The notes under the pieces were generated by a model that saw only the letters and a list, made by a program, of their open reading frames with translations, made no database searches and was not told the origin of the DNA. This document shows, in pieces, positions 1 to 64,000 of a stretch of 64,000 bases of DNA (its first letter is position 1; each line of letters opens with the position of its first letter). The position numbers were made by a program, and so were the translations under genes. The stretch covers positions 1-64,000 of the forward strand of contig JACRHH010000032.1 of NCBI GenBank assembly GCA_016212095.1, in the 5' to 3' direction. Source of the stretch: Nitrospirota bacterium (lineage in GTDB: Bacteria > Nitrospirota > Thermodesulfovibrionia > SZUA-242).

Positions 1-82
1 CCGTGGTTCCGGCCCGCAGCCACCGCCCCAGCTCCTCACGATCCGCTTCCACAATTGTAAATTCCCTTGGCCGTTTTCCCAT
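1..82 (-). mobile_element. IS630-type transposase, N-terminal start only (runs off window)
   Basis: An ATG at 82 on the minus strand opens a frame that stays open to the window edge and begins MGKRPREFTIVEADREELG, followed by a WLRAGTT-like stretch. That beginning resembles the N-terminal helix-turn-helix region of IS630-family transposases. Only about 27 codons are visible, so it could equally be another small helix-turn-helix protein. It would be transcribed away from priA. Confidence 0.4.
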
Positions 83-137
83 GCCGGATACTCTACCACG
101 GAAATGTGAATGCTTAATGAATTAACCGCACGGTTCA

Positions 138-2117
138 CTAGAGCATGTCAACCGGATCGATGTCCACCTCAGCCTCGATTCCGCCGACCGCGCTGAATTT
201 GTCCATCAGCAGCCCGACAGCCGAGTGAAGCGTTCCGGAATGCGCGCTTTTAACAAGCAGATGCCACCTGAACAGGCCGCGCAGGCGTTCAAGCGGACAT
301 GGCGACGGCCCGAACACGCGCGCGCCGCTATATCGAAAGTCTTTGCATATCTGCCTGACTTCTGTTATTGCCGCGTCGAAGCGCGCCTGGACACGTCCGG
401 TCAGCACAATTCTGGCCAATCGCCGGAACGGCGGAAAGCCGGTTTCGCGCCGGTACTCAAGCTCGCGCCTGAAAAAACCTTCGTAATCGTGCGCGGCAAC
501 GTATTCGAACAGGTAATTCTCCGGATCGCGCGTCTGTATGAGCACCCGCCCCGGCAAATTTCCCCGCCCTGCCCTGCCCGCAAGCTGAGAGAAAAGATGA
601 TACCCGCGTTCGGCTGCCCTGAAGTCGGGCAGCCCAAGCATCACGTCGGCGGAAATAGCGCCCGCAAGCGTCACGCCCGGAAGATCATGCCCCTTGGCAA
701 CCATCTGCGTTCCAAGCAAAACACGCGTCTGGCCGCTCTCCATAGACCTGATTATCCGGCGATGCGAATCCTTGCGCGAAGTTGTGTCCGTGTCCATCCG
801 CGCCATGCCGATATTCGGGAAAAGCGCCGCCAGTTCCTCCTCGGCCCGCTCGGTTCCCTCGCCAACATACGCGGTTTTCAGTCCGCCGCACTTCGGGCAG
901 ACCGCCGGAAAAAAATCTCCGCCGCAGTGATGGCACCGCAGCCTTCCCGCCCGCTTGTGCCAGGTGAGCGAAACATTGCAAAGCGCGCATTTTCTCAAAT
1001 GCCCGCAGTCTTCGCAGATGACTGCCGGAGCGTAGCCGCGCCTGCTTATGAGGAAAAGCGCCTGCTGCCTTTCGGCCATCGTGTCGCTTATGGCCTCGGC
1101 AAGCTCGGCGGACACCGACGGCGAAACCATCGGCGTTTTCTTCATGTCGATAAGCCTGATCGCCGGCATCGGCCTGTCCTCGATCCGCCGAGGCATTGTT
1201 ATCAGCGCGTATTTGCCCTTGAGCGCATTGTAAAAACTCTCCATCGACGGCGTGGCAGAGCCAAGAATCACCTTCGCCTTCTGGTTGCGCCCCCGCACCA
1301 CCGCAAGATCGCGGGCGTTGTACTTCAGCCCGTCCCATTGCTTGTAGGTTGCGGAATGTTCCTCGTCAACTATGACAAGCCCAAGGTTTTCAAACGGCAG
1401 AAACACCGCAGACCGCACTCCAAGCACAACCCGCGCTTCTCCGCTTCTTGCCCGCCGCCATGCCCCGGCCCTCTCGCCGTTTGAAAGCCCGCTGTGATAG
1501 ACCTCAAGCGCATTGCCGAAACGCCGCCGGAAACGGTCTATAATCTGGCCGGTGAGCGCGATTTCCGGAACAAGAACAATAGCGCCCTTCCCCTCCGGCA
1601 AGTTTTCGACAGCGCGCAGGTAAATCTCTGTTTTTCCGCTGCCGGTCACTCCATGAAGCAGGAACACGCCGGAGTCTGCCGCGTTCATAGCGGAAAGCGC
1701 GGCAGCCTGATCGCCGGAAAGCTCCGGCCTGTCGGCAGTTCCCCGAACCGTCTCGCAGCCTTTTTTCGATCTTCGCTTCACGCCCTTCCAAACTCCAGCC
1801 GGAATCGCGTATTTCAGCACCGCGCCCTCCGGGCTCATGTAATAGCGGGCAGTCCAGAGAATCAGTTCAAGCAGCGATGGCGGAATAAACGGAAGTTGCG
1901 GGTTGTCGTTCATGGCCGAAACCGGGCGCAGCTTGTCGATAATATCTTCCGGAACCGACATGGCCGGGCCGATGACGATTCCCTCCGATTCGCCCCGCCG
2001 AAGCGGCACGGTCACGCGGCAGCCCGGCGCGGGTTCGGTCATGCCGTCGGGCAGTTCGTAGGTGAGGGGGCCAAGCGCGGCTGGAAGCAGGACGTCGTAA
2101 AACCGCCTTTGCGTCAT
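138..2117 (-). CDS. priA: Primosomal protein N' (PriA), replication-restart helicase
   Basis: PriA is the 3'-5' DNA helicase that recognises stalled forks and reloads the replisome. The 659-residue product has a Walker A motif (GVTGSGKTE), the DEEH box of superfamily 2 helicases, and a zinc-binding insert with paired cysteines (CEDC, CALC, CHHC, CPKC). A longer frame reaches 2168, but the ATG at 2117 gives the usual N-terminus (MTQRRFYDV) and overlaps the upstream pcm stop as ATGA. The longer N-terminus (RAAGWPPRFFKRRR) lies inside pcm and looks like out-of-frame sequence. Translation is probably coupled to pcm. Confidence 0.95.
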   Translation of the reverse strand: MTQRRFYDVLLPAALGPLTYELPDGMTEPAPGCRVTVPLRRGESEGIVIGPAMSVPEDIIDKLRPVSAMNDNPQLPFIPPSLLELILWTARYYMSPEGAVLKYAIPAGVWKGVKRRSKKGCETVRGTADRPELSGDQAAALSAMNAADSGVFLLHGVTGSGKTEIYLRAVENLPEGKGAIVLVPEIALTGQIIDRFRRRFGNALEVYHSGLSNGERAGAWRRARSGEARVVLGVRSAVFLPFENLGLVIVDEEHSATYKQWDGLKYNARDLAVVRGRNQKAKVILGSATPSMESFYNALKGKYALITMPRRIEDRPMPAIRLIDMKKTPMVSPSVSAELAEAISDTMAERQQALFLISRRGYAPAVICEDCGHLRKCALCNVSLTWHKRAGRLRCHHCGGDFFPAVCPKCGGLKTAYVGEGTERAEEELAALFPNIGMARMDTDTTSRKDSHRRIIRSMESGQTRVLLGTQMVAKGHDLPGVTLAGAISADVMLGLPDFRAAERGYHLFSQLAGRAGRGNLPGRVLIQTRDPENYLFEYVAAHDYEGFFRRELEYRRETGFPPFRRLARIVLTGRVQARFDAAITEVRQICKDFRYSGARVFGPSPCPLERLRGLFRWHLLVKSAHSGTLHSAVGLLMDKFSAVGGIEAEVDIDPVDML

Positions 2118-2779
2118 TCGTCTCCGCTTAAAAAACCGTGGCGGCCAACCAGCGGCACGAAAACGCATGGCGTTGACCAGCTCTGCCTGAATTCGCCGCC
2201 CGCTTTTTCGATGAGAACAAGCGCCTGCTCATATCTCAAGCCAACGGGGGCCACAAGGCGTCCGCCGTCGGCAAGCTGTTCCAGAAGCGGTTCCGGCACA
2301 TTTGGAGCGGCGGCTGTAACAATTATCAGGTCATACGGCGCATGATCCGGCAGGCCGATTGAACCGTCGCTAAGATAAGTTGAAACATTGCCGTATCCGA
2401 GTTCCGCAAGCGTCGCCGTCGCACGTTCGTACAGCGGCCTTATTCGCTCAACGGTGCAGACCTCGCGGCATAAAAGCGAGAGAACAGCCGCCTGATAGCC
2501 TGAACCGGTTCCAACTTCCAGCGCCCTGTCGGTTTCGCGGGGCTCAAGCATTTCGGTCATTACAGCTACCATGAACGGCTGGGAAATCGTCTGGTTCTCG
2601 CCGATCGGAAGCGCCCTGTCCTCGTAGGCAAACGGACGTATTTCAGGCGGCATGAACAGATGGCGAGGCACGCGAAGCATCGCGTCAAGAACGCGCTCGC
2701 TGCCAATGCGCCCGCGAAGCTGGGTTTCCACCATCATGCGGCGCAGATGAAGGCTTATGTCGGGCGAGTCCGAAATCAT
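2114..2779 (-). CDS. pcm: Protein-L-isoaspartate O-methyltransferase
   Basis: This S-adenosylmethionine-dependent enzyme repairs isoaspartyl residues in aged proteins. The 221-residue protein has the family signature GENQTISQPFMVAVMTE near residue 60, the SAM-binding loop EVGTGSGYQAA, and a C-terminal part typical of bacterial Pcm. It lies between ccoS (upstream, 6 bp gap) and priA (4-bp overlap), so the three genes form a tight minus-strand run. Confidence 0.93.
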   Translation of the reverse strand: MISDSPDISLHLRRMMVETQLRGRIGSERVLDAMLRVPRHLFMPPEIRPFAYEDRALPIGENQTISQPFMVAVMTEMLEPRETDRALEVGTGSGYQAAVLSLLCREVCTVERIRPLYERATATLAELGYGNVSTYLSDGSIGLPDHAPYDLIIVTAAAPNVPEPLLEQLADGGRLVAPVGLRYEQALVLIEKAGGEFRQSWSTPCVFVPLVGRHGFLSGDE

Positions 2780-2785
2780 TGAAAA

Positions 2786-2965
2786 CTATACCTCATCCGC
2801 GCTATCCGGCTTTTTTGCGCCGGGAACATCGTCATCGAGCATCCGGTGCTTCGGGCCTTCCATGTCGTCGAACTGGCCTGAACGCGCGGCCCAGAGCCAC
2901 GCCAGCCAGCCGGCAATGGCCACAAGCAGCGCGATCCAGATTTCGAGGAATACCGTCCAGAGCAT
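2786..2965 (-). CDS. ccoS: CcoS, cbb3-type cytochrome oxidase assembly protein
   Basis: A 59-codon frame not found by longer-ORF searches. It encodes one N-terminal membrane helix (residues about 4-27, MLWTVFLEIWIALLVAIAGW) followed by the hallmark CcoS motif QFDDMEGPKHRMLDDD and an acidic tail. CcoS is needed to assemble the cofactors of cbb3 oxidase in the cytoplasmic membrane. The usual partners (ccoNOP, ccoGHI) are not in this window, so the gene sits apart from the oxidase operon or at its end. The motif match makes the identity firm despite the small size. Confidence 0.85.
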   Translation of the reverse strand: MLWTVFLEIWIALLVAIAGWLAWLWAARSGQFDDMEGPKHRMLDDDVPGAKKPDSADEV

Positions 2966-3028
2966 AAGTTATCGTACAACATAATTAATCTGGACAATAA
3001 GCCCGAAAGCGCGTGTATGATATAAACC
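2966..3028. promoter_or_regulatory. Divergent promoter region between ccoS and acylphosphatase gene
   Basis: This 63-bp AT-rich gap separates two divergent genes. On the plus strand TGGACA (2991) and TATGAT (3016) resemble -35 and -10 boxes with a 19-bp spacer. If used, they would place the transcript start almost on the GTG at 3029, giving a nearly leaderless mRNA. This was assigned by eye only. Confidence 0.3.
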
Positions 3029-3331
3029 GTGGCTGCTTCCGGTTCCGCTAACAATAATGTTGTCCGCGTGCATCTGATAATTACGGGGCGCGTGCAGGGG
3101 GTTTTCTACCGCGCAAGCACACGGGCAACGGCGATGGCGCTTGGCGTTAACGGCTGGGTTCGCAACCTGCCCAACGGTTCGGTGGAGGCTGTCGCCGAGG
3201 GCGAGGCCGACGCGGTGGAGCAGCTTGCGGCATGGTGCAGGCAGGGGCCGCGCGGCGCGTTTGTTACCGGCATGACAATAAAAAAGGAGACGCCGACCGG
3301 CGAATTCCGATCGTTCGAGGTGCGTTACTGA
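3029..3331 (+). CDS. acyP: Acylphosphatase
   Basis: Small enzyme (100 residues from GTG 3029) that hydrolyses acyl-phosphates. The signature GRVQGVFYRASTRATA carries the phosphate-binding loop and catalytic arginine. The later NGWVRNLPNGSVEAVAEG segment holds the catalytic asparagine region. Most family members start a few residues before the HLIITGRVQG strand, so the GTG at 3068 is an alternative start. Neither start has a clear ribosome-binding site. The stop is 3 bp before the next gene, suggesting co-transcription with the HD-GYP protein. Confidence 0.9.
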   Translation: MAASGSANNNVVRVHLIITGRVQGVFYRASTRATAMALGVNGWVRNLPNGSVEAVAEGEADAVEQLAAWCRQGPRGAFVTGMTIKKETPTGEFRSFEVRY

Positions 3332-3334
3332 GGC

Positions 3335-5203
3335 ATGAAACCGATAAACGTCTATCATCCGGCTGACTATTCGTGCGACAGGCTCAAGGAGGCGACGGCG
3401 GCTTTTCCGATTGCATGGCGGCCTTGCGCCGGACAGATCGGCCCCGTCGAATCCCCGGCGGTTGTGATGCTGCCTGATGGCAGCGCATCATCCGCGCCGC
3501 CAAACGCGGCCATCTGCGTCATCGGCGGCAGCGAAAGCGGCCCACTTCTATTTTCGATCAAGGATCAAGGCGACGCCGAAGGATTCGCTTCCGGCCTGTT
3601 CAAGGTTCTGCCAGCGCTTGCGGACACGCCTAAAACCGCTCCAGACGACGGTTATGTGCGTGAGTTTGTTGACATCGGCATCCAGCTTACTGCCGAGCGC
3701 GACCTCGAACGCCTGCTGAACCTGATTTTAAGAAAAGCGATGCAGCTTACGGCAAGCGACGCCGCAAGCCTCTACCTTGTGATCGGCGAGGACAGCGAAA
3801 AGCATCTAGTGTTCAAGCTGGCCAACAACCAGTCCCGCCGGATAGTGCTCAAGGAACAGACAATGCCGATGACGCCGAAAAGCGTTGCCGGATATGTGGC
3901 GCTCACCGGCAAAGCGCTGATAATCGACGACGCCTATATTATTCCTTCCGACAGGCCGTATTCGCTGAACCGCGCATTCGACGAATCGCACAATTACCGT
4001 TCAAAATCAATGCTCGTAATCCCTATGCGGAACCATCAGGGCGACATAATCGGCGTTCTCCAGATGATAAACCGCAAGCCGTCCTTCGACATGACGCTTC
4101 ACTCGCCGGAGGTTATCGAGCAGATTGTCCTGCCGTTTACGCACGACATTAAAGACCGCATGACCGCGCTTGCCAACCTTGCCGCCGTGGCGATAGAGAA
4201 CAACCAGCTCTATGAAAGCATACGCAGGCTCTTCGACGGCTTCGTGCAGGCGGCTGTCACGGCAATCGAGCAGCGGGATCCGACAACGAAGGGCCATTCG
4301 CTCCGTGTAAGCGTGCTTACGGTGGAACTTGCCAAGGTTGTCGATCATCTGGATTCCGGAAGATTCGCCGACGCCAGATTCACGCGGGAGATGCTTCAGG
4401 AGCTGAGGTGGGCCGGGCTTCTGCACGATTTCGGCAAGGTCGGCGTGCGGGAAGACGTGCTGCTGAAATCGCACAAACTCTACCCGTTCGAGCTTGAGCG
4501 AATCGAAAACCGTTTCCGCCACCTGAAAAAATGCGTTGAAACCGACACCCTTCACAAGAAACTGAACGCGCTGATGCATCACGAATGCGCCGACTGCAAC
4601 AGCCTGTTTGCCGGATTCGAAAACGAGGAGGCGGCGCAGTATGCCCGGCTCGATTCGTTCCTCGACGCGGTTGTGAACGCCAACCTGCCGACAGTGCTTC
4701 CGGCGGAAAGATCGAACATGCTTGAGGAGATGAGGAACTGGCAGTATCCCTCGTTAAACGGCGGCGATCCGATGCGCGTGCTTCTTGACGACGAGGCGCG
4801 GGTGCTTTCGATTCCGAAGGGTTCGCTCGACGAGAAAGAGCGGCTCGAAATCGAATCGCATGTTACCCATACCTACAACTTCCTGATAAAAATTCCGTGG
4901 ACGCGCGACCTGAAGCGGCTTCCCGACATAGCCTACGCTCATCACGAGAAGCTGAACGGAAGGGGCTATCCGCGAGGGCTTTCCGGCCCGGAAATCCCCG
5001 TGCAGGCCAAAATGATGGCGATTGCCGACATCTACGACGCGCTCACCGCCTCAGACCGCCCGTACAAAAAGGCAGTGCCGATAGAAAAAGCGCTGGATAT
5101 TCTCGGCATGGAGGCAAAAGGCGGCGCGCTCGACAGCGAACTTGTAAACGTGTTCATTGAAAGCAAGGTGTGGCAGAGCACCGAGCGATTGCGGCAGATT
5201 TGA
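3335..5203 (+). CDS. GAF/HD-GYP domain protein, probable cyclic-di-GMP phosphodiesterase
   Basis: The 622-residue protein has an unassigned N-terminal segment of about 110 residues, a GAF sensory domain (about 115-285) and a C-terminal HD-GYP domain (about 300-610). The metal-binding HD pair lies in LLHDFGKVGV, and the GYP signature appears as HHEKLNGRGYPRGLSG followed by MMAIADIYDALTA. This suggests a working c-di-GMP phosphodiesterase rather than a degenerate one. An insertion of about 120 residues, with three nearby cysteine/histidine residues (HHECADCN), separates the HD and GYP parts. No membrane segment is seen, so the protein is probably cytoplasmic. Confidence 0.88.
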   Translation: MKPINVYHPADYSCDRLKEATAAFPIAWRPCAGQIGPVESPAVVMLPDGSASSAPPNAAICVIGGSESGPLLFSIKDQGDAEGFASGLFKVLPALADTPKTAPDDGYVREFVDIGIQLTAERDLERLLNLILRKAMQLTASDAASLYLVIGEDSEKHLVFKLANNQSRRIVLKEQTMPMTPKSVAGYVALTGKALIIDDAYIIPSDRPYSLNRAFDESHNYRSKSMLVIPMRNHQGDIIGVLQMINRKPSFDMTLHSPEVIEQIVLPFTHDIKDRMTALANLAAVAIENNQLYESIRRLFDGFVQAAVTAIEQRDPTTKGHSLRVSVLTVELAKVVDHLDSGRFADARFTREMLQELRWAGLLHDFGKVGVREDVLLKSHKLYPFELERIENRFRHLKKCVETDTLHKKLNALMHHECADCNSLFAGFENEEAAQYARLDSFLDAVVNANLPTVLPAERSNMLEEMRNWQYPSLNGGDPMRVLLDDEARVLSIPKGSLDEKERLEIESHVTHTYNFLIKIPWTRDLKRLPDIAYAHHEKLNGRGYPRGLSGPEIPVQAKMMAIADIYDALTASDRPYKKAVPIEKALDILGMEAKGGALDSELVNVFIESKVWQSTERLRQI

Positions 5204-5238
5204 AAGCAAAATGAAATAGAACCATTGCATATTCTTGT

Positions 5239-5259
5239 CATGTATGATAATCATACATG
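5239..5259. promoter_or_regulatory. 21-bp perfect palindrome, possible operator
   Basis: Ten-base arms CATGTATGAT / ATCATACATG flank one central A. The palindrome lies 36 bp after the HD-GYP stop and 56 bp before the icd stop, between convergent genes. There is no T-tract on either side, so it does not look like a standard terminator. An operator or protein-binding palindrome is possible, but its position between 3' ends is odd. Confidence 0.4.
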
Positions 5260-5275
5260 CGCGACATGACTGACA

Positions 5276-5294
5276 ATTCCCGGCAAGCGGGAAT
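5276..5294. repeat. Short hairpin repeat (ATTCCCG/CGGGAAT)
   Basis: Seven-base arms around a 5-base loop, followed by TGACG. Hairpins of this kind are widely dispersed between genes in proteobacterial genomes. It may act as a weak bidirectional terminator for the convergent HD-GYP and icd genes. No second copy was noticed in the window. Confidence 0.35.
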
Positions 5295-5314
5295 GACGAC
5301 TTTATACAAGGGTG

Positions 5315-6514
5315 TCAAACATGGCGCATATTCGCCGCAACCGCGTCGATAAACTCCTCCGTCAGCGCGTATTTTCCAACCTTCGGGTCGGCTATCAGCA
5401 TCAGGTCTTTGGTCATAACGCCGCCTTCGATTGTTTTTATCACCGTTTCTTCCAGCCTTCTCGCAAACTCCACGGCGCCGGAAACGCCGTCCATCTCGCC
5501 GCGCTTGGCTATCGCGCCTGTCCAGGCGAATATCGAGGCGACAGAGTTGGTTGAAGTCGGGTTGCCTTTAAGATGCTCGTAGTAGTGGCGCATGACGGTT
5601 CCGTGCGCCGCCTCGAACTCGAACTTGCCGTCCGGCGAAACAAGCACCGACGTCATAAGCCCAAGGCTGCCGAAGCCTGAGGCCCCCATGTCGCTCATCA
5701 CGTCGCCAACGTAGTTGGTGCAGGCCCAGAGCATTCCGCCACGGCTTTTCATCACCTGCGCCACAGCGTCATCGATCAGCATGTAGCGATAGGAAATTCC
5801 GGCGTCAGCGATGTCGGCCTTGCGTTTTTCCACTTCCTCGGCGAAAACATCGCGGAAAAAGCCGTGATATTTCTTTGAAATCGTGTCCTTGGTCGCAAAC
5901 CAGATGTCGATCTTCTCCGAAAGCGCGTAGTTAATGCACGATGACGCGAAGCTGCGGATGGACTTTTCTGTGTTGTGCATCCCCATCACAACGCCGCCGC
6001 CCTTGAAATCCTGAATCATCACGCGCCGGGGCTCGCCAGATTCCGGCGTTATTACGAGTTCGGCTGTCGCCGGGCCGTCGATTACCTCCTCGACGCATTT
6101 GTAGATGTCGCCGTATGCGTGGCGGCCTATGTGTATAGGCTCCTGCCATGTGCGCACGGCAGGCGGAATGTTGCCAAGAATGATCGGCTTGCGGAAAACC
6201 GTGCCGTCAAGTATCGAGCGGATTGTTCCGTTCGGGCTTTTCCACTGTTTTTTCAGGCCGTATTCCTTGACGCGGGCGGCGTTTGGCGTGATCGTGGCGC
6301 ATTTCACGCCCACTCCATGCGTTTTGATCGCCTCGGCGGCCTCGATGGTGACGGCGTCGTCGGTATCGTCGCGGTGCTTAATGCCGAGGTCGAAGTATTC
6401 GAGCTTCAGGTCGATGAAGGGATGGATCAGCTTATCCTTTATCATCGCCCAGATTATTCGGGTCATTTCGTCGCCGTCCATCTCGACGATCGGGGTTGCG
6501 AGTTTTATCCTCAT
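5315..6514 (-). CDS. icd: NADP-dependent isocitrate dehydrogenase (eukaryotic/IDP type)
   Basis: Converts isocitrate to 2-oxoglutarate and CO2 with NADP+. The 399-residue sequence is of the dimeric type found in eukaryotes and some bacteria (start [19 protein letters not shown]; substrate-binding [16 protein letters not shown]; later [10 protein letters not shown]). It is not the E. coli Icd type. GGAGAAAT precedes the ATG as a ribosome-binding site. Aconitase, the preceding cycle enzyme, is encoded about 14 kb away. Confidence 0.95.
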
Positions 6515-6556
6515 ATTGGATTTCTCCGTGTATTTATTGAAAGCATGGCGGATATA

Positions 6557-9500
6557 TTACTTTATCAGCCGCTTGTAATACGACTCCACTTCCGACTCAT
6601 ACCCCTTTGGATACTTGCCCTCGCGCATCGCCTTCATCACCCGCTCGCGGAATCCGCGAAGCTCGCGCATCTCGGCTTCCGCCGGAATCTCCACATGCCC
6701 GCGCTTCACGCCCATGCCCTCGCCCTCGCCTTCCTGTCCGGGCTTGAAAAGCCTGAATTTGCCTCCGCCACCGCCCATGGCCATGCTCATCGCCATCGAC
6801 GCCTTCTGAAGCTCGCCCGCCGCTTCCGACAGTCTCTCAATTGCGCCGCGTTCCGATCCCGCTGCACCCGGCATGTCGCCGCCTTCCAGCCCCCCAGCCG
6901 CCGAGTCCATCTCCGAGCGGGCGGCTTCGGCCTTCTCCGCCGCGCCGCCGCCAAGAAACGAAAGCCGCTCCGAAGCCGAACGCAGTTTCCGCTGAAGCCC
7001 GCCGGTCTTGCCGCTCAGTTCGGATTCCTGTGCGGAAAGCTCCTTTGCCGCCTGCCTCTGGCGCGGCGACATGGGCGACTGGCGCGGCTGCTTCCGTGTC
7101 TTTTGAAGCTCCTCAAGCAGTTTCTCGATTGCGTTGTGGCCGTCGGCGTAGTACTTCGCCTCGTTCGCGCGTCCGGCGGAGTCCTGCTCGTCAAGAACCT
7201 GCGTCGTCTCGCGGTGGAAATCGTCGAACGAGCCGTTCAACGCCTGCGCCGACGACAACGCTGCCGGCATGTCGCGTCCAAGATTGCCGGCTATCTCGGC
7301 AATCGCGCCATGAACCCTCATGCGCGTCTCAAGGAATCTGGAAAAATTCTCCTTTTTGCCCGCGCTTTTTCGCCAGTGCATCACCGAGCCGAGCGCCTCC
7401 ATCCGCATGGCCGCTTCCGATATGGTTTTAAGCAAGCGCTGAATCCTGTCGTTCTGTTCCTGCTGCTGCCTTGTATCCGGCTGCTGTTTTTTATCGGGCT
7501 GCCCTGTTTTATCGCCGTCTTCATCGCGATCCAGTTCCTCGGTATCTTTCAGGATGTTTTCCTGTTCGGCTATCACCTCGCGGATTTCGGACTCAAGCTG
7601 GTTCATCTCGCGCATCACTCTGGCGTGGGCCTCGTCCGCCGCGCTGCCTGCCGCGCCGCCCATCGACGCCATGAGCTGGTTCATCATGCCGAGGATGTTT
7701 TCGGCAAGCTTTTTGGCGGCGTCCATGCCTCCCGCCTTAATCGCCTCCCGCAGCTTGTCGAGCATCTTGTTCATCTCGTCAAACGGCATGTTTTTCATGG
7801 CGTTGGAGTTTCGCATTTCGTCGGGCAGGGGCGGCGCGTTTTTCGACAGAGCGCTTGCAAGCTCGTTCATCATGCCCTGAATCTGATCCAGCAGCGGCAT
7901 CAGCTTGTCGGCGGATTCGCCGGATGCAATCTTGTCGAACAGGTCGCGCTGAAGCGAACTCATGCTTTCGCCTTTTGAAAGCGCTCGCTCCATGGCGATG
8001 TTTTTAAGCAGGTTTTCGACAGTCGCCATATTTTTTTTTGTCTGCCGGGTAACGTCGTCGCGCTTCTCGGCCCGGTTCAAAAACGGCTCGAAGGCGCGTT
8101 GCGTCTCCTTTTTCATGTCGGAAACAGCCGCCTTGGCGAACGATTCAGGATCGCTGTCCATGCGCTCCATGAATTCGTCGAACGCCTTTATCTGCTCCAT
8201 TATCTCCCGCGCCTCATCCTGAAGGCGTTTTATTTCATCGGAATTGGCAGCTTCGCTCTCCTCCTGATGGCCGTAATGCTCGTTCATGGCGCGAAGCAGC
8301 TCTTTCGCCTTCTTTTCCATTTCGGAAAGCAGCCTGGCGGTGTCGATGAAGGTTATGTCGATGGCCTTGCTCAATGCCTGTTTCGGGCCGGAAACATCGT
8401 CGTTGTCCCATACTTCAACGCGCATCTTGGCCCGCCCGCCTAGTTCCGGATGGGAAACCGGCCTGAAACCGACAGACGCGCTAACCGATTTGCCGGGCTG
8501 AATCTCGACCGGAATCCGTATTTCGGCGTTCCCGGCAAGCACGATTTCGGCGCGGCCAATGCCGAAGTCGTCCGACGACGCGAATTCGACATCCACGCGG
8601 CTGTCCGTGAATATCGTGAGCGATTCGGCCAACGGACGCAGAAGCTCGACCTTCGGCGATTCATCCGCAAGCAAATCCACCGAAAACGGCTTCATGTTCG
8701 ATGGAACCTCGCGCGATTTCCGCAAAAAACGCGCCTCGGCCCTGACCGGGCGGGAAACCGGCAACAACGCCCTGAATGCCGGGGCGCCGGCGGATTCCAT
8801 GAAAACAAGCGGAATTTCCGTGCCGTCCGACAGCCGCAGCGCGCCGGTTTCAACCGGCGAACTCAGGCGGCCATCTATTGTGAGAGCAGATCCCGGAAGA
8901 GCTTTGAATGCTTCGCCACGGGATTCAACCGTTGTGGCCGGAATTCCGGTGTACGGCGGCGGCTCGATGGTCACGCGCAGATCGCTCACAAAAATCTCAG
9001 GCGGCCAGAGCGCAGCCTTTATCGCCGTTATTCCAGCCATGCTTCTCGCCGGAAATTGCCAATGCAGCAAAACGGCGCCGATGAACAAAAACGCGGCCAG
9101 AGACGCGATGCGCCCGACGCCGTCATCAACCCGGATGCCGGGGATTTCGACACGTTTGGCGCTTGTTTCGGCTTGAAAAATCTCCGCGACGGCAAGCTCC
9201 GCGCTTGCGCCGCGTTTTTCCGCCCCGCCCTCGCCCCAGAGCGCGATGTCGGTTCCGGTCATGATAGTGTCGGCGCCGGTTCCGGCGGCAAGCAGCGCCG
9301 ATGCCATGCGGCGCGAAACCAGCGGCGAAGAGCGCCGCCATTGGCGCACGGACAGAACAGCGGCGCAAGAAAGCCCGGCAATAACGGCAAACGCGGCGAA
9401 CCAGTGGCGCGCGGAGGCAGGCAGAAGCGGCGGAATTGCAAACAGAAAGATCGCGCCCGCGCATGTTCCGGCTGCGGCTGCCAGCAGTATCGCGGCAAGC

Positions 9501-9565
9501 GAGCGGCAAGCGAGGTAAAGCCGGGCGCGGTCGATGCGCTTAATGAGTTCTGTTCGGGAATGCAC
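6557..9565 (-). CDS. DUF4175 family membrane protein
   Basis: The 1002-residue protein begins at a GTG. It has two hydrophobic helices near residues 20-70, a third near 155, a long extracytoplasmic beta-rich part (about 190-420) and a charged, glutamine- and methionine-rich helical C-terminal half with probable coiled coils (about 420-960). The overall plan and sequence match the DUF4175 (TIGR02302-type) family, whose function is not established. Members are large proteins anchored by N-terminal helices. No MoxR or DUF58 partner is adjacent. It precedes icd by 42 bp on the same strand. Confidence 0.75.
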   Translation of the reverse strand: MHSRTELIKRIDRARLYLACRSLAAILLAAAAGTCAGAIFLFAIPPLLPASARHWFAAFAVIAGLSCAAVLSVRQWRRSSPLVSRRMASALLAAGTGADTIMTGTDIALWGEGGAEKRGASAELAVAEIFQAETSAKRVEIPGIRVDDGVGRIASLAAFLFIGAVLLHWQFPARSMAGITAIKAALWPPEIFVSDLRVTIEPPPYTGIPATTVESRGEAFKALPGSALTIDGRLSSPVETGALRLSDGTEIPLVFMESAGAPAFRALLPVSRPVRAEARFLRKSREVPSNMKPFSVDLLADESPKVELLRPLAESLTIFTDSRVDVEFASSDDFGIGRAEIVLAGNAEIRIPVEIQPGKSVSASVGFRPVSHPELGGRAKMRVEVWDNDDVSGPKQALSKAIDITFIDTARLLSEMEKKAKELLRAMNEHYGHQEESEAANSDEIKRLQDEAREIMEQIKAFDEFMERMDSDPESFAKAAVSDMKKETQRAFEPFLNRAEKRDDVTRQTKKNMATVENLLKNIAMERALSKGESMSSLQRDLFDKIASGESADKLMPLLDQIQGMMNELASALSKNAPPLPDEMRNSNAMKNMPFDEMNKMLDKLREAIKAGGMDAAKKLAENILGMMNQLMASMGGAAGSAADEAHARVMREMNQLESEIREVIAEQENILKDTEELDRDEDGDKTGQPDKKQQPDTRQQQEQNDRIQRLLKTISEAAMRMEALGSVMHWRKSAGKKENFSRFLETRMRVHGAIAEIAGNLGRDMPAALSSAQALNGSFDDFHRETTQVLDEQDSAGRANEAKYYADGHNAIEKLLEELQKTRKQPRQSPMSPRQRQAAKELSAQESELSGKTGGLQRKLRSASERLSFLGGGAAEKAEAARSEMDSAAGGLEGGDMPGAAGSERGAIERLSEAAGELQKASMAMSMAMGGGGGKFRLFKPGQEGEGEGMGVKRGHVEIPAEAEMRELRGFRERVMKAMREGKYPKGYESEVESYYKRLIK

Positions 9566-9749
9566 GGAGAATTAGGTTATCAGACGGGCGAGCTTTTGAC
9601 AAAGCAGGGCTAAAGTTCCGGAGCATTTCGCACGATCAGGTTTCATGGCAATTCATATGGCCGCGCCTTGTTGCATCCGTGACGGCATTCCGCATGATTG
9701 CGCCATCTCTTTCGCGCGGCGCGCCCGGCAGCCTGCCTGAGGAGTACAC

Positions 9750-12170
9750 ATGTTCAGGTTCAAGTCCCTCACCGTGAAACATGTAATCATCAGTTCATGC
9801 TTCGTGGCTTTTGTATGCACGATCCTCTATTCCGGTTATGCCTTCACGCAGCATATGGCAGGCAGCGCGCAGCGGATCAATCTGACCGGCAGGCTTCGTT
9901 ATCTTTCGCTTGAGATCGCCTGGCACCTGCATCAATTGTCCGAGGCCACGGATGGCGGGATGCGGATGGAGCTTGCGGGAGAGATCGACAGGCATGTCGT
10001 CAGGTTCGACAGAACCATGGAAGTGCTCGGAAACGGCAACGACGCGTCCGACATAAAGCCTGTTTCCAGGAATGACGATGCGTTCGGGCGTTTCAACCGG
10101 ATTTCCGGCGACTGGAACAGCTATTTCAAGCCGGCCATATACACGGTTCCTGCGCTTTCGCAGGAAAAGAGGCGGCCTCTTCTGGATGAATACGACCGAA
10201 GGGTGCATGTCCTTGTTTCGGAAATCGATCTGCTTGCGGAAATGCTTACGCGAATGCATGACGCGGACAACAACAGGTTCAGGCATCGCGTTATCCTGTT
10301 TTCCGTCATTTTCCTTGTTGCCGCCGCCTCCGTCATCGTATACATGCGGTTGAGCGTGGTTCTGCCCATCCGGCGGCTGAATGAAGCCGCTCGCGCCATC
10401 GAGCGCGGCGAGTTTTCGGTGAGCGTCGAGGTGACGACAGAAGACGATGTCGGCAAGCTGGGCAGGACTTTCAATTCCATGGCGTGGAATCTCGACAATC
10501 TTTTCGAGGAAAACCGCCGCCATTTGAGGGAGCAGGAGGTTCTGAATATCGTCTCCGCCGCTGCCGGCAGTTCGCTCAAGCTCGATGAGCTGTTGGAAAC
10601 AGTGCTCGACACGCTGCTTGGCATCGAGCCTCTGTCCCTCGGCAAGAAGGGGGCGATATTTCTTGCCGCCGATGAAGATAAAACGCTCAGGCTGGCGGTG
10701 TCGCGCGGCTTCGGCAAGGATCAATCCACAGGATGCGCCACCGTGCCGTACGGCGAGTGCCTCTGCGGAATCTGCGCCGGCACAGGCGTGAATGTCTTTT
10801 CAGAAAACAACACCACCGACGAGCGCCACACCAAACGCTATCCCGACGCGAAGGATCACGGACACATAATACTGCCGCTCATGTTCAGGGGCAGGATGCT
10901 CGGAGTGCTCTGCCTCTATCTGCCAAGCGATGCGATACTGACCAAACGCGATCTTGCGCTCTACAAGTCGATTGCGGACATACTTTCGGTGTCGCTGCAG
11001 AATGCCGTGAACCACCGTCAGGTTGCCATGCTGGCGCAGTCGCTCGAAAGCAGCATAGACGTGATTGTCATCACCGACATCGAAGGCAGGATAACCCATG
11101 CCAATCCTGAAGCACGCAGGCAGCTTGGATACAGCGCGGACGAGCTCATCGGCCACCCTGTATGGTTAATGCAGTCTCCGGCCAATCCGGCAGGACTCGG
11201 AGAGGAGATCTACCGGAAAACTTTCGAAGGCGGATGGTTCGGAGAGGTTATCAACATCCGCAAGGACGGCAGCGAGTATCCGGTATATCTTACTACGTCC
11301 CCTGTGCGCGACGACGGCGGAAACATAATCGCGATGATCGGCGTTGCGCGGGATATAACCGAGCGAAAAAAAATGGAGGAAACGCTCAGGGAATACGCAA
11401 ACACGCTGGAGGAAAAGGTGCGGATCAGAACCGCCGAACTGGAGGAGGCCCGCAGGCTTGCGGAGGCGGCAAGCAGGGCGAAATCTGACTTCCTGTCCAA
11501 CGTTTCGCATGAGCTTCGCACGCCGCTGAACTCGGTGATCGGATTTTCCGAGGTGCTCCGCGACGGGCTGGCCGGAGATGTGACAACGGAGCAGAGGGAA
11601 TACCTCCAGGACATATGGGAAAGCGGCAGGCATTTGCTGCGCATTATCAACGACATTCTCAACCTTTCAAAGATAGAGGCCGGAAAGATGACGCTCGATC
11701 TCGGCCAATGCGAGCCGCGCGAATTGGTCGCTTCGTGCCTGATCCTCTTCAGGGAAAAAGCGCTGAAACACAGGATCTCCCTGCAATCCGACGTATCTCC
11801 CGAAATTAGGGCAATGATGGCGGACGAGACAAAAATCAAGCAGGTCATCCTGAACCTGCTTGCAAACGCCTTCAAATTCACCGCCGACGGGGGTAGAATC
11901 GGAGTACGGGCAAACGGTATGGATGGCGAGAATCTGTTCGAGGTGTGGGACACGGGCATCGGCATAGCTCCGGACGACATGGCCAGGCTTTTCCGTCCTT
12001 TCGAGCAGTTGGAGCGTACCCTTACGAAACGGTACGAAGGAACCGGGCTTGGGCTTAGCATATGCAAGCAGCTTGTAGAACTTCACGGCGGAAGGATATG
12101 GCTGGAAAGCGAAGTCGGAAAGGGAAGCAGGTTCTTCTTCACGATTCCAGAGAGGAAGCATGAATCATGA
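9750..12170 (+). CDS. Membrane sensor histidine kinase (PilJ-N/HAMP/GAF/PAS/HisKA/HATPase)
   Basis: An 806-residue kinase with a good ribosome-binding site (GAGGAG). Residues about 9-32 and 178-200 are membrane helices around a periplasmic domain. That domain starts RINLTGRLRYLSLEIAWHL, like the nitrate/PilJ-type N-terminal sensor. HAMP (about 200-252), GAF (about 265-420) and PAS/PAC (about 430-550) follow. The HisKA box is NVSHELRTPLNSVIGF and the ATPase has NLLANAFKF, DTGIGI and GTGLGLSI. It overlaps the next gene by 4 bp (ATGA), whose product contains a receiver domain that is a likely phosphorylation partner. Confidence 0.92.
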   Translation: MFRFKSLTVKHVIISSCFVAFVCTILYSGYAFTQHMAGSAQRINLTGRLRYLSLEIAWHLHQLSEATDGGMRMELAGEIDRHVVRFDRTMEVLGNGNDASDIKPVSRNDDAFGRFNRISGDWNSYFKPAIYTVPALSQEKRRPLLDEYDRRVHVLVSEIDLLAEMLTRMHDADNNRFRHRVILFSVIFLVAAASVIVYMRLSVVLPIRRLNEAARAIERGEFSVSVEVTTEDDVGKLGRTFNSMAWNLDNLFEENRRHLREQEVLNIVSAAAGSSLKLDELLETVLDTLLGIEPLSLGKKGAIFLAADEDKTLRLAVSRGFGKDQSTGCATVPYGECLCGICAGTGVNVFSENNTTDERHTKRYPDAKDHGHIILPLMFRGRMLGVLCLYLPSDAILTKRDLALYKSIADILSVSLQNAVNHRQVAMLAQSLESSIDVIVITDIEGRITHANPEARRQLGYSADELIGHPVWLMQSPANPAGLGEEIYRKTFEGGWFGEVINIRKDGSEYPVYLTTSPVRDDGGNIIAMIGVARDITERKKMEETLREYANTLEEKVRIRTAELEEARRLAEAASRAKSDFLSNVSHELRTPLNSVIGFSEVLRDGLAGDVTTEQREYLQDIWESGRHLLRIINDILNLSKIEAGKMTLDLGQCEPRELVASCLILFREKALKHRISLQSDVSPEIRAMMADETKIKQVILNLLANAFKFTADGGRIGVRANGMDGENLFEVWDTGIGIAPDDMARLFRPFEQLERTLTKRYEGTGLGLSICKQLVELHGGRIWLESEVGKGSRFFFTIPERKHES

Positions 12171-13357
12171 AAATACTCGATGAACAGAATGCAAGAGGCC
12201 CGAACCCGGCAACAGGAAACGCGCGCAATGCTCACAAGATACTCATCGCCGACGATGAGCCCAAGAACATCCGGCTGATAACCGCGTTGCTCAAAACGCA
12301 GGGCTACATCTTCGAGACGGCAGGAAACGGCATCGAGGCTCTTGAAAAGGCTCAGGCTTTCAATCCCGATCTGATCCTGCTCGACATCATGATGCCGGAA
12401 ATGGACGGCTATGAAGCGTGTAAAAGGCTGAAGGGAAACCCCGCGACGCGGCGCATTCCGGTTGTCATGGTCACATCCCTTGCCGACAGGGAATCGAAAC
12501 TGCGGGGGCTTGAGGCCGGAGCCGATGATTTCCTTTCAAAACCGGTGGATTCCAGCGAACTTGTTGCACGGTGCGGGAACCTGCTCAAGATGAAGGAGTT
12601 CATGGATGCGGTTGTAGAGAAAAACAGGGCGCTTGAACAGCTTCAGGAATTGAAGAAGAACCTGACCGACATGATCGTCCACGACCTGAAATCGCCGCTC
12701 ACCGGCATCATGGGAAACATCGGGCTTGCCGCGATGCTGCATGAGGCCGGCGAGCACGAGGATTTGGGAAAGTATCTGGCGCTGGCGGAGGAGGGCTGCA
12801 ATTCACTGCGCGACATGCTGAAAACCATGCTGGACATCGGCAGTCTGGAAGAGGGCAGAATGCCGCTTGAGCGGCGGACGATCGGCGTTGGCGATCTGTT
12901 CCGGAAGGTTACGGCGACCTACTCCGCCGCCGCCCGGCGCGAAGGCAAGCAAATTCTGATCGATCCCCATCCGCCGGTTGAAATTCATGCCGATCCCGAT
13001 CTCATCGAGCGCGTCATTCAAAATCTCGTGTCAAACGCACTGAGGCATGTGGGAAGGGATTTAGGGGAAGTGAGGCTGTCGGTTCTCGCGGCGGACACTG
13101 CAAAAAACATGACCGTCATCTCGGTTTCCGACAACGGCGAGGGCATTCCTGCCGAGCATCACGAAAGGATCTTCGACAAATTCACCCGTGTCAGCAAGGA
13201 TCTTCAGAGCGCAAGCATGAACAAGGGGCTTGGCCTCACGTTCTGCAAGCTGGCGGTGGAGGCGCACGGAGGCGAGATATGGGTGGAGAGCGAGGAAGGA
13301 TCGGGCAGCAGATTCAGCTTTACAGTTCCGGTGCGGATCGGGCAAATTAATCCATGA
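12167..13357 (+). CDS. Receiver-histidine kinase fusion protein
   Basis: The 396-residue protein joins an N-terminal receiver domain (about 25-140; phosphoacceptor Asp in LLDIMMPEMDGYEA) to HisKA (VHDLKSPLTGIMGN) and HATPase domains (NLVSNALRHV, SDNGEGIP, NKGLGLTF). It has no membrane segment. The 4-bp overlap with the upstream sensor kinase suggests a phosphorelay, in which the membrane kinase phosphorylates this receiver and so adjusts the second kinase. No DNA-binding output domain is encoded nearby. Confidence 0.92.
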   Translation: MKILDEQNARGPNPATGNARNAHKILIADDEPKNIRLITALLKTQGYIFETAGNGIEALEKAQAFNPDLILLDIMMPEMDGYEACKRLKGNPATRRIPVVMVTSLADRESKLRGLEAGADDFLSKPVDSSELVARCGNLLKMKEFMDAVVEKNRALEQLQELKKNLTDMIVHDLKSPLTGIMGNIGLAAMLHEAGEHEDLGKYLALAEEGCNSLRDMLKTMLDIGSLEEGRMPLERRTIGVGDLFRKVTATYSAAARREGKQILIDPHPPVEIHADPDLIERVIQNLVSNALRHVGRDLGEVRLSVLAADTAKNMTVISVSDNGEGIPAEHHERIFDKFTRVSKDLQSASMNKGLGLTFCKLAVEAHGGEIWVESEEGSGSRFSFTVPVRIGQINP

Positions 13358-13403
13358 CTCACAGCAAAAAGCCAATAGACCTTTAGCCCGAAGCGCATAA
13401 GGG

Positions 13404-14492
13404 GTGGCCGTTTACAGCTTTTTCATCCGCGGCATCATCGGCTGCGTCATATCTTTTTGCGTGATCATCCCGGCTGTGTCGTCAGGGGAAACGGATGACG
13501 CGGCCATTGCTCGTCCGCACAGGTTTTACCATGGGCTTGATTACGGCTCCGAATCGCAATTCAATCCGGTCTCATCGTTCATCAACTACACGTTCGACAC
13601 TCTCCAGATTCCACGGAGTTTCAGCACGCGCAATTTCGACGATCACCTTGGCACGGTCACATACGACCTGCTTAATCCGATAACCGTAATCAACAAGACC
13701 GGCGGATTCAAGGATTTCATGAATCACCAGATATTTCCGGTGGATACGAGCGATCTTGAAGCCTCGCGCGAAATTCTGCCCAATTACACGCTGCACCTGC
13801 TTGGCGGCGGCATGGTTTACAGGAAAAATGTCGAGTGGTTCGAATCGCGCGGTTACAGCCATCCGCGGGCTTGCTCGATTGCGCTTGGCATGACCGCCGA
13901 GTTCATTCAGGAGGTGATCGAGAAAAAATCCACCCCGCGCGACGACGAGGTGGCCGACTTCTGGATATTCCGCCCCGCCGGAATGCTCCTGTTCGAATGG
14001 GAGCCGTTCGCGCGATACGCCCACGAAAAGCTGAACCTCATGGAATGGCCATATCAGCCGGTTTACAACACAAGCGGACGCGGGCTGTCGAACGTGGGCG
14101 AGAGCTTCGCGGTGAGGCCGCGCATTTTCGGCATGAGCGACAACAGGCCGTTCATATTCTTCGGCATGAACACGCTGTTTGGAATGTCGCACAGGGTAAG
14201 ATCAACCGACAGCGTTTCATGGGGCATGGGACAGGCGGTATACAAGGCGTCGCGCCACGACGTGCGGATGAGGCAGTCGTGGGGCGTTTTCTACGACAGA
14301 AACGATTCGCTTCTGGTGTCGGCAATATTCAGGGGAACCGAGAATCTGGCCGCGCGCGTAAACGTCTATCCGGGAGTGCTGTCCGTGGGCGCATGGAAAC
14401 CGGGGGCGTTTGTTGGCATCGGAGATGATGGCGGATACACCATTGGCCTTGCGGTCAGCGCTTCGCCGGTTGGAATGGCGTTTGATCCGTAG
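13404..14492 (+). CDS. Exported protein of unknown function
   Basis: The 362-residue product starts at GTG 13404. It has an N-terminal hydrophobic segment (about 8-26) ending in AVSSGE that reads as a signal peptide. The rest is rich in aromatic residues. The C-terminal third alternates polar and hydrophobic residues (GVFYDRNDSLLVSAIF, ARVNVYPGVLSVGAW), suggesting beta strands as in periplasmic or outer-membrane proteins. I do not recognise the family. It follows the receiver-kinase gene by 46 bp on the same strand, so it may be part of that signalling unit. Confidence 0.6.
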   Translation: MAVYSFFIRGIIGCVISFCVIIPAVSSGETDDAAIARPHRFYHGLDYGSESQFNPVSSFINYTFDTLQIPRSFSTRNFDDHLGTVTYDLLNPITVINKTGGFKDFMNHQIFPVDTSDLEASREILPNYTLHLLGGGMVYRKNVEWFESRGYSHPRACSIALGMTAEFIQEVIEKKSTPRDDEVADFWIFRPAGMLLFEWEPFARYAHEKLNLMEWPYQPVYNTSGRGLSNVGESFAVRPRIFGMSDNRPFIFFGMNTLFGMSHRVRSTDSVSWGMGQAVYKASRHDVRMRQSWGVFYDRNDSLLVSAIFRGTENLAARVNVYPGVLSVGAWKPGAFVGIGDDGGYTIGLAVSASPVGMAFDP

Positions 14493-15185
14493 TCATGGGA
14501 TGCGAATGGAAAAACAACCGCCTCCGTATTCCCCGCCGTTTTCCACCACAATCATTCCGGTCTTGCCGTTGTTCTTGTGCAATTCCGCCACAAGCGACGA
14601 GAAATAGAGCCCAAGCCCGGTGCTGCCGCTTGTGAAACTTACTTTATCGACAGGCTTTTCCACCTTTGCAAGCATCGATTCAGGATAGCCCATGCCGTCG
14701 TCCTCCACGCTCAAAACAAGAAAACCGTCGTCTGGCGCGCCGCGCAGAAGGATTTTGGAATTGGCATATCTGAATGCGTTGTTCAATATGTTGTTGAGCA
14801 CTCCTGAGATCATCTCGCGGTCGAAGAACCCGAAGAGGTCGTCCGGACAACTGATTCCGATCTCGATGCCCTTCAGCGCCAGAAGCTCCTGATTTACCAG
14901 CATTATCTCCTCAAGCATCTCATACACGGAATGGTAGGAAACCGAAAGCGAATGCATGCCCTTGCCGACCTTGTAAATGGTCAGAAGCTGAATGAGGTTG
15001 TGGTTGACCCTTTTCGCCTCATACTGAATCTGCGACAGACGCTTGTATGATGAGTTTTCCTGCTCGCGAAGCTCCGCCACGACGTCGTTCAGGGTGTCGA
15101 GCAACATGCTCAGCGAGTTCTTCATGTCGTGAACCGCAGGCGCCAGCACGTCGGAGAATGTGACTATTTCATTATTCCGTTCCAT
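14493..15185 (-). CDS. Small histidine kinase (no sensor domain)
   Basis: The 230-residue protein consists of a dimerisation/phosphoacceptor region with HDMKNSLSMLLDTLND and an ATPase domain (N box NNILNNAFRYA, G1 VEDDGMGYP, G2 GSTGLGLYF). There is no membrane segment or input domain, so its signal probably comes through a partner. Its start overlaps the end of the receiver-TPR gene by 14 bp, which makes that protein the obvious partner. It converges on the unknown exported protein with no gap. Confidence 0.85.
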   Translation of the reverse strand: MERNNEIVTFSDVLAPAVHDMKNSLSMLLDTLNDVVAELREQENSSYKRLSQIQYEAKRVNHNLIQLLTIYKVGKGMHSLSVSYHSVYEMLEEIMLVNQELLALKGIEIGISCPDDLFGFFDREMISGVLNNILNNAFRYANSKILLRGAPDDGFLVLSVEDDGMGYPESMLAKVEKPVDKVSFTSGSTGLGLYFSSLVAELHKNNGKTGMIVVENGGEYGGGCFSIRIP

Positions 15186-16815
15186 TTTGCCCCCGATTTG
15201 TCAGCTTTGAACTTGATTCGGCGTATTTGACCAGAAGTTTCTGATAACGCGCGTCCGTGGGCGCAAGCGCCTTGAGACGCTCCAGATGCTTTCTGGCACG
15301 GAAAAGAAGCCGGTCGTCCCTGCCGGTCTTTTCCATCTTGATGATGATGGCCCGCGCCGCGTTTGCATTCACCGTTACATTATCGGGAAGACGTTCCGAG
15401 GCCTTGGTGAAAAACTCTATCGCCTCGTCAAGCCTGCCCTGCTCAACCAGGGCAACGCCCTGATTGTTCAGCTTGACGGTTTCCTGCCGCGCCGCCGCGA
15501 TGATCTTTTCTCCCTCGTCGGTTGTTCCGGTTTCCTCAAGAACATGTCTTACCTTGCGCAACATTTTCTCGTCTTCATAATGGTTCTTTGCCAGGCCCTC
15601 AAGGATACTCATGCCCTTTTCCTTGTTTCCGGAGGCAATGAAACCCTTGGCCAGATCAAGGGCAATGTCGTTGGACACCTTTCCCGACATCGCATCGTAA
15701 TGACGCGCCGCGTCATTTATGGACTTGGCCGCCTCTGGCTCGTTGCTCATGGCCGTGTGGATGAAGCTGTCCATCACCGACGCAAGAAGGTCGGCCTCCC
15801 GCGCGCCGCCGAATTCCTTCCTGATGTCGCGTGTTATTTCGAGGGCCTTCGTAAGCAAACCCTTTACAATCGATACCTTGGCAAGCCCGGCATGATCGGT
15901 CGGGCTGCGGAAACAGGAGTGCTTGCCCAGCCTCACAGCCTTTTTGTAAGCCTTCTCGGCTGTGTCGTAGTCGCCGTTTCTGTATGAAATATCGGCAAGA
16001 GCCTTTTGACGCAGGATAGCCTTCGGAGATATCTGGATAGCGTCCGAGAGAATGTCCTGAGCCTTCTGCACCTCATCGAGTTCCTCCATGGTTTTTGCCA
16101 GCCAGTCGTATGCCTCCATGAAGGTTCCGCTTTCCTTTATCGTCTCCTCGAATGTGTCCCGCGCTTCAATGAACTGCTTGCGGTAGAAATAGACTTTCCC
16201 AAGTCCCAGCCGCGCCCACGGGATGTTTCTCAGTGTCAGAACGCGCTCGTACACGGCCTGGGCATCGTCGTAATTGCCGATCATAAGGCAAATATTGGCC
16301 TTCATCTGGAGGAAATCGAGAATGTTCGCCGGTTTCTTCTTCGACAGCTCGTCGCATATGGCGATTGCGCGCAGGTGCTCCATCTTCTGAATCGCCGATT
16401 CGATCTCCTCTATATCCTTCTTCCTGTCTATCAGCGTCTCAAGCCTGCGGCGAAGCACCTCAGGCACAAACGGTTTTATCAGGTAGCCATCCGGAACATA
16501 CTCCAGCGTGCTCATGACCATCGTCATGGTGTTTTCGGCAGTGATCATGATGTAGGCGGTTGATGGCCTGATGATACTGCGGAACTTGGCTTCCTCAAGA
16601 ATCTGCTGCCCGTCCCTGCGGTCTTCTCCCAGGTTGTAATCGCACAGTATCACATCGTAATTCTTCTTTGACAGCATCCGGATGGCTTCCTCAGGGTCTC
16701 CGGAGTCGTCCATGTCCTTTGCGCCGAACGACTGGAGCATCTTCTTGACGGAATGCCTGAACGCCGAAAAATCGTCTATTATCAGATACTTCTTTGCACC
16801 CCAGTCGGTAGGCAT
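15172..16815 (-). CDS. Response regulator with C-terminal TPR repeats
   Basis: The 547-residue protein has a receiver domain (about 8-125). Phosphoacceptor Asp is in VILCDYNLGE and the conserved Lys in YLIKPFVPE. About 400 residues of tetratricopeptide-type helical repeats follow. The output is therefore protein-protein interaction rather than DNA binding. It is the first gene of a two-gene minus-strand unit with the small kinase at 14493. About 300 bp upstream (16816-17114) contain no gene on this strand. Confidence 0.88.
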   Translation of the reverse strand: MPTDWGAKKYLIIDDFSAFRHSVKKMLQSFGAKDMDDSGDPEEAIRMLSKKNYDVILCDYNLGEDRRDGQQILEEAKFRSIIRPSTAYIMITAENTMTMVMSTLEYVPDGYLIKPFVPEVLRRRLETLIDRKKDIEEIESAIQKMEHLRAIAICDELSKKKPANILDFLQMKANICLMIGNYDDAQAVYERVLTLRNIPWARLGLGKVYFYRKQFIEARDTFEETIKESGTFMEAYDWLAKTMEELDEVQKAQDILSDAIQISPKAILRQKALADISYRNGDYDTAEKAYKKAVRLGKHSCFRSPTDHAGLAKVSIVKGLLTKALEITRDIRKEFGGAREADLLASVMDSFIHTAMSNEPEAAKSINDAARHYDAMSGKVSNDIALDLAKGFIASGNKEKGMSILEGLAKNHYEDEKMLRKVRHVLEETGTTDEGEKIIAAARQETVKLNNQGVALVEQGRLDEAIEFFTKASERLPDNVTVNANAARAIIIKMEKTGRDDRLLFRARKHLERLKALAPTDARYQKLLVKYAESSSKLTNRGQNGTE

Positions 16816-17023
16816 ATCAGTTGGCCTTCACACCTCGAAGTTTGATACCCCGCCACGGTAATCGGCGGAGATGGGTTAACTATCGGCAGGTTCTGTTTTT
16901 TTATAAAGGGGCTGCCGGTCAATAATGCTCACAAAAGGAAACGACAACTGTCAGCCTGCAAGACGGCGCATCAAACTGCCATGGCCTGAAAAAGCAACTT
17001 CAACGAGTATAGTATCCATGTGA

Positions 17024-17131
17024 TATTATCAATCCATTTCAGGAAACCTTGGCGATGATGCGAAACCTTATCAGCAAAAAGAAGCTATGAAGGCGATCAA
17101 GGAGGCCCGCGAAAATGAAGGCAAGCGATAA
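17024..17131 (+). pseudogene. C-terminal remnant of a gene upstream of hicB (possible lost toxin)
   Basis: A stop-to-stop frame ends DDAKPYQQKEAMKAIKEARE and then NEGKR, overlapping the start of the downstream antitoxin gene by 17 bp, as partner genes in toxin-antitoxin operons often do. It has no usable start codon; the only ATG is 15 codons from the end. The identity of the missing gene cannot be told from 35 codons. Confidence 0.3.
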
Positions 17132-17465
17132 ATACATCAAGATTGTTGAATGGTCGAATGAAGATAACTGCTACGTCGGCTCCATTCCGGGTTTCCTTGG
17201 CTCATGTTGTCATGGCGATGACGAGCAGGAAGTTTACAGGCAATTGGGCGTAATTCTTGAAGAATGGATCGAGATACATGAAAGCGACGGCACAGTTCTG
17301 CCAAGCTCCACCGCCGACAAGGAGTATTCCGGCAAATTCGTTCTGCGAATAGACAGGGATATGCACAAATTATTAGCAATCAAGGCCATGCAGGTCGATA
17401 TGAGTTTGAACCAGTTCTGCGAAAAGATTATCAAGAACTCGGGTTTGGACAAGAAGGCAGCCTGA
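17115..17465 (+). CDS. HicB-family antitoxin (no intact toxin partner)
   Basis: The 116-residue protein has the HicB partial RNase H-like fold region (EDNCYVGSIPGFLGSCCHGDD, EEWIEIHESDGTVLP) and a C-terminal ribbon-helix-helix segment (SLNQFCEKIIKNSG) for DNA binding. HicB normally neutralises the mRNA-cleaving HicA toxin and represses its own operon. No HicA is encoded beside it; only a 35-codon remnant lies upstream. It sits directly outside the acn-derived repeat array and is followed by a strong hairpin. Confidence 0.8.
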   Translation: MKASDKYIKIVEWSNEDNCYVGSIPGFLGSCCHGDDEQEVYRQLGVILEEWIEIHESDGTVLPSSTADKEYSGKFVLRIDRDMHKLLAIKAMQVDMSLNQFCEKIIKNSGLDKKAA

Positions 17466-17480
17466 CAGCCGGTTACAACA

Positions 17481-17505
17481 GAGACGCCCCAAGCCGGGGC
17501 GTCTC
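17481..17505 (+). terminator. Hairpin after hicB
   Basis: Perfect 10-bp stem GAGACGCCCC / GGGGCGTCTC with a 5-base loop, 15 bp past the hicB stop. There is no run of T after it, so terminator function is likely but not certain. Confidence 0.55.
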
Positions 17506-17516
17506 AGCACAGACCA

Positions 17517-17562
17517 CTCTACCCCATCATCTCCCTGAGCACCGTCTGCAAAATGCCGCCGT
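17517..17562. repeat. Copy A of the 46-bp acn 3'-end repeat
   Basis: Identical over 46 bp to the last 14 codons plus stop of the aconitase gene and a few bases beyond (copy C at 20096). It is the copy furthest from acn. On the minus strand it reads as the end of acn ([13 protein letters not shown] and stop) with no gene attached. Similarity stops sharply on both sides. Confidence 0.95.
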
Positions 17563-17602
17563 GCTGAACGCCTCGCCCCTCACCTCATGCTTCCCGGTAA
17601 TT

Positions 17603-17625
17603 CCCCCGCCTTGCCAAGGCGGGGG
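17603..17625 (-). terminator. Hairpin downstream of the DUF1566 lipoprotein gene
   Basis: Ten-base arms CCCCCGCCTT / AAGGCGGGGG around a 3-base loop, 39 bp beyond the lipoprotein stop on the minus strand. It may end that transcript. There is no T-tract. Confidence 0.5.
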
Positions 17626-17663
17626 CTAGGGGGCGGTTGTCAAATCATCAAATTACCGACTCA

Positions 17664-18695
17664 TTATCCGCCGCGAACGCACCGGACGTAGTTGCTACCG
17701 GTCTTATCGTCGTTGCCGACGTCACCATGGCTGAAGTCCACGAGCCACGCGTTCGACGAATTGTACGCGCTCGACGTGGACGACCAGTAGCCCGACCCAT
17801 GCGTCACAGGAAACGCAGTTATATCGATAGACGGGAAACGTTTCGTGTAATCTACAATCGATTTCAACTCCTTAACGTTCGGCAGCCGCCAATCGATATT
17901 TCCGTCAAGCGACAACTCCCCGCAGTATCTTATCGCACCCTCCCATGTTCGCGGCGTTCCATCATCCTGTTGCTGCCACACAAGACTGGCAGCGTGATCG
18001 GAAACCGTCCCGTTGCCGTTGGCGGTAAGTTGTTGGGTGCTTGCCTCGCCGCGAACGCAACGGACATATCCGTTAATGGCCAACATATCACTGCGGGCTG
18101 CAGAGCCATGGTAGAAGTCCATGCCCCACGCGCCCAACGAATTGTCTGAATCCAAAGTGGATGACCAGTATGAAGATTTAGTTTCCATAAACCGGCTGTC
18201 GATTGCCGGGGCATACGTCCCGTAGTTCACGATGTCGATCAACTCCTTCACCGTCGGCAACCGCCAGTCTGTGTATCCTTGCAGCATCAGGTTGTCGCAG
18301 TAACTTCCGGCATTAGCCCATGTTCTCGCCATTCCGTCGTCCAACCACTGCCACATAAGCCCGGTTATTATGTCCATAACACTTCCTTCGTCGCCATAAA
18401 ATGAGTACCATGGAAGATTGATGGAATAGTCGCTATCTTCCCCGTAAGAAGGGGTAAACTGCTTGACTTGGCCAGTGTCGGGGACTACACCATTCGCCCT
18501 CACAAGCACCGTTGTTGTGGTGGAGGAGGACGTCGTCGCAGATGTTGTTGTCGTTGCAACGGTTGTCGTTATTGATGCTGATTTAGTCGTTGTAGTAGTA
18601 GTAGATTCGCCGTCTCCGCCGCCACAACCCAGATACGCGGTGCAAATCAAAACCGCTACTACCGCAATCAAAATCCTGCCAAATCTTTTTTTCAT
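17664..18695 (-). CDS. Lipoprotein with threonine-rich linker and tandem DUF1566 domains
   Basis: The 343-residue protein begins at the ATG at 18695, chosen because GGAGG lies just upstream; a longer frame to 18746 lacks this. A signal peptide ends in a lipobox (AYLGC), followed by a low-complexity linker of mostly Thr and Ser. Two DUF1566 units (about 80-215 and 225-343) each end in a WSST...YVRCVRG block. DUF1566 domains are common in surface proteins of unknown role. The gene lies between copies A and B of the acn repeat, so it is probably cargo of that array. Confidence 0.82.
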   Translation of the reverse strand: MKKRFGRILIAVVAVLICTAYLGCGGGDGESTTTTTTKSASITTTVATTTTSATTSSSTTTTVLVRANGVVPDTGQVKQFTPSYGEDSDYSINLPWYSFYGDEGSVMDIITGLMWQWLDDGMARTWANAGSYCDNLMLQGYTDWRLPTVKELIDIVNYGTYAPAIDSRFMETKSSYWSSTLDSDNSLGAWGMDFYHGSAARSDMLAINGYVRCVRGEASTQQLTANGNGTVSDHAASLVWQQQDDGTPRTWEGAIRYCGELSLDGNIDWRLPNVKELKSIVDYTKRFPSIDITAFPVTHGSGYWSSTSSAYNSSNAWLVDFSHGDVGNDDKTGSNYVRCVRGG

Positions 18696-19059
18696 GCTGT
18701 TTTCCTCCATGGATGAATGATCATTTGCCATAAGCCCCAAACGCAAAAAAGCCGGAAAAGGCGCATTAAAAACTCAGGGAAATACTTGCTGTAGAGTTGG
18801 GGAAATGAAATGATAATGAATCGCAGAAAACGTGCCAAGACACACGGCGTTCAGCCACGCCAGCACCAACAGATTTTAACTTCCCGAATCCCCCCACGAT
18901 ATTCCCCCCAAAAAAGAATCAACAGAGGGCTTCAGCCCTCTGTTTGAAGCAAATCCGGCCTTCGCGGTTTGTTTCAGAAGTAAAACATATCGAGGATGAA
19001 CGGGGCAAGAAAAAATTGCGCGACAGAATAGCTTCGTGCCGGAAATGGTATTATTACGC
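18696..19059. other. 364-bp non-coding gap with a palindromic repeat (18919-18942)
   Basis: No supported gene lies between the lipoprotein and the toxin fragment. The gap must hold the lipoprotein promoter on the minus strand. It contains a hairpin CAGAGGGCT/AGCCCTCTG with a 2-base loop (18923-18942). Twenty bases of it (18919-18938) recur exactly inside the GT39 gene at 32923-32942. Confidence 0.6.
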
Positions 19060-19147
19060 ATGAAAACACTGCATGACATCCGAAGCCAGTTGTCGGCAGG
19101 TGAGTTTGATTTCAGCCGCCATGCTTTCCACCGTAGCGGAGGTAACC
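19060..19147 (+). pseudogene. Truncated DUF4258-family toxin-like gene (5' end only)
   Basis: The frame begins MKTLHDIRSQLSAGEFDFSR followed by HAFHR, the typical N-terminus of DUF4258 proteins, then switches abruptly to unrelated sequence just before the ribosome-binding site of the YgiT-type gene. About 25 codons remain of an expected 80-90. The complete version of such a pair is seen at 47592-48124. An internal deletion that kept the antitoxin start is the simplest reading. Confidence 0.65.
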
Positions 19148-19378
19148 ATGTTCAAGTGTCATGTATGCGGCTGCGATGCCGCCCGTCCAGAATATGTGAG
19201 CGAGGTTTTCAGCATCGAAAGCCATCGCGTGCTGGTTGAACAGATTCCGGCGCAAGTTTGCGTGCGTTGCGGAGAGGCGGCCTTTTCACGCGAGACAACC
19301 GAGGAAATCCGCCGTCTTGTTCACGGAGATGGCCGCCCGGTTCGGACTGAATGCATGGATGTATTCGCGTTGTCATAA
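19148..19378 (+). CDS. YgiT-type zinc-finger protein (MqsA-like antitoxin N-domain)
   Basis: The 76-residue protein has two CxxC pairs (CHVCGC and CVRCGEAAF) that bind zinc, as in the N-terminal domain of MqsA/YgiT-type antitoxins. The start at 19148 follows a strong GGAGG site. The longer upstream frame is the wrong reading. Its expected DUF4258 partner is reduced to a 5' fragment directly upstream, so this antitoxin-like gene appears to stand alone. Confidence 0.82.
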   Translation: MFKCHVCGCDAARPEYVSEVFSIESHRVLVEQIPAQVCVRCGEAAFSRETTEEIRRLVHGDGRPVRTECMDVFALS

Positions 19379-19400
19379 ACTCAGCATTTAACCTCGCCGC

Positions 19401-19446
19401 CTCTACCCCATCATCTCCCTGAGCACCGTCTGCAAAATGCCGCCGT
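19401..19446. repeat. Copy B of the 46-bp acn 3'-end repeat
   Basis: Identical to copies A and C over 46 bp. Similarity to copy C extends a little further: one extra base on the acn side and CCTCGC(CGC)CTCT on the outer side, the bracketed three bases being extra here. It separates the lipoprotein/YgiT segment from the hicBA segment. Confidence 0.95.
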
Positions 19447-19449
19447 TTG

Positions 19450-19675
19450 TCACAGGTTCAGGAAATCATCCATCGCGATTCGCGCCTGTTTCAGAATGGC
19501 TCGCAACGTTCCTTCCGGAATATCGCCTGAATGATTAGGGATTGTCGTTCTTGCGCGTGTAACCGGATTCCACCAGATTTCGTGGCTACCCTTTGCGTTA
19601 CGATCAAACTCAAAACCGGCATGGTCTGAGTCGCCGGGTGATTTCCTTGTACCTGAATCCGGCAAGCGGCCCCAT
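19450..19675 (-). pseudogene. Frameshifted hicA toxin gene
   Basis: From the ATG at 19675 the frame reads MGPLAGFRYKEITRRLR, the standard HicA start, then hits a stop. The rest of HicA continues in the next frame (HAGFEFDRNAKGSHEIWW, then PNHSGDIPEGTLRAILKQAR), which includes the GSH motif with the catalytic histidine. One inserted base or two lost bases near codon 18 would explain this. The ATG overlaps the hicB stop as TGATG, so the original operon order hicB-hicA is preserved. The toxin is probably inactive. Confidence 0.75.
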
Positions 19676-19917
19676 CAGCCGATTCCGACGGCAATATCCA
19701 TATCCATTTCCCTGCCTGGGCGTTTGATTCCGTCCGGCAGCGGGTCGCCGTGCTCTTCATATGATTCGATGAGTTTCCTTGCGACATCATGCGCTATTTC
19801 TATCGTTTCGGCTACGGTTCTGCCTTGCGCCACCAAGCCCGGCAGGTCTGAACTCGTTGCCAGATATAACCCGCCATCGAGAGCTTCCAAATGCAGTCTC
19901 ATGCAAACTTCAGGCAT
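19675..19917 (-). CDS. HicB-family antitoxin
   Basis: The 80-residue product shows the HicB core (LHLEALDGGLYLATSSDLPG, GRTVAETIEIAHDVARKLIE). It lacks the longer C-terminal DNA-binding part seen in the HicB at 17115. It precedes the frameshifted hicA with a TGATG overlap. The gene pair occupies the 650 bp between copies B and C of the acn repeat. Confidence 0.82.
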   Translation of the reverse strand: MPEVCMRLHLEALDGGLYLATSSDLPGLVAQGRTVAETIEIAHDVARKLIESYEEHGDPLPDGIKRPGREMDMDIAVGIG

Positions 19918-20095
19918 ATTTCACCTCTGTCACGCGTAATCAACAGACAGATTATAGCAAATTCTGGCGCTTCCGCCGCTGCACGCAACCCAAAGCGTTG
20001 ACAGACAGCAGGTGTAGTTGTAGCAACAACTACTGAGTGAGTCGGGCGGCAGGAATTGTGCCAGTTTGCGGCGTTCCGCTACGATATTTCCTCGC

Positions 20096-20141
20096 CTCTA
20101 CCCCATCATCTCCCTGAGCACCGTCTGCAAAATGCCGCCGT
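20096..20141. repeat. Copy C of the 46-bp repeat: the genuine 3' end of the aconitase gene
   Basis: This copy is continuous with the intact acn coding sequence and supplies its last 14 codons and stop, plus two bases beyond. Copies A and B lie 2579 and 695 bp away in the same orientation. A repeat that restores the gene's 3' end on one side and leaves orphan copies on the other is the usual footprint of site-specific integration into a gene end. Confidence 0.95.
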
Positions 20142-22791
20142 TCCGGTAGTAGCTCACGTCCACCGGGCTGTCGAGGCGCGAAACCGCGTCGAACTCCTTA
20201 CGGCTGCCATCAGGCGAAACGGCGGTTACGCGCACCATTTGGCCCGGTTCCGGGTTTTCTGGAAGCGCGATGGAGAATGTTTCGTTTCCGGCAAGTCCAA
20301 GCGTCTCGCGGTTCTGCCCGTCGGCAAACTGAAGCGGCAGAACGCCCATGCCAACCAGGTTTGCGCGGTGAATGCGCTCGTAGCTTTCGGCGATGACCGC
20401 CTTCACGCCAAGCAGCATCGTTCCCTTTGCCGCCCAGTCGCGGCTCGATCCGGCGCCGTATTCCTTGCCCGCAAGTATCACAAGCGGCACGCCGTCTGCG
20501 GCGTAGCGCGTGGATGCGTCGAAAACCGACATCACCTCGCCTGCCGCCGGGCCGCTTGTCGGGCCGGTTGGTGAAAAGTATGTTGTGACTCCGCCCTCGG
20601 TTCCTGGCGCAAGCAGGTTGCGAAGCCGAATATTGGCAAACGTGCCGCGCATCATCACTTCGTGGTTTCCACGCCGTGCTCCGTACGAGTTGAAATCGGC
20701 CTGTGCGATGCCCTTCGACGTGAGATAGACGGCGGCAGCCGATGTTTTGGCGATTGATCCGGCTGGCGAGATATGGTCTGTCGTCACCGAATCGCCAAGC
20801 ATCAATAGCGCGCGAGCGCCGTTTATCGGCGCAATCGGCGCTACATCGCCCTGAAGGTTCCCGAAAAACGACGGCTCGCGGATGTATGTCGATTCCGCGT
20901 CCCACTCGTAGAGCATTCCGCCGGAGGTGGAAATCGCCTTCCACTCGTCGCCGCCCGAAAAGACGCGCTCCGATTCCGCCTGAAACAGTTCCGGCGTGAC
21001 CGATGAAAGCGCCGCGTTAACCTCAGCGTTCGACGGCCAGATGTCGCGCAGATACACCGGCGCTCCGTTTGGATCGTGGCACAGCGGCTCGTTCATGATG
21101 TCGATGTTCATGGTTCCGGCAATCGCGTAAGCCACGACTAATGGCGGACTTGCCAGATAGTTCGCCTTCACGAGCGGATTTACGCGGCCCTCGAAGTTCC
21201 GGTTGCCGGAAAGCACGGCGGCGGCGGTGATGTCGTTTGCGCGAATCGCCTCCGAAACCGCGTCGGAAAGCGTTCCGCTGTTGCCGATGCAGGTTGTGCA
21301 GCCGAAACCAATGATATGAAAGCGCAGAGCCTCAAGATACGGCATGAGCCCGGCGGCGTTAAGATAGCCCGACACCACGCGCGAACCCGCGCCGATGCTG
21401 GTTTTCACCCATGGCTTCACCGTCACGCCTCGCTCGACAGCCTTTTTCGCCAGCAAACCGGCGGCCAGAAGCACGGACGGGTTTGATGTGTTCGTGCATG
21501 AGGTTATCGCAGCGATAACCACCGAGCCGTGATCGAGGCGGCTTTCCGCGCCGTCTATCGAAACCGTAGCACCCGCGCCGGCCTGTTTGCCGTAAACACT
21601 GGAAAGCGATTCATTGAAAGATGCGCGGGCGTTTTTGAGCGGTATGCGCTCCTGCGGCCTGCGCGGCCCGGCGATGGACGGCTCGATGCCGGACATGTCG
21701 AGCTTAACGGTTTCGCTATAAACCGGAGTGGACAAACCACGGAAAAGCCCTTGTTCTTTAAGGTAAGTTTCTATCAGCGACACAAGCTCCGCCGGGCGGT
21801 TGGTTGTGCGCAAGTAGCGAAGCGCCTCGTCGTCAACCGGGAAAAAGCCGCTTGTAGCGCCGTATTCCGGAGCCATGTTCGCCACGGTTGCCCTGTCCGG
21901 CAGGCTCAGGCTGTCGAGGCCGTCGCCGTAAAATTCAACGAGTTTTCCGACAACGCCGTGCTTGCGAAGCATCTGCGTGACGGTAAGCACCAGATCGGTT
22001 GCGGTTGCGCCTTCGGGCAGCGCGCCGGAAAGCTCCACGCCAACAACCTCAGGCATCGTCATGTAGAGCGGCTGCCCAAGCATGACGGCCTCGGCCTCGA
22101 TGCCGCCCACGCCCCAGCCGAGCACTCCAAGGCCGTTTATCATGGTGGTATGCGAGTCTGTTCCCACAAGCGAATCGGGGAATGCCACCTTCATGCCGTT
22201 GATTTCCGCAGTCTGAACCACGTTGGCCAGCACCTCAAGATTCACCTGATGAACGATTCCGCCGCCCGGAGGCACAACGCGGAAGTTTTTAAAAGCGCTC
22301 TGGCCCCAGCGAAGGAAGCGGTAGCGCTCGCCGTTTCGCTCGAACTCGCGCTTCGTGTTTTTCGCAGCGGAATCGGACGTTCCAAAATAATCCACCTGAA
22401 TGGAATGGTCGATGACCAGATCGGCTGGAATTACCGGATTGATTCTGGCCGGATCGTGCCCTGCCCTGCTCATGGCCGAGCGCATCGCCGCCATGTCCAC
22501 AAGCGCCGGAACGCCAGTGAAATCTTGCAAGAGCACACGGGCCGGAAGGAACGGCACTTCATTGCCCGCTCCGCCGCAGCCCGGCTTCCAGCCAGCGAGG
22601 GCGCGGATGTGATCCTCGGTCACGGCGAATCCGTCGAATTTTCTTAGCGCGGCCTCAAGCAATATTCTGATGGTGTAGGGCAGGCTTGAGATATTGCCCA
22701 GACCTGCGCGTTCGAGCGCGGCAAGGCTGAAATATTTGACGCCGCCTGTCGGCAGGGAGGTTATTGCGTTAAAAATATCTTTTCCGGTCAT
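20098..22791 (-). CDS. acnA: Aconitate hydratase A (AcnA type)
   Basis: Interconverts citrate and isocitrate. The 897-residue protein starts [13 protein letters not shown] at 22791, preceded by GGAGCC; the frame runs on upstream to 22968 without supporting signals. The [4Fe-4S] ligands lie in [13 protein letters not shown] and [12 protein letters not shown]. The swivel domain carries [12 protein letters not shown]. Its 3' end is the source of the 46-bp repeat family downstream. The 196-bp gap to the divergent LysR gene probably holds both promoters. Confidence 0.95.
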
Positions 22792-22987
22792 GGGTTTGGC
22801 TCCTGAATTATTAATAACGGCGAAGCGGTATTTTAGCCGCAACATGGTGAATTCGTCCAGATGAGGCGGGCGATTTCCGTAATGCAACTCGTTCAGTAAT
22901 AGAAATAAGTAGCCGATAAGGGGTAACATTGTCACAATCGTCATCAAGACCGATGGCGGCAGCAACATTAATGGAGCACCAGCAGCA

Positions 22988-23890
22988 ATGGATATTCATC
23001 ACCTACGTATTTTTACGGCGGTTTTCCGCAACAGAAGCTTCTCCGGAGCTTCCCGCGAAATGGGCCTTAGCCAGCCAACCGTCACGGAGCATATCAAGAA
23101 CATCGAGACCGAACTCGGCCTTCGCCTCTTCGACAGGCTTGGGCGATCCATCATTCCGACAACGGAGGCAGAAACCCTATACGCGCACTCGCTGAAGATA
23201 ATCGACGACATGAGGCTTATGGAGGACGCGGTCAGAAACGTCGGCGGCAATATCAGGGGCGAGATAAGCATCGGGGCCAGCACCATTCCCGGCACCTACA
23301 TCCTGCCCGCTCTGGCCGCTGAATTCGGCAAGGCGCATCCGGACATATCCTTTAATATCGTTATCGACGATTCGCGCCGGATAACCGACATGGTCATCGC
23401 CCACGACCTTATGATCGGGGTTGTGGGAGCGGTGCTTGAGCCGGACAAGCTGATGTACGAGCCGTTCGCGCAGGACAGTCTGGTGCTTGTGGCGCGGCCC
23501 GGACTTGTCGCTTCAAATTTCGTGGGCTTCGACGAACTCGGCAACCTGCCGTTTATTCTGCGAGAGGAGGGGTCGGGAACACGGAACGCAACCGAGAAGT
23601 TTCTTGAGGCGCACGGAATAGACATCGCGTCTTTGCGCGTGGTTGCCAAACTCGGCTCTACGGCAGCCGTCAAGGAGGCTGTGAAGGCCGGGCTGGGCGT
23701 ATCCATAATCTCGAACCTTGCGGTAAAAAACAGCCTCGCGCACGGCGATCTGGTCGAAATCCCGATACGAGGCGCAACCATCAGCCGCGCGTTTCACCTC
23801 ATCACGCACAGGAAAAGAACGATGCCCGCCCATTACAACGTGTTCCTGAGGTTTCTTGCAAACAGGGCATCCGTGGCGCTTCCCGACTGA
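22988..23890 (+). CDS. LysR-family regulator, resembling selenium-metabolism-associated/CysL-like members
   Basis: The 300-residue protein has an N-terminal winged helix ([20 protein letters not shown]) and a LysR substrate-binding domain ([46 protein letters not shown]). This pattern is close to CysL-like regulators and to those found near selenium-related genes in Deltaproteobacteria. It is divergent from acnA and upstream of the azoreductase gene. Control of either neighbour is a guess from position only. Confidence 0.85.
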
Positions 23891-23992
23891 ATTCTGCTTC
23901 CAGCATCATCGTAATTGACAGCGCGCGGCTCTGCTGATATACAGGTGGTACGCGGGCGTTCTCCGCGCAAAAGCCTGAAGGAGGATTCTGTC

Positions 23993-24622
23993 ATGGCAAA
24001 GCTTCTTTACATATGCGCAAGTCCGATGGGCGAAAGGTCGTACTCCACTCGCGCGGCAGACGCGTTTGTCGCGGCCTACCGCAAGGCGCACACGGGCGAC
24101 ACTGTCGAGACGCTCAATCTCTGGAAGGCCGATCTGCCTGAATTCGATCTGACCACGGCGTCCGGCAAATACGCCATATTGCACGGCAAATCACATTCTG
24201 CCGAAGAAGCGGCGGCATGGCAGGGAGTGGTAAAAGCGATAGATCATTTCAAATCGTTCGACAAATACCTGATTTCAAGCCCTATGTGGAATTTCGGACT
24301 GCCGTACCGTCTGAAGCATTACCTCGACATTATCATCCAGCCGGGCCTCACGTTTTCATTCGATCCGGCCACGGGATACACAGGGCTTGTAACCGGCAAG
24401 CCTGTCATGCTCGTGCTTGCGAGAGGCGGCGAATATCCTGCCGGAACCCCGGCTGCCGCTTACGATCATCAGCGCCCGTACCTTGAACTCCTCATGGGCT
24501 TCATCGGATTTACCGACATCCGCGCAGCCGTAATCGAGCCAACGCTTGCCGGGCCGGACAAGGCGGAGGCGTCGCTTGCCGCGGCGGTTGCCTCGCTGGC
24601 CAAAGCGGCTGAGGGGTTTTAA
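23993..24622 (+). CDS. azoR: FMN-dependent NADH-azoreductase/quinone reductase family
   Basis: Flavodoxin-like fold enzyme of 209 residues. The phosphate-binding start LYICASPMGERSYSTRAADAF and the SSPMWNFGLPYRLKHYLDII segment match the AzoR family, which reduces quinones and azo compounds with NADH. The ATG at 23993 has a strong AGGAGG site. A longer frame from 23915 adds unrelated residues. A small hairpin GGGGTT/AACCCC (24613-24626) spans its stop codon. Confidence 0.88.
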   Translation: MAKLLYICASPMGERSYSTRAADAFVAAYRKAHTGDTVETLNLWKADLPEFDLTTASGKYAILHGKSHSAEEAAAWQGVVKAIDHFKSFDKYLISSPMWNFGLPYRLKHYLDIIIQPGLTFSFDPATGYTGLVTGKPVMLVLARGGEYPAGTPAAAYDHQRPYLELLMGFIGFTDIRAAVIEPTLAGPDKAEASLAAAVASLAKAAEGF

Positions 24623-24631
24623 CCCCGCCAG

Positions 24632-25420
24632 TTGAGCGAACTACCCCCACTCATACTTGTCACCAACGACGACGGCGTTCACGCGCCCGGTCTTTTCGCG
24701 CTTGCCAAGGCTATGAAGACCCTGCGCGGCGGCGATGTGGAGGTTGTCGTCATCGCGCCCGACCGCGAGCGTTCGGCTGTGGGCCATGCGCTCACCATGC
24801 ACCGCCCGCTCTTCTGCGAGGAACTGCGCGAGGGCGTTTACGCCATAAACGGCACTCCGACAGACTGCGTGGCTATCGGGGTGAAAAAAATACTCCGGCG
24901 GCGGCCTGTTCTTCTTGCCTCCGGCATCAACCGGGGCGGCAATCTGGGCGATGACATCACCTATTCCGGCACGGTGTCGGCGGCTGTGGAGGGAACGCTG
25001 ATAGGCATTCCGTCGATAGCGGTTTCGATAGACGGCTCATCGCATCTGCACTATGCCGACACAGGCCGCGTGGCCGCCATCGTTGCCGCGCATGTTCTGG
25101 AGCGCGGGCTTCCGCCCGACACGCTGTTGAACGTGAACGCCCCCAATATCCCGTGGGACGAGTTCAAGGGAATCCGCTTCACCGGTCAGGGCAAGCGCAC
25201 ATACGACGACGCCATTCAAGAGGTTGCAGATCCGCGAGGGCGAGCGCACTACTGGCTTGGCGGCGGAACGCCGATATTCCAGGGCGGCGAGGAGACCGAC
25301 ATTCACGCTGTTGCGCAGGGTTTTGTGTCGGTCACGCCGCTTCATCTGGATTTAACCAACTACGACGCGCTCCGGATGATCGAAACGGATTGGGCCGAGA
25401 TGACGCAACTCAAGCCATGA
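24632..25420 (+). CDS. surE: 5'/3'-nucleotidase SurE
   Basis: The 262-residue protein starts at TTG 24632. It carries the SurE metal site (ILVTNDDGVHAPG), the APDRERSAVGHALT segment and the downstream SGINRGGNLGDDITYSGTVS loop. SurE dephosphorylates nucleoside monophosphates and is linked to stress survival. In many genomes it neighbours pcm, but here pcm is 22 kb away. Its stop overlaps the next start (ATGA), suggesting coupling. Confidence 0.94.
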   Translation: MSELPPLILVTNDDGVHAPGLFALAKAMKTLRGGDVEVVVIAPDRERSAVGHALTMHRPLFCEELREGVYAINGTPTDCVAIGVKKILRRRPVLLASGINRGGNLGDDITYSGTVSAAVEGTLIGIPSIAVSIDGSSHLHYADTGRVAAIVAAHVLERGLPPDTLLNVNAPNIPWDEFKGIRFTGQGKRTYDDAIQEVADPRGRAHYWLGGGTPIFQGGEETDIHAVAQGFVSVTPLHLDLTNYDALRMIETDWAEMTQLKP

Positions 25421-26814
25421 GCGCCGAACGTTTCGACGTAATAATTGTGGGAGCCGGGCCTGCCGGAATCTTCACCGCGCTTGAGCTGACGCAAAAACAT
25501 CCCGCGCTCAGGATTCTGATGATCGAAAAGGGCAGAAGCATAGAGGAGCGCGTCTGCCCGCTGAAGACAAAAGCAGTGTCGTGCCTTGCCTGTCCGGAAT
25601 GCGCGCTTCTTAGCGGCTGGGGCGGCGCGGGCGCGTACAGCGATGGCAAGCTTTCGCTCTCGCGCTTCGTGGGCGGCAATCTGGCGCGGTATGTTGGAGA
25701 CGCGGCGCTCGACAGCCTCATCCACGAGGCCGACGAAACATATATAAAATTCGGTGCGCCGGGCGTGGTTCACGGCGAGCCGGACGATCGCCTTCGCGCG
25801 CTTCAGGACATGGCGGCCAGAAACGAGCTCACGCTTGTCGCCTCGCCTGTCCGGCATATAGGAACCGACGTGTGTTTCGACGTGCTCACCCGCATGAAGG
25901 AGCACTTGAGCGGGCGGGTGGAGATGCTTTTCAGGTGCGGCGCTGCGTCCATTATCGTGAAGGATGGCCGGACGCAGGGCGTTGAAACGTGCGACGGACG
26001 CCGGTTTATCGCCGATTACGTTGTGCTTGCTCCGGGGCGCGAAGGCTCGCGCTGGCTGGACGACGAGGCCGCGAGGCTTGGGCTTACGCGCCTTACAAAC
26101 CCGGTTGACATCGGCGTGCGCGTGGAGCTTCCGGCGGCGGTGATGGAACATCTGACCAGCGTAACCTACGAGCCGAAGCTGATATACAGAACGCGCAGGT
26201 TTGACGATCAGGTGCGAACGTTCTGCGTGAATCCTTACGGCGAGGTGGTGAAGGAGCATCTGAAAGACGTCTGGACGGTTAACGGCCACAGCTACGCCGG
26301 GCGCACGAGCGACAACACGAACTTCGCGCTGCTGGTAAGCACCACCTTCACCGAGCCGTTCGACGAGCCGATTCAGTATGGCCGCCATATCGCCCAGCTT
26401 GCGAATTTTCTTGGGCGCGGCGTGATCGTTCAGCGGCTTGGCGACCTTCAGCACGGGCGGCGCTCCACTCAGGAGCGAATCGACCGGGGGCTGGTTCGCC
26501 CTACCCTGCTCGACGCAACGCCCGGCGACCTCAGCTTCGTGCTTCCGTACCGGCATCTGGCCGACATAATGGAGATGCTGGAAGCGCTCGACCGCATCGC
26601 TCCGGGCGTAAACAGCCGCCACACGCTTCTGTACGGCGTGGAGGTGAAGTTCTACAGCCGCCAGTTCAGGCTGTCGGAATCGCTCGAAACCGAAGTGGCC
26701 GGGCTTTTCGCCGCGGGCGACGGCGCGGGCGTGAGCCGGGGGCTGATTCAGGCGTCGGCGTCTGGCCTGGTTGCGGCGCGGGAGATTATGGGGAGGGTTG
26801 TGGATGGCGATTGA
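25417..26814 (+). CDS. FAD-dependent dehydrogenase (COG2509-like)
   Basis: The 465-residue protein has an N-terminal FAD-binding Rossmann motif (VIIVGAGPAGIFTALEL). It continues with the family-typical SGWGGAGAYSDGKLSLS and a C-terminal FAAGDGAGVSRGLIQASASG. A cysteine cluster VSCLACPECALLSGW near residue 60 recalls the C(x)nC pattern of this family. The ATG at 25417 overlaps the surE stop. The open frame extends upstream within surE but out of its frame. Substrate unknown. Confidence 0.85.
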   Translation: MSAERFDVIIVGAGPAGIFTALELTQKHPALRILMIEKGRSIEERVCPLKTKAVSCLACPECALLSGWGGAGAYSDGKLSLSRFVGGNLARYVGDAALDSLIHEADETYIKFGAPGVVHGEPDDRLRALQDMAARNELTLVASPVRHIGTDVCFDVLTRMKEHLSGRVEMLFRCGAASIIVKDGRTQGVETCDGRRFIADYVVLAPGREGSRWLDDEAARLGLTRLTNPVDIGVRVELPAAVMEHLTSVTYEPKLIYRTRRFDDQVRTFCVNPYGEVVKEHLKDVWTVNGHSYAGRTSDNTNFALLVSTTFTEPFDEPIQYGRHIAQLANFLGRGVIVQRLGDLQHGRRSTQERIDRGLVRPTLLDATPGDLSFVLPYRHLADIMEMLEALDRIAPGVNSRHTLLYGVEVKFYSRQFRLSESLETEVAGLFAAGDGAGVSRGLIQASASGLVAAREIMGRVVDGD

Positions 26815-26873
26815 CCGCCGCGCCATAGCGAGTCATAATGAGTCTTGCCGATTCGCGGCAAGGAGGTGAGTTA

Positions 26874-27140
26874 ATGCGTCAGATAACTTTGCGCGGCATA
26901 CCCGAAGAGATTGAAAGCATCGCCCGGAAAGAGGCTGATGGCATGGGCGTCAGTCTGAACAAGGCATTGCTCATGCTCCTTCGGAAAGGGGCTGCCCGGC
27001 AAGCTTCTGCCGACGTAAAAATATCCGCGCCAAAGGGCCGGTTTAAAGCGTTTTCCGGGCTTTGGAGCGAGGATGAGGCTGCTGATTTCGATGCCTCCCT
27101 GCGCGAGCAACGCAGCGTTGATGCCGAAATCTGGAAATGA
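26874..27140 (+). CDS. VapB/FitA-like antitoxin (ribbon-helix-helix)
   Basis: The 88-residue protein begins MRQITLRGIPEEIESIARKE, a ribbon-helix-helix DNA-binding start. The acidic C-terminal tail (SGLWSEDEAADFDASL) is of the kind that plugs PIN toxins. The start at 26874 follows AGGAGGTGAG; the frame from 26838 is longer but unsupported. It overlaps vapC by 4 bp and should repress the pair. Confidence 0.86.
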   Translation: MRQITLRGIPEEIESIARKEADGMGVSLNKALLMLLRKGAARQASADVKISAPKGRFKAFSGLWSEDEAADFDASLREQRSVDAEIWK

Positions 27141-27550
27141 GGAAGGTTTTGCTCGACACATCCGCGTATTCCATGCTGATGCGTGGAAGCAACAAGGTTG
27201 CCGATTTGCTTGATGCCGCCGAGGATGTATATCTGCCTGTTGTTGTCATAGGCGAACTGTTGGCCGGATTCAAAAAGGGAAGCGCAGAGCAGCGCAACAT
27301 TGCGATTCTGGGCCGTTTTTTTGAAACACCATCTGTGAATGCGCTTTTGCTGGACGAGGATACGGCCAGCTTTTATGCAACTATCGCGGATTATCTCCGG
27401 CGGCAGGGAACGCCGATTCCAACCAATGACCTCTGGATTGCGGCATGTGCCATGCAACACGGCCTTGCGCTGATAACAACAGACCGGCATTTCCTCCATA
27501 TTCCGCAAGTTGTCACCACCTTTATTGAGGTTGCTCGTTCCCCTAACTGA
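27137..27550 (+). CDS. VapC-type PIN-domain ribonuclease toxin
   Basis: The 137-residue PIN domain retains its acidic residues: Asp in VLLDTSAYS, Glu in VVIGELLAGFKKG, and Asp in IPTNDLWIAACAM and ITTDRHF. It looks intact, unlike several other toxins in this window. PIN toxins cleave RNA, often tRNA or rRNA. The start overlaps vapB (ATGA). A degraded DNA-methyltransferase gene lies just downstream on the other strand. Confidence 0.9.
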   Translation: MRKVLLDTSAYSMLMRGSNKVADLLDAAEDVYLPVVVIGELLAGFKKGSAEQRNIAILGRFFETPSVNALLLDEDTASFYATIADYLRRQGTPIPTNDLWIAACAMQHGLALITTDRHFLHIPQVVTTFIEVARSPN

Positions 27551-27577
27551 TTGCCACGGCTATTTCGGCGCAGTCAG

Positions 27578-28162
27578 TCAACGCTCCTGCCCAGGAAAAT
27601 CCATGATGATTTCATCTCCCGCAATATTGCGGAACTTTACCCTGAAACGGTCAGTCGGCAACAGGTAGCGTCCACGTATTTTCGACTTGGGGCTTGCCTT
27701 GTCTTCAAGCGCGGAATTACTCACCCACACGCCATCTTCACGAATCGTCGTGTCGAATTGAACAGCCTCGATCAGTTCGAGTCCGGCTTCGCTGATGGTC
27801 ACGGGCCTGAACGTGGCTGGCGGCTTGGCGGCTTCCACGCCGTTGCCGTTTTCCCCGCCGTCGTCATCCAGCAAGCTGCCGCCGTTCTTTTTGCCGCGTT
27901 TTGCGTTGAATTCGTCAACTTTGGCTTTGAGGTATGGGCTGAAGAACTGTTTCACGGTTACAGCCCATCGCCTGCCATCCGGCGAAACCTCCACCACCGC
28001 GCTGTCAGGCGTAAAGAGGCTGGCGGCTTTCTTGTCCAGCAGTTGATTGAGGCTGACCAACTCCACCTTGAGCTGCGTCTTGCCGCTTGCGCGAAGGCGT
28101 TTATTGACGTAATCCTGATCCACTTCAAGGTCGCAGCAAATGGCGGGAACTGACAGCGGCCA
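27578..28162 (-). pseudogene. C-terminal fragment of a site-specific DNA methyltransferase
   Basis: About 195 codons without a plausible start read VPAICCDLEVDQDYVNKRLR, then VELVSLNQLLDKK and WAVTVKQFFSPYLKAKVDEF, and end DEIIMDFPGQER. This resembles the C-terminal domain of type III-like adenine methyltransferases, after the catalytic region. A stop lies just upstream of the fragment, and no methyltransferase catalytic motif (FxGxG, DPPY) is present. It is probably a remnant of a restriction-modification system. Family call from memory, moderate. Confidence 0.5.
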
Positions 28163-28324
28163 TCAATTGCGCCAGACGCAATGCTTGAAGTATTGCCACA
28201 ATGCTGGCTATCATTGTCTTGCAAATATACTCGTGCGGTTATTGACCGGAGACGATCCGGCACAGGCGGCGAAAGCGAGGGAGTGATTCTGGCGCAACAA
28301 AAGATGAAGTGAATATCGGGGATT

Positions 28325-29686
28325 ATGAGCAGCGGCTACTTTAATCGCATTTACAGGGAGATCGAGAAGTTCTTCACAACCGGAATCTGGCGCGTGAACA
28401 TCGCGGCCATGAACCGTCCGCGCTCGTTTCTGTTCCGGATGACCCGGATAGTTGTGATGGTTGTTCGCGGTTTTCGCGATGGCCGTTTCTCGGAACTGGC
28501 CATGAGCCTCGTCTATATCACGCTTCTTTCGCTCATCCCGCTTCTGGCCGTGATGTTTTCCGTGTTGAAGGCGTTCGGCGTTCATAACAGGCTTGAGCCG
28601 CTTGTTCTGGACATTGTTTCGCCGCTTGGCGAGCATGGCGTTACTCTTGCCACAAAACTGCTGGCGGTGGTGGACGGAGCCCGCGCCGGAGTTATCGGCG
28701 CGGCTGGAGTGCTCACGCTGTTTCTTTCGATAATGTCGCTGATGGAGAAGATAGAGTCGTCGTTCAACCGGATATGGCATGTCCGCCGCGCCAGAAACAT
28801 CGTTCGCCGGTTCAGCGATTATTTAAGCGTGATGCTTCTTGGGCCGGTGCTCGTGTTCATATCGCTGGGGCTGCTTGCCTCGCTGAAAAGTCATGCCCTG
28901 ATAAAATGGCTGATAACCGTCGAGCCGTTCGGCTATCTGTATCTGATGTTCGCGTCGTGGATCTCTTACGTGACCATTTCGCTTGCGTTCGCTTTCATGT
29001 ATATGTTTCTGCCGAACACAACCGTCAGGTTCAGGTCGGCGCTTGTGGGCGGCATCACAAGCGGCGTTTTGTGGCTCTGGAGCGGTCGCATTTTCGCGGC
29101 GTTTCTTGCCACATCGTCCAGCTACGACATGATCTATTCCGGATTTGCCGCGCTAATACTGTTTCTGCTCTGGCTGCATCTGGGCTGGACGGTTATCCTG
29201 ATCGGAGCCGAGGTCGCTTATTTTCACCAGAATCCGCCGGTCTGCCCGCCGCGATCGGGAACCGATTTCGTTTCTCCGGTTGCGCGGGAATACCTCTGCA
29301 TCGCCTCCATGCGCCTGATCGGCGGCAACTTTCTTGGCGGCGGCAAGCCGTTGTCATCGGGGAATATCGGCGCGGCGCTTTCGTTTCCGGAGATCGAGGT
29401 GCGCGCGGCGCTTGGCGAACAGGCGCGCGCCGGAATTCTGCACGAGACATCCGACGATCCGCCCCGGTATGTTCCGGCTCGGCCTCTGGAAGAAATTGCG
29501 CTTGTAGACATTCTTGACGCGATCCGTTCGGGAGCCGGACACGCCCGTTTCTGCCGCGCCGACAAGATAGACGAAAAGGCTTCGGTTGATGTCGTTGCCT
29601 GCCGAATTGAAAGCGGCATTGAAGATTCACTTCGCGGGATTACGCTGAAGGATCTTGCGTCGGACGACCTGAAGAAGCTTGCATGA
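28325..29686 (+). CDS. YihY/virulence factor BrkB family membrane protein
   Basis: The 453-residue protein has six or so membrane helices between about residues 60 and 310 (ALSLVYITLLSLIPLLAVMFS near the start; LILFLLWLHLGWTVILIGAEVAYF at the end). It matches the YihY/BrkB family, mislabelled RNase BN in older annotations. A cytoplasmic C-terminal extension of about 150 residues (RAALGEQARAGILHETSDD) looks like a winged-helix domain, as in longer family members. Function is not firmly known. Confidence 0.88.
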   Translation: MSSGYFNRIYREIEKFFTTGIWRVNIAAMNRPRSFLFRMTRIVVMVVRGFRDGRFSELAMSLVYITLLSLIPLLAVMFSVLKAFGVHNRLEPLVLDIVSPLGEHGVTLATKLLAVVDGARAGVIGAAGVLTLFLSIMSLMEKIESSFNRIWHVRRARNIVRRFSDYLSVMLLGPVLVFISLGLLASLKSHALIKWLITVEPFGYLYLMFASWISYVTISLAFAFMYMFLPNTTVRFRSALVGGITSGVLWLWSGRIFAAFLATSSSYDMIYSGFAALILFLLWLHLGWTVILIGAEVAYFHQNPPVCPPRSGTDFVSPVAREYLCIASMRLIGGNFLGGGKPLSSGNIGAALSFPEIEVRAALGEQARAGILHETSDDPPRYVPARPLEEIALVDILDAIRSGAGHARFCRADKIDEKASVDVVACRIESGIEDSLRGITLKDLASDDLKKLA

Positions 29687-29699
29687 AAAGCCGAACCTT

Positions 29700-29721
29700 T
29701 AAGTAACTGGTAAGTAACTGG
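29700..29721. repeat. Tandem duplication of an 11-bp unit
   Basis: TAAGTAACTGG occurs twice in direct succession in the gap between the BrkB gene and the cytochrome gene, 14 bp before the cytochrome TTG start. It changes the leader length and is probably a slippage product. Confidence 0.6.
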
Positions 29722-29734
29722 CCGGAAATACCCA

Positions 29735-31606
29735 TTGTCTTCATTTATTCGAAACCGATTCATGCTGGTTCTGCTCGCGGCGCAGTTTCTGGCCGCCGTC
29801 GGACTGGCATCTTATGTCTATTACGGGCGCTCAAGCAGCGGCTGCATCAATTGCCATGCCGACAAGTCCCGGATGGCGCAGCTTGGTTTTCCACAGCTTG
29901 CGGTCACTCAGGAACAGGTTGAGAAAGAATCGAAACATCGCGGCGTGAAATGCCACGAATGCCACGGCGGAGACGGCAGGACAGATTCCTCCGACGCCGC
30001 CCACAAGGGCATGTTGAAGGCGATCTATCTCGATCATGAATCCGCCGTGATCGACAGAAAGACCGCCGCTAAAGAGCCGCTTAAGCCGACCGGCAGCGAC
30101 AAAATGCGACTGTTGCTTCCTAAGGATGACGATTTCACCGAGGGCAGCGACAGCGCGCGTGTTCGCAATATTCTGTATCACGACAGAAACCCCGAAACGC
30201 TTGGCTACGATCCGGCGCTGGGCAAGCGCGGATGCGGCGCGGCGGCCTGCCATCCGACGGAGGTTGAGCAGTATGGCCATTCGATAATGGGCGCGAATTT
30301 CCGCCAGCGCACAATGGAGACGTGGACAAAACCCTACGGCCCGCACAACTGCGGCCCGTCGTTTGCCGACACCCCGCCGGTTGAAGCGGCTGTTGGCGAC
30401 AGGTTTTCGTTTGCGAACTACGACGAGATCGTGAAAAACCTGAACACGCCGTTTTCGAAGGGACAGGCGGTGGACAAGCAGCGCATCTGCAACGTTTGCC
30501 ACGCCGGTTGCCTCGACTGCCATTTCACGCCATACAAGGGCGAGGGCGCGCACAGCTTCACGCGCAAGCCGCCGTCGGAGAGCTGTTCGGGCGGAGGGCG
30601 CGGCTCCAGCATCTGTCACCCCGGCACGATGGAGCGACGGCGCGGCGACAGCTATCTTGGCGGCGATTTCAGCGAGCCGCGAGGCATGGCCCCGGATGTT
30701 CATGTGAAAAAGGATATTGTCTGCGTAGACTGCCACCTGACCGGGCCGCGCGGCATGGGCGACATCCAGCGGAAAGCGTCCTGCGGCGATTGCCATCTCG
30801 AAATCGAAAACGCGCTTGCGCAGTCGGAGCATAAAAACGTGTCGTGCGCCGCATGTCATGTGGGCATGGTTGGCGGCTATCAGCTTACGCACTGGGGGCC
30901 GGGGCAGATTGCTGGCAAGCCGAACCCGTTCAGGAAATATTCATTATATTACGGCACGTTCACGCCGCCAATCGTGATGAAAGACCAGGCCGGATTATGG
31001 ATTCCGGTCAAGGCTTGGCCGCATTCGGTGGGCAACATCAAGGATGACGTCAAGCCGTTCAAGGGCATCCGCTACCGCTGGCCAAACGGCGACACCCGCG
31101 ACTCCTACGCGCTTCTCGGCACGTTCGACGGCCTGCCCGGAAACAACCGGCATCTTGCGTGGATCGAGATCGAGCAGGTTTCGCACCCATACGGCAAATC
31201 GCGCGACTGCGATAGCTGTCACGCGCCGGACGGGCAGAAGGCGCGGTCTGTCTGGACGTTTTCGGATGAGGGCGCGGATGATTTCAGCGGATCATACAAT
31301 GTGACAGCCGGCGCGGACGGGCTGCATATTCGCGACATCAATAGCGGCGAAATTACGCTTGAGCCCGGAGCAAGGCTTACAGACTTCGCGCCGTGGCTGT
31401 TTTTGGGCGATATATGGAAAATCGAACACGATTTCTCGATTCTAGGACGAGGATTCGAGGATTTAAAGCGGCTGTACGGAGAAACGCTTGCCCGGCTTGA
31501 TGCGGCGAAAAGCGCGATGCCGGAAAAACGCTACAAAATGCTTCGCGGCGTGGCCGCGCATAACGCGAGGATGGGGATTGAGGCTGGGGTGCGAGGGGGG
31601 AAGTAG
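29735..31606 (+). CDS. Membrane-anchored multihaem cytochrome c
   Basis: The 623-residue protein has an N-terminal anchor or signal (about 8-28) and eight CxxCH haem sites (CINCH, CHECH, CNVCH, CLDCH, CVDCH, CGDCH, CAACH, CDSCH). Two further CH sites have wider spacing (CGAAACH and a CxnCH in the ESCSGG...SSICH region), so eight to ten haems are possible. It would carry electrons in or across the periplasm. The TTG at 29735 is used here; ATG 29762 would shorten it by nine residues and keep most of the anchor. No oxidase or reductase partner is adjacent. Confidence 0.88.
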   Translation: MSSFIRNRFMLVLLAAQFLAAVGLASYVYYGRSSSGCINCHADKSRMAQLGFPQLAVTQEQVEKESKHRGVKCHECHGGDGRTDSSDAAHKGMLKAIYLDHESAVIDRKTAAKEPLKPTGSDKMRLLLPKDDDFTEGSDSARVRNILYHDRNPETLGYDPALGKRGCGAAACHPTEVEQYGHSIMGANFRQRTMETWTKPYGPHNCGPSFADTPPVEAAVGDRFSFANYDEIVKNLNTPFSKGQAVDKQRICNVCHAGCLDCHFTPYKGEGAHSFTRKPPSESCSGGGRGSSICHPGTMERRRGDSYLGGDFSEPRGMAPDVHVKKDIVCVDCHLTGPRGMGDIQRKASCGDCHLEIENALAQSEHKNVSCAACHVGMVGGYQLTHWGPGQIAGKPNPFRKYSLYYGTFTPPIVMKDQAGLWIPVKAWPHSVGNIKDDVKPFKGIRYRWPNGDTRDSYALLGTFDGLPGNNRHLAWIEIEQVSHPYGKSRDCDSCHAPDGQKARSVWTFSDEGADDFSGSYNVTAGADGLHIRDINSGEITLEPGARLTDFAPWLFLGDIWKIEHDFSILGRGFEDLKRLYGETLARLDAAKSAMPEKRYKMLRGVAAHNARMGIEAGVRGGK

Positions 31607-31611
31607 AGGGA

Positions 31612-31878
31612 TTAATCCTTCATCGGTAGTTGCCCTGTTTTGCCGTTTGTCCACAGCTCATATTCACTCAGATCAATATCGTCACTCCACGAAATACCAT
31701 AACCTCCCGGATCAACCCGAACAGCATTGAAAAAAGCCGAACTCGCAAGCAAGTGAAACTGCGGCTTGGAAAGAAGAGAACTGCAATTATATATTTTTTC
31801 AATTCCGCTCTCAAACGTGACAAGCAAGCGCACTTCCCCAAGGGTTTGCACGGCTTTAATTTTTGGTATCTTTTCCAT
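31612..31878 (-). CDS. DUF2442 protein (second copy)
   Basis: An 88-residue protein beginning MEKIPKIKAVQTLGEVRLLV and containing VRVDPGGYGISWSDDIDLSE, the DUF2442 signature. The ATG at 31878 is chosen because the frame above it is DUF4160 debris. DUF2442 proteins commonly lie beside DUF4160 genes; their role is unknown, and a toxin-antitoxin function is only suspected. It converges on the cytochrome gene with 5 bp between stops. Confidence 0.75.
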   Translation of the reverse strand: MEKIPKIKAVQTLGEVRLLVTFESGIEKIYNCSSLLSKPQFHLLASSAFFNAVRVDPGGYGISWSDDIDLSEYELWTNGKTGQLPMKD

Positions 31879-31886
31879 GTCCAGTT

Positions 31887-31916
31887 TACTCCAATCCCGG
31901 CTACTCCAATCCCGGC
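31887..31916. repeat. Perfect 15-bp tandem duplication
   Basis: TACTCCAATCCCGGC occurs twice in a row between the DUF4160 remnant and the DUF2442 start. The first unit overlaps the remnant's stop codon. Confidence 0.7.
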
Positions 31917-32035
31917 AATTGCCTGAATTCCTGACGATTCCACATTTCCAGCAGTTCCTTTTGGTAAAAGCCGGCCCATTCGTTGATAAGACGTTCAGCT
32001 CTACCCGGCAACTCCCCTTCAACGTCCCGCACACG
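31901..32035 (-). pseudogene. DUF4160 gene remnant (3' end only)
   Basis: About 44 codons directly after the upstream DUF2442 stop read VEGELPGRAERLINEWAGFY followed by QKELLEMW. This is the C-terminal helix of DUF4160 proteins (GxLPxRAxRLxxEWAxxHxEELLxxW). No start codon and no N-terminal beta part remain. It lies between two DUF2442 genes, where a complete DUF4160-DUF2442 pair would be expected. Confidence 0.65.
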
Positions 32036-32281
32036 TTATGCCGGAATTTGTAGCCGCTCGTACAGAAATTCCGGGGCAATATCTGCGCCGTTTGGCCACG
32101 AAATAGTGCGGAATTCCGGATGCACGAAAAACTGCCGGAATAATTCAGGATCATTAAGCGGTTCGAACATTTCCCCATACAGTTCATCAACCAGATCGAC
32201 ATCGCCATCCGTGCCATCCGAAAACCGAATATGGATAATGAAATCCTTGACGTAATGCGCTTTTTCGACTCTTGGTATCAT
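32036..32281 (-). CDS. DUF2442 protein (first copy)
   Basis: The 81-residue protein (MIPRVEKAHYVKDFIIHIRF, then FRTISWPNGADIAPEFLYERL) is a complete DUF2442 domain. It differs clearly from the copy at 31612, so the two are not a recent duplication. Its stop is immediately followed, in the same frame, by the DUF4160 remnant. Confidence 0.75.
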   Translation of the reverse strand: MIPRVEKAHYVKDFIIHIRFSDGTDGDVDLVDELYGEMFEPLNDPELFRQFFVHPEFRTISWPNGADIAPEFLYERLQIPA

Positions 32282-32324
32282 TTTCTATTACTCAAGCTTT
32301 TCATTCCATCAATCGCGAATCATC

Positions 32325-33998
32325 TCAGCCACTGCCGTTTCGCTTGTAAATAAGCACATTCCACTTGGATCGAACGCTGTAATTCCGCGCCTCGTCATTC
32401 CATTTGTAAACCGTGGGCTCCGGAGCGACAATGTCGGCAACGCCAACAACTGTATAGTTTCGTTGAAGTTCGCCTTGAAGCCAGCGAAGAATATGCATTT
32501 CAGCGTCTTTCCATGCCAGCCACGACGCGTCTATGGGTACGAAAACGATGTATTTTGGCCGCGCCGATTCGATCTGGCCGATCATCTCCTTCTGCATCGC
32601 AAGGCTGTACTCGTGCTTTTCCATCAGGCTGTAAACGTAGATGTAGCCGGTGGCGGAGCGTCTGTGCGAATAGAACAATATCTGCGGCTCGGAGCCGAGT
32701 ATGGCGATCTTGTCGTCTTTCGCGCTGTTTGCCTCGATGAATTTGGCTATCTCGACTGACTCCGGAAACGGATTCAGGCCGTAGGCTCTTCTGGAAATGG
32801 CGGCGGGCGGTTCGCTGAACAGGTATTCACGCTCTGCAAACACTCCGGCGGCAATAGCCACGATTAATACCAGCAGGCCGGAATATCTTGCAGCAACAGA
32901 TGTCACGACAGATGAGGATGACTCAACAGAGGGCTTCAGCCCCCTGCTGGTAAACCAACAAGCATAATCCACGAACACACCGGCCAAAATGGCAACGGCA
33001 GGCAGAAACGTCACAAAGTAGTGCTGGCGGAAATAGAAGCCGGGCGCAATGGTGAGAAACGAAAACAGGGCAAGCAGAAGCAGGAAAGGCCTGTCGGCCT
33101 TTAACTTGCGGTTAAACAGCGTTACGATGAAACCTGCCGCCGCAATCAGCCAGAGCAACAGAAAGCCGGATGTAACGGCTGCAAGATTGCGGCTGAACAC
33201 GTTGAACACCTCGGACGCCGGAACCTGACTTGCGTATTTCGTGGCGTAGTCGATTGTCCAGAACCAGAACCTGCCGAACGCGCCGTTTAGTTGAAGCCAG
33301 ACCATGACCGCCGCAAGCGGCGCGATAACTCCGGCGACAAACAGGCCGATACGCATGGAAATGTTCCTTGCCGTCTCCCACCCGGAGAAATAACGATAAA
33401 TCAGGTGCGCGACGCAGAAGACCGCAAACAATGCTCCCGGCTGCTTCATGAGCGTTGCCAGTCCGCAGAGAACACCTGAAAGCAAATACAGACGCGGACG
33501 ATTGCCCTCCACCGCGCCAAGCAGAACAATGATTCCGCCAAGCGCAAACGGCACAACAAAATGCGTTGCGTGCGCCGCGAAACCAAGCACCGACGGGCTT
33601 AATGAAAGCACCGCGTAGGACGCGCTTGCGGCAAGCGCGGCTGTCTCGCTCAGGAGTTTCCGTGCAAGAAAAAATATCAGCGCAATCGAGACGCAGTTGG
33701 CGAACATGAAGCCGAGATGAATTCCTTGAGCGGTCTGGCCGAAAACCGACATTACGAGCGCATACATGAGATATGTTCCGGGGAACTTCATGTTGTATGC
33801 CTCGACATATGGCGGAACGCCCTGAAGAATGAGCTGCCCCATGTAGGCGTATTCGCCCTCGTCGCGCTCAAGCGGAACGTCTAAAAGCCTTGCGCGGACT
33901 GCGATTACGAAAAGCAGGACAAGGCAGAGCAGAAGAGGCGTTTTCCAGCGTGCAAAGGTGGAAGCGGCTGTGGAAGCGCGTGCGTTATCGGACGGCAT
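32325..33998 (-). CDS. Glycosyltransferase family 39-like membrane protein
   Basis: The 557-residue protein has ten or more membrane helices and the first extracytoplasmic loop motif LERDEGEYAYMGQLI. The acidic pair there is typical of GT-C fold enzymes (ArnT/PMT-like) that use polyprenyl-phosphate sugars. A C-terminal soluble domain of about 170 residues starts near residue 395. The region around residue 355 (SRGLKPSVESSSS) is encoded by a palindromic repeat also found outside genes (see 32923). Acceptor and sugar unknown. Confidence 0.85.
   Translation of the reverse strand: MPSDNARASTAASTFARWKTPLLLCLVLLFVIAVRARLLDVPLERDEGEYAYMGQLILQGVPPYVEAYNMKFPGTYLMYALVMSVFGQTAQGIHLGFMFANCVSIALIFFLARKLLSETAALAASASYAVLSLSPSVLGFAAHATHFVVPFALGGIIVLLGAVEGNRPRLYLLSGVLCGLATLMKQPGALFAVFCVAHLIYRYFSGWETARNISMRIGLFVAGVIAPLAAVMVWLQLNGAFGRFWFWTIDYATKYASQVPASEVFNVFSRNLAAVTSGFLLLWLIAAAGFIVTLFNRKLKADRPFLLLLALFSFLTIAPGFYFRQHYFVTFLPAVAILAGVFVDYACWFTSRGLKPSVESSSSVVTSVAARYSGLLVLIVAIAAGVFAEREYLFSEPPAAISRRAYGLNPFPESVEIAKFIEANSAKDDKIAILGSEPQILFYSHRRSATGYIYVYSLMEKHEYSLAMQKEMIGQIESARPKYIVFVPIDASWLAWKDAEMHILRWLQGELQRNYTVVGVADIVAPEPTVYKWNDEARNYSVRSKWNVLIYKRNGSG
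32923..32946. repeat. Palindromic repeat inside the GT39 coding sequence
   Basis: Twenty bases (32923-32942) are identical to 18919-18938 in the intergenic gap near the lipoprotein. They form a near-perfect hairpin CAGAGGGCT/AGCCCCCTG with one mismatch. On the coding strand it encodes RGLKPSVES, in a loop between membrane helices, so the gene stays open. Confidence 0.7.
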
Positions 33999-34011
33999 CC
34001 GACAAGCCCAT

Positions 34012-34287
34012 TCAGACTTCCAGAAGATTACTCAGCGCTTCAACCTTGTCGCGCAGAACCTTGTTCACCTGATCGCAGCTCTTTTCGCACTGCGTAAGCT
34101 GATCCGCAAGGTTAAGCGCGGTCATGATGGCAGCCTTGATCGGCGTCATCGAAGGATTTTTTTTGAACAGCTCGCGCATTCTGCCGTCAACAAGACCGGC
34201 AAGCCGGCGAATATACTCTTCATCGGCGTCGCCCTTTACCGAATAGGGCTGCCCCATGATGGTTACTTCAACAGATTTGGGAGGCAT
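34012..34287 (-). CDS. zapA: Cell division protein ZapA
   Basis: The 91-residue protein starts KSVEVTIMGQPYSVKGDADE, has the family VDGRMRELFKK segment and ends in a coiled coil. ZapA binds and bundles FtsZ at the division ring. The coiled-coil gene at 34306 lies 18 bp upstream on the same strand, so they are probably co-expressed. Confidence 0.9.
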   Translation of the reverse strand: MPPKSVEVTIMGQPYSVKGDADEEYIRRLAGLVDGRMRELFKKNPSMTPIKAAIMTALNLADQLTQCEKSCDQVNKVLRDKVEALSNLLEV

Positions 34288-34305
34288 ATGATCGTGTCTC
34301 CCCGG

Positions 34306-34674
34306 TCAGGGAAGTTCTATGCCTTCCAGTTCTTTCAGCAGGTCTTCCACCTGTAGTCTCACGGCGCTGCGCTCCTCGTTCATGCGGGCAAGCTCGCCGC
34401 GCACACGCTCCGACTCCGCTACATCGGCGCGAAGCTTCTCCAGTTCCTCGTCCTTGGCCAGAATCTCGTCCTCAAGCGCGGTAACCTTCACGGCAAGCGC
34501 GCGGGTTTCCTCGCGCTGCTGCTTCAACGCCTCAACGGCGCGAATGATTTTATCTTCAAGAAGTTTCAAATTATCCATAGTATTTTCTTCCATAAGTTTA
34601 TCTCCAGATTCTGTAGCCGTGGCGGATTGGCCCTGTTTGACGTCGTCATCCCACTTAAACAACGGCTGATTCAT
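34306..34674 (-). CDS. ZapB-like coiled-coil cell division protein
   Basis: A 122-residue protein, almost entirely a coiled coil from about residue 33 (NLKLLEDKIIRAVEALKQQR onward). Its N-terminus (MNQPLFKWDDD) is short and disordered. Position next to zapA and overall shape fit the ZapB-like partner commonly encoded there, which links ZapA to the division apparatus. Coiled coils are weak family markers, so the call rests partly on context. An internal ATG (MDNLKLLED) is an alternative start. Confidence 0.65.
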   Translation of the reverse strand: MNQPLFKWDDDVKQGQSATATESGDKLMEENTMDNLKLLEDKIIRAVEALKQQREETRALAVKVTALEDEILAKDEELEKLRADVAESERVRGELARMNEERSAVRLQVEDLLKELEGIELP

Positions 34675-34746
34675 AGCTGTTTACGATACCAGAGAGAAGG
34701 GATTCAGTCAAATGGAGGGAATGCAAAATATCATTAATCGAGCAGG

Positions 34747-36669
34747 TTAATGAGCGTGAGCAAGCGGCGTCATCCTGTAAATTCTGACGGGTATTTCCTT
34801 GCCCTTTACCTTGACCAGATCCGCCTCGATCATCTCGACATGGCCGATCTGCCGGTTCTCGATCAAATCCGCTATTTTCGACTGCGTGAACTCGGTTATC
34901 AGTATGCGCGCCTCGTATTTTCGCGTCAGAGCCTCGACCCTTGCGCCAAGGTTAACGTTGTCGCCGATTGCGGTATAGTCCATCTTTTTATCGACCGCGC
35001 CGATGTTTCCGATCAGAACCGTGCCGGTGTTTATGCCGATGCCGCAATCCAGCACATACTTTCCCTCGTCGCGCCAGCGGTTCTGGAGCCTGTCGAGCCT
35101 GTCCGACATTTCAAGCGCGCACCTTACGGCAAGCTCGGCGTGATTGGGCTGAATGGCCGGAGCGCCCCAGAACGCCATGATTTCATCGCCCACAAACTTG
35201 TCAAGCGTGCCGTCCCACCTGAAAATGATGTCGGTCATCTCCTTGAAATACTCGTTCAGCATAGAGACAACCTCCTCCGGATCGCGGTTTTCGGAGAATG
35301 TGGTAAACCCGCGCAGATCCGAAAACAGGATGCTGACTTCGCGCCTGTAGCCGCCAAGCTTAGCCATCTCAGGGTTGCTCATCAATTCGGCCACGATCTT
35401 GGGCGAAACGTAGCTTGAAAACATGCGCTTGAGTTCCTTCGAGCGTCTCTCCTCGGCGAAATACTTGTACGAACCGAAGACAACCGAAATAACCGCCATG
35501 TTAAGAAAGGGATAGATAAAGTTCAGGTAGATGCCGCGCTTTGCGAAAAGCAGGAAATTGGCCGCGCCAAATAGCGCCAGCATGAAAAAAGCCAGAGATA
35601 TTCCAAGCGCCGCCCGGATGCGCGGCAGAACGAAAGACAGCAGAAGCCCGCTTGCGGCAACAAGCACCGATGCGATCGTAAGCGGCGCGGCATGTATGAA
35701 CCGCGAATGAACGATGTTTTCGGTGACTGTCGCGTTCTTTTCCACTGCCGGAGTTCGGGCGGAGAATGGCGTGACCATGAAATCGTAGGTCGAAATGGCC
35801 GATGTCCCCATGAACACGATCTTCCCCGCAAGCGCTTCCGGTGGAACCTTGCCGTCAAGAATGTCGGAGGCTGAAACCTTCGCGAATGTCCCCTCGCCGC
35901 CAAGGTAATTCACACGCATTCTGCCTGCCGGATCGGTAGGAATAAACGTGTCGCCCACCGCAACACCGGCATCGCCCTGAATTGTTATGTCGGAAATGTC
36001 TTTTCCCATGGCCAGCGCCGCAGCCACAAGCGCGAACGACGGATAGAAATCATCGCCGAACTTGACGTAAAGATGCTCCCGTCGAAGCTTTCCGTCCATG
36101 TCCGGCGGGCTTACCACGTGTCCGAGAACCGCACCGGAGTATATCGGCTCAACCTTCAGCTTGGTTCGCGTAACCTCATGCGCGAATGCAAGCTTCGAGC
36201 GGTTGCGGACTTTTGTTATGGCGCTGTCCAGCAGATACTCAGGCGGCTCCGCAAGCCCGGCCTCGTTGTCGAAACCGGCGGCAAGAACCAGCCGTCCGGA
36301 CGCCTTTGCGATAACTTCGCCAAGCATCCGGTCTGTCTCTTCCGTTTCCGGTTCGGAGTAAAAAACATCGGCGGCAAGAACCTTGGGCCCGCCGGAAAGA
36401 ATTGCAGAAAGCAGCCGCGCCTGAAGATCGCGCCGCCAGGGCCAGCGTCCGTGGCGATCCAGACTGGCCTCGTCTATCGCAACAATTACTATGTCGGCGG
36501 GCTTGGGGGCGGGTTCAATGATGTTCCTGGCCAGAAACCGGTAATCGAGCAGAAGCGATTCCACGGTTTCGTCGATTATGGCCGGAGATTTAAGACTGAG
36601 AGCAAGAAATGCGACTGTTATAAGAATTCCGGCTATGGTTATCGGAGAAAGATGTGACGGCCTTTCCAT
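34747..36669 (-). CDS. CHASE2-domain adenylate/guanylate cyclase
   Basis: The 640-residue membrane protein has an N-terminal helix (about 10-28), a CHASE2 extracytoplasmic sensor (about 30-315, with DIVIVAIDEASLDRHGRWPW), two or three helices (about 325-405) and a class III cyclase domain (about 430-610). Catalytic metal Asp lies in VSILFSDLRGFTTFS and the second in KFVGDEIMAFWGAP. It is the last gene of the four-gene minus-strand unit with the barrel, FecR and metallo-hydrolase genes. Its ATG overlaps the hydrolase stop (TGATG). The product nucleotide (cAMP or cGMP) is not certain. Confidence 0.92.
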   Translation of the reverse strand: MERPSHLSPITIAGILITVAFLALSLKSPAIIDETVESLLLDYRFLARNIIEPAPKPADIVIVAIDEASLDRHGRWPWRRDLQARLLSAILSGGPKVLAADVFYSEPETEETDRMLGEVIAKASGRLVLAAGFDNEAGLAEPPEYLLDSAITKVRNRSKLAFAHEVTRTKLKVEPIYSGAVLGHVVSPPDMDGKLRREHLYVKFGDDFYPSFALVAAALAMGKDISDITIQGDAGVAVGDTFIPTDPAGRMRVNYLGGEGTFAKVSASDILDGKVPPEALAGKIVFMGTSAISTYDFMVTPFSARTPAVEKNATVTENIVHSRFIHAAPLTIASVLVAASGLLLSFVLPRIRAALGISLAFFMLALFGAANFLLFAKRGIYLNFIYPFLNMAVISVVFGSYKYFAEERRSKELKRMFSSYVSPKIVAELMSNPEMAKLGGYRREVSILFSDLRGFTTFSENRDPEEVVSMLNEYFKEMTDIIFRWDGTLDKFVGDEIMAFWGAPAIQPNHAELAVRCALEMSDRLDRLQNRWRDEGKYVLDCGIGINTGTVLIGNIGAVDKKMDYTAIGDNVNLGARVEALTRKYEARILITEFTQSKIADLIENRQIGHVEMIEADLVKVKGKEIPVRIYRMTPLAHAH

Positions 36670-38147
36670 CAGCCCATTGCCGTATGAACTGCCTTCTCCC
36701 GCGCCAGCGACCGACGCCTGTCGTTGATTATCACGCCATAACTGCCTTCCGGCGTGCGGCGCAGTATCTCGACCTTGCCGTCTCCGCGCTCGAAGTAGGA
36801 AATATTCGGATCGTATAATTTCGGGAAATACCGTCCGCCGATATCCTGATAAAGATCAACGCGGAACATCGGCGCGCCGCCTGATCCGCCGCCGTCGTCG
36901 GAGAGCCGCAACAATCCGTTGTCGTTATAAACGGTATAACGTCCGTGTGCGCTTTTGTAGCCGACGAAGAATTTGCCGCCTTCCTTATGGTAAATGTCGG
37001 CATTGAAGTTGAACAGGTCTCCGTGGACGTCCTCCATGATGGTTGAACCGACAATGCGGTAGCGCTTGCCCGATTCACAGAGCACCCACTCCGACGTCAT
37101 GGTGTCCGGCCCGTGAGTAAGAAGCGTGCGGGTTCTGTCGAGCGCCGAAGTCTCCAACCTTGCGTAATCGGTATGCACAACGCTGTTCCTGCCGGATATG
37201 TCGTGGATGGTGAAGCAGTCGCGAAATGTCGCAAGCGCGTCGTTGAATCGCTCGCGGCTCCATGCCCGCTCGATGAAATCGTTTATGTCGCCGTAGATAA
37301 CGGATGCGGTCTCGAATTCGTCCCTTGAAACAGATGAAAAAACCTGAGGCAAACGCTCGCTGCACAAGGAAGCCCACAAATTCGTATCGTGAACAGTATC
37401 GGAACTGAACACCAGTGTCTCGTTCCCGGTTCTTATTCGGAGCCCCATGGCTGGAATGCCGTGCCAAACCGGCGATTTGATCGCTTCCAGGGTAAATCCT
37501 TCGTCATCAGTGTAGACATTCCGATCCTGATAGAAAATGTCCGACGAAAACGGATAAAAACTCTGCGGCTCCACCCACTCTCCATGTTCCGGATCGCGAA
37601 AGAGCATCCTTGGCCTGCCTGGAACCGTTGGGTTAATGACAATTTTTGCCAAGGCCGCGGGAACCGGATTGTCGCTTCGGTCAACAATGACAAACCGGCT
37701 TACCCCTTCCCCCTCGTTTCGCGAAACAATGCGGTAGCGAGCCTGAGGGCCAAGACGCGTGAAATCGACAAACGCATCGTAGGGAATATCCATGATCCGG
37801 CGGGAATCGAGCGAAAGACTTCGGTCGAGGGCCGGGCCGGATGCCCGAATTATTTCCTGATGCACCTCATCGGTGGTTAAAAGCGACAGCTTGTAGCGGA
37901 AATCGGCGGCGTACTGGTGAAAAAGAGCCAGATCACTGAACCACCTTTTGTGGTCGTCGTGGCAATGCGTTATCAGCAGACCTTTCAGCCCCTTGAGCCC
38001 ATGTCCGCCGATCTGCTGAAAAAGCGGCGCGCCGCAATCGAGCAGGAAGGATGTGCCTCCAACCGTAATGCGATAGCCTATGCTCTTGCCGATGCTTGAA
38101 AAAGGGCCGTAATCGCCCAATATGTCAACAGTTATGCCTTCGGTCAT
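36669..38147 (-). CDS. Metallo-beta-lactamase-fold hydrolase with C-terminal extension
   Basis: The 492-residue protein has the MBL metal motif LLITHCHDDHKRWFSD and a further histidine region, over about 330 residues. About 150 residues of unassigned beta-rich sequence follow (RYRIVGSTIMEDVHGD, FRVDLYQDIGGRYFPK). The start at 38147 (MTEGITVDILGD) is preferred over 38180, whose extra residues look unrelated. It is translationally coupled to the downstream cyclase by TGATG. A role in hydrolysing the cyclase product or a related signal is possible but unproven. Confidence 0.8.
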   Translation of the reverse strand: MTEGITVDILGDYGPFSSIGKSIGYRITVGGTSFLLDCGAPLFQQIGGHGLKGLKGLLITHCHDDHKRWFSDLALFHQYAADFRYKLSLLTTDEVHQEIIRASGPALDRSLSLDSRRIMDIPYDAFVDFTRLGPQARYRIVSRNEGEGVSRFVIVDRSDNPVPAALAKIVINPTVPGRPRMLFRDPEHGEWVEPQSFYPFSSDIFYQDRNVYTDDEGFTLEAIKSPVWHGIPAMGLRIRTGNETLVFSSDTVHDTNLWASLCSERLPQVFSSVSRDEFETASVIYGDINDFIERAWSRERFNDALATFRDCFTIHDISGRNSVVHTDYARLETSALDRTRTLLTHGPDTMTSEWVLCESGKRYRIVGSTIMEDVHGDLFNFNADIYHKEGGKFFVGYKSAHGRYTVYNDNGLLRLSDDGGGSGGAPMFRVDLYQDIGGRYFPKLYDPNISYFERGDGKVEILRRTPEGSYGVIINDRRRSLAREKAVHTAMG

Positions 38148-38222
38148 CCGGCGCTTCCACGGAGGGGATTGACGATGCACAAGGTATCGTTACCGTTCAT
38201 ATCGGCAAAAACAGATGTAACT

Positions 38223-39107
38223 TTACCTGGAATCCGGGAAATTCACTTTTACATTGGTCTGTGGTTCATGAAAATTCAGGTTAATCGTAACCGGCGTTTT
38301 GCCTATGACACCCGGAGTTTCATTGATGGGCGGCGTCTTCGGAACGAATGGAAGCCGCTCGACAACCAGCCCGGAAGGTTTGAACGATTCCATCTTGAAG
38401 TCCGGCAGGGTGAGAACCGGCGTGCCTTCCACGCGCACCTCCTGAATGATGCGTATCGTCTCGGATTCGGCAAGCGCGCCGCCGTCCTTGCTGTCCGCAT
38501 CCGCCTTCTTGATCTCGCCAGGTGTTCCGGCAAACGGCCTTGGCTCGACAGGCGAACCGTCCTTCGCTACCGTTGAAACCTGTCCCGGCCCAAGCCGCAC
38601 CTCTCCGCCGATGGCCGCGTTGATATTCTTCACCACAACCTCGCCCTCGATAACCGCGATGCCGGTTGAATTCGTGGCACTGTCGAACCATATAAGGAAT
38701 ATTGTTCCGCGAGCCGCGGCGAACGCCGTCGGGGTTTTCACCGTGAAACCGGGGCTTCCCACAACAGCGCGAAGCTTGCCGTCCAGAAGCTCATACACCG
38801 ATTCCGCCCGCTTGTTTTCGGGACTGTAAAGATATTGTTTCACGACAAGCCTGCTCTTTGGGCCGAGCGTAAGGATGCTGTCGTCCCTGAACAACAGTTT
38901 AGCCCTCGACTGCTCCTCGGTTGCCACGCTGTCAGCTTCGCGCAGGCCAAGCTTCGGCTCCGCCTTGATGATGTCCCTCGCCCGTTCCACAAACACATTG
39001 CCGCGCACCGAAACTATGTCGCCGGCGCGTTCATCGGCGAACGCCGGGGAAACGGATAGAGTGAGCATCAAAGCCGTCAGGATCGCGTTAAAATAATTGC
39101 GGTTCAT
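38223..39107 (-). CDS. FecR-domain periplasmic protein
   Basis: The 294-residue protein has a signal peptide (about 1-24, ending PAFADE) and a FecR domain (about 28-150: VSVRGNVFVERA, LLFRDDSILTLGPKSRLVVK, AFAARGTIFLIWF). A proline-rich tail follows. Unlike classical FecR there is no cytoplasmic part or sigma factor gene, so it probably acts in the periplasm, perhaps binding a polymer or ligand for the CHASE2 sensor. It overlaps the upstream TPR-barrel gene by 4 bp. Confidence 0.87.
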   Translation of the reverse strand: MNRNYFNAILTALMLTLSVSPAFADERAGDIVSVRGNVFVERARDIIKAEPKLGLREADSVATEEQSRAKLLFRDDSILTLGPKSRLVVKQYLYSPENKRAESVYELLDGKLRAVVGSPGFTVKTPTAFAAARGTIFLIWFDSATNSTGIAVIEGEVVVKNINAAIGGEVRLGPGQVSTVAKDGSPVEPRPFAGTPGEIKKADADSKDGGALAESETIRIIQEVRVEGTPVLTLPDFKMESFKPSGLVVERLPFVPKTPPINETPGVIGKTPVTINLNFHEPQTNVKVNFPDSR

Positions 39108-40426
39108 AGCTTCACCCCCAGGAAAAGTCCGGTAATGCTTCTTTTATAGTCGAACTTGCCGATGTTGGAATTGTTGATTGTGTACACCTCGGAGAGCGTG
39201 AGGCTGACGCTCTCAGTGGGACTCCAGACCATGTCCGCCGAATAGTCCTGCGTTGTGTCCCTGCGTATGGAATCGCTGTCGCTTTCCCTTAGATATTCCT
39301 TATATGCCAGAGTAGCGCCCAGCATGACCCGGATGGTTCCGGTTCCGGCACTGAAATTCAGATTGCCTGTGTGGCCGTTATAATCCCAAGTCTCCTTGTC
39401 CGCCGATTCGCGCTCGTACTTGTAGCCGAAACCCCATCCGGAGTTCTCGCCAAGTTTTCTCGTCTGGGCCATGCCGAATGCCGCGTTGGTTCCAGTGCGA
39501 TCTGAGTTGGTTTCGAAATCAGCGCCGTTGATGAAGTTCCTGAATTCCTGCGCGAAGTAGAATTCGGTGATCGCGCCGCTTGTGTGAGCGACGGCTATCG
39601 AGGGGCGGAACGTATGCGTCACGCTGTATTCGTCGCCGCCGACAGTGGCGTATGCCAGAGCGTAACCAAGCTCGGTTCGCATGTCCCGCGCGGGTGAATA
39701 TCGGCCAGACAGGGAGACGCTGTGCTGCTGCACGTCGAAATTCGTGACGTCCTTATGCTTGCTCTGATAGAAGTTGTAATCGACATCCGCGGCGAATCTT
39801 CCTGTGTCAAACAGGGTGACTCCGGCGTTGGCCGAAACAATGGCACGCCAGTCGGCCTTTTTGCCGGAAGACGGCGAAACCGGATTGTCCGGCTCAAGAA
39901 TCACGTTCGAGTCGTACTGTCCGCCGAGAGCGACGCCCAGCCGCAAAGCCTTCCCGCCCTGCCCTGCCGCTGACTTCAGCGTCTCCAGATATTTGCGCGC
40001 GGCGGCTTTGGTGTTTTCGTCGGCTTTGCTGCCAACGACTTCGGTGAACTGATCCCGTGCCTCGTCGATTTCGCCTGCCTGCATCATGACAAGGCCAAGT
40101 TCGTAATTTATGCGCGGATTGTCCGGCTCGCTGCGAAGGGCGTCCATCAGGGCGGGCTTCGCAGCGGCAAACCGTCCGCTTCTGGAATACGCGATTCCCA
40201 GAAGAAGCGCTGCCTCCGGATCGGATGGTTTCATCTCCCTGGCCAGCTTGAGATGCGTAACAGCCTCATCGTAATTGGCGTTGTCGATGAGATAGCCACC
40301 CTTGGTGACTGCGATTTCAAACTCTTTTTCGGTGTAGGCATGAACGTTTGAGAGAAACGGCTGCGCAAACACCAGACTTATGAACATGATGAAAACAACT
40401 GCTAACGCTGATTTATTCAGGGTCAT
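39104..40426 (-). CDS. TPR protein with C-terminal outer-membrane beta barrel
   Basis: The 440-residue protein has a signal peptide (about 1-30), three to four TPR units (about 33-150: DEAVTHLKLAREMKPSDPEAA, NPRINYELGLVMMQAGEIDE) and a C-terminal half of alternating strands typical of an outer-membrane barrel ending in LFLGVKL. It heads the unit with the FecR, hydrolase and cyclase genes. This domain order is seen in surface proteins of unknown role. Confidence 0.82.
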   Translation of the reverse strand: MTLNKSALAVVFIMFISLVFAQPFLSNVHAYTEKEFEIAVTKGGYLIDNANYDEAVTHLKLAREMKPSDPEAALLLGIAYSRSGRFAAAKPALMDALRSEPDNPRINYELGLVMMQAGEIDEARDQFTEVVGSKADENTKAAARKYLETLKSAAGQGGKALRLGVALGGQYDSNVILEPDNPVSPSSGKKADWRAIVSANAGVTLFDTGRFAADVDYNFYQSKHKDVTNFDVQQHSVSLSGRYSPARDMRTELGYALAYATVGGDEYSVTHTFRPSIAVAHTSGAITEFYFAQEFRNFINGADFETNSDRTGTNAAFGMAQTRKLGENSGWGFGYKYERESADKETWDYNGHTGNLNFSAGTGTIRVMLGATLAYKEYLRESDSDSIRRDTTQDYSADMVWSPTESVSLTLSEVYTINNSNIGKFDYKRSITGLFLGVKL

Positions 40427-40497
40427 GACATCCCCTCCCGTCAGGATGACAAAATTCTAGCAGTCCCTGAACCGTATTGCAAGGAAATGACAAAGAA

Positions 40498-40521
40498 AAA
40501 GGCTCCGTTTCCGGAGCCTTT
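40498..40521 (-). terminator. Intrinsic terminator of adk
   Basis: Perfect 10-bp stem AAAGGCTCCG/CGGAGCCTTT with a 4-base loop, 24 bp beyond the adk stop. On the minus strand it is followed by TTTTTCTTTG, a proper T-rich tail. Confidence 0.85.
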
Positions 40522-40544
40522 GCCAAACTGGTTTAAGTAATCAG

Positions 40545-41192
40545 TTACTTGCCGAGCGCGGCCTTGATCGCGTTCACAACAACGTCGCTCGATGTGCCGA
40601 CAACCTTCTTGAGCATTCCCTCTTTCTCATAGAAACCGATAAGCGGCGCAGTCTTCTCGTTGTAGACGTCGAGACGCTTGCTGATCGCCTCTTCAGTCTC
40701 GTCGGCGCGCTGAATCGTCGGCGAGCCGCATTTCTTGCACTTGCCGCCCTCCGCCGGCGGGTTCGACTTCACATTGTAGATTTCCTGACAGGCAGAGTTG
40801 GAGCATGTGCGCCTTGTGGTAAGGCGGTCGAGAATGACCTCGCGCGGAACCTCTATGCTCACGACGAAATCCATCTTTATTCCAAGCCTGGCCATGAGGG
40901 TCTTCAGCTCCTCCGCCTGCGGAATGGTGCGGGGGAAGCCGTCGAGCAAGAAACCGTTGGCACAGTCCGGCTCCTGAAGACGCTGTTCCATTATTCCCAT
41001 GATGAGAGAATCCGGCACAAGCTCGCCCCTGTCCATAAAACCCTGGGCTTCCTTGCCGAGCGCTGTGCCGGCCTTTACGGCGGCGCGAAGTATGTCGCCG
41101 GTTGAAATCTGAACCGATCCGTCGAACGCGGTAAGAAGCTTTGCCACGGTTCCCTTGCCCGCTCCGGGCGCGCCAAGAAGCATGATCTTCAT
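40545..41192 (-). CDS. adk: Adenylate kinase
   Basis: Converts ATP and AMP to 2 ADP. The 215-residue protein has the P-loop GAPGAGKGT and the DGFPRTIPQAEEL signature. Its long LID carries four cysteines (CSNSAC and CKKC), so it binds structural zinc as in Gram-positive and many deltaproteobacterial enzymes. GGAGGAACAAT lies before the ATG. It is a single-gene unit closed by the terminator at 40498. Confidence 0.96.
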   Translation of the reverse strand: MKIMLLGAPGAGKGTVAKLLTAFDGSVQISTGDILRAAVKAGTALGKEAQGFMDRGELVPDSLIMGIMEQRLQEPDCANGFLLDGFPRTIPQAEELKTLMARLGIKMDFVVSIEVPREVILDRLTTRRTCSNSACQEIYNVKSNPPAEGGKCKKCGSPTIQRADETEEAISKRLDVYNEKTAPLIGFYEKEGMLKKVVGTSSDVVVNAIKAALGK

Positions 41193-41403
41193 ATTATTGT
41201 TCCTCCATTAATTGCTGAATTGTTTCAGCATGACATCAAGTCTTGCCGAAGCCGCATATTATCCGGCAAAGCGGCGTTGAAAATCAAACGAGCAGGCCAG
41301 TTGCCGAATAAAGCCTGAAAATTTCATGGACAACCACGCCTGATCTTTCGCATAATACCGGTTATTCCAACGGCTTGATAAAATTCTATTTCGGGAGATA
41401 CAG

Positions 41404-42714
41404 GTGGCGAAAGATACCATTAACGTAGGTCTTGTCGGATTCGGAACCGTGGGAAGCGGGCTTGCGTCCATAATGCTCGATCCGTCGAGTGAACTGGACA
41501 AGAAACTCGGCTTCAGCATGAAGCTTGCCAAGATTGTCGATAAAGACATAACGACGGATCGCGGAGTCAAGATTCCTGACGGCATTCTGACGAACGACCT
41601 TTCGGAGGTTCTTGACGATCCGGCTATCGACATCGTTGTGGAGCTTGTGGGCGGAACCGGTTTCGCGGGCGATCTGATAATGCGGGCGATAAACGCCGGA
41701 AAGCATGTGGTCTCCGCAAACAAGGCGCTTCTTGCCCACAAGGGCGGCGAAATCTTCGCCGCCGCATCGGCGCGCGGCGTGGAGGTGGGCTTCGAGGCGT
41801 CTGTCGCGGGCGGCATTCCGATCATCAAGGTGATGAAGGAAGGGCTTGTAGCAAACCGCATTCTGTCGGTCTACGGAATCATAAACGGCACGGCCAACTA
41901 CATTCTTTCGCGCATGACAACCGAATGCGCGCCGTTTGGCGATGTTCTTGCCGACGCGCAGAAGCTTGGCTATGCCGAGGCCGACCCAACTTTCGACATC
42001 GAGGGCATCGACGCGGCGCACAAGCTCACTATTCTTGGAAGCCTGGCGTTCGGCATTCCGCTTGCCTTCGACAAGGTTTACACCGAGGGAATAACGAAGA
42101 TCACTCCGGTTGATATTGCGTTCGCCTCGGAATTCGGCTACAGGATCAAGCTGTTGGGCATCGCCAAGTCGGACGGCAGCGAGGTGGAGCTTCGCGTCCA
42201 CCCCACGATGATTCCGGAGGGCCAGATGCTTGCGAAGGTTGACGGCGTCTTCAACGCGCTCTATGTTGACGGTGACGCCGTCGGCGCGACGATGTACTAC
42301 GGACGCGGCGCGGGTTCGCGCCCAACCGGCAGCGCGGTGCTTGCCGACATCGTTGACATCGCGCGAAACATTCGCGGCGGCGCTGTCGGCAGGGTTCCGG
42401 CTTTTGGCCGCCCCATCGACGAGCCGCTTCCGGTCAAGGACATGCAGCGCGTGAAGTCAAGCTACTACTTCAGGTTTTCGGTGCAGGACAGGCCGGGCGT
42501 GCTGTCGAAGATCGCCGGGATTCTGGGAAACAACAGCATTAGCATAGAGTCTGTCATCCAGAAGGGCCGAAAAGAGGGCGGCTCAGTGCCGCTTGTGATT
42601 CTCACGCATGAGGCGGTGGAGGAGAACGTGACCCGAGCCCTTGCCGAAATCAACGCGCTTGAGTCGGTTGATCCGGGCGCGGTGATGATTCGCGTGGAAG
42701 GCGCGGAGGGATAG
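41404..42714 (+). CDS. hom: Homoserine dehydrogenase
   Basis: Reduces aspartate semialdehyde to homoserine, the branch-point for threonine and methionine. The 436-residue protein starts at GTG 41404 after GGGAG. It has a nucleotide-binding start (VGLVGFGTVGSGLAS), the catalytic domain (ASVAGGIPIIKVMKEGL, GIINGTANYILSRM) and a C-terminal ACT domain (about 350-430, RFSVQDRPGVLSKIAGIL) for feedback control, probably by threonine. It heads a plus-strand cluster of sulfur-carrier and threonine-synthase genes. Confidence 0.95.
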   Translation: MAKDTINVGLVGFGTVGSGLASIMLDPSSELDKKLGFSMKLAKIVDKDITTDRGVKIPDGILTNDLSEVLDDPAIDIVVELVGGTGFAGDLIMRAINAGKHVVSANKALLAHKGGEIFAAASARGVEVGFEASVAGGIPIIKVMKEGLVANRILSVYGIINGTANYILSRMTTECAPFGDVLADAQKLGYAEADPTFDIEGIDAAHKLTILGSLAFGIPLAFDKVYTEGITKITPVDIAFASEFGYRIKLLGIAKSDGSEVELRVHPTMIPEGQMLAKVDGVFNALYVDGDAVGATMYYGRGAGSRPTGSAVLADIVDIARNIRGGAVGRVPAFGRPIDEPLPVKDMQRVKSSYYFRFSVQDRPGVLSKIAGILGNNSISIESVIQKGRKEGGSVPLVILTHEAVEENVTRALAEINALESVDPGAVMIRVEGAEG

Positions 42715-42721
42715 CAACGCA

Positions 42722-42964
42722 ATGAGCGACGCCATTGACAAGCATATTGACATCCGGGGGCTGGTCTGCCCGTACACCTTCGTCAAGGCGAAACTTGCCA
42801 TTGAGTCCATCGAGGTTGGCCAGGCGCTCGAAATACTGCTCGATTACGAAGATGCGTCGCGCAGCATCCCCAATTCGATGCGCGATCATGGCCACACGGT
42901 GTTGGCTGTCGAGAAAACCGGCGACGCCGAATGGATCATCCGCGTGCGCAAGGAGAAAGACTGA
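42722..42964 (+). CDS. TusA/SirA-family sulfurtransferase
   Basis: The 80-residue protein has the family site DIRGLVCPYTFVKAKLA, with the persulfide-carrying cysteine in the CP motif. TusA-like proteins accept sulfur from cysteine desulfurases and hand it on. The stop overlaps the next ATG (TGATG), coupling it to the ThiF/MoeB-like enzyme. This context suggests that it feeds sulfur to the MoaD-like carrier encoded 3 kb downstream. Confidence 0.88.
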   Translation: MSDAIDKHIDIRGLVCPYTFVKAKLAIESIEVGQALEILLDYEDASRSIPNSMRDHGHTVLAVEKTGDAEWIIRVRKEKD

Positions 42965-43764
42965 TGGATTTCAGCGAAGACCAGCTTCTCCGGTATAGCC
43001 GGCATATCATACTGCCCGAAATCGGCGGCAAGGGGCAGGCCAAAATCAACGCCGCGAAGGTTTTTCTGGTTGGCGCTGGCGGGCTCGGCTGTCCGGTTGG
43101 CTACTACCTTGCGGCGGCGGGCGTCGGCACTTTGGGCATCGCCGACAACGACAAGGTCGAGATGAGCAATCTTCAGCGCCAGATTGCCCACAGCACCAAC
43201 ACGCTCGGCCACTTCAAGGCCGATTCTGCAAAGGCGACGTTCGAGGCGCTGAACCCCGACACAACCGTTATTCCGATCAAGGAACGGCTGAACAAGGACA
43301 ATATCCTTGATCTGATTAAGGATTACGACATCGTGGTTGACGGAAGCGACAATTTCCCCACGCGCTATCTGGTGAACGACGCCTGCGTGATGACCGGCAA
43401 GCCGCTTGTAAGCGGAGCAATTTTACGTTTCGAGGGGCAGGTGACCACGATCATTCCGGGCAAGGGCCACTGCTACCGATGCCTGTTCGAGGAGCCGCCT
43501 CCGCCCGGTCTTGTGCCGTCGTGCCAGGAGGCTGGCGTGCTCGGCGCGCTTCCGGGCGTTGTGGGCGGGTTGCAGGCGCTTGAGGTAATCAAGCTGATAA
43601 TCGGCAAGGGCGAGCCTATCTCCAACCGGATGCTGATAATCGACTCTTTGAAGATGCATTTCAGAATGGTGAAGGTTCCCAAAAACCCGGACTGCGCGGC
43701 CTGCGGCCCGAATCCAACAATCACGGAATTGCAGGATTACGCCCAGAACGTGTGCGCGCTGTAG
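42964..43764 (+). CDS. ThiF/MoeB/HesA-family adenylyltransferase
   Basis: The 266-residue E1-like enzyme activates the C-terminal glycine of ubiquitin-like sulfur carriers. It has the nucleotide loop VGAGGLGCPVGYYLA, the LQRQIAHS segment, two zinc cysteine pairs (CYRC near 170, CAAC near 245) and a loop cysteine in PSCQEAGVLG. There is no C-terminal rhodanese domain. The ATG at 42964 follows the TusA-like stop; the longer frame from 42931 lies inside tusA. The partner is probably the MoaD-like protein at 45949. Confidence 0.9.
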   Translation: MDFSEDQLLRYSRHIILPEIGGKGQAKINAAKVFLVGAGGLGCPVGYYLAAAGVGTLGIADNDKVEMSNLQRQIAHSTNTLGHFKADSAKATFEALNPDTTVIPIKERLNKDNILDLIKDYDIVVDGSDNFPTRYLVNDACVMTGKPLVSGAILRFEGQVTTIIPGKGHCYRCLFEEPPPPGLVPSCQEAGVLGALPGVVGGLQALEVIKLIIGKGEPISNRMLIIDSLKMHFRMVKVPKNPDCAACGPNPTITELQDYAQNVCAL

Positions 43765-43921
43765 AAATTCGTTCACCCGGTTACGGACGGTGACAGGTTC
43801 TGACGGTGAATATTGACGACATCGCAAAAAGTTGCCATTCAAGCTTGCCTTGTCCGTCATTCCGGCTTGTATTGAAGATGCTTGAATCATGATGTAAGAT
43901 GTAACGAATGGAGGCGCGCTA

Positions 43922-44170
43922 ATGGTAATCGTCAAGCATCGCACACAAATTTCTCTCGATGACTGGCAGTATCAGATGTTGCTCGATGCATCACGAACCA
44001 CGAGGAAAAGCATTTCCGCAATCATCCGCGAGCTTGTTTCCGAGAAGTATGCCGGGCAGTCTGCGTGCGGATCGTCAAGTTCTGCGCTTGATATAGTCGG
44101 AATTGGCGCGGGCGACGGCTGCGCCGTGGCCGAGGAGCACGACGAATATCTTTACGGCGACAGGCGGTGA
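43922..44170 (+). CDS. Ribbon-helix-helix antitoxin
   Basis: The 82-residue protein starts with a GGAGG site. It has a ribbon-helix-helix N-terminus (VKHRTQISLDDWQYQMLLDA, SISAIIRELVSEKY) and a C-terminal tail ending EEHDEYLYGDRR that likely blocks the toxin. It overlaps the PIN toxin by 4 bp. The pair interrupts the hom-to-threonine-synthase cluster. Confidence 0.82.
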   Translation: MVIVKHRTQISLDDWQYQMLLDASRTTRKSISAIIRELVSEKYAGQSACGSSSSALDIVGIGAGDGCAVAEEHDEYLYGDRR

Positions 44171-44571
44171 AGCGCATCTTTGTGGATACCGGCGCGTGGT
44201 ATGCGCTGGTGGACAGAAACGACCCGGTTCACGGCTTGGCGGCTGAGTTCCTGCGCGCCAACACCATTCCGCTTATAACCACGAATTTCATACTGGATGA
44301 GGCTGTCACGCTTATCAACAAACGGCTCGGATGGAAGATCGCCTCGGATGTCGGTGGCAGGCTGAGGGACGGTCTTGCGGCAAGCCTGACCGCTGTAGGC
44401 GACAAGGACGAGGATGCTGCGTGGGCCATATTCCTGAAGTACCGGGAGGCCGGTTTCAGTTATACCGACTGCACCAGCTTTGCTGTCATGAAGCGTTTCG
44501 GACTGGATACCGCGTTCACGTTTGACGCCCATTTCGCCGCAATGAATTTCAATGTTGTTCCGAAGCGGTGA
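44167..44571 (+). CDS. PIN-domain toxin (VapC-like)
   Basis: The 134-residue PIN protein has its acidic residues in IFVDTGAWYALVD, LDEAVTLIN and SYTDCTSFAVMKRFGLDTAFTF. It appears complete. Its C-terminal end (FAVMKRFGLDTAFTFDAHF) closely resembles the remnant at 62317, so that remnant belonged to the same toxin subfamily. Confidence 0.87.
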   Translation: MKRIFVDTGAWYALVDRNDPVHGLAAEFLRANTIPLITTNFILDEAVTLINKRLGWKIASDVGGRLRDGLAASLTAVGDKDEDAAWAIFLKYREAGFSYTDCTSFAVMKRFGLDTAFTFDAHFAAMNFNVVPKR

Positions 44572-44613
44572 TTGTTCACCTGCCCCTACACACATCAATG
44601 CCGGTTCGTGTAA

Positions 44614-44619
44614 TATAAT
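44614..44619 (+). promoter_or_regulatory. Candidate -10 box for threonine synthase 1
   Basis: A perfect TATAAT lies 49 bp before the ATG at 44668, after the PIN toxin stop. No good -35 box is visible 16-18 bp upstream. The gene's ribosome-binding site is AAAGGAG (44651 region). Confidence 0.35.
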
Positions 44620-44667
44620 CAGCTTTCCATATGATATTGTCTGTTGATAGAAAGGAGTACGAAATAG

Positions 44668-45903
44668 ATGAGTTATGTCAGGGGGCTTAAGTGCAGGGAG
44701 TGCGGCAGGGAATACCCTATTGAACCCATCTATGTTTGCGAATTCTGTTTCGGCCCGCTGGAAGTGGTCTACGACTACGACCGGATCAAGGCCGATCTGA
44801 CGATAGATAAAATCCGGTCACGGCCAACCAATCTTTGGCGCTATCGCGAACTGCTGCCGATTGACGGCGATCCGTATGTTGGCCTGCACGCAGGTTTCAC
44901 GCCGCTCATAAAGGCCGACAGGCTGGCGAAGGAAATTGGCGTTGACGAGCTGTATATAAAGGACGACACGGTTACCCACCCGACGCTTTCATTCAAAGAC
45001 AGGGTGGTTTCGGTTGCACTTTCTAAGGCGAAGGAGTTCGGGTTCGACACCGTTGCCTGCGCCTCCACCGGCAATCTGGCGCATTCGGTTTCGGCTCAGG
45101 GCGCGGCGGGCGGTTTTCGCCGGTTCGTCTTCATACCGGCGTCGCTTGAGCACAGCAAAATCGTGGCCTCGCTTGCATACGAGCCAAACGTTGTGGCTGT
45201 CGAAGGCAACTACGACGAGGTGAACCGGCTATGCAGCGAAATTGCAAACAAGTATAAATGGGCGTTTGTGAACATCAACATCAGGCCGTTCTACGCCGAG
45301 GGCTCCAAAACCCAGGGCTACGAGATCATTGAGCAGCTTGGCTGGAAAGCTCCGGATCATGTTGTCGTTCCGTGCGCAAGCGGCTCGCTGCTTACAAAAA
45401 TATGGAAAAGCTTCGAGGAGATGCATAAAATCGGCATCCTGAAGGAGCTTCACACCAAGGTTTTCGCTGCTCAGGCCACCGGATGCAACCCGATTGCCAC
45501 GGCGATCAAGTCGGCAACCGACGTTATCAAGCCGGTGAAGCCCGACACCATCGCCAAATCGCTTGCCATCGGCAACCCGGCGGACGGATTCTACGCAAAG
45601 CAGGTGGTTTACAACACCGGCGGGTGGGGCGAGGATGTTTCGGATCAGGAGATAATTGACGCCATGAAGCTTCTTGCCCGCACCGAGGGCGTGTTTGCAG
45701 AGACTGCGGGCGGCGTGACTCTGGCGTCGGCGATCAAGCTTGTGAAGACCGGCAAGATCAAGCGCGAGGGAACAACGGTTATCTGCGTTACCGGAAACGG
45801 ACTGAAAACTAAAGAGGCGCTTGAAGGCCATGTGGCCGAGCCTTTCAGAATCAAGCCGAAGATGGCGTTCTTCGAGGAGATTCTGGCTAAAATCGGAAAC
45901 TGA
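44668..45903 (+). CDS. thrC: Threonine synthase-like PLP enzyme with N-terminal zinc ribbon
   Basis: The 411-residue fold-type II PLP enzyme begins with a zinc ribbon (CRECGREYPIEPIYVCEFC). The PLP lysine is in HPTLSFKDRV and the phosphate loop near CASTGNLAHSVS. It differs in these sites from the second paralog at 46512 ([25 protein letters not shown]). The family makes threonine from O-phosphohomoserine. With a MoaD-like carrier and a NIL protein directly downstream, one of the two may have another substrate, such as a thiocarboxylate as sulfur donor. That is inference. Confidence 0.85.
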   Translation: MSYVRGLKCRECGREYPIEPIYVCEFCFGPLEVVYDYDRIKADLTIDKIRSRPTNLWRYRELLPIDGDPYVGLHAGFTPLIKADRLAKEIGVDELYIKDDTVTHPTLSFKDRVVSVALSKAKEFGFDTVACASTGNLAHSVSAQGAAGGFRRFVFIPASLEHSKIVASLAYEPNVVAVEGNYDEVNRLCSEIANKYKWAFVNINIRPFYAEGSKTQGYEIIEQLGWKAPDHVVVPCASGSLLTKIWKSFEEMHKIGILKELHTKVFAAQATGCNPIATAIKSATDVIKPVKPDTIAKSLAIGNPADGFYAKQVVYNTGGWGEDVSDQEIIDAMKLLARTEGVFAETAGGVTLASAIKLVKTGKIKREGTTVICVTGNGLKTKEALEGHVAEPFRIKPKMAFFEEILAKIGN

Positions 45904-45948
45904 CGCCATTGAGCGTTAAAAAATATCAAACTGGCGGAGGACTAGAAC

Positions 45949-46227
45949 ATGGCTGTGACAGTTAGAATCCCGACGCCGCTTCAGCGGCTCACAGGCGGAA
46001 GCGAAACGGTTGAGGGAGTGCCCGGAACGATCATATCGATGGTTCAGGAGCTTGACACCCGTTATCCGGGGTTGGGCGAACGCATATCCGAGGGCGGCAA
46101 GATCCGCCGTTTCGTGAACATGTACCTGAACGAGGAAGACATTCGTTTTCTGAGCGCGGAGGAGACGGCGGTGAAGGACGGGGATGAAGTTTCGATCGTT
46201 CCCGCTATCGCCGGAGGCCGGGCGTAA
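45949..46227 (+). CDS. MoaD/ThiS-family sulfur carrier protein
   Basis: The 92-residue ubiquitin-like protein (VTVRIPTPLQRLTGG..., EEDIRFLSAEETAVKDGDEV) ends AIAGGRA. Mature carriers need an exposed diglycine, so two residues (Arg-Ala) must be removed before activation, as known for HcyS of Wolinella succinogenes and some other carriers. A peptidase for this is not encoded in the cluster. GGAGGA lies upstream of the ATG. Confidence 0.9.
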   Translation: MAVTVRIPTPLQRLTGGSETVEGVPGTIISMVQELDTRYPGLGERISEGGKIRRFVNMYLNEEDIRFLSAEETAVKDGDEVSIVPAIAGGRA

Positions 46228-46271
46228 GCCCGCCAGTTCATTCCAATTAATTACATATTAGGAGGCCGAAC

Positions 46272-46508
46272 ATGAAACGCAGGGTGAAACTGATGTTTCC
46301 CCAGGTTCTCATAAAGGAACCTGTCATATTCACGATGGCCAAGAAGTTCGACATCATGCCCAACATTCGCCGGGCCCGCATCACCGACACAGTGGGCGAA
46401 ATGGTTCTGGAGCTTGAGGGCGAGGCCGCCAATCTTGACGAGGCGGTGAAAAGCCTCAGCGAGCAGGGCATAGACGTCGAACCGGTGGAAGGAGACGTTC
46501 TGGAATAA
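46272..46508 (+). CDS. NIL-domain protein
   Basis: The 78-residue protein (VKLMFPQVLIKEPVIFTMAK, LELEGEAANLDEAVKSLSEQ) is a stand-alone NIL domain. The same domain binds ligand in methionine ABC-transporter ATPases, and elsewhere it is fused to ferredoxins linked to homocysteine formation in anaerobes. An AGGAGG site precedes it. It sits between the sulfur carrier and threonine synthase 2. Confidence 0.85.
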   Translation: MKRRVKLMFPQVLIKEPVIFTMAKKFDIMPNIRRARITDTVGEMVLELEGEAANLDEAVKSLSEQGIDVEPVEGDVLE

Positions 46509-46511
46509 TTT

Positions 46512-47582
46512 ATGGAACCGTGGCAAGGTCTCATTCACCGCTACCGGGCGTATCTTCCGGTAAGCGACAGCACCCCGGTCGTATCGTTGTGCGAAGGCAA
46601 CACCCCGCTTGTAAGGGCAGACAATCTCAAGGCCCATATTCCCCAGGACATTGACATATATCTGAAATTCGACGGCGCGAACCCCACCGGCTCATTCAAG
46701 GACAGGGGCATGACCATGGCGATCACGAAGGCGAAGGAAGCAGGCTCCCGCGCCGTGATCTGCGCCTCCACCGGCAACACGTCGGCGTCAGCCGCCGCAT
46801 ACGCCGCACGCGCCGGAATGGCCGCCATCGTGCTTATTCCCGAAGGCAAGATTGCGCTTGGCAAACTCGCTCAGGCAATGATTCACGGCGCGAAGGTGTT
46901 TCAGATAGAGGGCAACTTCGACGACGCGCTGAACATCGTGAAGAGTGTTGTGGAAAAGATGCCGATTACGCTTGTGAACTCGATCAATCCATATCGCATA
47001 GACGGCCAGAAAACGGCGGCGTTCGAGATATGCGACGCGCTTGGCGGCACGCCGGAATACCACGCGCTGCCGGTTGGAAACGCCGGAAACATCACCGCGT
47101 ACTGGAAGGGATACAACGAGTATATGGCCGGCAGCATTACGTCGTCCCGTCCGGTAATGCTGGGGTTTCAGGCCGCCGGAGCCGCGCCGATTGTGCTTGG
47201 ACACAGGGTTGACAAGCCCGAAACCGTTGCCACCGCCATACGCATCGGAAACCCGGCAAGCTGGAAGCAGGCTGTTGCCGCGCGAGATGAATCCGGCGGC
47301 ATAATCGACTCCGTGACCGACGAGGAGATTCTGGCTGCTTACGCCAAAATCGCCGCGAGCGAGGGGATATTCTGCGAGCCCGCGTCCGCCGCGTCCGTTG
47401 CCGGCGTAATCAAGCTTGCCAGCAAAGGATATTTCAAGCCGGGCAGCCGCGTTGTCTGCACGCTCACCGGCCACGGCCTGAAAGACCCCGACAACGCCAT
47501 CAAGAACTCGCCGCCGCCGGTGAAGGTTAAGGCATCCGCCGATGTTGTGATGGGAATGCTGGAGGATGTGGTAAGAGGGTAG
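46512..47582 (+). CDS. thrC: Threonine synthase
   Basis: The 356-residue enzyme has the canonical threonine synthase motifs: PLP lysine in [12 protein letters not shown], phosphate-binding [18 protein letters not shown] and [14 protein letters not shown]. It lacks the zinc ribbon of the paralog at 44668 and matches the short bacterial type. It begins 3 bp after the NIL gene. This is the better candidate for true threonine synthase of the two. Confidence 0.93.
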
Positions 47583-47591
47583 TGTGATCTT

Positions 47592-47867
47592 GTGAGCAAG
47601 ATCGGCGGCATTAAGGAGCTTGTTCGAAACGGGCTTTATTATCTTACGGAACATGCCGACGATGAAGCCGCAACAGATGATTTCGACGTGTATGACGTTG
47701 AGCACGGAATCCTGTCCGGGCGAATTCGCCGCACTTGGCACAGAGACGGGAAATATGAGGTCGTCGGCGCTGCTCTGGACGGACGCCCGATAGGCATAGT
47801 ATGCAGGATAACCCAGACCGGCAAAGTTCGTATAATAACAGTGTACGAAGACAAACCCAGAGGATAA
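47592..47867 (+). CDS. DUF4258-family protein (toxin-like)
   Basis: The 91-residue protein begins at GTG 47592 (MSKIGGIKELVRNGLYYLTE). It has the family pattern of an N-terminal helix with a histidine (TEHADDEAA) and a beta-rich core (GRPIGIVCRITQTGKVRIITVYE). DUF4258 genes typically precede YgiT-type zinc-finger genes and the pairs are regarded as toxin-antitoxin-like. The gene appears complete. It follows threonine synthase by 9 bp. Confidence 0.75.
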   Translation: MSKIGGIKELVRNGLYYLTEHADDEAATDDFDVYDVEHGILSGRIRRTWHRDGKYEVVGAALDGRPIGIVCRITQTGKVRIITVYEDKPRG

Positions 47868-47884
47868 GCAACGGAGCGCGGAAC

Positions 47885-48124
47885 ATGGAATTCTGGAAAG
47901 GTGAAACTTGCGAGTATTGCAACGGCTGTATCGTCGAAAAGAAGGTCGGCCTGTCGCGAAAGTACAAGGGGAAATACGTGCTCATCGAGAATGTCCCGGC
48001 TGGCGTATGTTCCGAATGCGGCACTCGTTACTTTGCTGCGAATGTATTGAAGACGGTTGCTGAAACTGTGCGCGGACGGGTGAAGGCAACGCGCGAGGTG
48101 CTTGTTCCTGTTTATTCCATGTGA
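47885..48124 (+). CDS. YgiT-type zinc-finger protein (antitoxin-like)
   Basis: The 79-residue protein has zinc-binding pairs CEYCNGC and CSECGTRYF separated by about 33 residues, the YgiT/MqsA N-domain pattern. The ATG at 47885 after GGAGCG is preferred; the frame from 47801 overlaps the DUF4258 gene heavily. Gap to the toxin-like gene is 17 bp. Compare the broken pair at 19060-19378. Confidence 0.82.
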   Translation: MEFWKGETCEYCNGCIVEKKVGLSRKYKGKYVLIENVPAGVCSECGTRYFAANVLKTVAETVRGRVKATREVLVPVYSM

Positions 48125-48215
48125 TTTATCGGGGCCGGTTCACCGATTAATCGCCTCAAATCGTATGCCCAGCCCCTGTCTTGCCGTTTTGGCGTTTCCC
48201 TGAGATAATCACGCA

Positions 48216-49847
48216 ATGCTCCACGGCAACCTGACCGGACTAAAATCCGCCGATCTTCGCGAACTTGAGCGCCTTTACAAGCGCAAGATCTCATCCGCTG
48301 TCGTAATCACGCCGGAGGCCGCGCGGGCGGTCACCGAAATATCGGCCCGCCTGAACCGCCAGATCGGCCTTCTGATCGAGCGCAGCGGCATCATCACGCA
48401 CATCATCGTGGGCGACGCCAAGGGAATATTCCTGCCCGATCTATCGCGCGACTGGCCGCTCGGCAACAAGATGCTGCGCGGACTTCGCCTTGTTCACACG
48501 CATCTGGCCGGAGAACCGCTTTCGCGGGATGATCTCACCGACCTTGCGCTTCTTCGCTTCGACATGATCGCGGCCATCGGCGTTGGCGAAAGCGGGCTGC
48601 CCGGCAATATGCGGACTGCATGGCTGAACCCCAACGTTTCATCAGGCGGCGAGCCATACGAAATCGCGGAGGAGAAGGATTTTCATCGCTACACGCTCGA
48701 CTTCCGGGCGTTCGTTGACTCGCTTGAAGAGGAGATGCGACGGGCGGCGGGTATTTCGCGACGGCTTGAATCGGGCGCGGAGCGGGCGATTCTGGTTTCC
48801 GTAAGCGCAAGCCCGAAATGGATGCAGGAAGATTCGATGAACGAACTCGACGAACTTGCGCGTTCCAGCGACCTTGCCGTGCTCGACCACGTTGTCCAGC
48901 GGATGCCGCGAACCGATCCCAGATATCTGATGGGCCGGGGCAAGCTCGACGAGGTAATTATTAGGGCGATGCAGCTTGGCGCGACGATCATCGTTTTCGA
49001 CCAGAACCTCACGCCATCGCAGGGCCGAAGCATCGCCGACGCAACAGAACTGAAGGTTATCGACCGAAGCCAGCTCATCCTCGACATCTTTGCCCGACGC
49101 GCCCACAGCCGGGAAGGCAAGGTGCAGGTGGAGCTTGCACAGCTCAAATACCGTCTGCCGCGCCTCATGGGCAAGGGAACCGAGATGTCGCGGCTTACCG
49201 GCGGAATCGGCGGGCGCGGCCCCGGTGAAATGAAGCTGGAGATCGACCGGCGGCGCGTCCGCGACAGGATTTCGCTGCTCGAAAAAGACCTGAAGACCAT
49301 CGCCCTTGCCCGCGCTCAAAGAAAGTCGAAGAGAGCCGGGGCCGGAATTCCCATTGTTTCGATAGCCGGTTACACCAACGCGGGGAAATCCACGCTCTTG
49401 AACGCGCTCACAAAAAGCGATACGTATGTGGAATCTAAAATGTTCGCCACGCTCGACACCGCAAGCCGCAGGCTGCGCTTCCCGCGTGAGCGCGACGTGA
49501 TCATCACCGACACTGTTGGCTTCATACGCGACCTTCCGCCCGATCTGTTCAACGCCTTCCGCGCCACGCTGGAGGAGATGGAGGACGCCTGTCTCATCAT
49601 GCATGTGGTTGACGTAGGCAACCCGCGGTTCGAGCAGCATATCGCATCGGTCAACACGATCATGGGCGAACTCGGCTTTGGCGACAAACCGGTGCTATTG
49701 GTTTTCAACAAGATAGATCAGCTCGATCCGGATACGGCTGCAAGCCTATGCGAGCGTTACGACGCGGTTGGCGTGTCCGCCATACACCCCGAAACATTGC
49801 CCGCGCTTCTTGCGGCTATGGAGGGGAAAATATGGAGTAACGGTTAA
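48216..49847 (+). CDS. hflX: GTPase HflX (long form)
   Basis: Ribosome-associated GTPase that splits stalled ribosomes. The 543-residue protein has the HflX nucleotide domain (about 190-340: VVQRMPRTDPRYLMGRGKLD, IVFDQNLTPSQGR), a coiled linker and a G domain with GYTNAGKST, DTVGFIRDLP and NKIDQLD. An N-terminal domain of about 190 residues precedes these. E. coli HflX (about 426 residues) lacks this extension, which recurs in some deltaproteobacterial homologs. Confidence 0.93.
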   Translation: MLHGNLTGLKSADLRELERLYKRKISSAVVITPEAARAVTEISARLNRQIGLLIERSGIITHIIVGDAKGIFLPDLSRDWPLGNKMLRGLRLVHTHLAGEPLSRDDLTDLALLRFDMIAAIGVGESGLPGNMRTAWLNPNVSSGGEPYEIAEEKDFHRYTLDFRAFVDSLEEEMRRAAGISRRLESGAERAILVSVSASPKWMQEDSMNELDELARSSDLAVLDHVVQRMPRTDPRYLMGRGKLDEVIIRAMQLGATIIVFDQNLTPSQGRSIADATELKVIDRSQLILDIFARRAHSREGKVQVELAQLKYRLPRLMGKGTEMSRLTGGIGGRGPGEMKLEIDRRRVRDRISLLEKDLKTIALARAQRKSKRAGAGIPIVSIAGYTNAGKSTLLNALTKSDTYVESKMFATLDTASRRLRFPRERDVIITDTVGFIRDLPPDLFNAFRATLEEMEDACLIMHVVDVGNPRFEQHIASVNTIMGELGFGDKPVLLVFNKIDQLDPDTAASLCERYDAVGVSAIHPETLPALLAAMEGKIWSNG

Positions 49848-49900
49848 GCGATAGTGGAAATTCACGAATGCTTCTGACCACTTAACAAGGCAATCAAGAC

Positions 49901-51316
49901 TTGGTATTCAGTTCTGTAATATTTCTTTTTTTCTTTCTTCCCGTAGTGTTGACCGGGTATTTCCTTATGAAACAGGAGTGGAGAAATCCGTTCCTTCTTG
50001 CAGCCAGCCTGTTTTTCTACTATTGGGGTGAAGGCAAATACGCTATTGTCATGGCCGCCTACATGGTGTTTAACTATTATTTCGGCCTCCGGATCGAGAA
50101 ATGCAGGGAGATGAGTTCTCCAGATGGCGACACGAGGGCAAAGTCAATATTGCTTCTATCGCTCGGCTTCAATCTGGGAATGTTCATCTTGTTCAAGTAC
50201 ACCGACTTCATCATCGAGAACCTGGGTTATCCATTGCGGTTTGCGGGATTTTCGATCAGCGCGCCGCAAGTCCATCTGCCTATCGGAATATCCTTTTTCA
50301 CCTTTCAGGCGCTTTCGTATGTGATAGATGTTTACCGGCGCGATGTGAAAGCGCAAAAAAGCCTGATCAACTTCTCGATGTACAAGGCGCTGTTTCCGCA
50401 GTTGATCGCGGGGCCGATTGTTCGTTACCGCGACGTTGCCGGTCAGGTCGAAAACAGAACTGTGACGGTTGGCGGCTTTTACAGCGGAGCGGAGAGGTTT
50501 ATTACCGGGCTTGGCAAGAAAGTGATTATTGCCAATTCGGTGGCTTCAGTTGCGGATATGGCTTTCAATGCCGCGCCGAACGGCCTTTCAGCCGGGGCGG
50601 CGTGGCTTGGAGCCGTCTGTTATGCGATCCAGATTTATTTCGATTTTTCGGGGTATTCCGACATGGCGATAGGGTTGGGCCGGATGTTCGGATTCGATTT
50701 TCTGGAGAACTTCAACTACCCGTATATTTCTTCATCCATAAGGGAATTTTGGCGAAGATGGCATATTTCACTGTCCACATGGTTCAGGGACTATCTTTAT
50801 ATCCCGCTTGGCGGCGGCAGGGCAACACCGCGGCGGGTTTACCTGAATCTCATCATTGTATTTCTTTTGTGCGGCCTGTGGCATGGCGCAAACTGGACAT
50901 TCGTGATCTGGGGACTGTGGCACGGCGTCTTTCTGGTGCTGGAACGGACGAAATTCGGCGCATTCATCGAACGGTTGCCCAAGCCCATGGCGCATATTTA
51001 TGCAAGCATGGTTGTTCTGGCCGGATGGGTATTCTTCCGGGCTGAGACGCCTGCCGCCTCGGCCCATTACCTTGCGGCCATGTGCGGCTTTTCCGGTGGC
51101 GACATTACAGCCGCAGAGTTGTTGAATCCAAAGGCTGCCGCCGCCATCATGGCCGGAATTGCCGGTTGCATGCCGGTTGGCCGGGTGCTTCAAAGCATTG
51201 GCAGCCACCAGGCTTATGCGTATGCGCGAACGGCAATGCTGTTTTCGGTGTTCATGATCAGCGTTATATTGCTTTCCGGCGACACTTATAATCCGTTCAT
51301 CTATTTCAGGTTCTGA
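49901..51316 (+). CDS. MBOAT-family O-acyltransferase (AlgI-like)
   Basis: The 471-residue multi-spanning protein starts at TTG (MVFSSVIFLFFFLPVV, the usual AlgI start). It has the catalytic histidine region CGLWHGANWTFVIWGLWHGV and the NYPYISSSIREFWRRWHISLS signature. AlgI-like proteins pass acetyl groups across the membrane for exopolysaccharide acetylation. The AlgJ-like gene follows after 10 bp, giving a two-gene acetylation unit. Confidence 0.9.
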   Translation: MVFSSVIFLFFFLPVVLTGYFLMKQEWRNPFLLAASLFFYYWGEGKYAIVMAAYMVFNYYFGLRIEKCREMSSPDGDTRAKSILLLSLGFNLGMFILFKYTDFIIENLGYPLRFAGFSISAPQVHLPIGISFFTFQALSYVIDVYRRDVKAQKSLINFSMYKALFPQLIAGPIVRYRDVAGQVENRTVTVGGFYSGAERFITGLGKKVIIANSVASVADMAFNAAPNGLSAGAAWLGAVCYAIQIYFDFSGYSDMAIGLGRMFGFDFLENFNYPYISSSIREFWRRWHISLSTWFRDYLYIPLGGGRATPRRVYLNLIIVFLLCGLWHGANWTFVIWGLWHGVFLVLERTKFGAFIERLPKPMAHIYASMVVLAGWVFFRAETPAASAHYLAAMCGFSGGDITAAELLNPKAAAAIMAGIAGCMPVGRVLQSIGSHQAYAYARTAMLFSVFMISVILLSGDTYNPFIYFRF

Positions 51317-51326
51317 AACGCAGACA

Positions 51327-52457
51327 ATGAAAATGCTGTTCAATTCGCGTGAAGCCTTGGCCGTGGCTCTGTTCATGGCCCTTCTCTGGTTGCCAATGAT
51401 ACGAATGGCTGTTTCCAGTCAGCCCGCAACCGCCGGAGCTGAAAACAGAACCCTTGCCGACAAGCCTGAACTTTTGAGACGTCCGGGCATTGGCGCTGTT
51501 CTCAAGTTTCGCAGGGAGTTTGAGAAGTATTTCAACGACAACTTCGGATTCCGGAATGAGCTTGTTCGGCTTAACGGAGCGGCGCATATACGTCTGGCCG
51601 GTATCTCGCCAACACAGAGAGTGATTGTTGGTAAAGACGACTGGCTGTTCTACGATGACCCAAACGATGGGGTCAGCCTGAAGGATTTCCGGGGGGAGGC
51701 GAGCTTCACAAAAGAGGAACTGCGCCGGATCGGTGACAAATTCGCGGCCATCAATGACAGGCTTAACGCAGGAAACATCAGCTTCATGGTGGTTATCGCG
51801 CCGAACAAGCATACTGTTTATCCTGAAAAACTGCCGTCGTCGTCTTTAACCCGCAGGGGCAGGATTACGCGGGCCGATCAGGTGCGTGAAGCGCTCATCG
51901 CAGCCGGAATCGATGTCGTTGACCTTCGGGATAAACTATTATCCGGTAAGGGCCGTTATCCGTTCCCTCTATACCTGCTTACAGACACGCACTGGAACAG
52001 CCTTGGCGCATTTCTTGGCTATGAGGAGATAATGACGCGCATCGGGAACCGACACCCGGTTGTTGCTCCAATGCAACTGGACGATTTTGCCATGAACTCT
52101 CATGCCAACGGCGGGACGGGAGACTTGGCCGGTTTCATTAACGTTAAAGGGCTGATGCGTGATACAGTGATGAGTCTTAAGCCGCAAACGGCTTTGCGGG
52201 CCAAATCCGTGAAAGTTGATTACGAATCAATGACTGGGCGCAAGTCCGTTGCCTCGGAGGTTGACGATCCGCGCTTGCCCAGGCTGATTATGTTCAGGGA
52301 TTCATTTGCCGACGCACTTATCCCATATCTTTCCGAGAACTTTTCACGGAGCGTATATATCTGGAAGCCGGTAATCGATTTCAGCGTTATCGGGCGCGAA
52401 CAGCCGGACATAGTTATTTATGAGGTCGTCGAGCGCTACCTTGGGTCGCTCCTGTAA
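51327..52457 (+). CDS. AlgJ/AlgX-like SGNH acetyltransferase
   Basis: The 376-residue protein has one N-terminal membrane anchor (about 8-28) and an SGNH-type domain with the Asp-His pair in LLTDTHWNSLGAF and the serine in IMFRDSFADALIPYL. It would transfer acetyl groups, supplied by the MBOAT protein upstream, to an exported polysaccharide in the periplasm. No polysaccharide synthase genes are adjacent. Confidence 0.87.
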   Translation: MKMLFNSREALAVALFMALLWLPMIRMAVSSQPATAGAENRTLADKPELLRRPGIGAVLKFRREFEKYFNDNFGFRNELVRLNGAAHIRLAGISPTQRVIVGKDDWLFYDDPNDGVSLKDFRGEASFTKEELRRIGDKFAAINDRLNAGNISFMVVIAPNKHTVYPEKLPSSSLTRRGRITRADQVREALIAAGIDVVDLRDKLLSGKGRYPFPLYLLTDTHWNSLGAFLGYEEIMTRIGNRHPVVAPMQLDDFAMNSHANGGTGDLAGFINVKGLMRDTVMSLKPQTALRAKSVKVDYESMTGRKSVASEVDDPRLPRLIMFRDSFADALIPYLSENFSRSVYIWKPVIDFSVIGREQPDIVIYEVVERYLGSLL

Positions 52458-52471
52458 ACATTAGGGATGCC

Positions 52472-54196
52472 ATGAACCACCATTTCGACACCGTAATCAT
52501 CGGCTCCGGCTTGGCCGGTCTTCGCGCCGCGATTGAGGCCGTGCGCCATGGCCCGGTTGCCGTGCTCACCAAGCTTTATCCCACCCGTTCGCACTCAACG
52601 GCGGCGCAAGGCGGAATCGGCGCGGCGCTCGGCAACGAGGAGCCGGATTCGCCTGACTGGCATTTCTACGATACGGTAAAGGGCAGCGACTACCTCGGCG
52701 ACCAGGACGCCATCGAGATTATGTGCAACGACGCCATCCGGACGGTTATCGAGCTGGAGCACATGGGCGTGCCGTTTTCGCGCACGCCCGACGGACGAAT
52801 CGCACAGCGCCGCTTCGGAGGCCACACGCGCGATTTCGGCAAGGCCCCGGTTCGTCGGGCATGTTACAGCGCCGACCGCACCGGCCACGCCATACTTTTC
52901 GCGCTCTTCGAGCAGGCCAGGCATCTGGGCGTGAAATTCTTCGCCGAATTCCATGTGCTGGATATTCCGGTTGCGGACGGCGCTTGCCGTGGCGTTGTTG
53001 CCGTTGAGATGCGATCCGGCGTTGTTCATGCCTTTTCGGCAAAGGCTGTGCTTGTGGCTTCCGGCGGATATGGCCGCGTGTTCAAAACCACGTCAAACGC
53101 GGCGGCAAGCACCGGAGACTGTCTCGGCATTCTTTTCCGCGCCAGAATTCCCTTGCAGGACATGGAGTTTTTCCAGTTCCATCCGACCGGGCTTCACGGC
53201 CTCGGCATATTGCTTACCGAGGGCGCGCGCGGCGAAGGGGGCATCCTTGTTAACGGCGAAGACGAGCGGTTCATGGAGCGATACGCGCCAACGATCAAGG
53301 ATCTGGCTCCACGCGACATGGTTGCCCGCAGCATCCTTACCGAGATCATGCAGGGCAGGGGAATAGGCGGCGGCGACTACGTGCATCTGGATATGCGGTC
53401 AATCGGGCGTGACGTGATCGAGAAACGCCTGCCCGACATTGCGTCATTCTGCCGAGTGTACATGGGTGTTGATCCGTCGGATGCGCCGGTTCCGGTCTGC
53501 CCGACCGCGCACTATGCCATGGGCGGCGTGCCTACCGACATCGACGGACGCGTGCTTGCCGATGAAACCGGGCGCGTGATTCACGGCCTTTACGCCGCCG
53601 GGGAATGCGCGTGCGTTTCGGTGCATGGGGCAAACCGGCTGGGGTGCAATTCCCTGCTGGATACGGTTGTTTTCGGGCGGCGGGCCGGAATCGCCATAGG
53701 CGAGTTCATCGGGAATATCGATCTTCACGATCTGCCTGCCGACGCGATTCAAGCGGCTGAAGCGGATATCGAAACCATTCTTGCATCAAGAGGCGATGAA
53801 TCGTCCGAAACGGTTCGGCTGGATCTTGCCCGCCTTATGATGGAGCACTGTTCGGTATTCCGGACTGATGCCGGTTTGCGCTGTCTCATCGCCAAACTTC
53901 CCGAAATCCGTGAGCGCGCGGGAAACCTGGCTGTCGTAAACAGCGGGCGGCGGTTCAACACGGAACTTTACGACGCCGTCGAACTTCGGCATCTTGTCGA
54001 TCTGGCGGAGGTTATTGCGGCTTCAGCGCTCCAGCGCGCCGAGAGCCGTGGCGCGCATTACCGCGAGGATTTTTCACATCGGGATGACGCCAACTGGCTG
54101 AAACATACATTGGCGTTCAGAAGCGGCGACGGACTGGAATTCCGGCACAAGCCGGTTGTTGTCACGAGGTTCGAGCCGAAGGAAAGGACTTATTAG
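52472..54196 (+). CDS. sdhA: Succinate dehydrogenase/fumarate reductase flavoprotein subunit
   Basis: The 574-residue protein has the FAD-binding start VIIGSGLAGLRAA, the site of covalent FAD attachment (histidine in TRSHSTAAQGG), and active-site GARGEGG, RDMVARSI and HYAMGG motifs. Length and motifs match SdhA/FrdA. The iron-sulfur and membrane-anchor subunits are not beside it, which is unusual. The next gene is an unrelated lipoprotein. Confidence 0.93.
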   Translation: MNHHFDTVIIGSGLAGLRAAIEAVRHGPVAVLTKLYPTRSHSTAAQGGIGAALGNEEPDSPDWHFYDTVKGSDYLGDQDAIEIMCNDAIRTVIELEHMGVPFSRTPDGRIAQRRFGGHTRDFGKAPVRRACYSADRTGHAILFALFEQARHLGVKFFAEFHVLDIPVADGACRGVVAVEMRSGVVHAFSAKAVLVASGGYGRVFKTTSNAAASTGDCLGILFRARIPLQDMEFFQFHPTGLHGLGILLTEGARGEGGILVNGEDERFMERYAPTIKDLAPRDMVARSILTEIMQGRGIGGGDYVHLDMRSIGRDVIEKRLPDIASFCRVYMGVDPSDAPVPVCPTAHYAMGGVPTDIDGRVLADETGRVIHGLYAAGECACVSVHGANRLGCNSLLDTVVFGRRAGIAIGEFIGNIDLHDLPADAIQAAEADIETILASRGDESSETVRLDLARLMMEHCSVFRTDAGLRCLIAKLPEIRERAGNLAVVNSGRRFNTELYDAVELRHLVDLAEVIAASALQRAESRGAHYREDFSHRDDANWLKHTLAFRSGDGLEFRHKPVVVTRFEPKERTY

Positions 54197-54256
54197 CAGT
54201 TTGCCGCAAACGTGATATTCTTTCTCAAAGCCATTAATAAATCGTTGGAGGAGAAT

Positions 54257-55297
54257 ATGATAATCAAACGTTCCTTGCACCATGCCGCTTTCCTGATAGC
54301 CATATTCGTGGCGCTGTACGGCTGTTCCACAACAACAAGCAGTCTGATGGATATTCCGTTTCTTACCGTAACCGTGAAGGTTGTTGACGAAAAAGACCAG
54401 CCGATAAGCGGAGCAATGGTTGAGGTGTCAAACGGGCAGAAAGCGGTCACCGACTTTAACGGCATTGCCGAGGTAAAGTTCGGCGGCCTTGGCGCTCATA
54501 ATGTCACCGTGCTTGCCCAGAACCGGGTTCCGTCCACATTCAGCGTGACGATGCCGCTGGATCGCGGAAAGACGATGACCGCGAGGTTGGCGCAACCGAT
54601 TGAAATGTCGGCGAATATCAATATTTCGGCAAATGTTGGAGGCGGCGGCAGGGGAATTGGCGGCGGTTTGGGCGGCAATTTCCTTGGCGGCATGATCATG
54701 GCCCAGCTCTATCCTATGATGTTTCAGTCGATGTTCGTATCTTACGGATACAACATGGAACTGCTTCAGTACAAGCCGGGCGAGTGGACGGAGTGGAACT
54801 TGCGAAACGAGGGCGACGAGAATGCGATGGTGCTGAAGAAGGCGTTCCTCGCCGGCCTCGACAACGGACAGGAATGGTGGCAGATCGTTCTTCCGGGTGA
54901 GAAGAAGGACGAGGGCATGGTGATGGAGGTGCTGTTTGCCAAAAAGATGGAGTCGATCCGCAGGATGCGGCAGAGGACCGGCAAGGCCGAGCCGCAGGAA
55001 GTGCCGGTGACCGAGGGCTGGTATTCGGCGCCCATGAGCCTCACGCCGGAATCGCTCGAAGGATCGGTGAAGAAGCGCGGCGTCAAGGTGGATGTTCCGG
55101 CTGGTTCGTTCACAGCCGATCTTCTTGAGTTCGGCGTGACGGCGATGGGACAGGGAACGCTTCGCTTCTGGAGAAGCAAGGCCGTGCCGGGCGGACTTGT
55201 GAAGGCTGAAGTTGTGGATGATGACGGCAAGATATTGTGGACGAGCAGCTTGAGCGGACATGGTTCCAACGCCAAAACGCTTATCGGCTCCTATTAA
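54257..55297 (+). CDS. Lipoprotein with carboxypeptidase regulatory-like domain
   Basis: The 346-residue protein starts at ATG 54257 after GGAGGAG. A signal peptide ends in the lipobox ALYGC. Residues about 35-115 form a carboxypeptidase-regulatory-like beta domain (VVDEKDQPISGAMVEVSNGQ). A glycine-rich stretch (about 130-155) is followed by an unassigned C-terminal region with LKKAFLAGLDNGQEWWQIVL. It follows sdhA by 60 bp. Function unknown. Confidence 0.75.
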   Translation: MIIKRSLHHAAFLIAIFVALYGCSTTTSSLMDIPFLTVTVKVVDEKDQPISGAMVEVSNGQKAVTDFNGIAEVKFGGLGAHNVTVLAQNRVPSTFSVTMPLDRGKTMTARLAQPIEMSANINISANVGGGGRGIGGGLGGNFLGGMIMAQLYPMMFQSMFVSYGYNMELLQYKPGEWTEWNLRNEGDENAMVLKKAFLAGLDNGQEWWQIVLPGEKKDEGMVMEVLFAKKMESIRRMRQRTGKAEPQEVPVTEGWYSAPMSLTPESLEGSVKKRGVKVDVPAGSFTADLLEFGVTAMGQGTLRFWRSKAVPGGLVKAEVVDDDGKILWTSSLSGHGSNAKTLIGSY

Positions 55298-55318
55298 TTT
55301 GGTTGAAAACCGCCGCAC

Positions 55319-55348
55319 CGGCCCGCCTGTTTATACGCAGGCGGGCCG
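55319..55348 (+). terminator. Hairpin terminator after the lipoprotein gene
   Basis: Eleven-base arms CGGCCCGCCTG/CAGGCGGGCCG around an 8-base loop, 21 bp after the stop, followed by TTGTGCT. The stem is strong and the T-tail weak. Confidence 0.65.
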
Positions 55349-55464
55349 TTGTGCTATAGTACTGCCGGCATTTTGAGGGAACTGCCGATTAAAATGCGCA
55401 TTTTTCAAGTTTTAGGACGGTTTGGCCGATTAGTCAGGCATAAACCTCCTTGTCCTGTGGGGGT

Positions 55465-55521
55465 GTGGTTCGGTTACATGAACCACTTCAATAGACTCGG
55501 TCGGAGAAAATCACCGACCGA
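55465..55521 (+). promoter_or_regulatory. Structured leader of the ExeA-like ATPase gene
   Basis: Two successive hairpins: GTGGTTC/GAACCAC (55465-55486) and TCGGTCGG/CCGACCGA (55497-55521). The second ends at the AAGGGG ribosome-binding site of the gene starting at 55533. The 185-bp leader has no supported gene. The arrangement would allow control of translation, but it does not match a riboswitch class that I can name, and the conserved c-di-GMP-I motifs are absent. Confidence 0.45.
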
Positions 55522-55532
55522 AGGGGATATGC

Positions 55533-56738
55533 ATGTACACCGATTTTTTCGGACTTGAGACGAAGCCGTTTGAGCTGGTGCCGAATCCGGATTTCCTGTT
55601 TCAAAGCAGAACGCATCGAAGGGCGCTCCTGTATCTTGATTACGGAATCAGGGAAAAAAGCGGATTTATCCTGCTCACCGGCGAAATAGGGACAGGAAAA
55701 ACCACACTTGTCAGAAACCTGATAAGAAATGTCGGCAGAAATATTACGCTCGCCAAGGTGTTCAATACACGAGTCACGTCAGACCAGCTCATTGCAATGA
55801 TAAACGATGACTACGGGCTGGATATTTCAGGCCGCGACAAAACCGCCATGCTGCGCGATCTGTACAATTTCCTCATCGCGCAGTACGCCGCCGGATACCA
55901 GACTGCATTGATAATCGACGAGGCGCAGAATCTTGACGGAAACCTGCTTGAGGAGATCAGGCTTCTGTCTAACCTCGAAACCGACAACGCCAAGCTGATC
56001 CAGATCATTTTGGTCGGGCAGCCTGAACTGCGCAGAACCCTGGCGCATCCCAGACTTCGACAACTAAGGCAACGCATAAGCATAAGCGCCAATATCATGC
56101 CGCTTTCCCGGCAGGAAGAGGAGAAGTACATTTTTCACAGGCTGGAGATTGCCGGAAACCGGAACGCCGTCACATTCGCTCCGGGCGTGCTCGATTACAT
56201 CCACAGAAGTTCACGTGGAACCCCGCGCATAACCAACAGAATATGCGATTTTCTCCTGCTGACAGCCTTCACGGAAAGAACGAAGGACATTACCATCGAC
56301 ATTGCCGAGGAGGTTATCGGAGAACTCGACATCGAAACCGTCTGCTGGAGGGACGAAACCCCGTGGCAGACATCATCGGAATCGACGGTTGACAAGGATT
56401 TCCTTATCAAGCAGCTTTACGACCGCACGTCGAAGCTGGAGGACGAAATAGGCGCGATAAACAGGGGCCGTGGCGCAAGCCGGGGAAACGCATCCGATGT
56501 TTCAAGAATACCGGAGGAAACGAGAAACGATAATCACAGCGTCGTGGATTCGGATCGTGACGTTTCCAGCAGATATTCGGAGCCCGTTACCGCCGGAAAG
56601 TCGCCTGTCGAAGATAAAATGCGCAGGTTCGAAGAGGAAATGGCCGAACTGCGCTCAACCACTGCAACCATTGCCGAAAACGTCGGAGGAATCAAATCCT
56701 CAAGCAAGGGCATTCTGAAGCGTCTCTTCCAGCGCTGA
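55533..56738 (+). CDS. ExeA/GspA-like AAA ATPase
   Basis: The 401-residue protein starts MYTDFFGLETKPFELVPNPD, the usual ExeA-type beginning. It has Walker A GEIGTGKTT and Walker B ALIIDEAQNL. The C-terminal part from about 285 is charged with a coiled coil and ends in SSSKGILKRLFQR. Such ATPases act in secretion assembly or with exopolysaccharide (XrtA/PEP-CTERM-type) loci. No secretin or exosortase gene is visible, so its exact role is open. Confidence 0.85.
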   Translation: MYTDFFGLETKPFELVPNPDFLFQSRTHRRALLYLDYGIREKSGFILLTGEIGTGKTTLVRNLIRNVGRNITLAKVFNTRVTSDQLIAMINDDYGLDISGRDKTAMLRDLYNFLIAQYAAGYQTALIIDEAQNLDGNLLEEIRLLSNLETDNAKLIQIILVGQPELRRTLAHPRLRQLRQRISISANIMPLSRQEEEKYIFHRLEIAGNRNAVTFAPGVLDYIHRSSRGTPRITNRICDFLLLTAFTERTKDITIDIAEEVIGELDIETVCWRDETPWQTSSESTVDKDFLIKQLYDRTSKLEDEIGAINRGRGASRGNASDVSRIPEETRNDNHSVVDSDRDVSSRYSEPVTAGKSPVEDKMRRFEEEMAELRSTTATIAENVGGIKSSSKGILKRLFQR

Positions 56739-56847
56739 ATTTGGCGTTATCTTTCCTGTAACCGCGCAGCCGGAGCATTACGATTGTTTGAATAACCCGC
56801 CAAACCGGTTACAGGCCGTGTCCTTCGCTTAATCCGCGGTCTACCCC

Positions 56848-56872
56848 TTACAATTTGTTACAATAAATTACG
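56848..56872 (+). promoter_or_regulatory. Three TTAC(A/G) direct repeats at 10-bp spacing (probable RR operator)
   Basis: TTACA at 56848, TTACA at 56858 and TTACG at 56868 lie exactly one helical turn apart in an AT-rich gap 96 bp before the Spy-like gene. OmpR/PhoB-type regulators bind such direct repeats. The regulator encoded at 57520 in the same operon is the likely binder, giving autoregulation. Confidence 0.5.
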
Positions 56873-56967
56873 TTTCCGAAAAGCATTCCTCCCCTGTCGG
56901 GCGGTACTCTGATTGCATGAAGGCCGGTCTGAGCCGGTTGAATCACCGCCCAAATGGAGGTTTTATC

Positions 56968-57462
56968 ATGATTGGAAGATGGACATTCGCGGTAACAGCG
57001 GTCGTTATGGCCGCCGGATTGCTTCTTGCCGGAGGATGCCGCAAACCCGATCCGGAGAAGCGCGTTCAATGGATGCTGGATCAGGCGCAGGAGGAACTCA
57101 ACCTGAGCGCGGCGCAGCGTTCAAATCTCGACGGAATTGCCAAGGAGATCATGGGGCAGGTACGCGACATGCATGAAGACCGCGCCGCAATTCATGACGA
57201 GGTGAAGGCGCAACTCAAGTCCAACGCTGTCGATGCGGCACGAATCAAGGAGGTTGTATCCCGGCATCGCGGCAAGATGGATGAGGTCATCGACCTCGGC
57301 ATCACGCGACTTGTTGAGTTTCAGGCAACGCTGACCCCGCAACAGAGGGAGCGGCTGTCGGCAATGATCGATGAGTTCGACAACGATCACTGTTTCATGG
57401 GCGGCGGCCCGCATGGCAGATGCGACGGGAAATACGGCAAAAAGTGCCGTAGCGAAAACTGA
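56968..57462 (+). CDS. Spy/CpxP-like periplasmic lipoprotein
   Basis: The 164-residue protein starts at 56968 after TGGAGG. It has a lipobox (LLLAGGC) and helical LTxxQ-type motifs (LNLSAAQRSNLDG, TLTPQQRERLSAM), as in Spy/CpxP chaperones and periplasmic metal sensors. The tail is rich in His, Cys and Gly (DHCFMGGGPHGRCDGKYGKKC), suggesting metal binding. It heads an operon with an OmpR-type regulator and sensor kinase, the typical order for an envelope- or metal-stress sensor. Confidence 0.85.
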   Translation: MIGRWTFAVTAVVMAAGLLLAGGCRKPDPEKRVQWMLDQAQEELNLSAAQRSNLDGIAKEIMGQVRDMHEDRAAIHDEVKAQLKSNAVDAARIKEVVSRHRGKMDEVIDLGITRLVEFQATLTPQQRERLSAMIDEFDNDHCFMGGGPHGRCDGKYGKKCRSEN

Positions 57463-57519
57463 CAACAATGACGGGCCTCGGCAAATGGTTCAATCTGGCC
57501 GAGGCCCGCAATCCTTTTG

Positions 57520-58239
57520 ATGGAAGACACTGTTCTGATCATCGATGACGACGCGAGGCTGAACGAGCTTCTCACACGGTATCTGGCCGACTTCGGCTTC
57601 CGTGTGCTTTCGGCCACGCATCCGGAGCGCGGGCTTGAGATTTTCCACGAAGCCGCGCCGAAGCTTGTCATCCTCGACATCATGCTTCCCGGTATGGACG
57701 GCTTCGAGGTCTGCAAGACCATTCGGCGCGGCTCCAGAACTCCTGTCATCATGCTTACGGCGCGTGGCGAGCTGACAGACCGCGTGGTCGGCCTCGAACT
57801 TGGCGCGGACGATTACATGCCGAAGCCGTTTGAGCCGCGAGAGCTTGCGGCGAGGATGCAGTCCGTGCTCCGTCGAACCCGCGCCGCCCAGCCAGAGGCC
57901 GATCCGAAACAGGAAAAAGTTCGCCGTTTCGGACGGCTTGTAATAGACGTGCCGCGCATGAAGGCCACGGTTGACGGCAAACCCGTAGAGCTTACAGCAA
58001 ACGAATTTGCAGCGCTTGCGCTTCTTGCGTCGCATCCTGGCGAGCCGCTTCACCGCGACCGGCTGCTTGAGGAGCTTCGCGGCATGGAATCCGACGCCTA
58101 CAACCGGGCGGTTGACATCACGATGAGCCGCCTCAGGCAGAAGCTGGGCGACAACCCGAAATCACCTGAGTTCATAAAAACAGTATGGGGAACCGGCTAT
58201 GTTTTCATCGGCTCGCAATACGCCGATGCCGCCGACTGA
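57520..58239 (+). CDS. OmpR-family response regulator
   Basis: The 239-residue protein has a receiver domain (Asp in VILDIMLPGMDGFEV, Lys in MPKPFEP) and a winged-helix DNA-binding domain (about 140-235: NEFAALALLASHPGEPLHRD, NRAVDITMSRLRQKL). CpxR-like in layout. The ATG at 57520 is preferred to the TTG one codon earlier. It probably controls this operon through the TTAC repeats upstream of the Spy-like gene. Confidence 0.93.
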   Translation: MEDTVLIIDDDARLNELLTRYLADFGFRVLSATHPERGLEIFHEAAPKLVILDIMLPGMDGFEVCKTIRRGSRTPVIMLTARGELTDRVVGLELGADDYMPKPFEPRELAARMQSVLRRTRAAQPEADPKQEKVRRFGRLVIDVPRMKATVDGKPVELTANEFAALALLASHPGEPLHRDRLLEELRGMESDAYNRAVDITMSRLRQKLGDNPKSPEFIKTVWGTGYVFIGSQYADAAD

Positions 58240-59563
58240 CTCCATGCACGGAAATACCTGCATACGGCGCGGCGGCTCGCTTTTCACCAAGCTTTTCATG
58301 GTATTGCTGCTTACCGGCATCTGCATCAACATTGTTGTTGCCGGTTTCATCGCCAACATGTTCAGGAATCCGGAGCGCCATCCGTTTTTCCGGCTCTTTC
58401 CGCAGTTCGTATCGTACATAGCCGACGACCTGGGTTCGCCTCCGGATCGCGGGAAGGCGGCGCGGATCGCAAGCCAGACCGGCCTTTCGATCCGGTACGA
58501 AAGCCCTGACGGCGGCTGGACAACCGATGCTCCGCCCGATCATATGCCGCCGGCACAACACCTGAAACTGCGCCGTTGGGTTGAAGACCCGCGTTTTCAG
58601 CTTGGATGGCGGCACGGAATCCGTGTGATTGCGATTGACATGCCGCGCGGACGCCTGATCGTCGAGCACCGGATGCACCGCGCGGACGAGATGTTCGAAA
58701 CCGGATTCATCGTGATGCTGATAGCCCTTCTCAGCATCATCGTGGCGTCGTCGTTTCTTGTGCTTAGATGGATACTGAAACCTGTCCGCCAACTCACAAC
58801 AGGCGTCCACGAGGTCGGATCGGGAAACCTCGATTACACGGTTCCTGTCAAATCCGGCGATGAATTTGGAGAACTTACCGACGCCTTCAACGCCATGACA
58901 GGCCGGATTCGCGACATGCTGGCATCGAGGGAACGGCTCATTCTGGATGTAAGCCACGAGCTTCGCTCACCGCTGACGCGCATGAAGGTTGCACTTGAGT
59001 TCCTGCCGGACGACAGGACAAGGGAAAGCCTGCGTCAGGACGTTTCGGAAATGGAAAGCATGGTTACCGAGGTTCTGGAGGCGGCGCGGCTAAAAAGCGG
59101 GAGCGGACAGCCCAAAATACGGGCTGTAAACCTCGCCGACATCGCAACGCGTGTTACGAGCGAGTTCGATGGTGAGAAACATGAAGCCGCGATTGTGAAT
59201 GCTGAAGGCGCCGCAACCGTTCAGGCCGACCCCGATCTGATTGCCCGAGTGCTTCGCAATCTTGTTCGAAACGCTCTCGCACATTCCGGACAATGCGGAG
59301 AACCGGTCAAAATCACCTTCGCCGATCTGCCCGATTACGCACTGCTTCGCGTAACCGACAGCGGTTCCGGCATACCGGCGGCTGATCTGCCGCACATATT
59401 CGAGCCGTTTTACCGGGCCGACAGATCGCGCTCCCGCCACACCGGCGGCTACGGACTGGGCCTGAGCCTCTGCCGGACAATCATGGAGGCGCACGGCGGA
59501 CGGATAGAGGCCGTGAGCGAACCTGGGAAGACTACGACATTCGCGCTCTACTTCCGGAAATAG
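58226..59563 (+). CDS. Membrane sensor histidine kinase (CpxA-like)
   Basis: The 445-residue kinase has two membrane helices (about 22-45 and 165-190) flanking a periplasmic loop. HAMP, HisKA (ILDVSHELRSPLTRMKVAL) and HATPase (NLVRNALAHS, DSGSGIP, GGYGLGLSL) follow. The start is uncertain: ATG 58226 overlaps the regulator by 14 bp, while 58199 and 58244 are also possible. Pairs with the upstream OmpR-type regulator. Confidence 0.9.
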   Translation: MPPTDSMHGNTCIRRGGSLFTKLFMVLLLTGICINIVVAGFIANMFRNPERHPFFRLFPQFVSYIADDLGSPPDRGKAARIASQTGLSIRYESPDGGWTTDAPPDHMPPAQHLKLRRWVEDPRFQLGWRHGIRVIAIDMPRGRLIVEHRMHRADEMFETGFIVMLIALLSIIVASSFLVLRWILKPVRQLTTGVHEVGSGNLDYTVPVKSGDEFGELTDAFNAMTGRIRDMLASRERLILDVSHELRSPLTRMKVALEFLPDDRTRESLRQDVSEMESMVTEVLEAARLKSGSGQPKIRAVNLADIATRVTSEFDGEKHEAAIVNAEGAATVQADPDLIARVLRNLVRNALAHSGQCGEPVKITFADLPDYALLRVTDSGSGIPAADLPHIFEPFYRADRSRSRHTGGYGLGLSLCRTIMEAHGGRIEAVSEPGKTTTFALYFRK

Positions 59564-59613
59564 CGACAAAGTGATTCTGCTTTTCACCTCTCCACTCCCC
59601 GCCTGACGTTTCT

Positions 59614-59988
59614 TCATTTGAGCAATTGGGACAACCTGTATTTGACCATCTCAATGACAAGCTCCTTGGGGATAGGTTTGTCCAATGGAAATTGGATTGA
59701 TCCTTTGGCGAATTTGTACTCCGCAAGCCGATCAGAGAAAGCTTCAATTACTGACGGAGAGGGATAGAAGCCGATATGTTTTGAGAAGCCGGCAATCATG
59801 ATTTGTTGGTCGCGCTTCCCGCCCTTTACCAAGGCAAAGGCCGGTATCTTGTAATTCATGAGTTCTGAAACATTTGGCGCGGCATGCCAAATACAGAGCC
59901 GTAGCTCTTCAAGCGCCTTCCGGGTTCCAGGAGGTAGATTTGAGATGTACTCATCTACCTCCTTTGATTTCTTCCCTTGCTCACTCAT
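59614..59988 (-). CDS. DUF1801 (YdhG-like) protein, probable gene cassette
   Basis: The 124-residue protein (MNYKIPAFALVKGG, GFYPSPSVIEAF, FPLDKPIPKELVIEMV) is a DUF1801 domain, the fold of frataxin-like/YdhG proteins. An AGGAGG site precedes the ATG. It lies 28 bp after an integron-type attC site on the same strand, where a following cassette gene should start. DUF1801 genes are frequent integron cargo. No attC is clear at its own 3' end. Confidence 0.85.
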   Translation of the reverse strand: MSEQGKKSKEVDEYISNLPPGTRKALEELRLCIWHAAPNVSELMNYKIPAFALVKGGKRDQQIMIAGFSKHIGFYPSPSVIEAFSDRLAEYKFAKGSIQFPLDKPIPKELVIEMVKYRLSQLLK

Positions 59989-60016
59989 CTAAGCCTCCTG
60001 GTGCGCGGTTCGAGTC

Positions 60017-60106
60017 ACATAACGCCAAGGGTAACCTGACGCCGCATATGAACTTGCAGAAACAAATCGGACGCTCCCGGCGTTCAGGTTGACCCGCTTG
60101 TTGTGC
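60017..60106 (-). other. Integron attC recombination site
   Basis: Read on the minus strand the 90-bp site runs from GCACAAC to GTTATGT, core boxes in the RYYYAAC/GTTRRRY pattern with common variants. The arms GGGTCAACCTGAACGCC and GGCGTCAGGTTACCC pair with unpaired bases in the stem, as expected of attC. The intervening loop is about 35 bp. It separates two small same-strand genes whose base composition differs from their surroundings. No intI or attI was found in the window. Confidence 0.7.
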
Positions 60107-60114
60107 TTGCAGTT

Positions 60115-60606
60115 TTATGAATTAAGTCTTTCAAATATCCTAAATACGGAAAACATATTTTGATAATCAAAAAAGAAAAGAATACGGTTGAGTCGTAATG
60201 CTAATGCTTCTCTCTTTTCAATTATTTCATCTCCTGATTTATATAGATTATTATGATTAAACCAAGAAGATGGGCACTCGTCGTTTATCTGTTTCTCATA
60301 GTTATCCCAAGCAGCTTGCAAGCGTAGTCTTTGACGCCTTGGCAGGTTGGGAGTAATGGCCTGAATATTTCTTCTTTGGTCGCTATACAGTTGGATGAAG
60401 ACCTCTCTTGGGGTGCAACTTTCATGAAGTCCTCTAATGTTAATGTCGAGGATGGACTTGGCTTCAATAAATGGTTTTCTGAATCCTTCAGAAAGGCGAA
60501 GGAAATTGTTCTTTTCGTCCCGTATTTTTGCGAATACGTGATAAACGATTCCAAGAAGAGCTGTGAGGATAAGAATGACAATTGCTGGGATTGGAATTTC
60601 TGGCAT
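60115..60606 (-). CDS. Hypothetical membrane protein, probable gene cassette
   Basis: A 163-residue AT-rich gene with one N-terminal membrane helix (IPAIVILILTALLGIVYHVF) and a cytoplasmic or periplasmic helical remainder. Its stop is 9 bp from the attC site, the normal cassette layout. No convincing ribosome-binding site is present, and a frame on the opposite strand (60331-60675) overlaps it. The attC orientation favours this one. No family recognised. Confidence 0.6.
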   Translation of the reverse strand: MPEIPIPAIVILILTALLGIVYHVFAKIRDEKNNFLRLSEGFRKPFIEAKSILDINIRGLHESCTPREVFIQLYSDQRRNIQAITPNLPRRQRLRLQAAWDNYEKQINDECPSSWFNHNNLYKSGDEIIEKREALALRLNRILFFFDYQNMFSVFRIFERLNS

Positions 60607-60683
60607 TATCTATTAGCAGTGGTGGTAATCAATTTTGTATTTATGGTTTGGTATGAAGCCCAACAATATGATTAACTAGTTTT

Positions 60684-60791
60684 CTCGTTATCTTGCAGTC
60701 AGTTACAAGTATTTTCAACGAATTTGCCATTCTCAGGTTGCTTTGCCTTTAATTCTAACTCGTTATTCACGCAAACGGGTAAGATAACGAG
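60684..60791. repeat. 108-bp AT-rich element with 11-bp inverted ends
   Basis: CTCGTTATCTT at 60684-60694 and its exact complement AAGATAACGAG at 60781-60791 bound an AT-rich stretch, with T runs on both outer sides. It may be a miniature transposable element or a long-loop hairpin. It lies in the 350-bp gap (60607-60956) between the membrane gene and cobO. I see nothing else in that gap. Confidence 0.4.
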
Positions 60792-60956
60792 TTTTTCGTT
60801 ACTCACGCTTGAAAACCCTAGAACTGGAAGATCATCCCCCAATGCAACCCCCACGGCGTAATAAACGGATGCCGTTACGATAGCCGCCGGTTATGGGCAC
60901 AGTCAAGCCGAAAATACGACCGTTGATTTCGAATAGTTCGAAGCCGGATAGCGCAT

Positions 60957-61478
60957 CTACTTCTCCACACCCCGCCTTGCCGCGACACCGGCCTTGTAGT
61001 AGTGCTTTATCTCACGCATCTCGGTCGCGAGGTCGGCGGCTTCGATAATGCGCTGGTCGGCGTTTCTGCCGGTTATTATCAGCTCGACGCCATCGGGCCG
61101 CGTCCGTATCATCTCAAGCAGGTCTTCAACCGCAATGATGCCGTAATTGGCCGCCACGTTCGCCTCGTCCATGAAGACCATCTGGTAATCGCCAGACAGC
61201 ATCGCCTCTTTCGCATCGGCCAGGCCCTTTGCGCCAAGCTCGCGGTCTTCGTCTGAAGGAGCGCCGCGCACGAACCTGCCGCTTCCATACTGCCGCGCCG
61301 TCACGAGATCGGCAAACCTTTCCAGCGCCGTCATCTCGCTTGTGTCGCCGTTTTTAAGGAACTGGCCAAAAAACACCTTCATTCCAGCGCCGCAGGCCCG
61401 GATTGCAAGCCCAAGCGCGGCGGTGGTTTTGCCCTTGCCCGGCCCTGTGTAGACGTGAACGCAGCCCTTTCCTATCAC
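60957..61478 (-). CDS. cobO: Cob(I)yrinic acid a,c-diamide adenosyltransferase
   Basis: Adds the adenosyl group in cobalamin synthesis or salvage (CobO/BtuR/CobA type). The 173-residue protein has the P-loop YTGPGKGKTTAALGLA and the VFMDEANVAANYGII and ELIITGRNADQRI segments. The start overlaps the cbiO stop by 4 bp, linking cobalt uptake with cobalamin formation. Confidence 0.95.
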   Translation of the reverse strand: MIGKGCVHVYTGPGKGKTTAALGLAIRACGAGMKVFFGQFLKNGDTSEMTALERFADLVTARQYGSGRFVRGAPSDEDRELGAKGLADAKEAMLSGDYQMVFMDEANVAANYGIIAVEDLLEMIRTRPDGVELIITGRNADQRIIEAADLATEMREIKHYYKAGVAARRGVEK

Positions 61479-62329
61479 GTAAGGATTCCCATCTTCCGGA
61501 TAATTTCCCGGCGTGCCTCGCCCACGGTGAGCGGCAGCCTGTCGAACGGTATATTGTCCTTGTGCTTGAGTTCGTGGATAAGTTCGGCGATCTGCGGCAG
61601 GCGGAGCTTCACACCCGCCATCTCTTCCGGCGCGGTGAAAACGTCTTCCGGCGAGCCATGACGATGAACCTGCCCACGGCTTAAGATAATAAGTTCGTCC
61701 AGAAACAGCGGCACCAGATCGACACTGTGCGTGGCCATGAGAATGGTCGTGCCGTTTTCGCGGTTCAGCTTGGCAAGAAGCCGCATCATTCGATACTCGC
61801 CCATCGGATCGAGCCCGGCGGTCGGCTCGTCAAGAAGCAGAATGCCGTGGCCCATCGCAAGAAGCCCGGCGATGCAGGCCCGTTTTTTCTGGCCGAAGCT
61901 CAAATGCTGAATCGATTTTCCGGCAAGACCGTCAAGCTCAACATCGGCAAGCGCCGCCTTCACCCGCCTGTCGATCTCGTTGCTTGCAAACCCCATGTTT
62001 GTCGGGCCAAACGCCACGTCTTCCCAAAGGGTTCCGGCGAAAAGCTGGTCGTCCGGGTTCTGGAACACAAGCCCCATGCGGCTGTATATCTCACGCGGCG
62101 AGAGTTTTTTCACGTCGCGGCCCTCGATCAGAACCGTACCACCGAAATTCCTTATAAGGCCGTCAACACACCGCAGCATTGTGGTCTTGCCGGAGCCGTT
62201 AGAGCCGAGAATGCCGGTGAAACCGCCCTTTTTCACTGCGATATTTATATCCGCAAGCGCGGCTGTGCGGTCGGGGTAGTTGTACGAAAGGCCGCGTGTT
62301 TCGATGGCGATTTGCGTTAAACCAGACAA
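61475..62329 (-). CDS. cbiO: Cobalt ECF transporter ATP-binding protein CbiO
   Basis: The 284-residue ABC ATPase has Walker A GSNGSGKTT, Q loop LVFQNPDDQLFAGT, signature LSFGQKKRACIAG and Walker B ILLLDEPTAGLDP. It energises CbiQ-dependent cobalt uptake. It begins at a TTG, with no nearby ATG. The TTG lies inside the 3' end of the degraded PIN gene, so its start context may have been altered by that insertion or deletion. Confidence 0.92.
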   Translation of the reverse strand: MSGLTQIAIETRGLSYNYPDRTAALADINIAVKKGGFTGILGSNGSGKTTMLRCVDGLIRNFGGTVLIEGRDVKKLSPREIYSRMGLVFQNPDDQLFAGTLWEDVAFGPTNMGFASNEIDRRVKAALADVELDGLAGKSIQHLSFGQKKRACIAGLLAMGHGILLLDEPTAGLDPMGEYRMMRLLAKLNRENGTTILMATHSVDLVPLFLDELIILSRGQVHRHGSPEDVFTAPEEMAGVKLRLPQIAELIHELKHKDNIPFDRLPLTVGEARREIIRKMGILT

Positions 62330-62409
62330 CTAAAGCCCTGCTCGCTAAAATGGACATCAAAGGAAAAAACCGTCTGAATCCCCAACTTGCGCATCATGTC
62401 AAAAGCGGA
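62317..62409 (-). pseudogene. PIN-toxin (VapC) remnant, C-terminal 30 codons
   Basis: A stop-ended frame reads SAFDMMRKLGIQTVFSFDVH then FSEQGFSCLV. This matches the end of the intact PIN toxin at 44167 (SFAVMKRFGLDTAFTFDAHF). It begins within the antitoxin's last codons, so roughly the first 100 codons of the toxin have been lost, and with them most catalytic acidic residues. Confidence 0.7.
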
Positions 62410-62647
62410 ACGCTTCAACCAGATAACTGTCATGCCGCGTCGAGATGTCGCTTTTCCCGGACGAATATCGTCCGACTACCTCAACTGCCGCCTTGCGTTG
62501 TTCTTCCGCGTCAACAATGTTGCTTGCCTTCAGGACGGCGTTGACCGACTGCCGGATCACTTCCGCAACCGACAGATGCCTTGCCGCCGCAATTTTCTTC
62601 AACCCATCCGCCTGTGTCTCTGTCAGTTGAATCTGCGTTCGCACCAT
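62399..62647 (-). CDS. Ribbon-helix-helix antitoxin with deleted toxin partner
   Basis: An 82-residue protein with a GGAGG site. The ribbon-helix-helix start is VRTQIQLTETQADGLKKIAA (LSVAEVIRQSV helix); the tail is GKSDISTRHDSYLVEAF. It is a VapB-type antitoxin of the kind paired with PIN toxins; the partner survives only as the fragment at 62317. The gene sits between cbiQ and cbiO and separates an otherwise normal cobalt-transport operon. Confidence 0.8.
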   Translation of the reverse strand: MVRTQIQLTETQADGLKKIAAARHLSVAEVIRQSVNAVLKASNIVDAEEQRKAAVEVVGRYSSGKSDISTRHDSYLVEAFRF

Positions 62648-62708
62648 ATCGCCTCCACTGATTACACAATTGCCTTAATGATAACAGATTCGGCGTCGAA
62701 TCATGACC

Positions 62709-63479
62709 TCAAAGCCTTATCGCCTCGAACGCGGCAAAGCACGATGCCGCCGCAATCACTACCATCAATGCCGCCACGGATTCGCCCAATCGGAATGCAC
62801 CTTCGGCCCGCAACTCCGGAAAACTGCCTGTGTAACCTCGCTGCATCATCGCGGTTGCCGTGGCCGCGCTTTGGTCTATCGCGCGAATCATCACCGATCC
62901 GGTGAGCGTGCCGAAGGATTTCAGCCCGCGCCTCATTCCGGCGTATCCCATGCGGTTTTTTTGCGATTGATAGACCACCTGCGCGTCGTCCATGAGCACG
63001 AAGATATAACGATGCGCGAGCATCAGAATTTCTATGAAAGTTTTGGGTATGCGAAGCCATGAAAGCGCGCCAAGCAGAGATGTGAACGGAGTTGTGAAGG
63101 CAAGAAGCAGAAGCAGCGACACCGCGCCGAAAATGCGCGCGGCAATAAAGAGACCGAAGATCAGACCGTCGCGGCCAAGCGAAACAGCCATGCCCTCGCC
63201 AATCGAGACAGACTTGACCAGAACCAGCACAAGCGCCATGAATGCGGGTTCGGCGAACCGGCGGACATACTCGCGCATCGCCACTCCGCTTGCCGTTGCC
63301 GCAGCGAAACAGGCCGCAGCAACCATGAGCGGAAACACCGCGCCGCGCGACATGAGCACGAGCGAGGTAAGGCAGAACCACGCCACAAGCTTGGTGCGGG
63401 CGTTCACCCGGCCAAGCGCGCCGCTACTTCCAGGCTCGCCTGTATTGTGAAACCCAATATGGTGAAAGTCGTGCATCAA
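62709..63479 (-). CDS. cbiQ: Cobalt ECF transporter transmembrane protein CbiQ
   Basis: The 256-residue protein has about five to six membrane helices and the ECF T-component signature near residues 150-175 (HRYIFVLMDDAQVVYQSQKN) that couples to the ATPase. It overlaps the small CbiN-like gene by 4 bp and precedes cbiO, from which it is split by the antitoxin insertion. Confidence 0.92.
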   Translation of the reverse strand: MMHDFHHIGFHNTGEPGSSGALGRVNARTKLVAWFCLTSLVLMSRGAVFPLMVAAACFAAATASGVAMREYVRRFAEPAFMALVLVLVKSVSIGEGMAVSLGRDGLIFGLFIAARIFGAVSLLLLLAFTTPFTSLLGALSWLRIPKTFIEILMLAHRYIFVLMDDAQVVYQSQKNRMGYAGMRRGLKSFGTLTGSVMIRAIDQSAATATAMMQRGYTGSFPELRAEGAFRLGESVAALMVVIAAASCFAAFEAIRL

Positions 63480-63748
63480 GCCGTTGTTTCCGGTTTCCTC
63501 TCCGTCAGCATCCGCCAGTAGTAGCCACCTGCAAATCCTGCCGTAGCGCCGCCAAGCAGAAACACAAACAACAACAAGTCGCCCTTGTCGGTGTTTATCA
63601 GCGGCTCCGAAGCCTCCCGGCCATGCTCGGCTGAGATTTTTTCCACAACCGCCTCATCGACGCCGGCCCATTTACCCTCGGCGAAAACCGGAGATACGCC
63701 AAACAGCACAATAGTTGCCGAGAGAACAGCCAGTAAACGCACTACCAT
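63476..63748 (-). CDS. Small membrane subunit of cobalt transporter (CbiN/CbiL-like)
   Basis: The 90-residue protein has a signal or N-terminal helix (about 1-23, ending VFAEG), a short periplasmic part (KWAGVDEAVVEKISAEHGRE) and a C-terminal helix (LLLFVFLLGGATAGFAGGYY). Two helices around a periplasmic loop next to cbiQ fit the CbiN/CbiL-like accessory subunits of cobalt or nickel ECF transporters. Sequence similarity to classical CbiN is weak. Confidence 0.6.
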   Translation of the reverse strand: MVVRLLAVLSATIVLFGVSPVFAEGKWAGVDEAVVEKISAEHGREASEPLINTDKGDLLLFVFLLGGATAGFAGGYYWRMLTERKPETTA

Positions 63749-64000
63749 TTCATTCCTTTCCTGTGCAGGTATGCCTGCGCCGGGCCGAAGCCCAGCCGGG
63801 CAGCCCGCTGAAAATACTGGATTGAAGCCGAAGGCTCCCCGTTATATTCGTGCGCGATTCCAAGATTGGCCAGGATACTGCCGTCTTGCGGCTCTATTTC
63901 GAGCGCCTTGCCGAACGCCTGTATCGCCATGACATATTGGCCTGACGCGAGATATGCCTGCCCCATCGAATTCAACGACGGAACATGCCGATTATCAAGC
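63742..64000 (-). CDS. TPR protein, C-terminal part (runs off window)
   Basis: The frame is open to the window edge and ends with two TPR units (SLNSMGQAYLASGQYVMAIQ, ANLGIAHEYNGEPSASIQYF). Its stop overlaps the next gene by 7 bp, so it is probably part of the cobalt-transport operon. The N-terminus and any additional domain are outside the window. Confidence 0.8.
   Translation of the reverse strand, partial: LDNRHVPSLNSMGQAYLASGQYVMAIQAFGKALEIEPQDGSILANLGIAHEYNGEPSASIQYFQRAARLGFGPAQAYLHRKGMKW

Follow-up and report, generated by a model that had tools for sequence, protein, structure and literature searches.

In the 64,000-nucleotide stretch of DNA that we analyzed in full (the window), cobO and a histidine kinase gene converge, and a low-GC insert separates their 3' ends. 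Read away from cobO, it holds a promoter-like site, a short leader ORF, a predicted attI, one complete gene cassette with its attC and a second, truncated cassette (Table 1). GC content is 30-45% over much of the insert compared with about 57-60% in its surroundings, and the first cassette gene is, as an earlier note on this DNA had described it, AT-rich and of no known family. In G002, a genome of the same family, a response regulator comes immediately after cobO and none of the insert genes is present there, and no close homologue of either cassette gene turned up in 230 class genomes. The conserved gene order in relatives that the earlier note held would speak against an integron origin was thus looked for and not found.

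Table 1. Features of the interval between cobO and the histidine kinase gene, in window coordinates
Feature	Position	Strand	Description
cobO 3' end, first copy of 19-bp near-direct repeat	60959-60977	-	AGGCGGGGTGTGGAGAAGT; 17/19 identical to 59586-59604
Promoter-like site, probable cassette promoter	60877-60906	-	TTGACT-18-TATCGT; consensus match; start of promoter+leader half of dispersed unit
Putative leader ORF	60699-60842	-	47 codons, TTG start, TGA stop; read from sequence; spans most of attI
Predicted attI	60661-60807	-	Crossover G(60664)|TT(60663); R2 match 60663-60807, E=1.2e-16
Cassette 1	60023-60663	-	From TTGGGC... to G of R' GTTATGT; ends matching
163-aa protein, cassette 1 cargo	60115-60606	-	Hydrophobic N-terminus; no Pfam or PADLOC family
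attC of cassette 1	60017-60106	-	R'' GCACAAC, L'' GGGTCAACCTGAACGCC, L' GGCGTCAGGTTACCC, R' GTTATGT
Cassette 2, truncated	59604-60022	-	Starts TTATGTGAC, stops 4 nt into own R'' box (AAACGTCA), attC lost
DUF1801 protein, 124 aa, cassette 2 cargo	59614-59988	-	Pfam PF08818, E=3.9e-12
cobO 3'-end repeat, second copy	59586-59604	-	AGGCGGGGAGTGGAGAGGT; begins at cassette 2 breakpoint

The attC was called by a structural scan for RNNNAAC...GTTRNRY boxes with paired arms, run over the 64-kb window, calibrated by dinucleotide shuffles and used in place of an attC covariance model. The site scored 36 and was the only one at or above 27, the runner-up reaching 22; of 4083 dinucleotide shuffles made from the whole window, 5 attained a score of 36. 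Its R'' and R' boxes pair at six of seven positions, GTT stands at the crossover, and the L''/L' arms form approximately 16 bp with two extrahelical bases, so that the core features of an attC, including one-sided extrahelical bases, are present. Because both of these bases fall in the L'' arm, the site is oriented on the minus strand, like the cassette genes; in this class, attCs from intI-linked arrays show the same placement. The R'' box begins 8 nt past the stop of the 163-aa gene, just beyond it as the earlier note had placed it, although that note gave 9 bp, and the DUF1801 gene follows directly after the attC. An Rfam scan of the 64-kb window gave zero matches, and the own-lineage attC pattern CTGAACG..CGTCAG gave seven, among which the window site alone was accepted as an attC. 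The scan, the arm pairing and the position between two cassettes confirm the site claimed here; the attC is real and better than chance.

Folding places the recombining (+) strand in the canonical hairpin, but its energy is not extreme (z -1.25 and -1.83), and because 10 of 200 shuffles fold equally well in the second of these comparisons, folding energy alone is no proof of an attC. An ordinary intergenic hairpin between two chromosomal genes would show just such an unremarkable energy. That explanation is nevertheless refuted by the unconserved gene order, by the presence of an attI and by a cassette that recurs across phyla with exact ends.

Both cassettes proposed earlier could be traced to their ends, with the attC at their junction. 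The ends of cassette 1 agree at eight of nine positions (start GTTGGGCTT, end AAGCACAAC), and its 163-aa protein has no convincing homologue among the 230 class genomes. The second gene does encode a DUF1801 protein, as had been suggested from the sequence. Copies 88-92% identical to it occur in metagenome-assembled genomes (MAGs) of Gammaproteobacteria, Proteobacteria and Acidobacteria, and the best identity within the window's own class is 46% (230 genomes). At the DNA level this cassette shares 88-90% homology with three MAG cassettes, the homology starting 1 nt ahead of the G of GTTATGT in two of these and 5 nt ahead of that G in the remaining one. That the same core-site-bounded ends recur in unrelated genomes marks this segment as a cassette. 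In the window the homology ends at AAACGTCA, whereas L048 and L049 carry on as ACGTCACATAAC (CATAAC...), which is the R'' box of the attC belonging to this cassette and pairs 10/10 with the start GTTATGTGAC. Since the homology stops 4 nt into R'', the window copy has lost its attC by a break there; cassette 1 retains an attC after its gene, and cassette 2 does not. Without one, cassette 2 is no longer able to leave as a normal cassette and is probably fixed in place.

The sequence between cobO and cassette 1 proved to be a dispersed repeat in its own genome (G000). We built two models: R1 from four own-genome copies of the attI, and R2 from 13 foreign copies only, making it independent of the first. 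R1 has matches in further families of the class, and these sites adjoin intI divergently in G174 (near-full gene) and G151 (partial gene, at a contig edge); intI remnants adjoin homologous sites in G163 and G179, and at several of the foreign loci GTT, a gene and an attC come after the site. R2 in turn recovers the window site and four more own copies, and its total of five in G000 is the highest across the 230 class genomes, ahead of G026 (four) and G189 (three). By these three tests, namely R1 sites beside intI, a cassette and attC downstream, and the return search with R2, the repeat is identified, on homology, as an attI. The earlier note, which read the locus as attC sites and cassettes without an integrase, was right about the attC and overlooked this attI, the promoter-like site and the leader ORF. 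Most solo attI sites of other genomes likewise have no intI within the 1.5 kb examined. In G026, the copies lie at C33:34213-34315 and 37993-38112 (3.8 kb apart on one strand) and twice on C72, and the two that were compared are sisters in the tree (0.985).

The window attI would be a putative site of binding and recombination by its cognate IntI, and the promoter is putatively active. The promoter-like site is a consensus match only, two being found compared with 2.7 in shuffles, and it is conserved in the dispersed copies. The C21 and C36 copies share the start of the leader ORF, the G-rich stretch preceding it and its frame, while the length differs.

Scoring of 150 candidates with R1 gave a complete count of nine units in G000, six of which contain the attI part (C26, which is the window, C20, C36, C2, C21 and C5) and three the promoter and leader part alone (C15, C17 and C7). 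Read in the direction of the cassettes, the unit consists of TTGACT-18-TATCGT followed by a G-rich stretch and a short ORF, and after these ...TAACGA...AATAACGAGTTAG...GATAACGAGAAAACTAGTTAATCA..TTG|TT. The gene that follows is different at every locus. A GTT junction with the first cassette is found at C26, C2, C20, C21 and C5 and is absent at C36, and a cassette with an attC stands behind the attI at at least three of the six copies. At C2, the attI is followed by GTTATGTTAACA..., a 177-aa DUF2059 gene and an attC with an R'' that agrees with the start of the cassette at 11 of 12 positions; at C20 (attI 43514-43655), by GTTATCC..., a 575-aa gene that is AIPR-like by eye, and the attC GGATAAC...GTTAGGC. 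Both loci thus hold complete attCs and cassettes with matching ends. C21 continues with GTTGGGC..., a small gene and a transposase-like ORF at the contig end, and C5 with GTTGAAT and then a HARE-HTH protein; no attC was recognized behind the C5 and C36 copies. Approximately 2 kb downstream of the C20 attI, a second cassette carries BrnT toxin/BrnA antitoxin-like genes and then a HigB/RelE-like gene (by eye).

The own attI copies are 56-79% identical, and the five compared form one clade (support 0.993). Four share a common 5' half with a common left edge at TTGAC, no intI sequence lies upstream of these four, and the units show no clear terminal repeats. On their identities and tree, these copies are an old, lineage-specific amplification. 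The 19-bp near-direct repeat (17/19) that flanks the window insert has a counterpart in a 19/21 pair flanking the C2 unit. A target-site duplication was considered for this repeat and dropped, because among the seven loci tested a comparable pair occurred only at C2; the approximately 20-bp direct repeats at the two loci may be coincidental. Neither the insert nor the attI had a match in plasmid and phage collections, and the attI core had no exact match in IMG/VR.

We considered whether the copies might be several complete integrons that each lost intI independently by decay. The intI remnants beside attI in G163 and G179 would suit such a history, as would the two or three intI genes that some class genomes carry, yet the shared 5' half with its left edge at TTGAC, free of upstream intI sequence, and the single clade argue for one intI-less unit that was copied rather than for several integrons decaying alike. 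We consider independent decay improbable. Even less probable, and in our view very unlikely, is that the repeat is an unrelated promoter or REP-like element containing a good attG-like target for IntI, the cassettes being stray insertions rather than integrons. The promoter and leader half does occur alone at G000:C15:19749-19826, C17:48232-48311 and C7:44892-44950, and numerous non-att sites are reported to receive cassettes through IntI (Loot et al. 2024, cited in PMC12444791). However, the 3' half up to the crossover is homologous to foreign sites that lie divergently beside intI, with attI-type first cassettes downstream. Of the solo halves, that at C7 precedes a DrmC-like gene (PADLOC, E=4e-14) and that at C15 a lipoprotein-like gene.

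No integrase is encoded at the locus, in agreement with the earlier note, and the search for intI in the rest of the genome that it had called for returned nothing over the cut-off. G000 is a 39-contig draft of 2.97 Mb, called 100% complete, in which the best match to TIGR02249 reached 67.9 bits against a cut-off of 265; the sub-threshold tyrosine recombinases are XerC-like (288 aa), XerD-like (about 295 aa) and a C-terminal fragment. Across the class, intI exceeds the cut-off in 73 of 230 genomes, both same-family genomes among them. Two contigs of G000 end in cassette arrays: C27 terminates in a group IIC intron (RF02001) within an array holding a Fic cassette (ends 9/9), and C21 terminates just after its attI and one gene, next to the transposase-like ORF. 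The intI may therefore be unassembled. A normal integron could reside on such a missing contig, the scattered attI copies being satellites served in trans. Assemblies often break at integron arrays (PMC9024848), and this arrangement would also accord with the intact attC and cassette ends at C26 and with the intI of both same-family genomes, whereas the failure of any intI to pass the cut-off in 2.97 Mb called 100% complete counts against it. We regard it as a serious contender that falls somewhat short of even odds.

The locus is, we conclude with good confidence, a minimal integron without intI and one of six attI loci of a single scattered intragenomic family, with varied cassettes behind the copies. 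The structure of the sites, the crossover points, the matching cassette ends, the homology of the attI to intI-linked sites and the clade of own copies were all read from the sequence and point to this assignment. We infer that the promoter-leader-attI unit was duplicated within the chromosome in this lineage, and that the IntI of the lineage, acting in trans, would have loaded free cassettes into the copies by attI x attC recombination at G|TT. The intI would afterwards have been lost, or would sit in an unassembled array; the attC of cassette 2 would have been removed by deletion, and the unit's promoter, with its leader, would now drive the first gene. More tentatively, and at clearly less than even odds, the dispersed units may be separate landing pads that an integrase acting in trans (lost, unassembled or supplied from outside) loads with different cassettes, so that capture and expression would take place at many loci rather than in a single array.

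Because attI normally adjoins its integrase gene, its occurrence in the window and at five other places is unusual. The locus shares with an intI-attI-cassette integron an attI-like sequence with a promoter-like site, G|TT joins, an attC after the first cassette and the usual cargo, but it differs in that both the locus and the genome have no detected intI, the attI occurs six times rather than beside intI as in G174 and G151, and only one complete and one truncated cassette are present. Class 1 integrons likewise have a short ORF, the ORF-11 leader, that overlaps attI1 ahead of the first cassette; the predicted leader ORF of the window is unrelated to it in sequence. The earlier note had proposed a CALIN, and an attC, two cassettes and no neighboring integrase are indeed found. 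IntegronFinder 2 defines a CALIN as at least two clustered attC sites (PMC9024848), however, and with one attC, a second cassette without any, and an attI and promoter-like site in place, the locus lies outside that definition. Lacking intI, it is not a complete integron either; with its attI and promoter-like site, it is an integron that has no integrase and not a stray cluster of attC sites. Delta-attI-type cassettes likewise carry attI sequence away from intI, but in those, behind a resistance gene inside an array, a shortened attI (most commonly 14-18 nt of attI1) takes the place of the attC (PMC12901181), whereas here an attI of approximately 147 nt, preceded by a promoter-like site, occurs by itself at separate places in the chromosome. 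Insertion at attG sites also yields isolated chromosomal cassettes away from an integron; as the citing passage of PMC12444791 presents them (Loot et al. 2024), attG sites are neither attI nor attC, and every insertion here follows a homologous attI.

The attC, the cassettes and integrase loss are already known. For dispersed or orphan attI units without detected intI, we found no report in the open literature, outside which most subscription journals lie. Integrons are located via intI and attC, and attI is seldom searched because it differs between lineages; here, an attI model from one genome without detected intI located intI-linked attI sites in other families. If the dispersed copies are working landing pads, the one-site picture of the integron would be incomplete, and real attI sites would have been the point of loading for some of the "stray" cassettes that are now explained by random attG insertion or by decay.

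Several further features were observed. The open frames of IntI in the class (L056-L066, class search) are mostly about 415-550 aa long compared with 315 model positions, and the predicted proteins, 428-487 aa in length, point to an extension at the N-terminus. The Fic-family cassette (SoFic/PDC-S04-like, PADLOC) spans L007:1440-2682 (G000:C27 33335-34577) with matching ends GTTATGCGC/GCGCATAAC; its 3' attC is without L' and R', and the group IIC intron (RF02001) faces the cassette and runs off the contig. A piece of 54 bp that matches the 5' end of this intron at 89% identity (L093, G000:C18 46717-46770) adjoins another gene with a Fic motif (HPFLDGNGRIGR). Outside the window, a cobalamin riboswitch (RF00174, 88 bits) lies on the minus strand at L045:12390-12560 (G000:C26 72389-72559).
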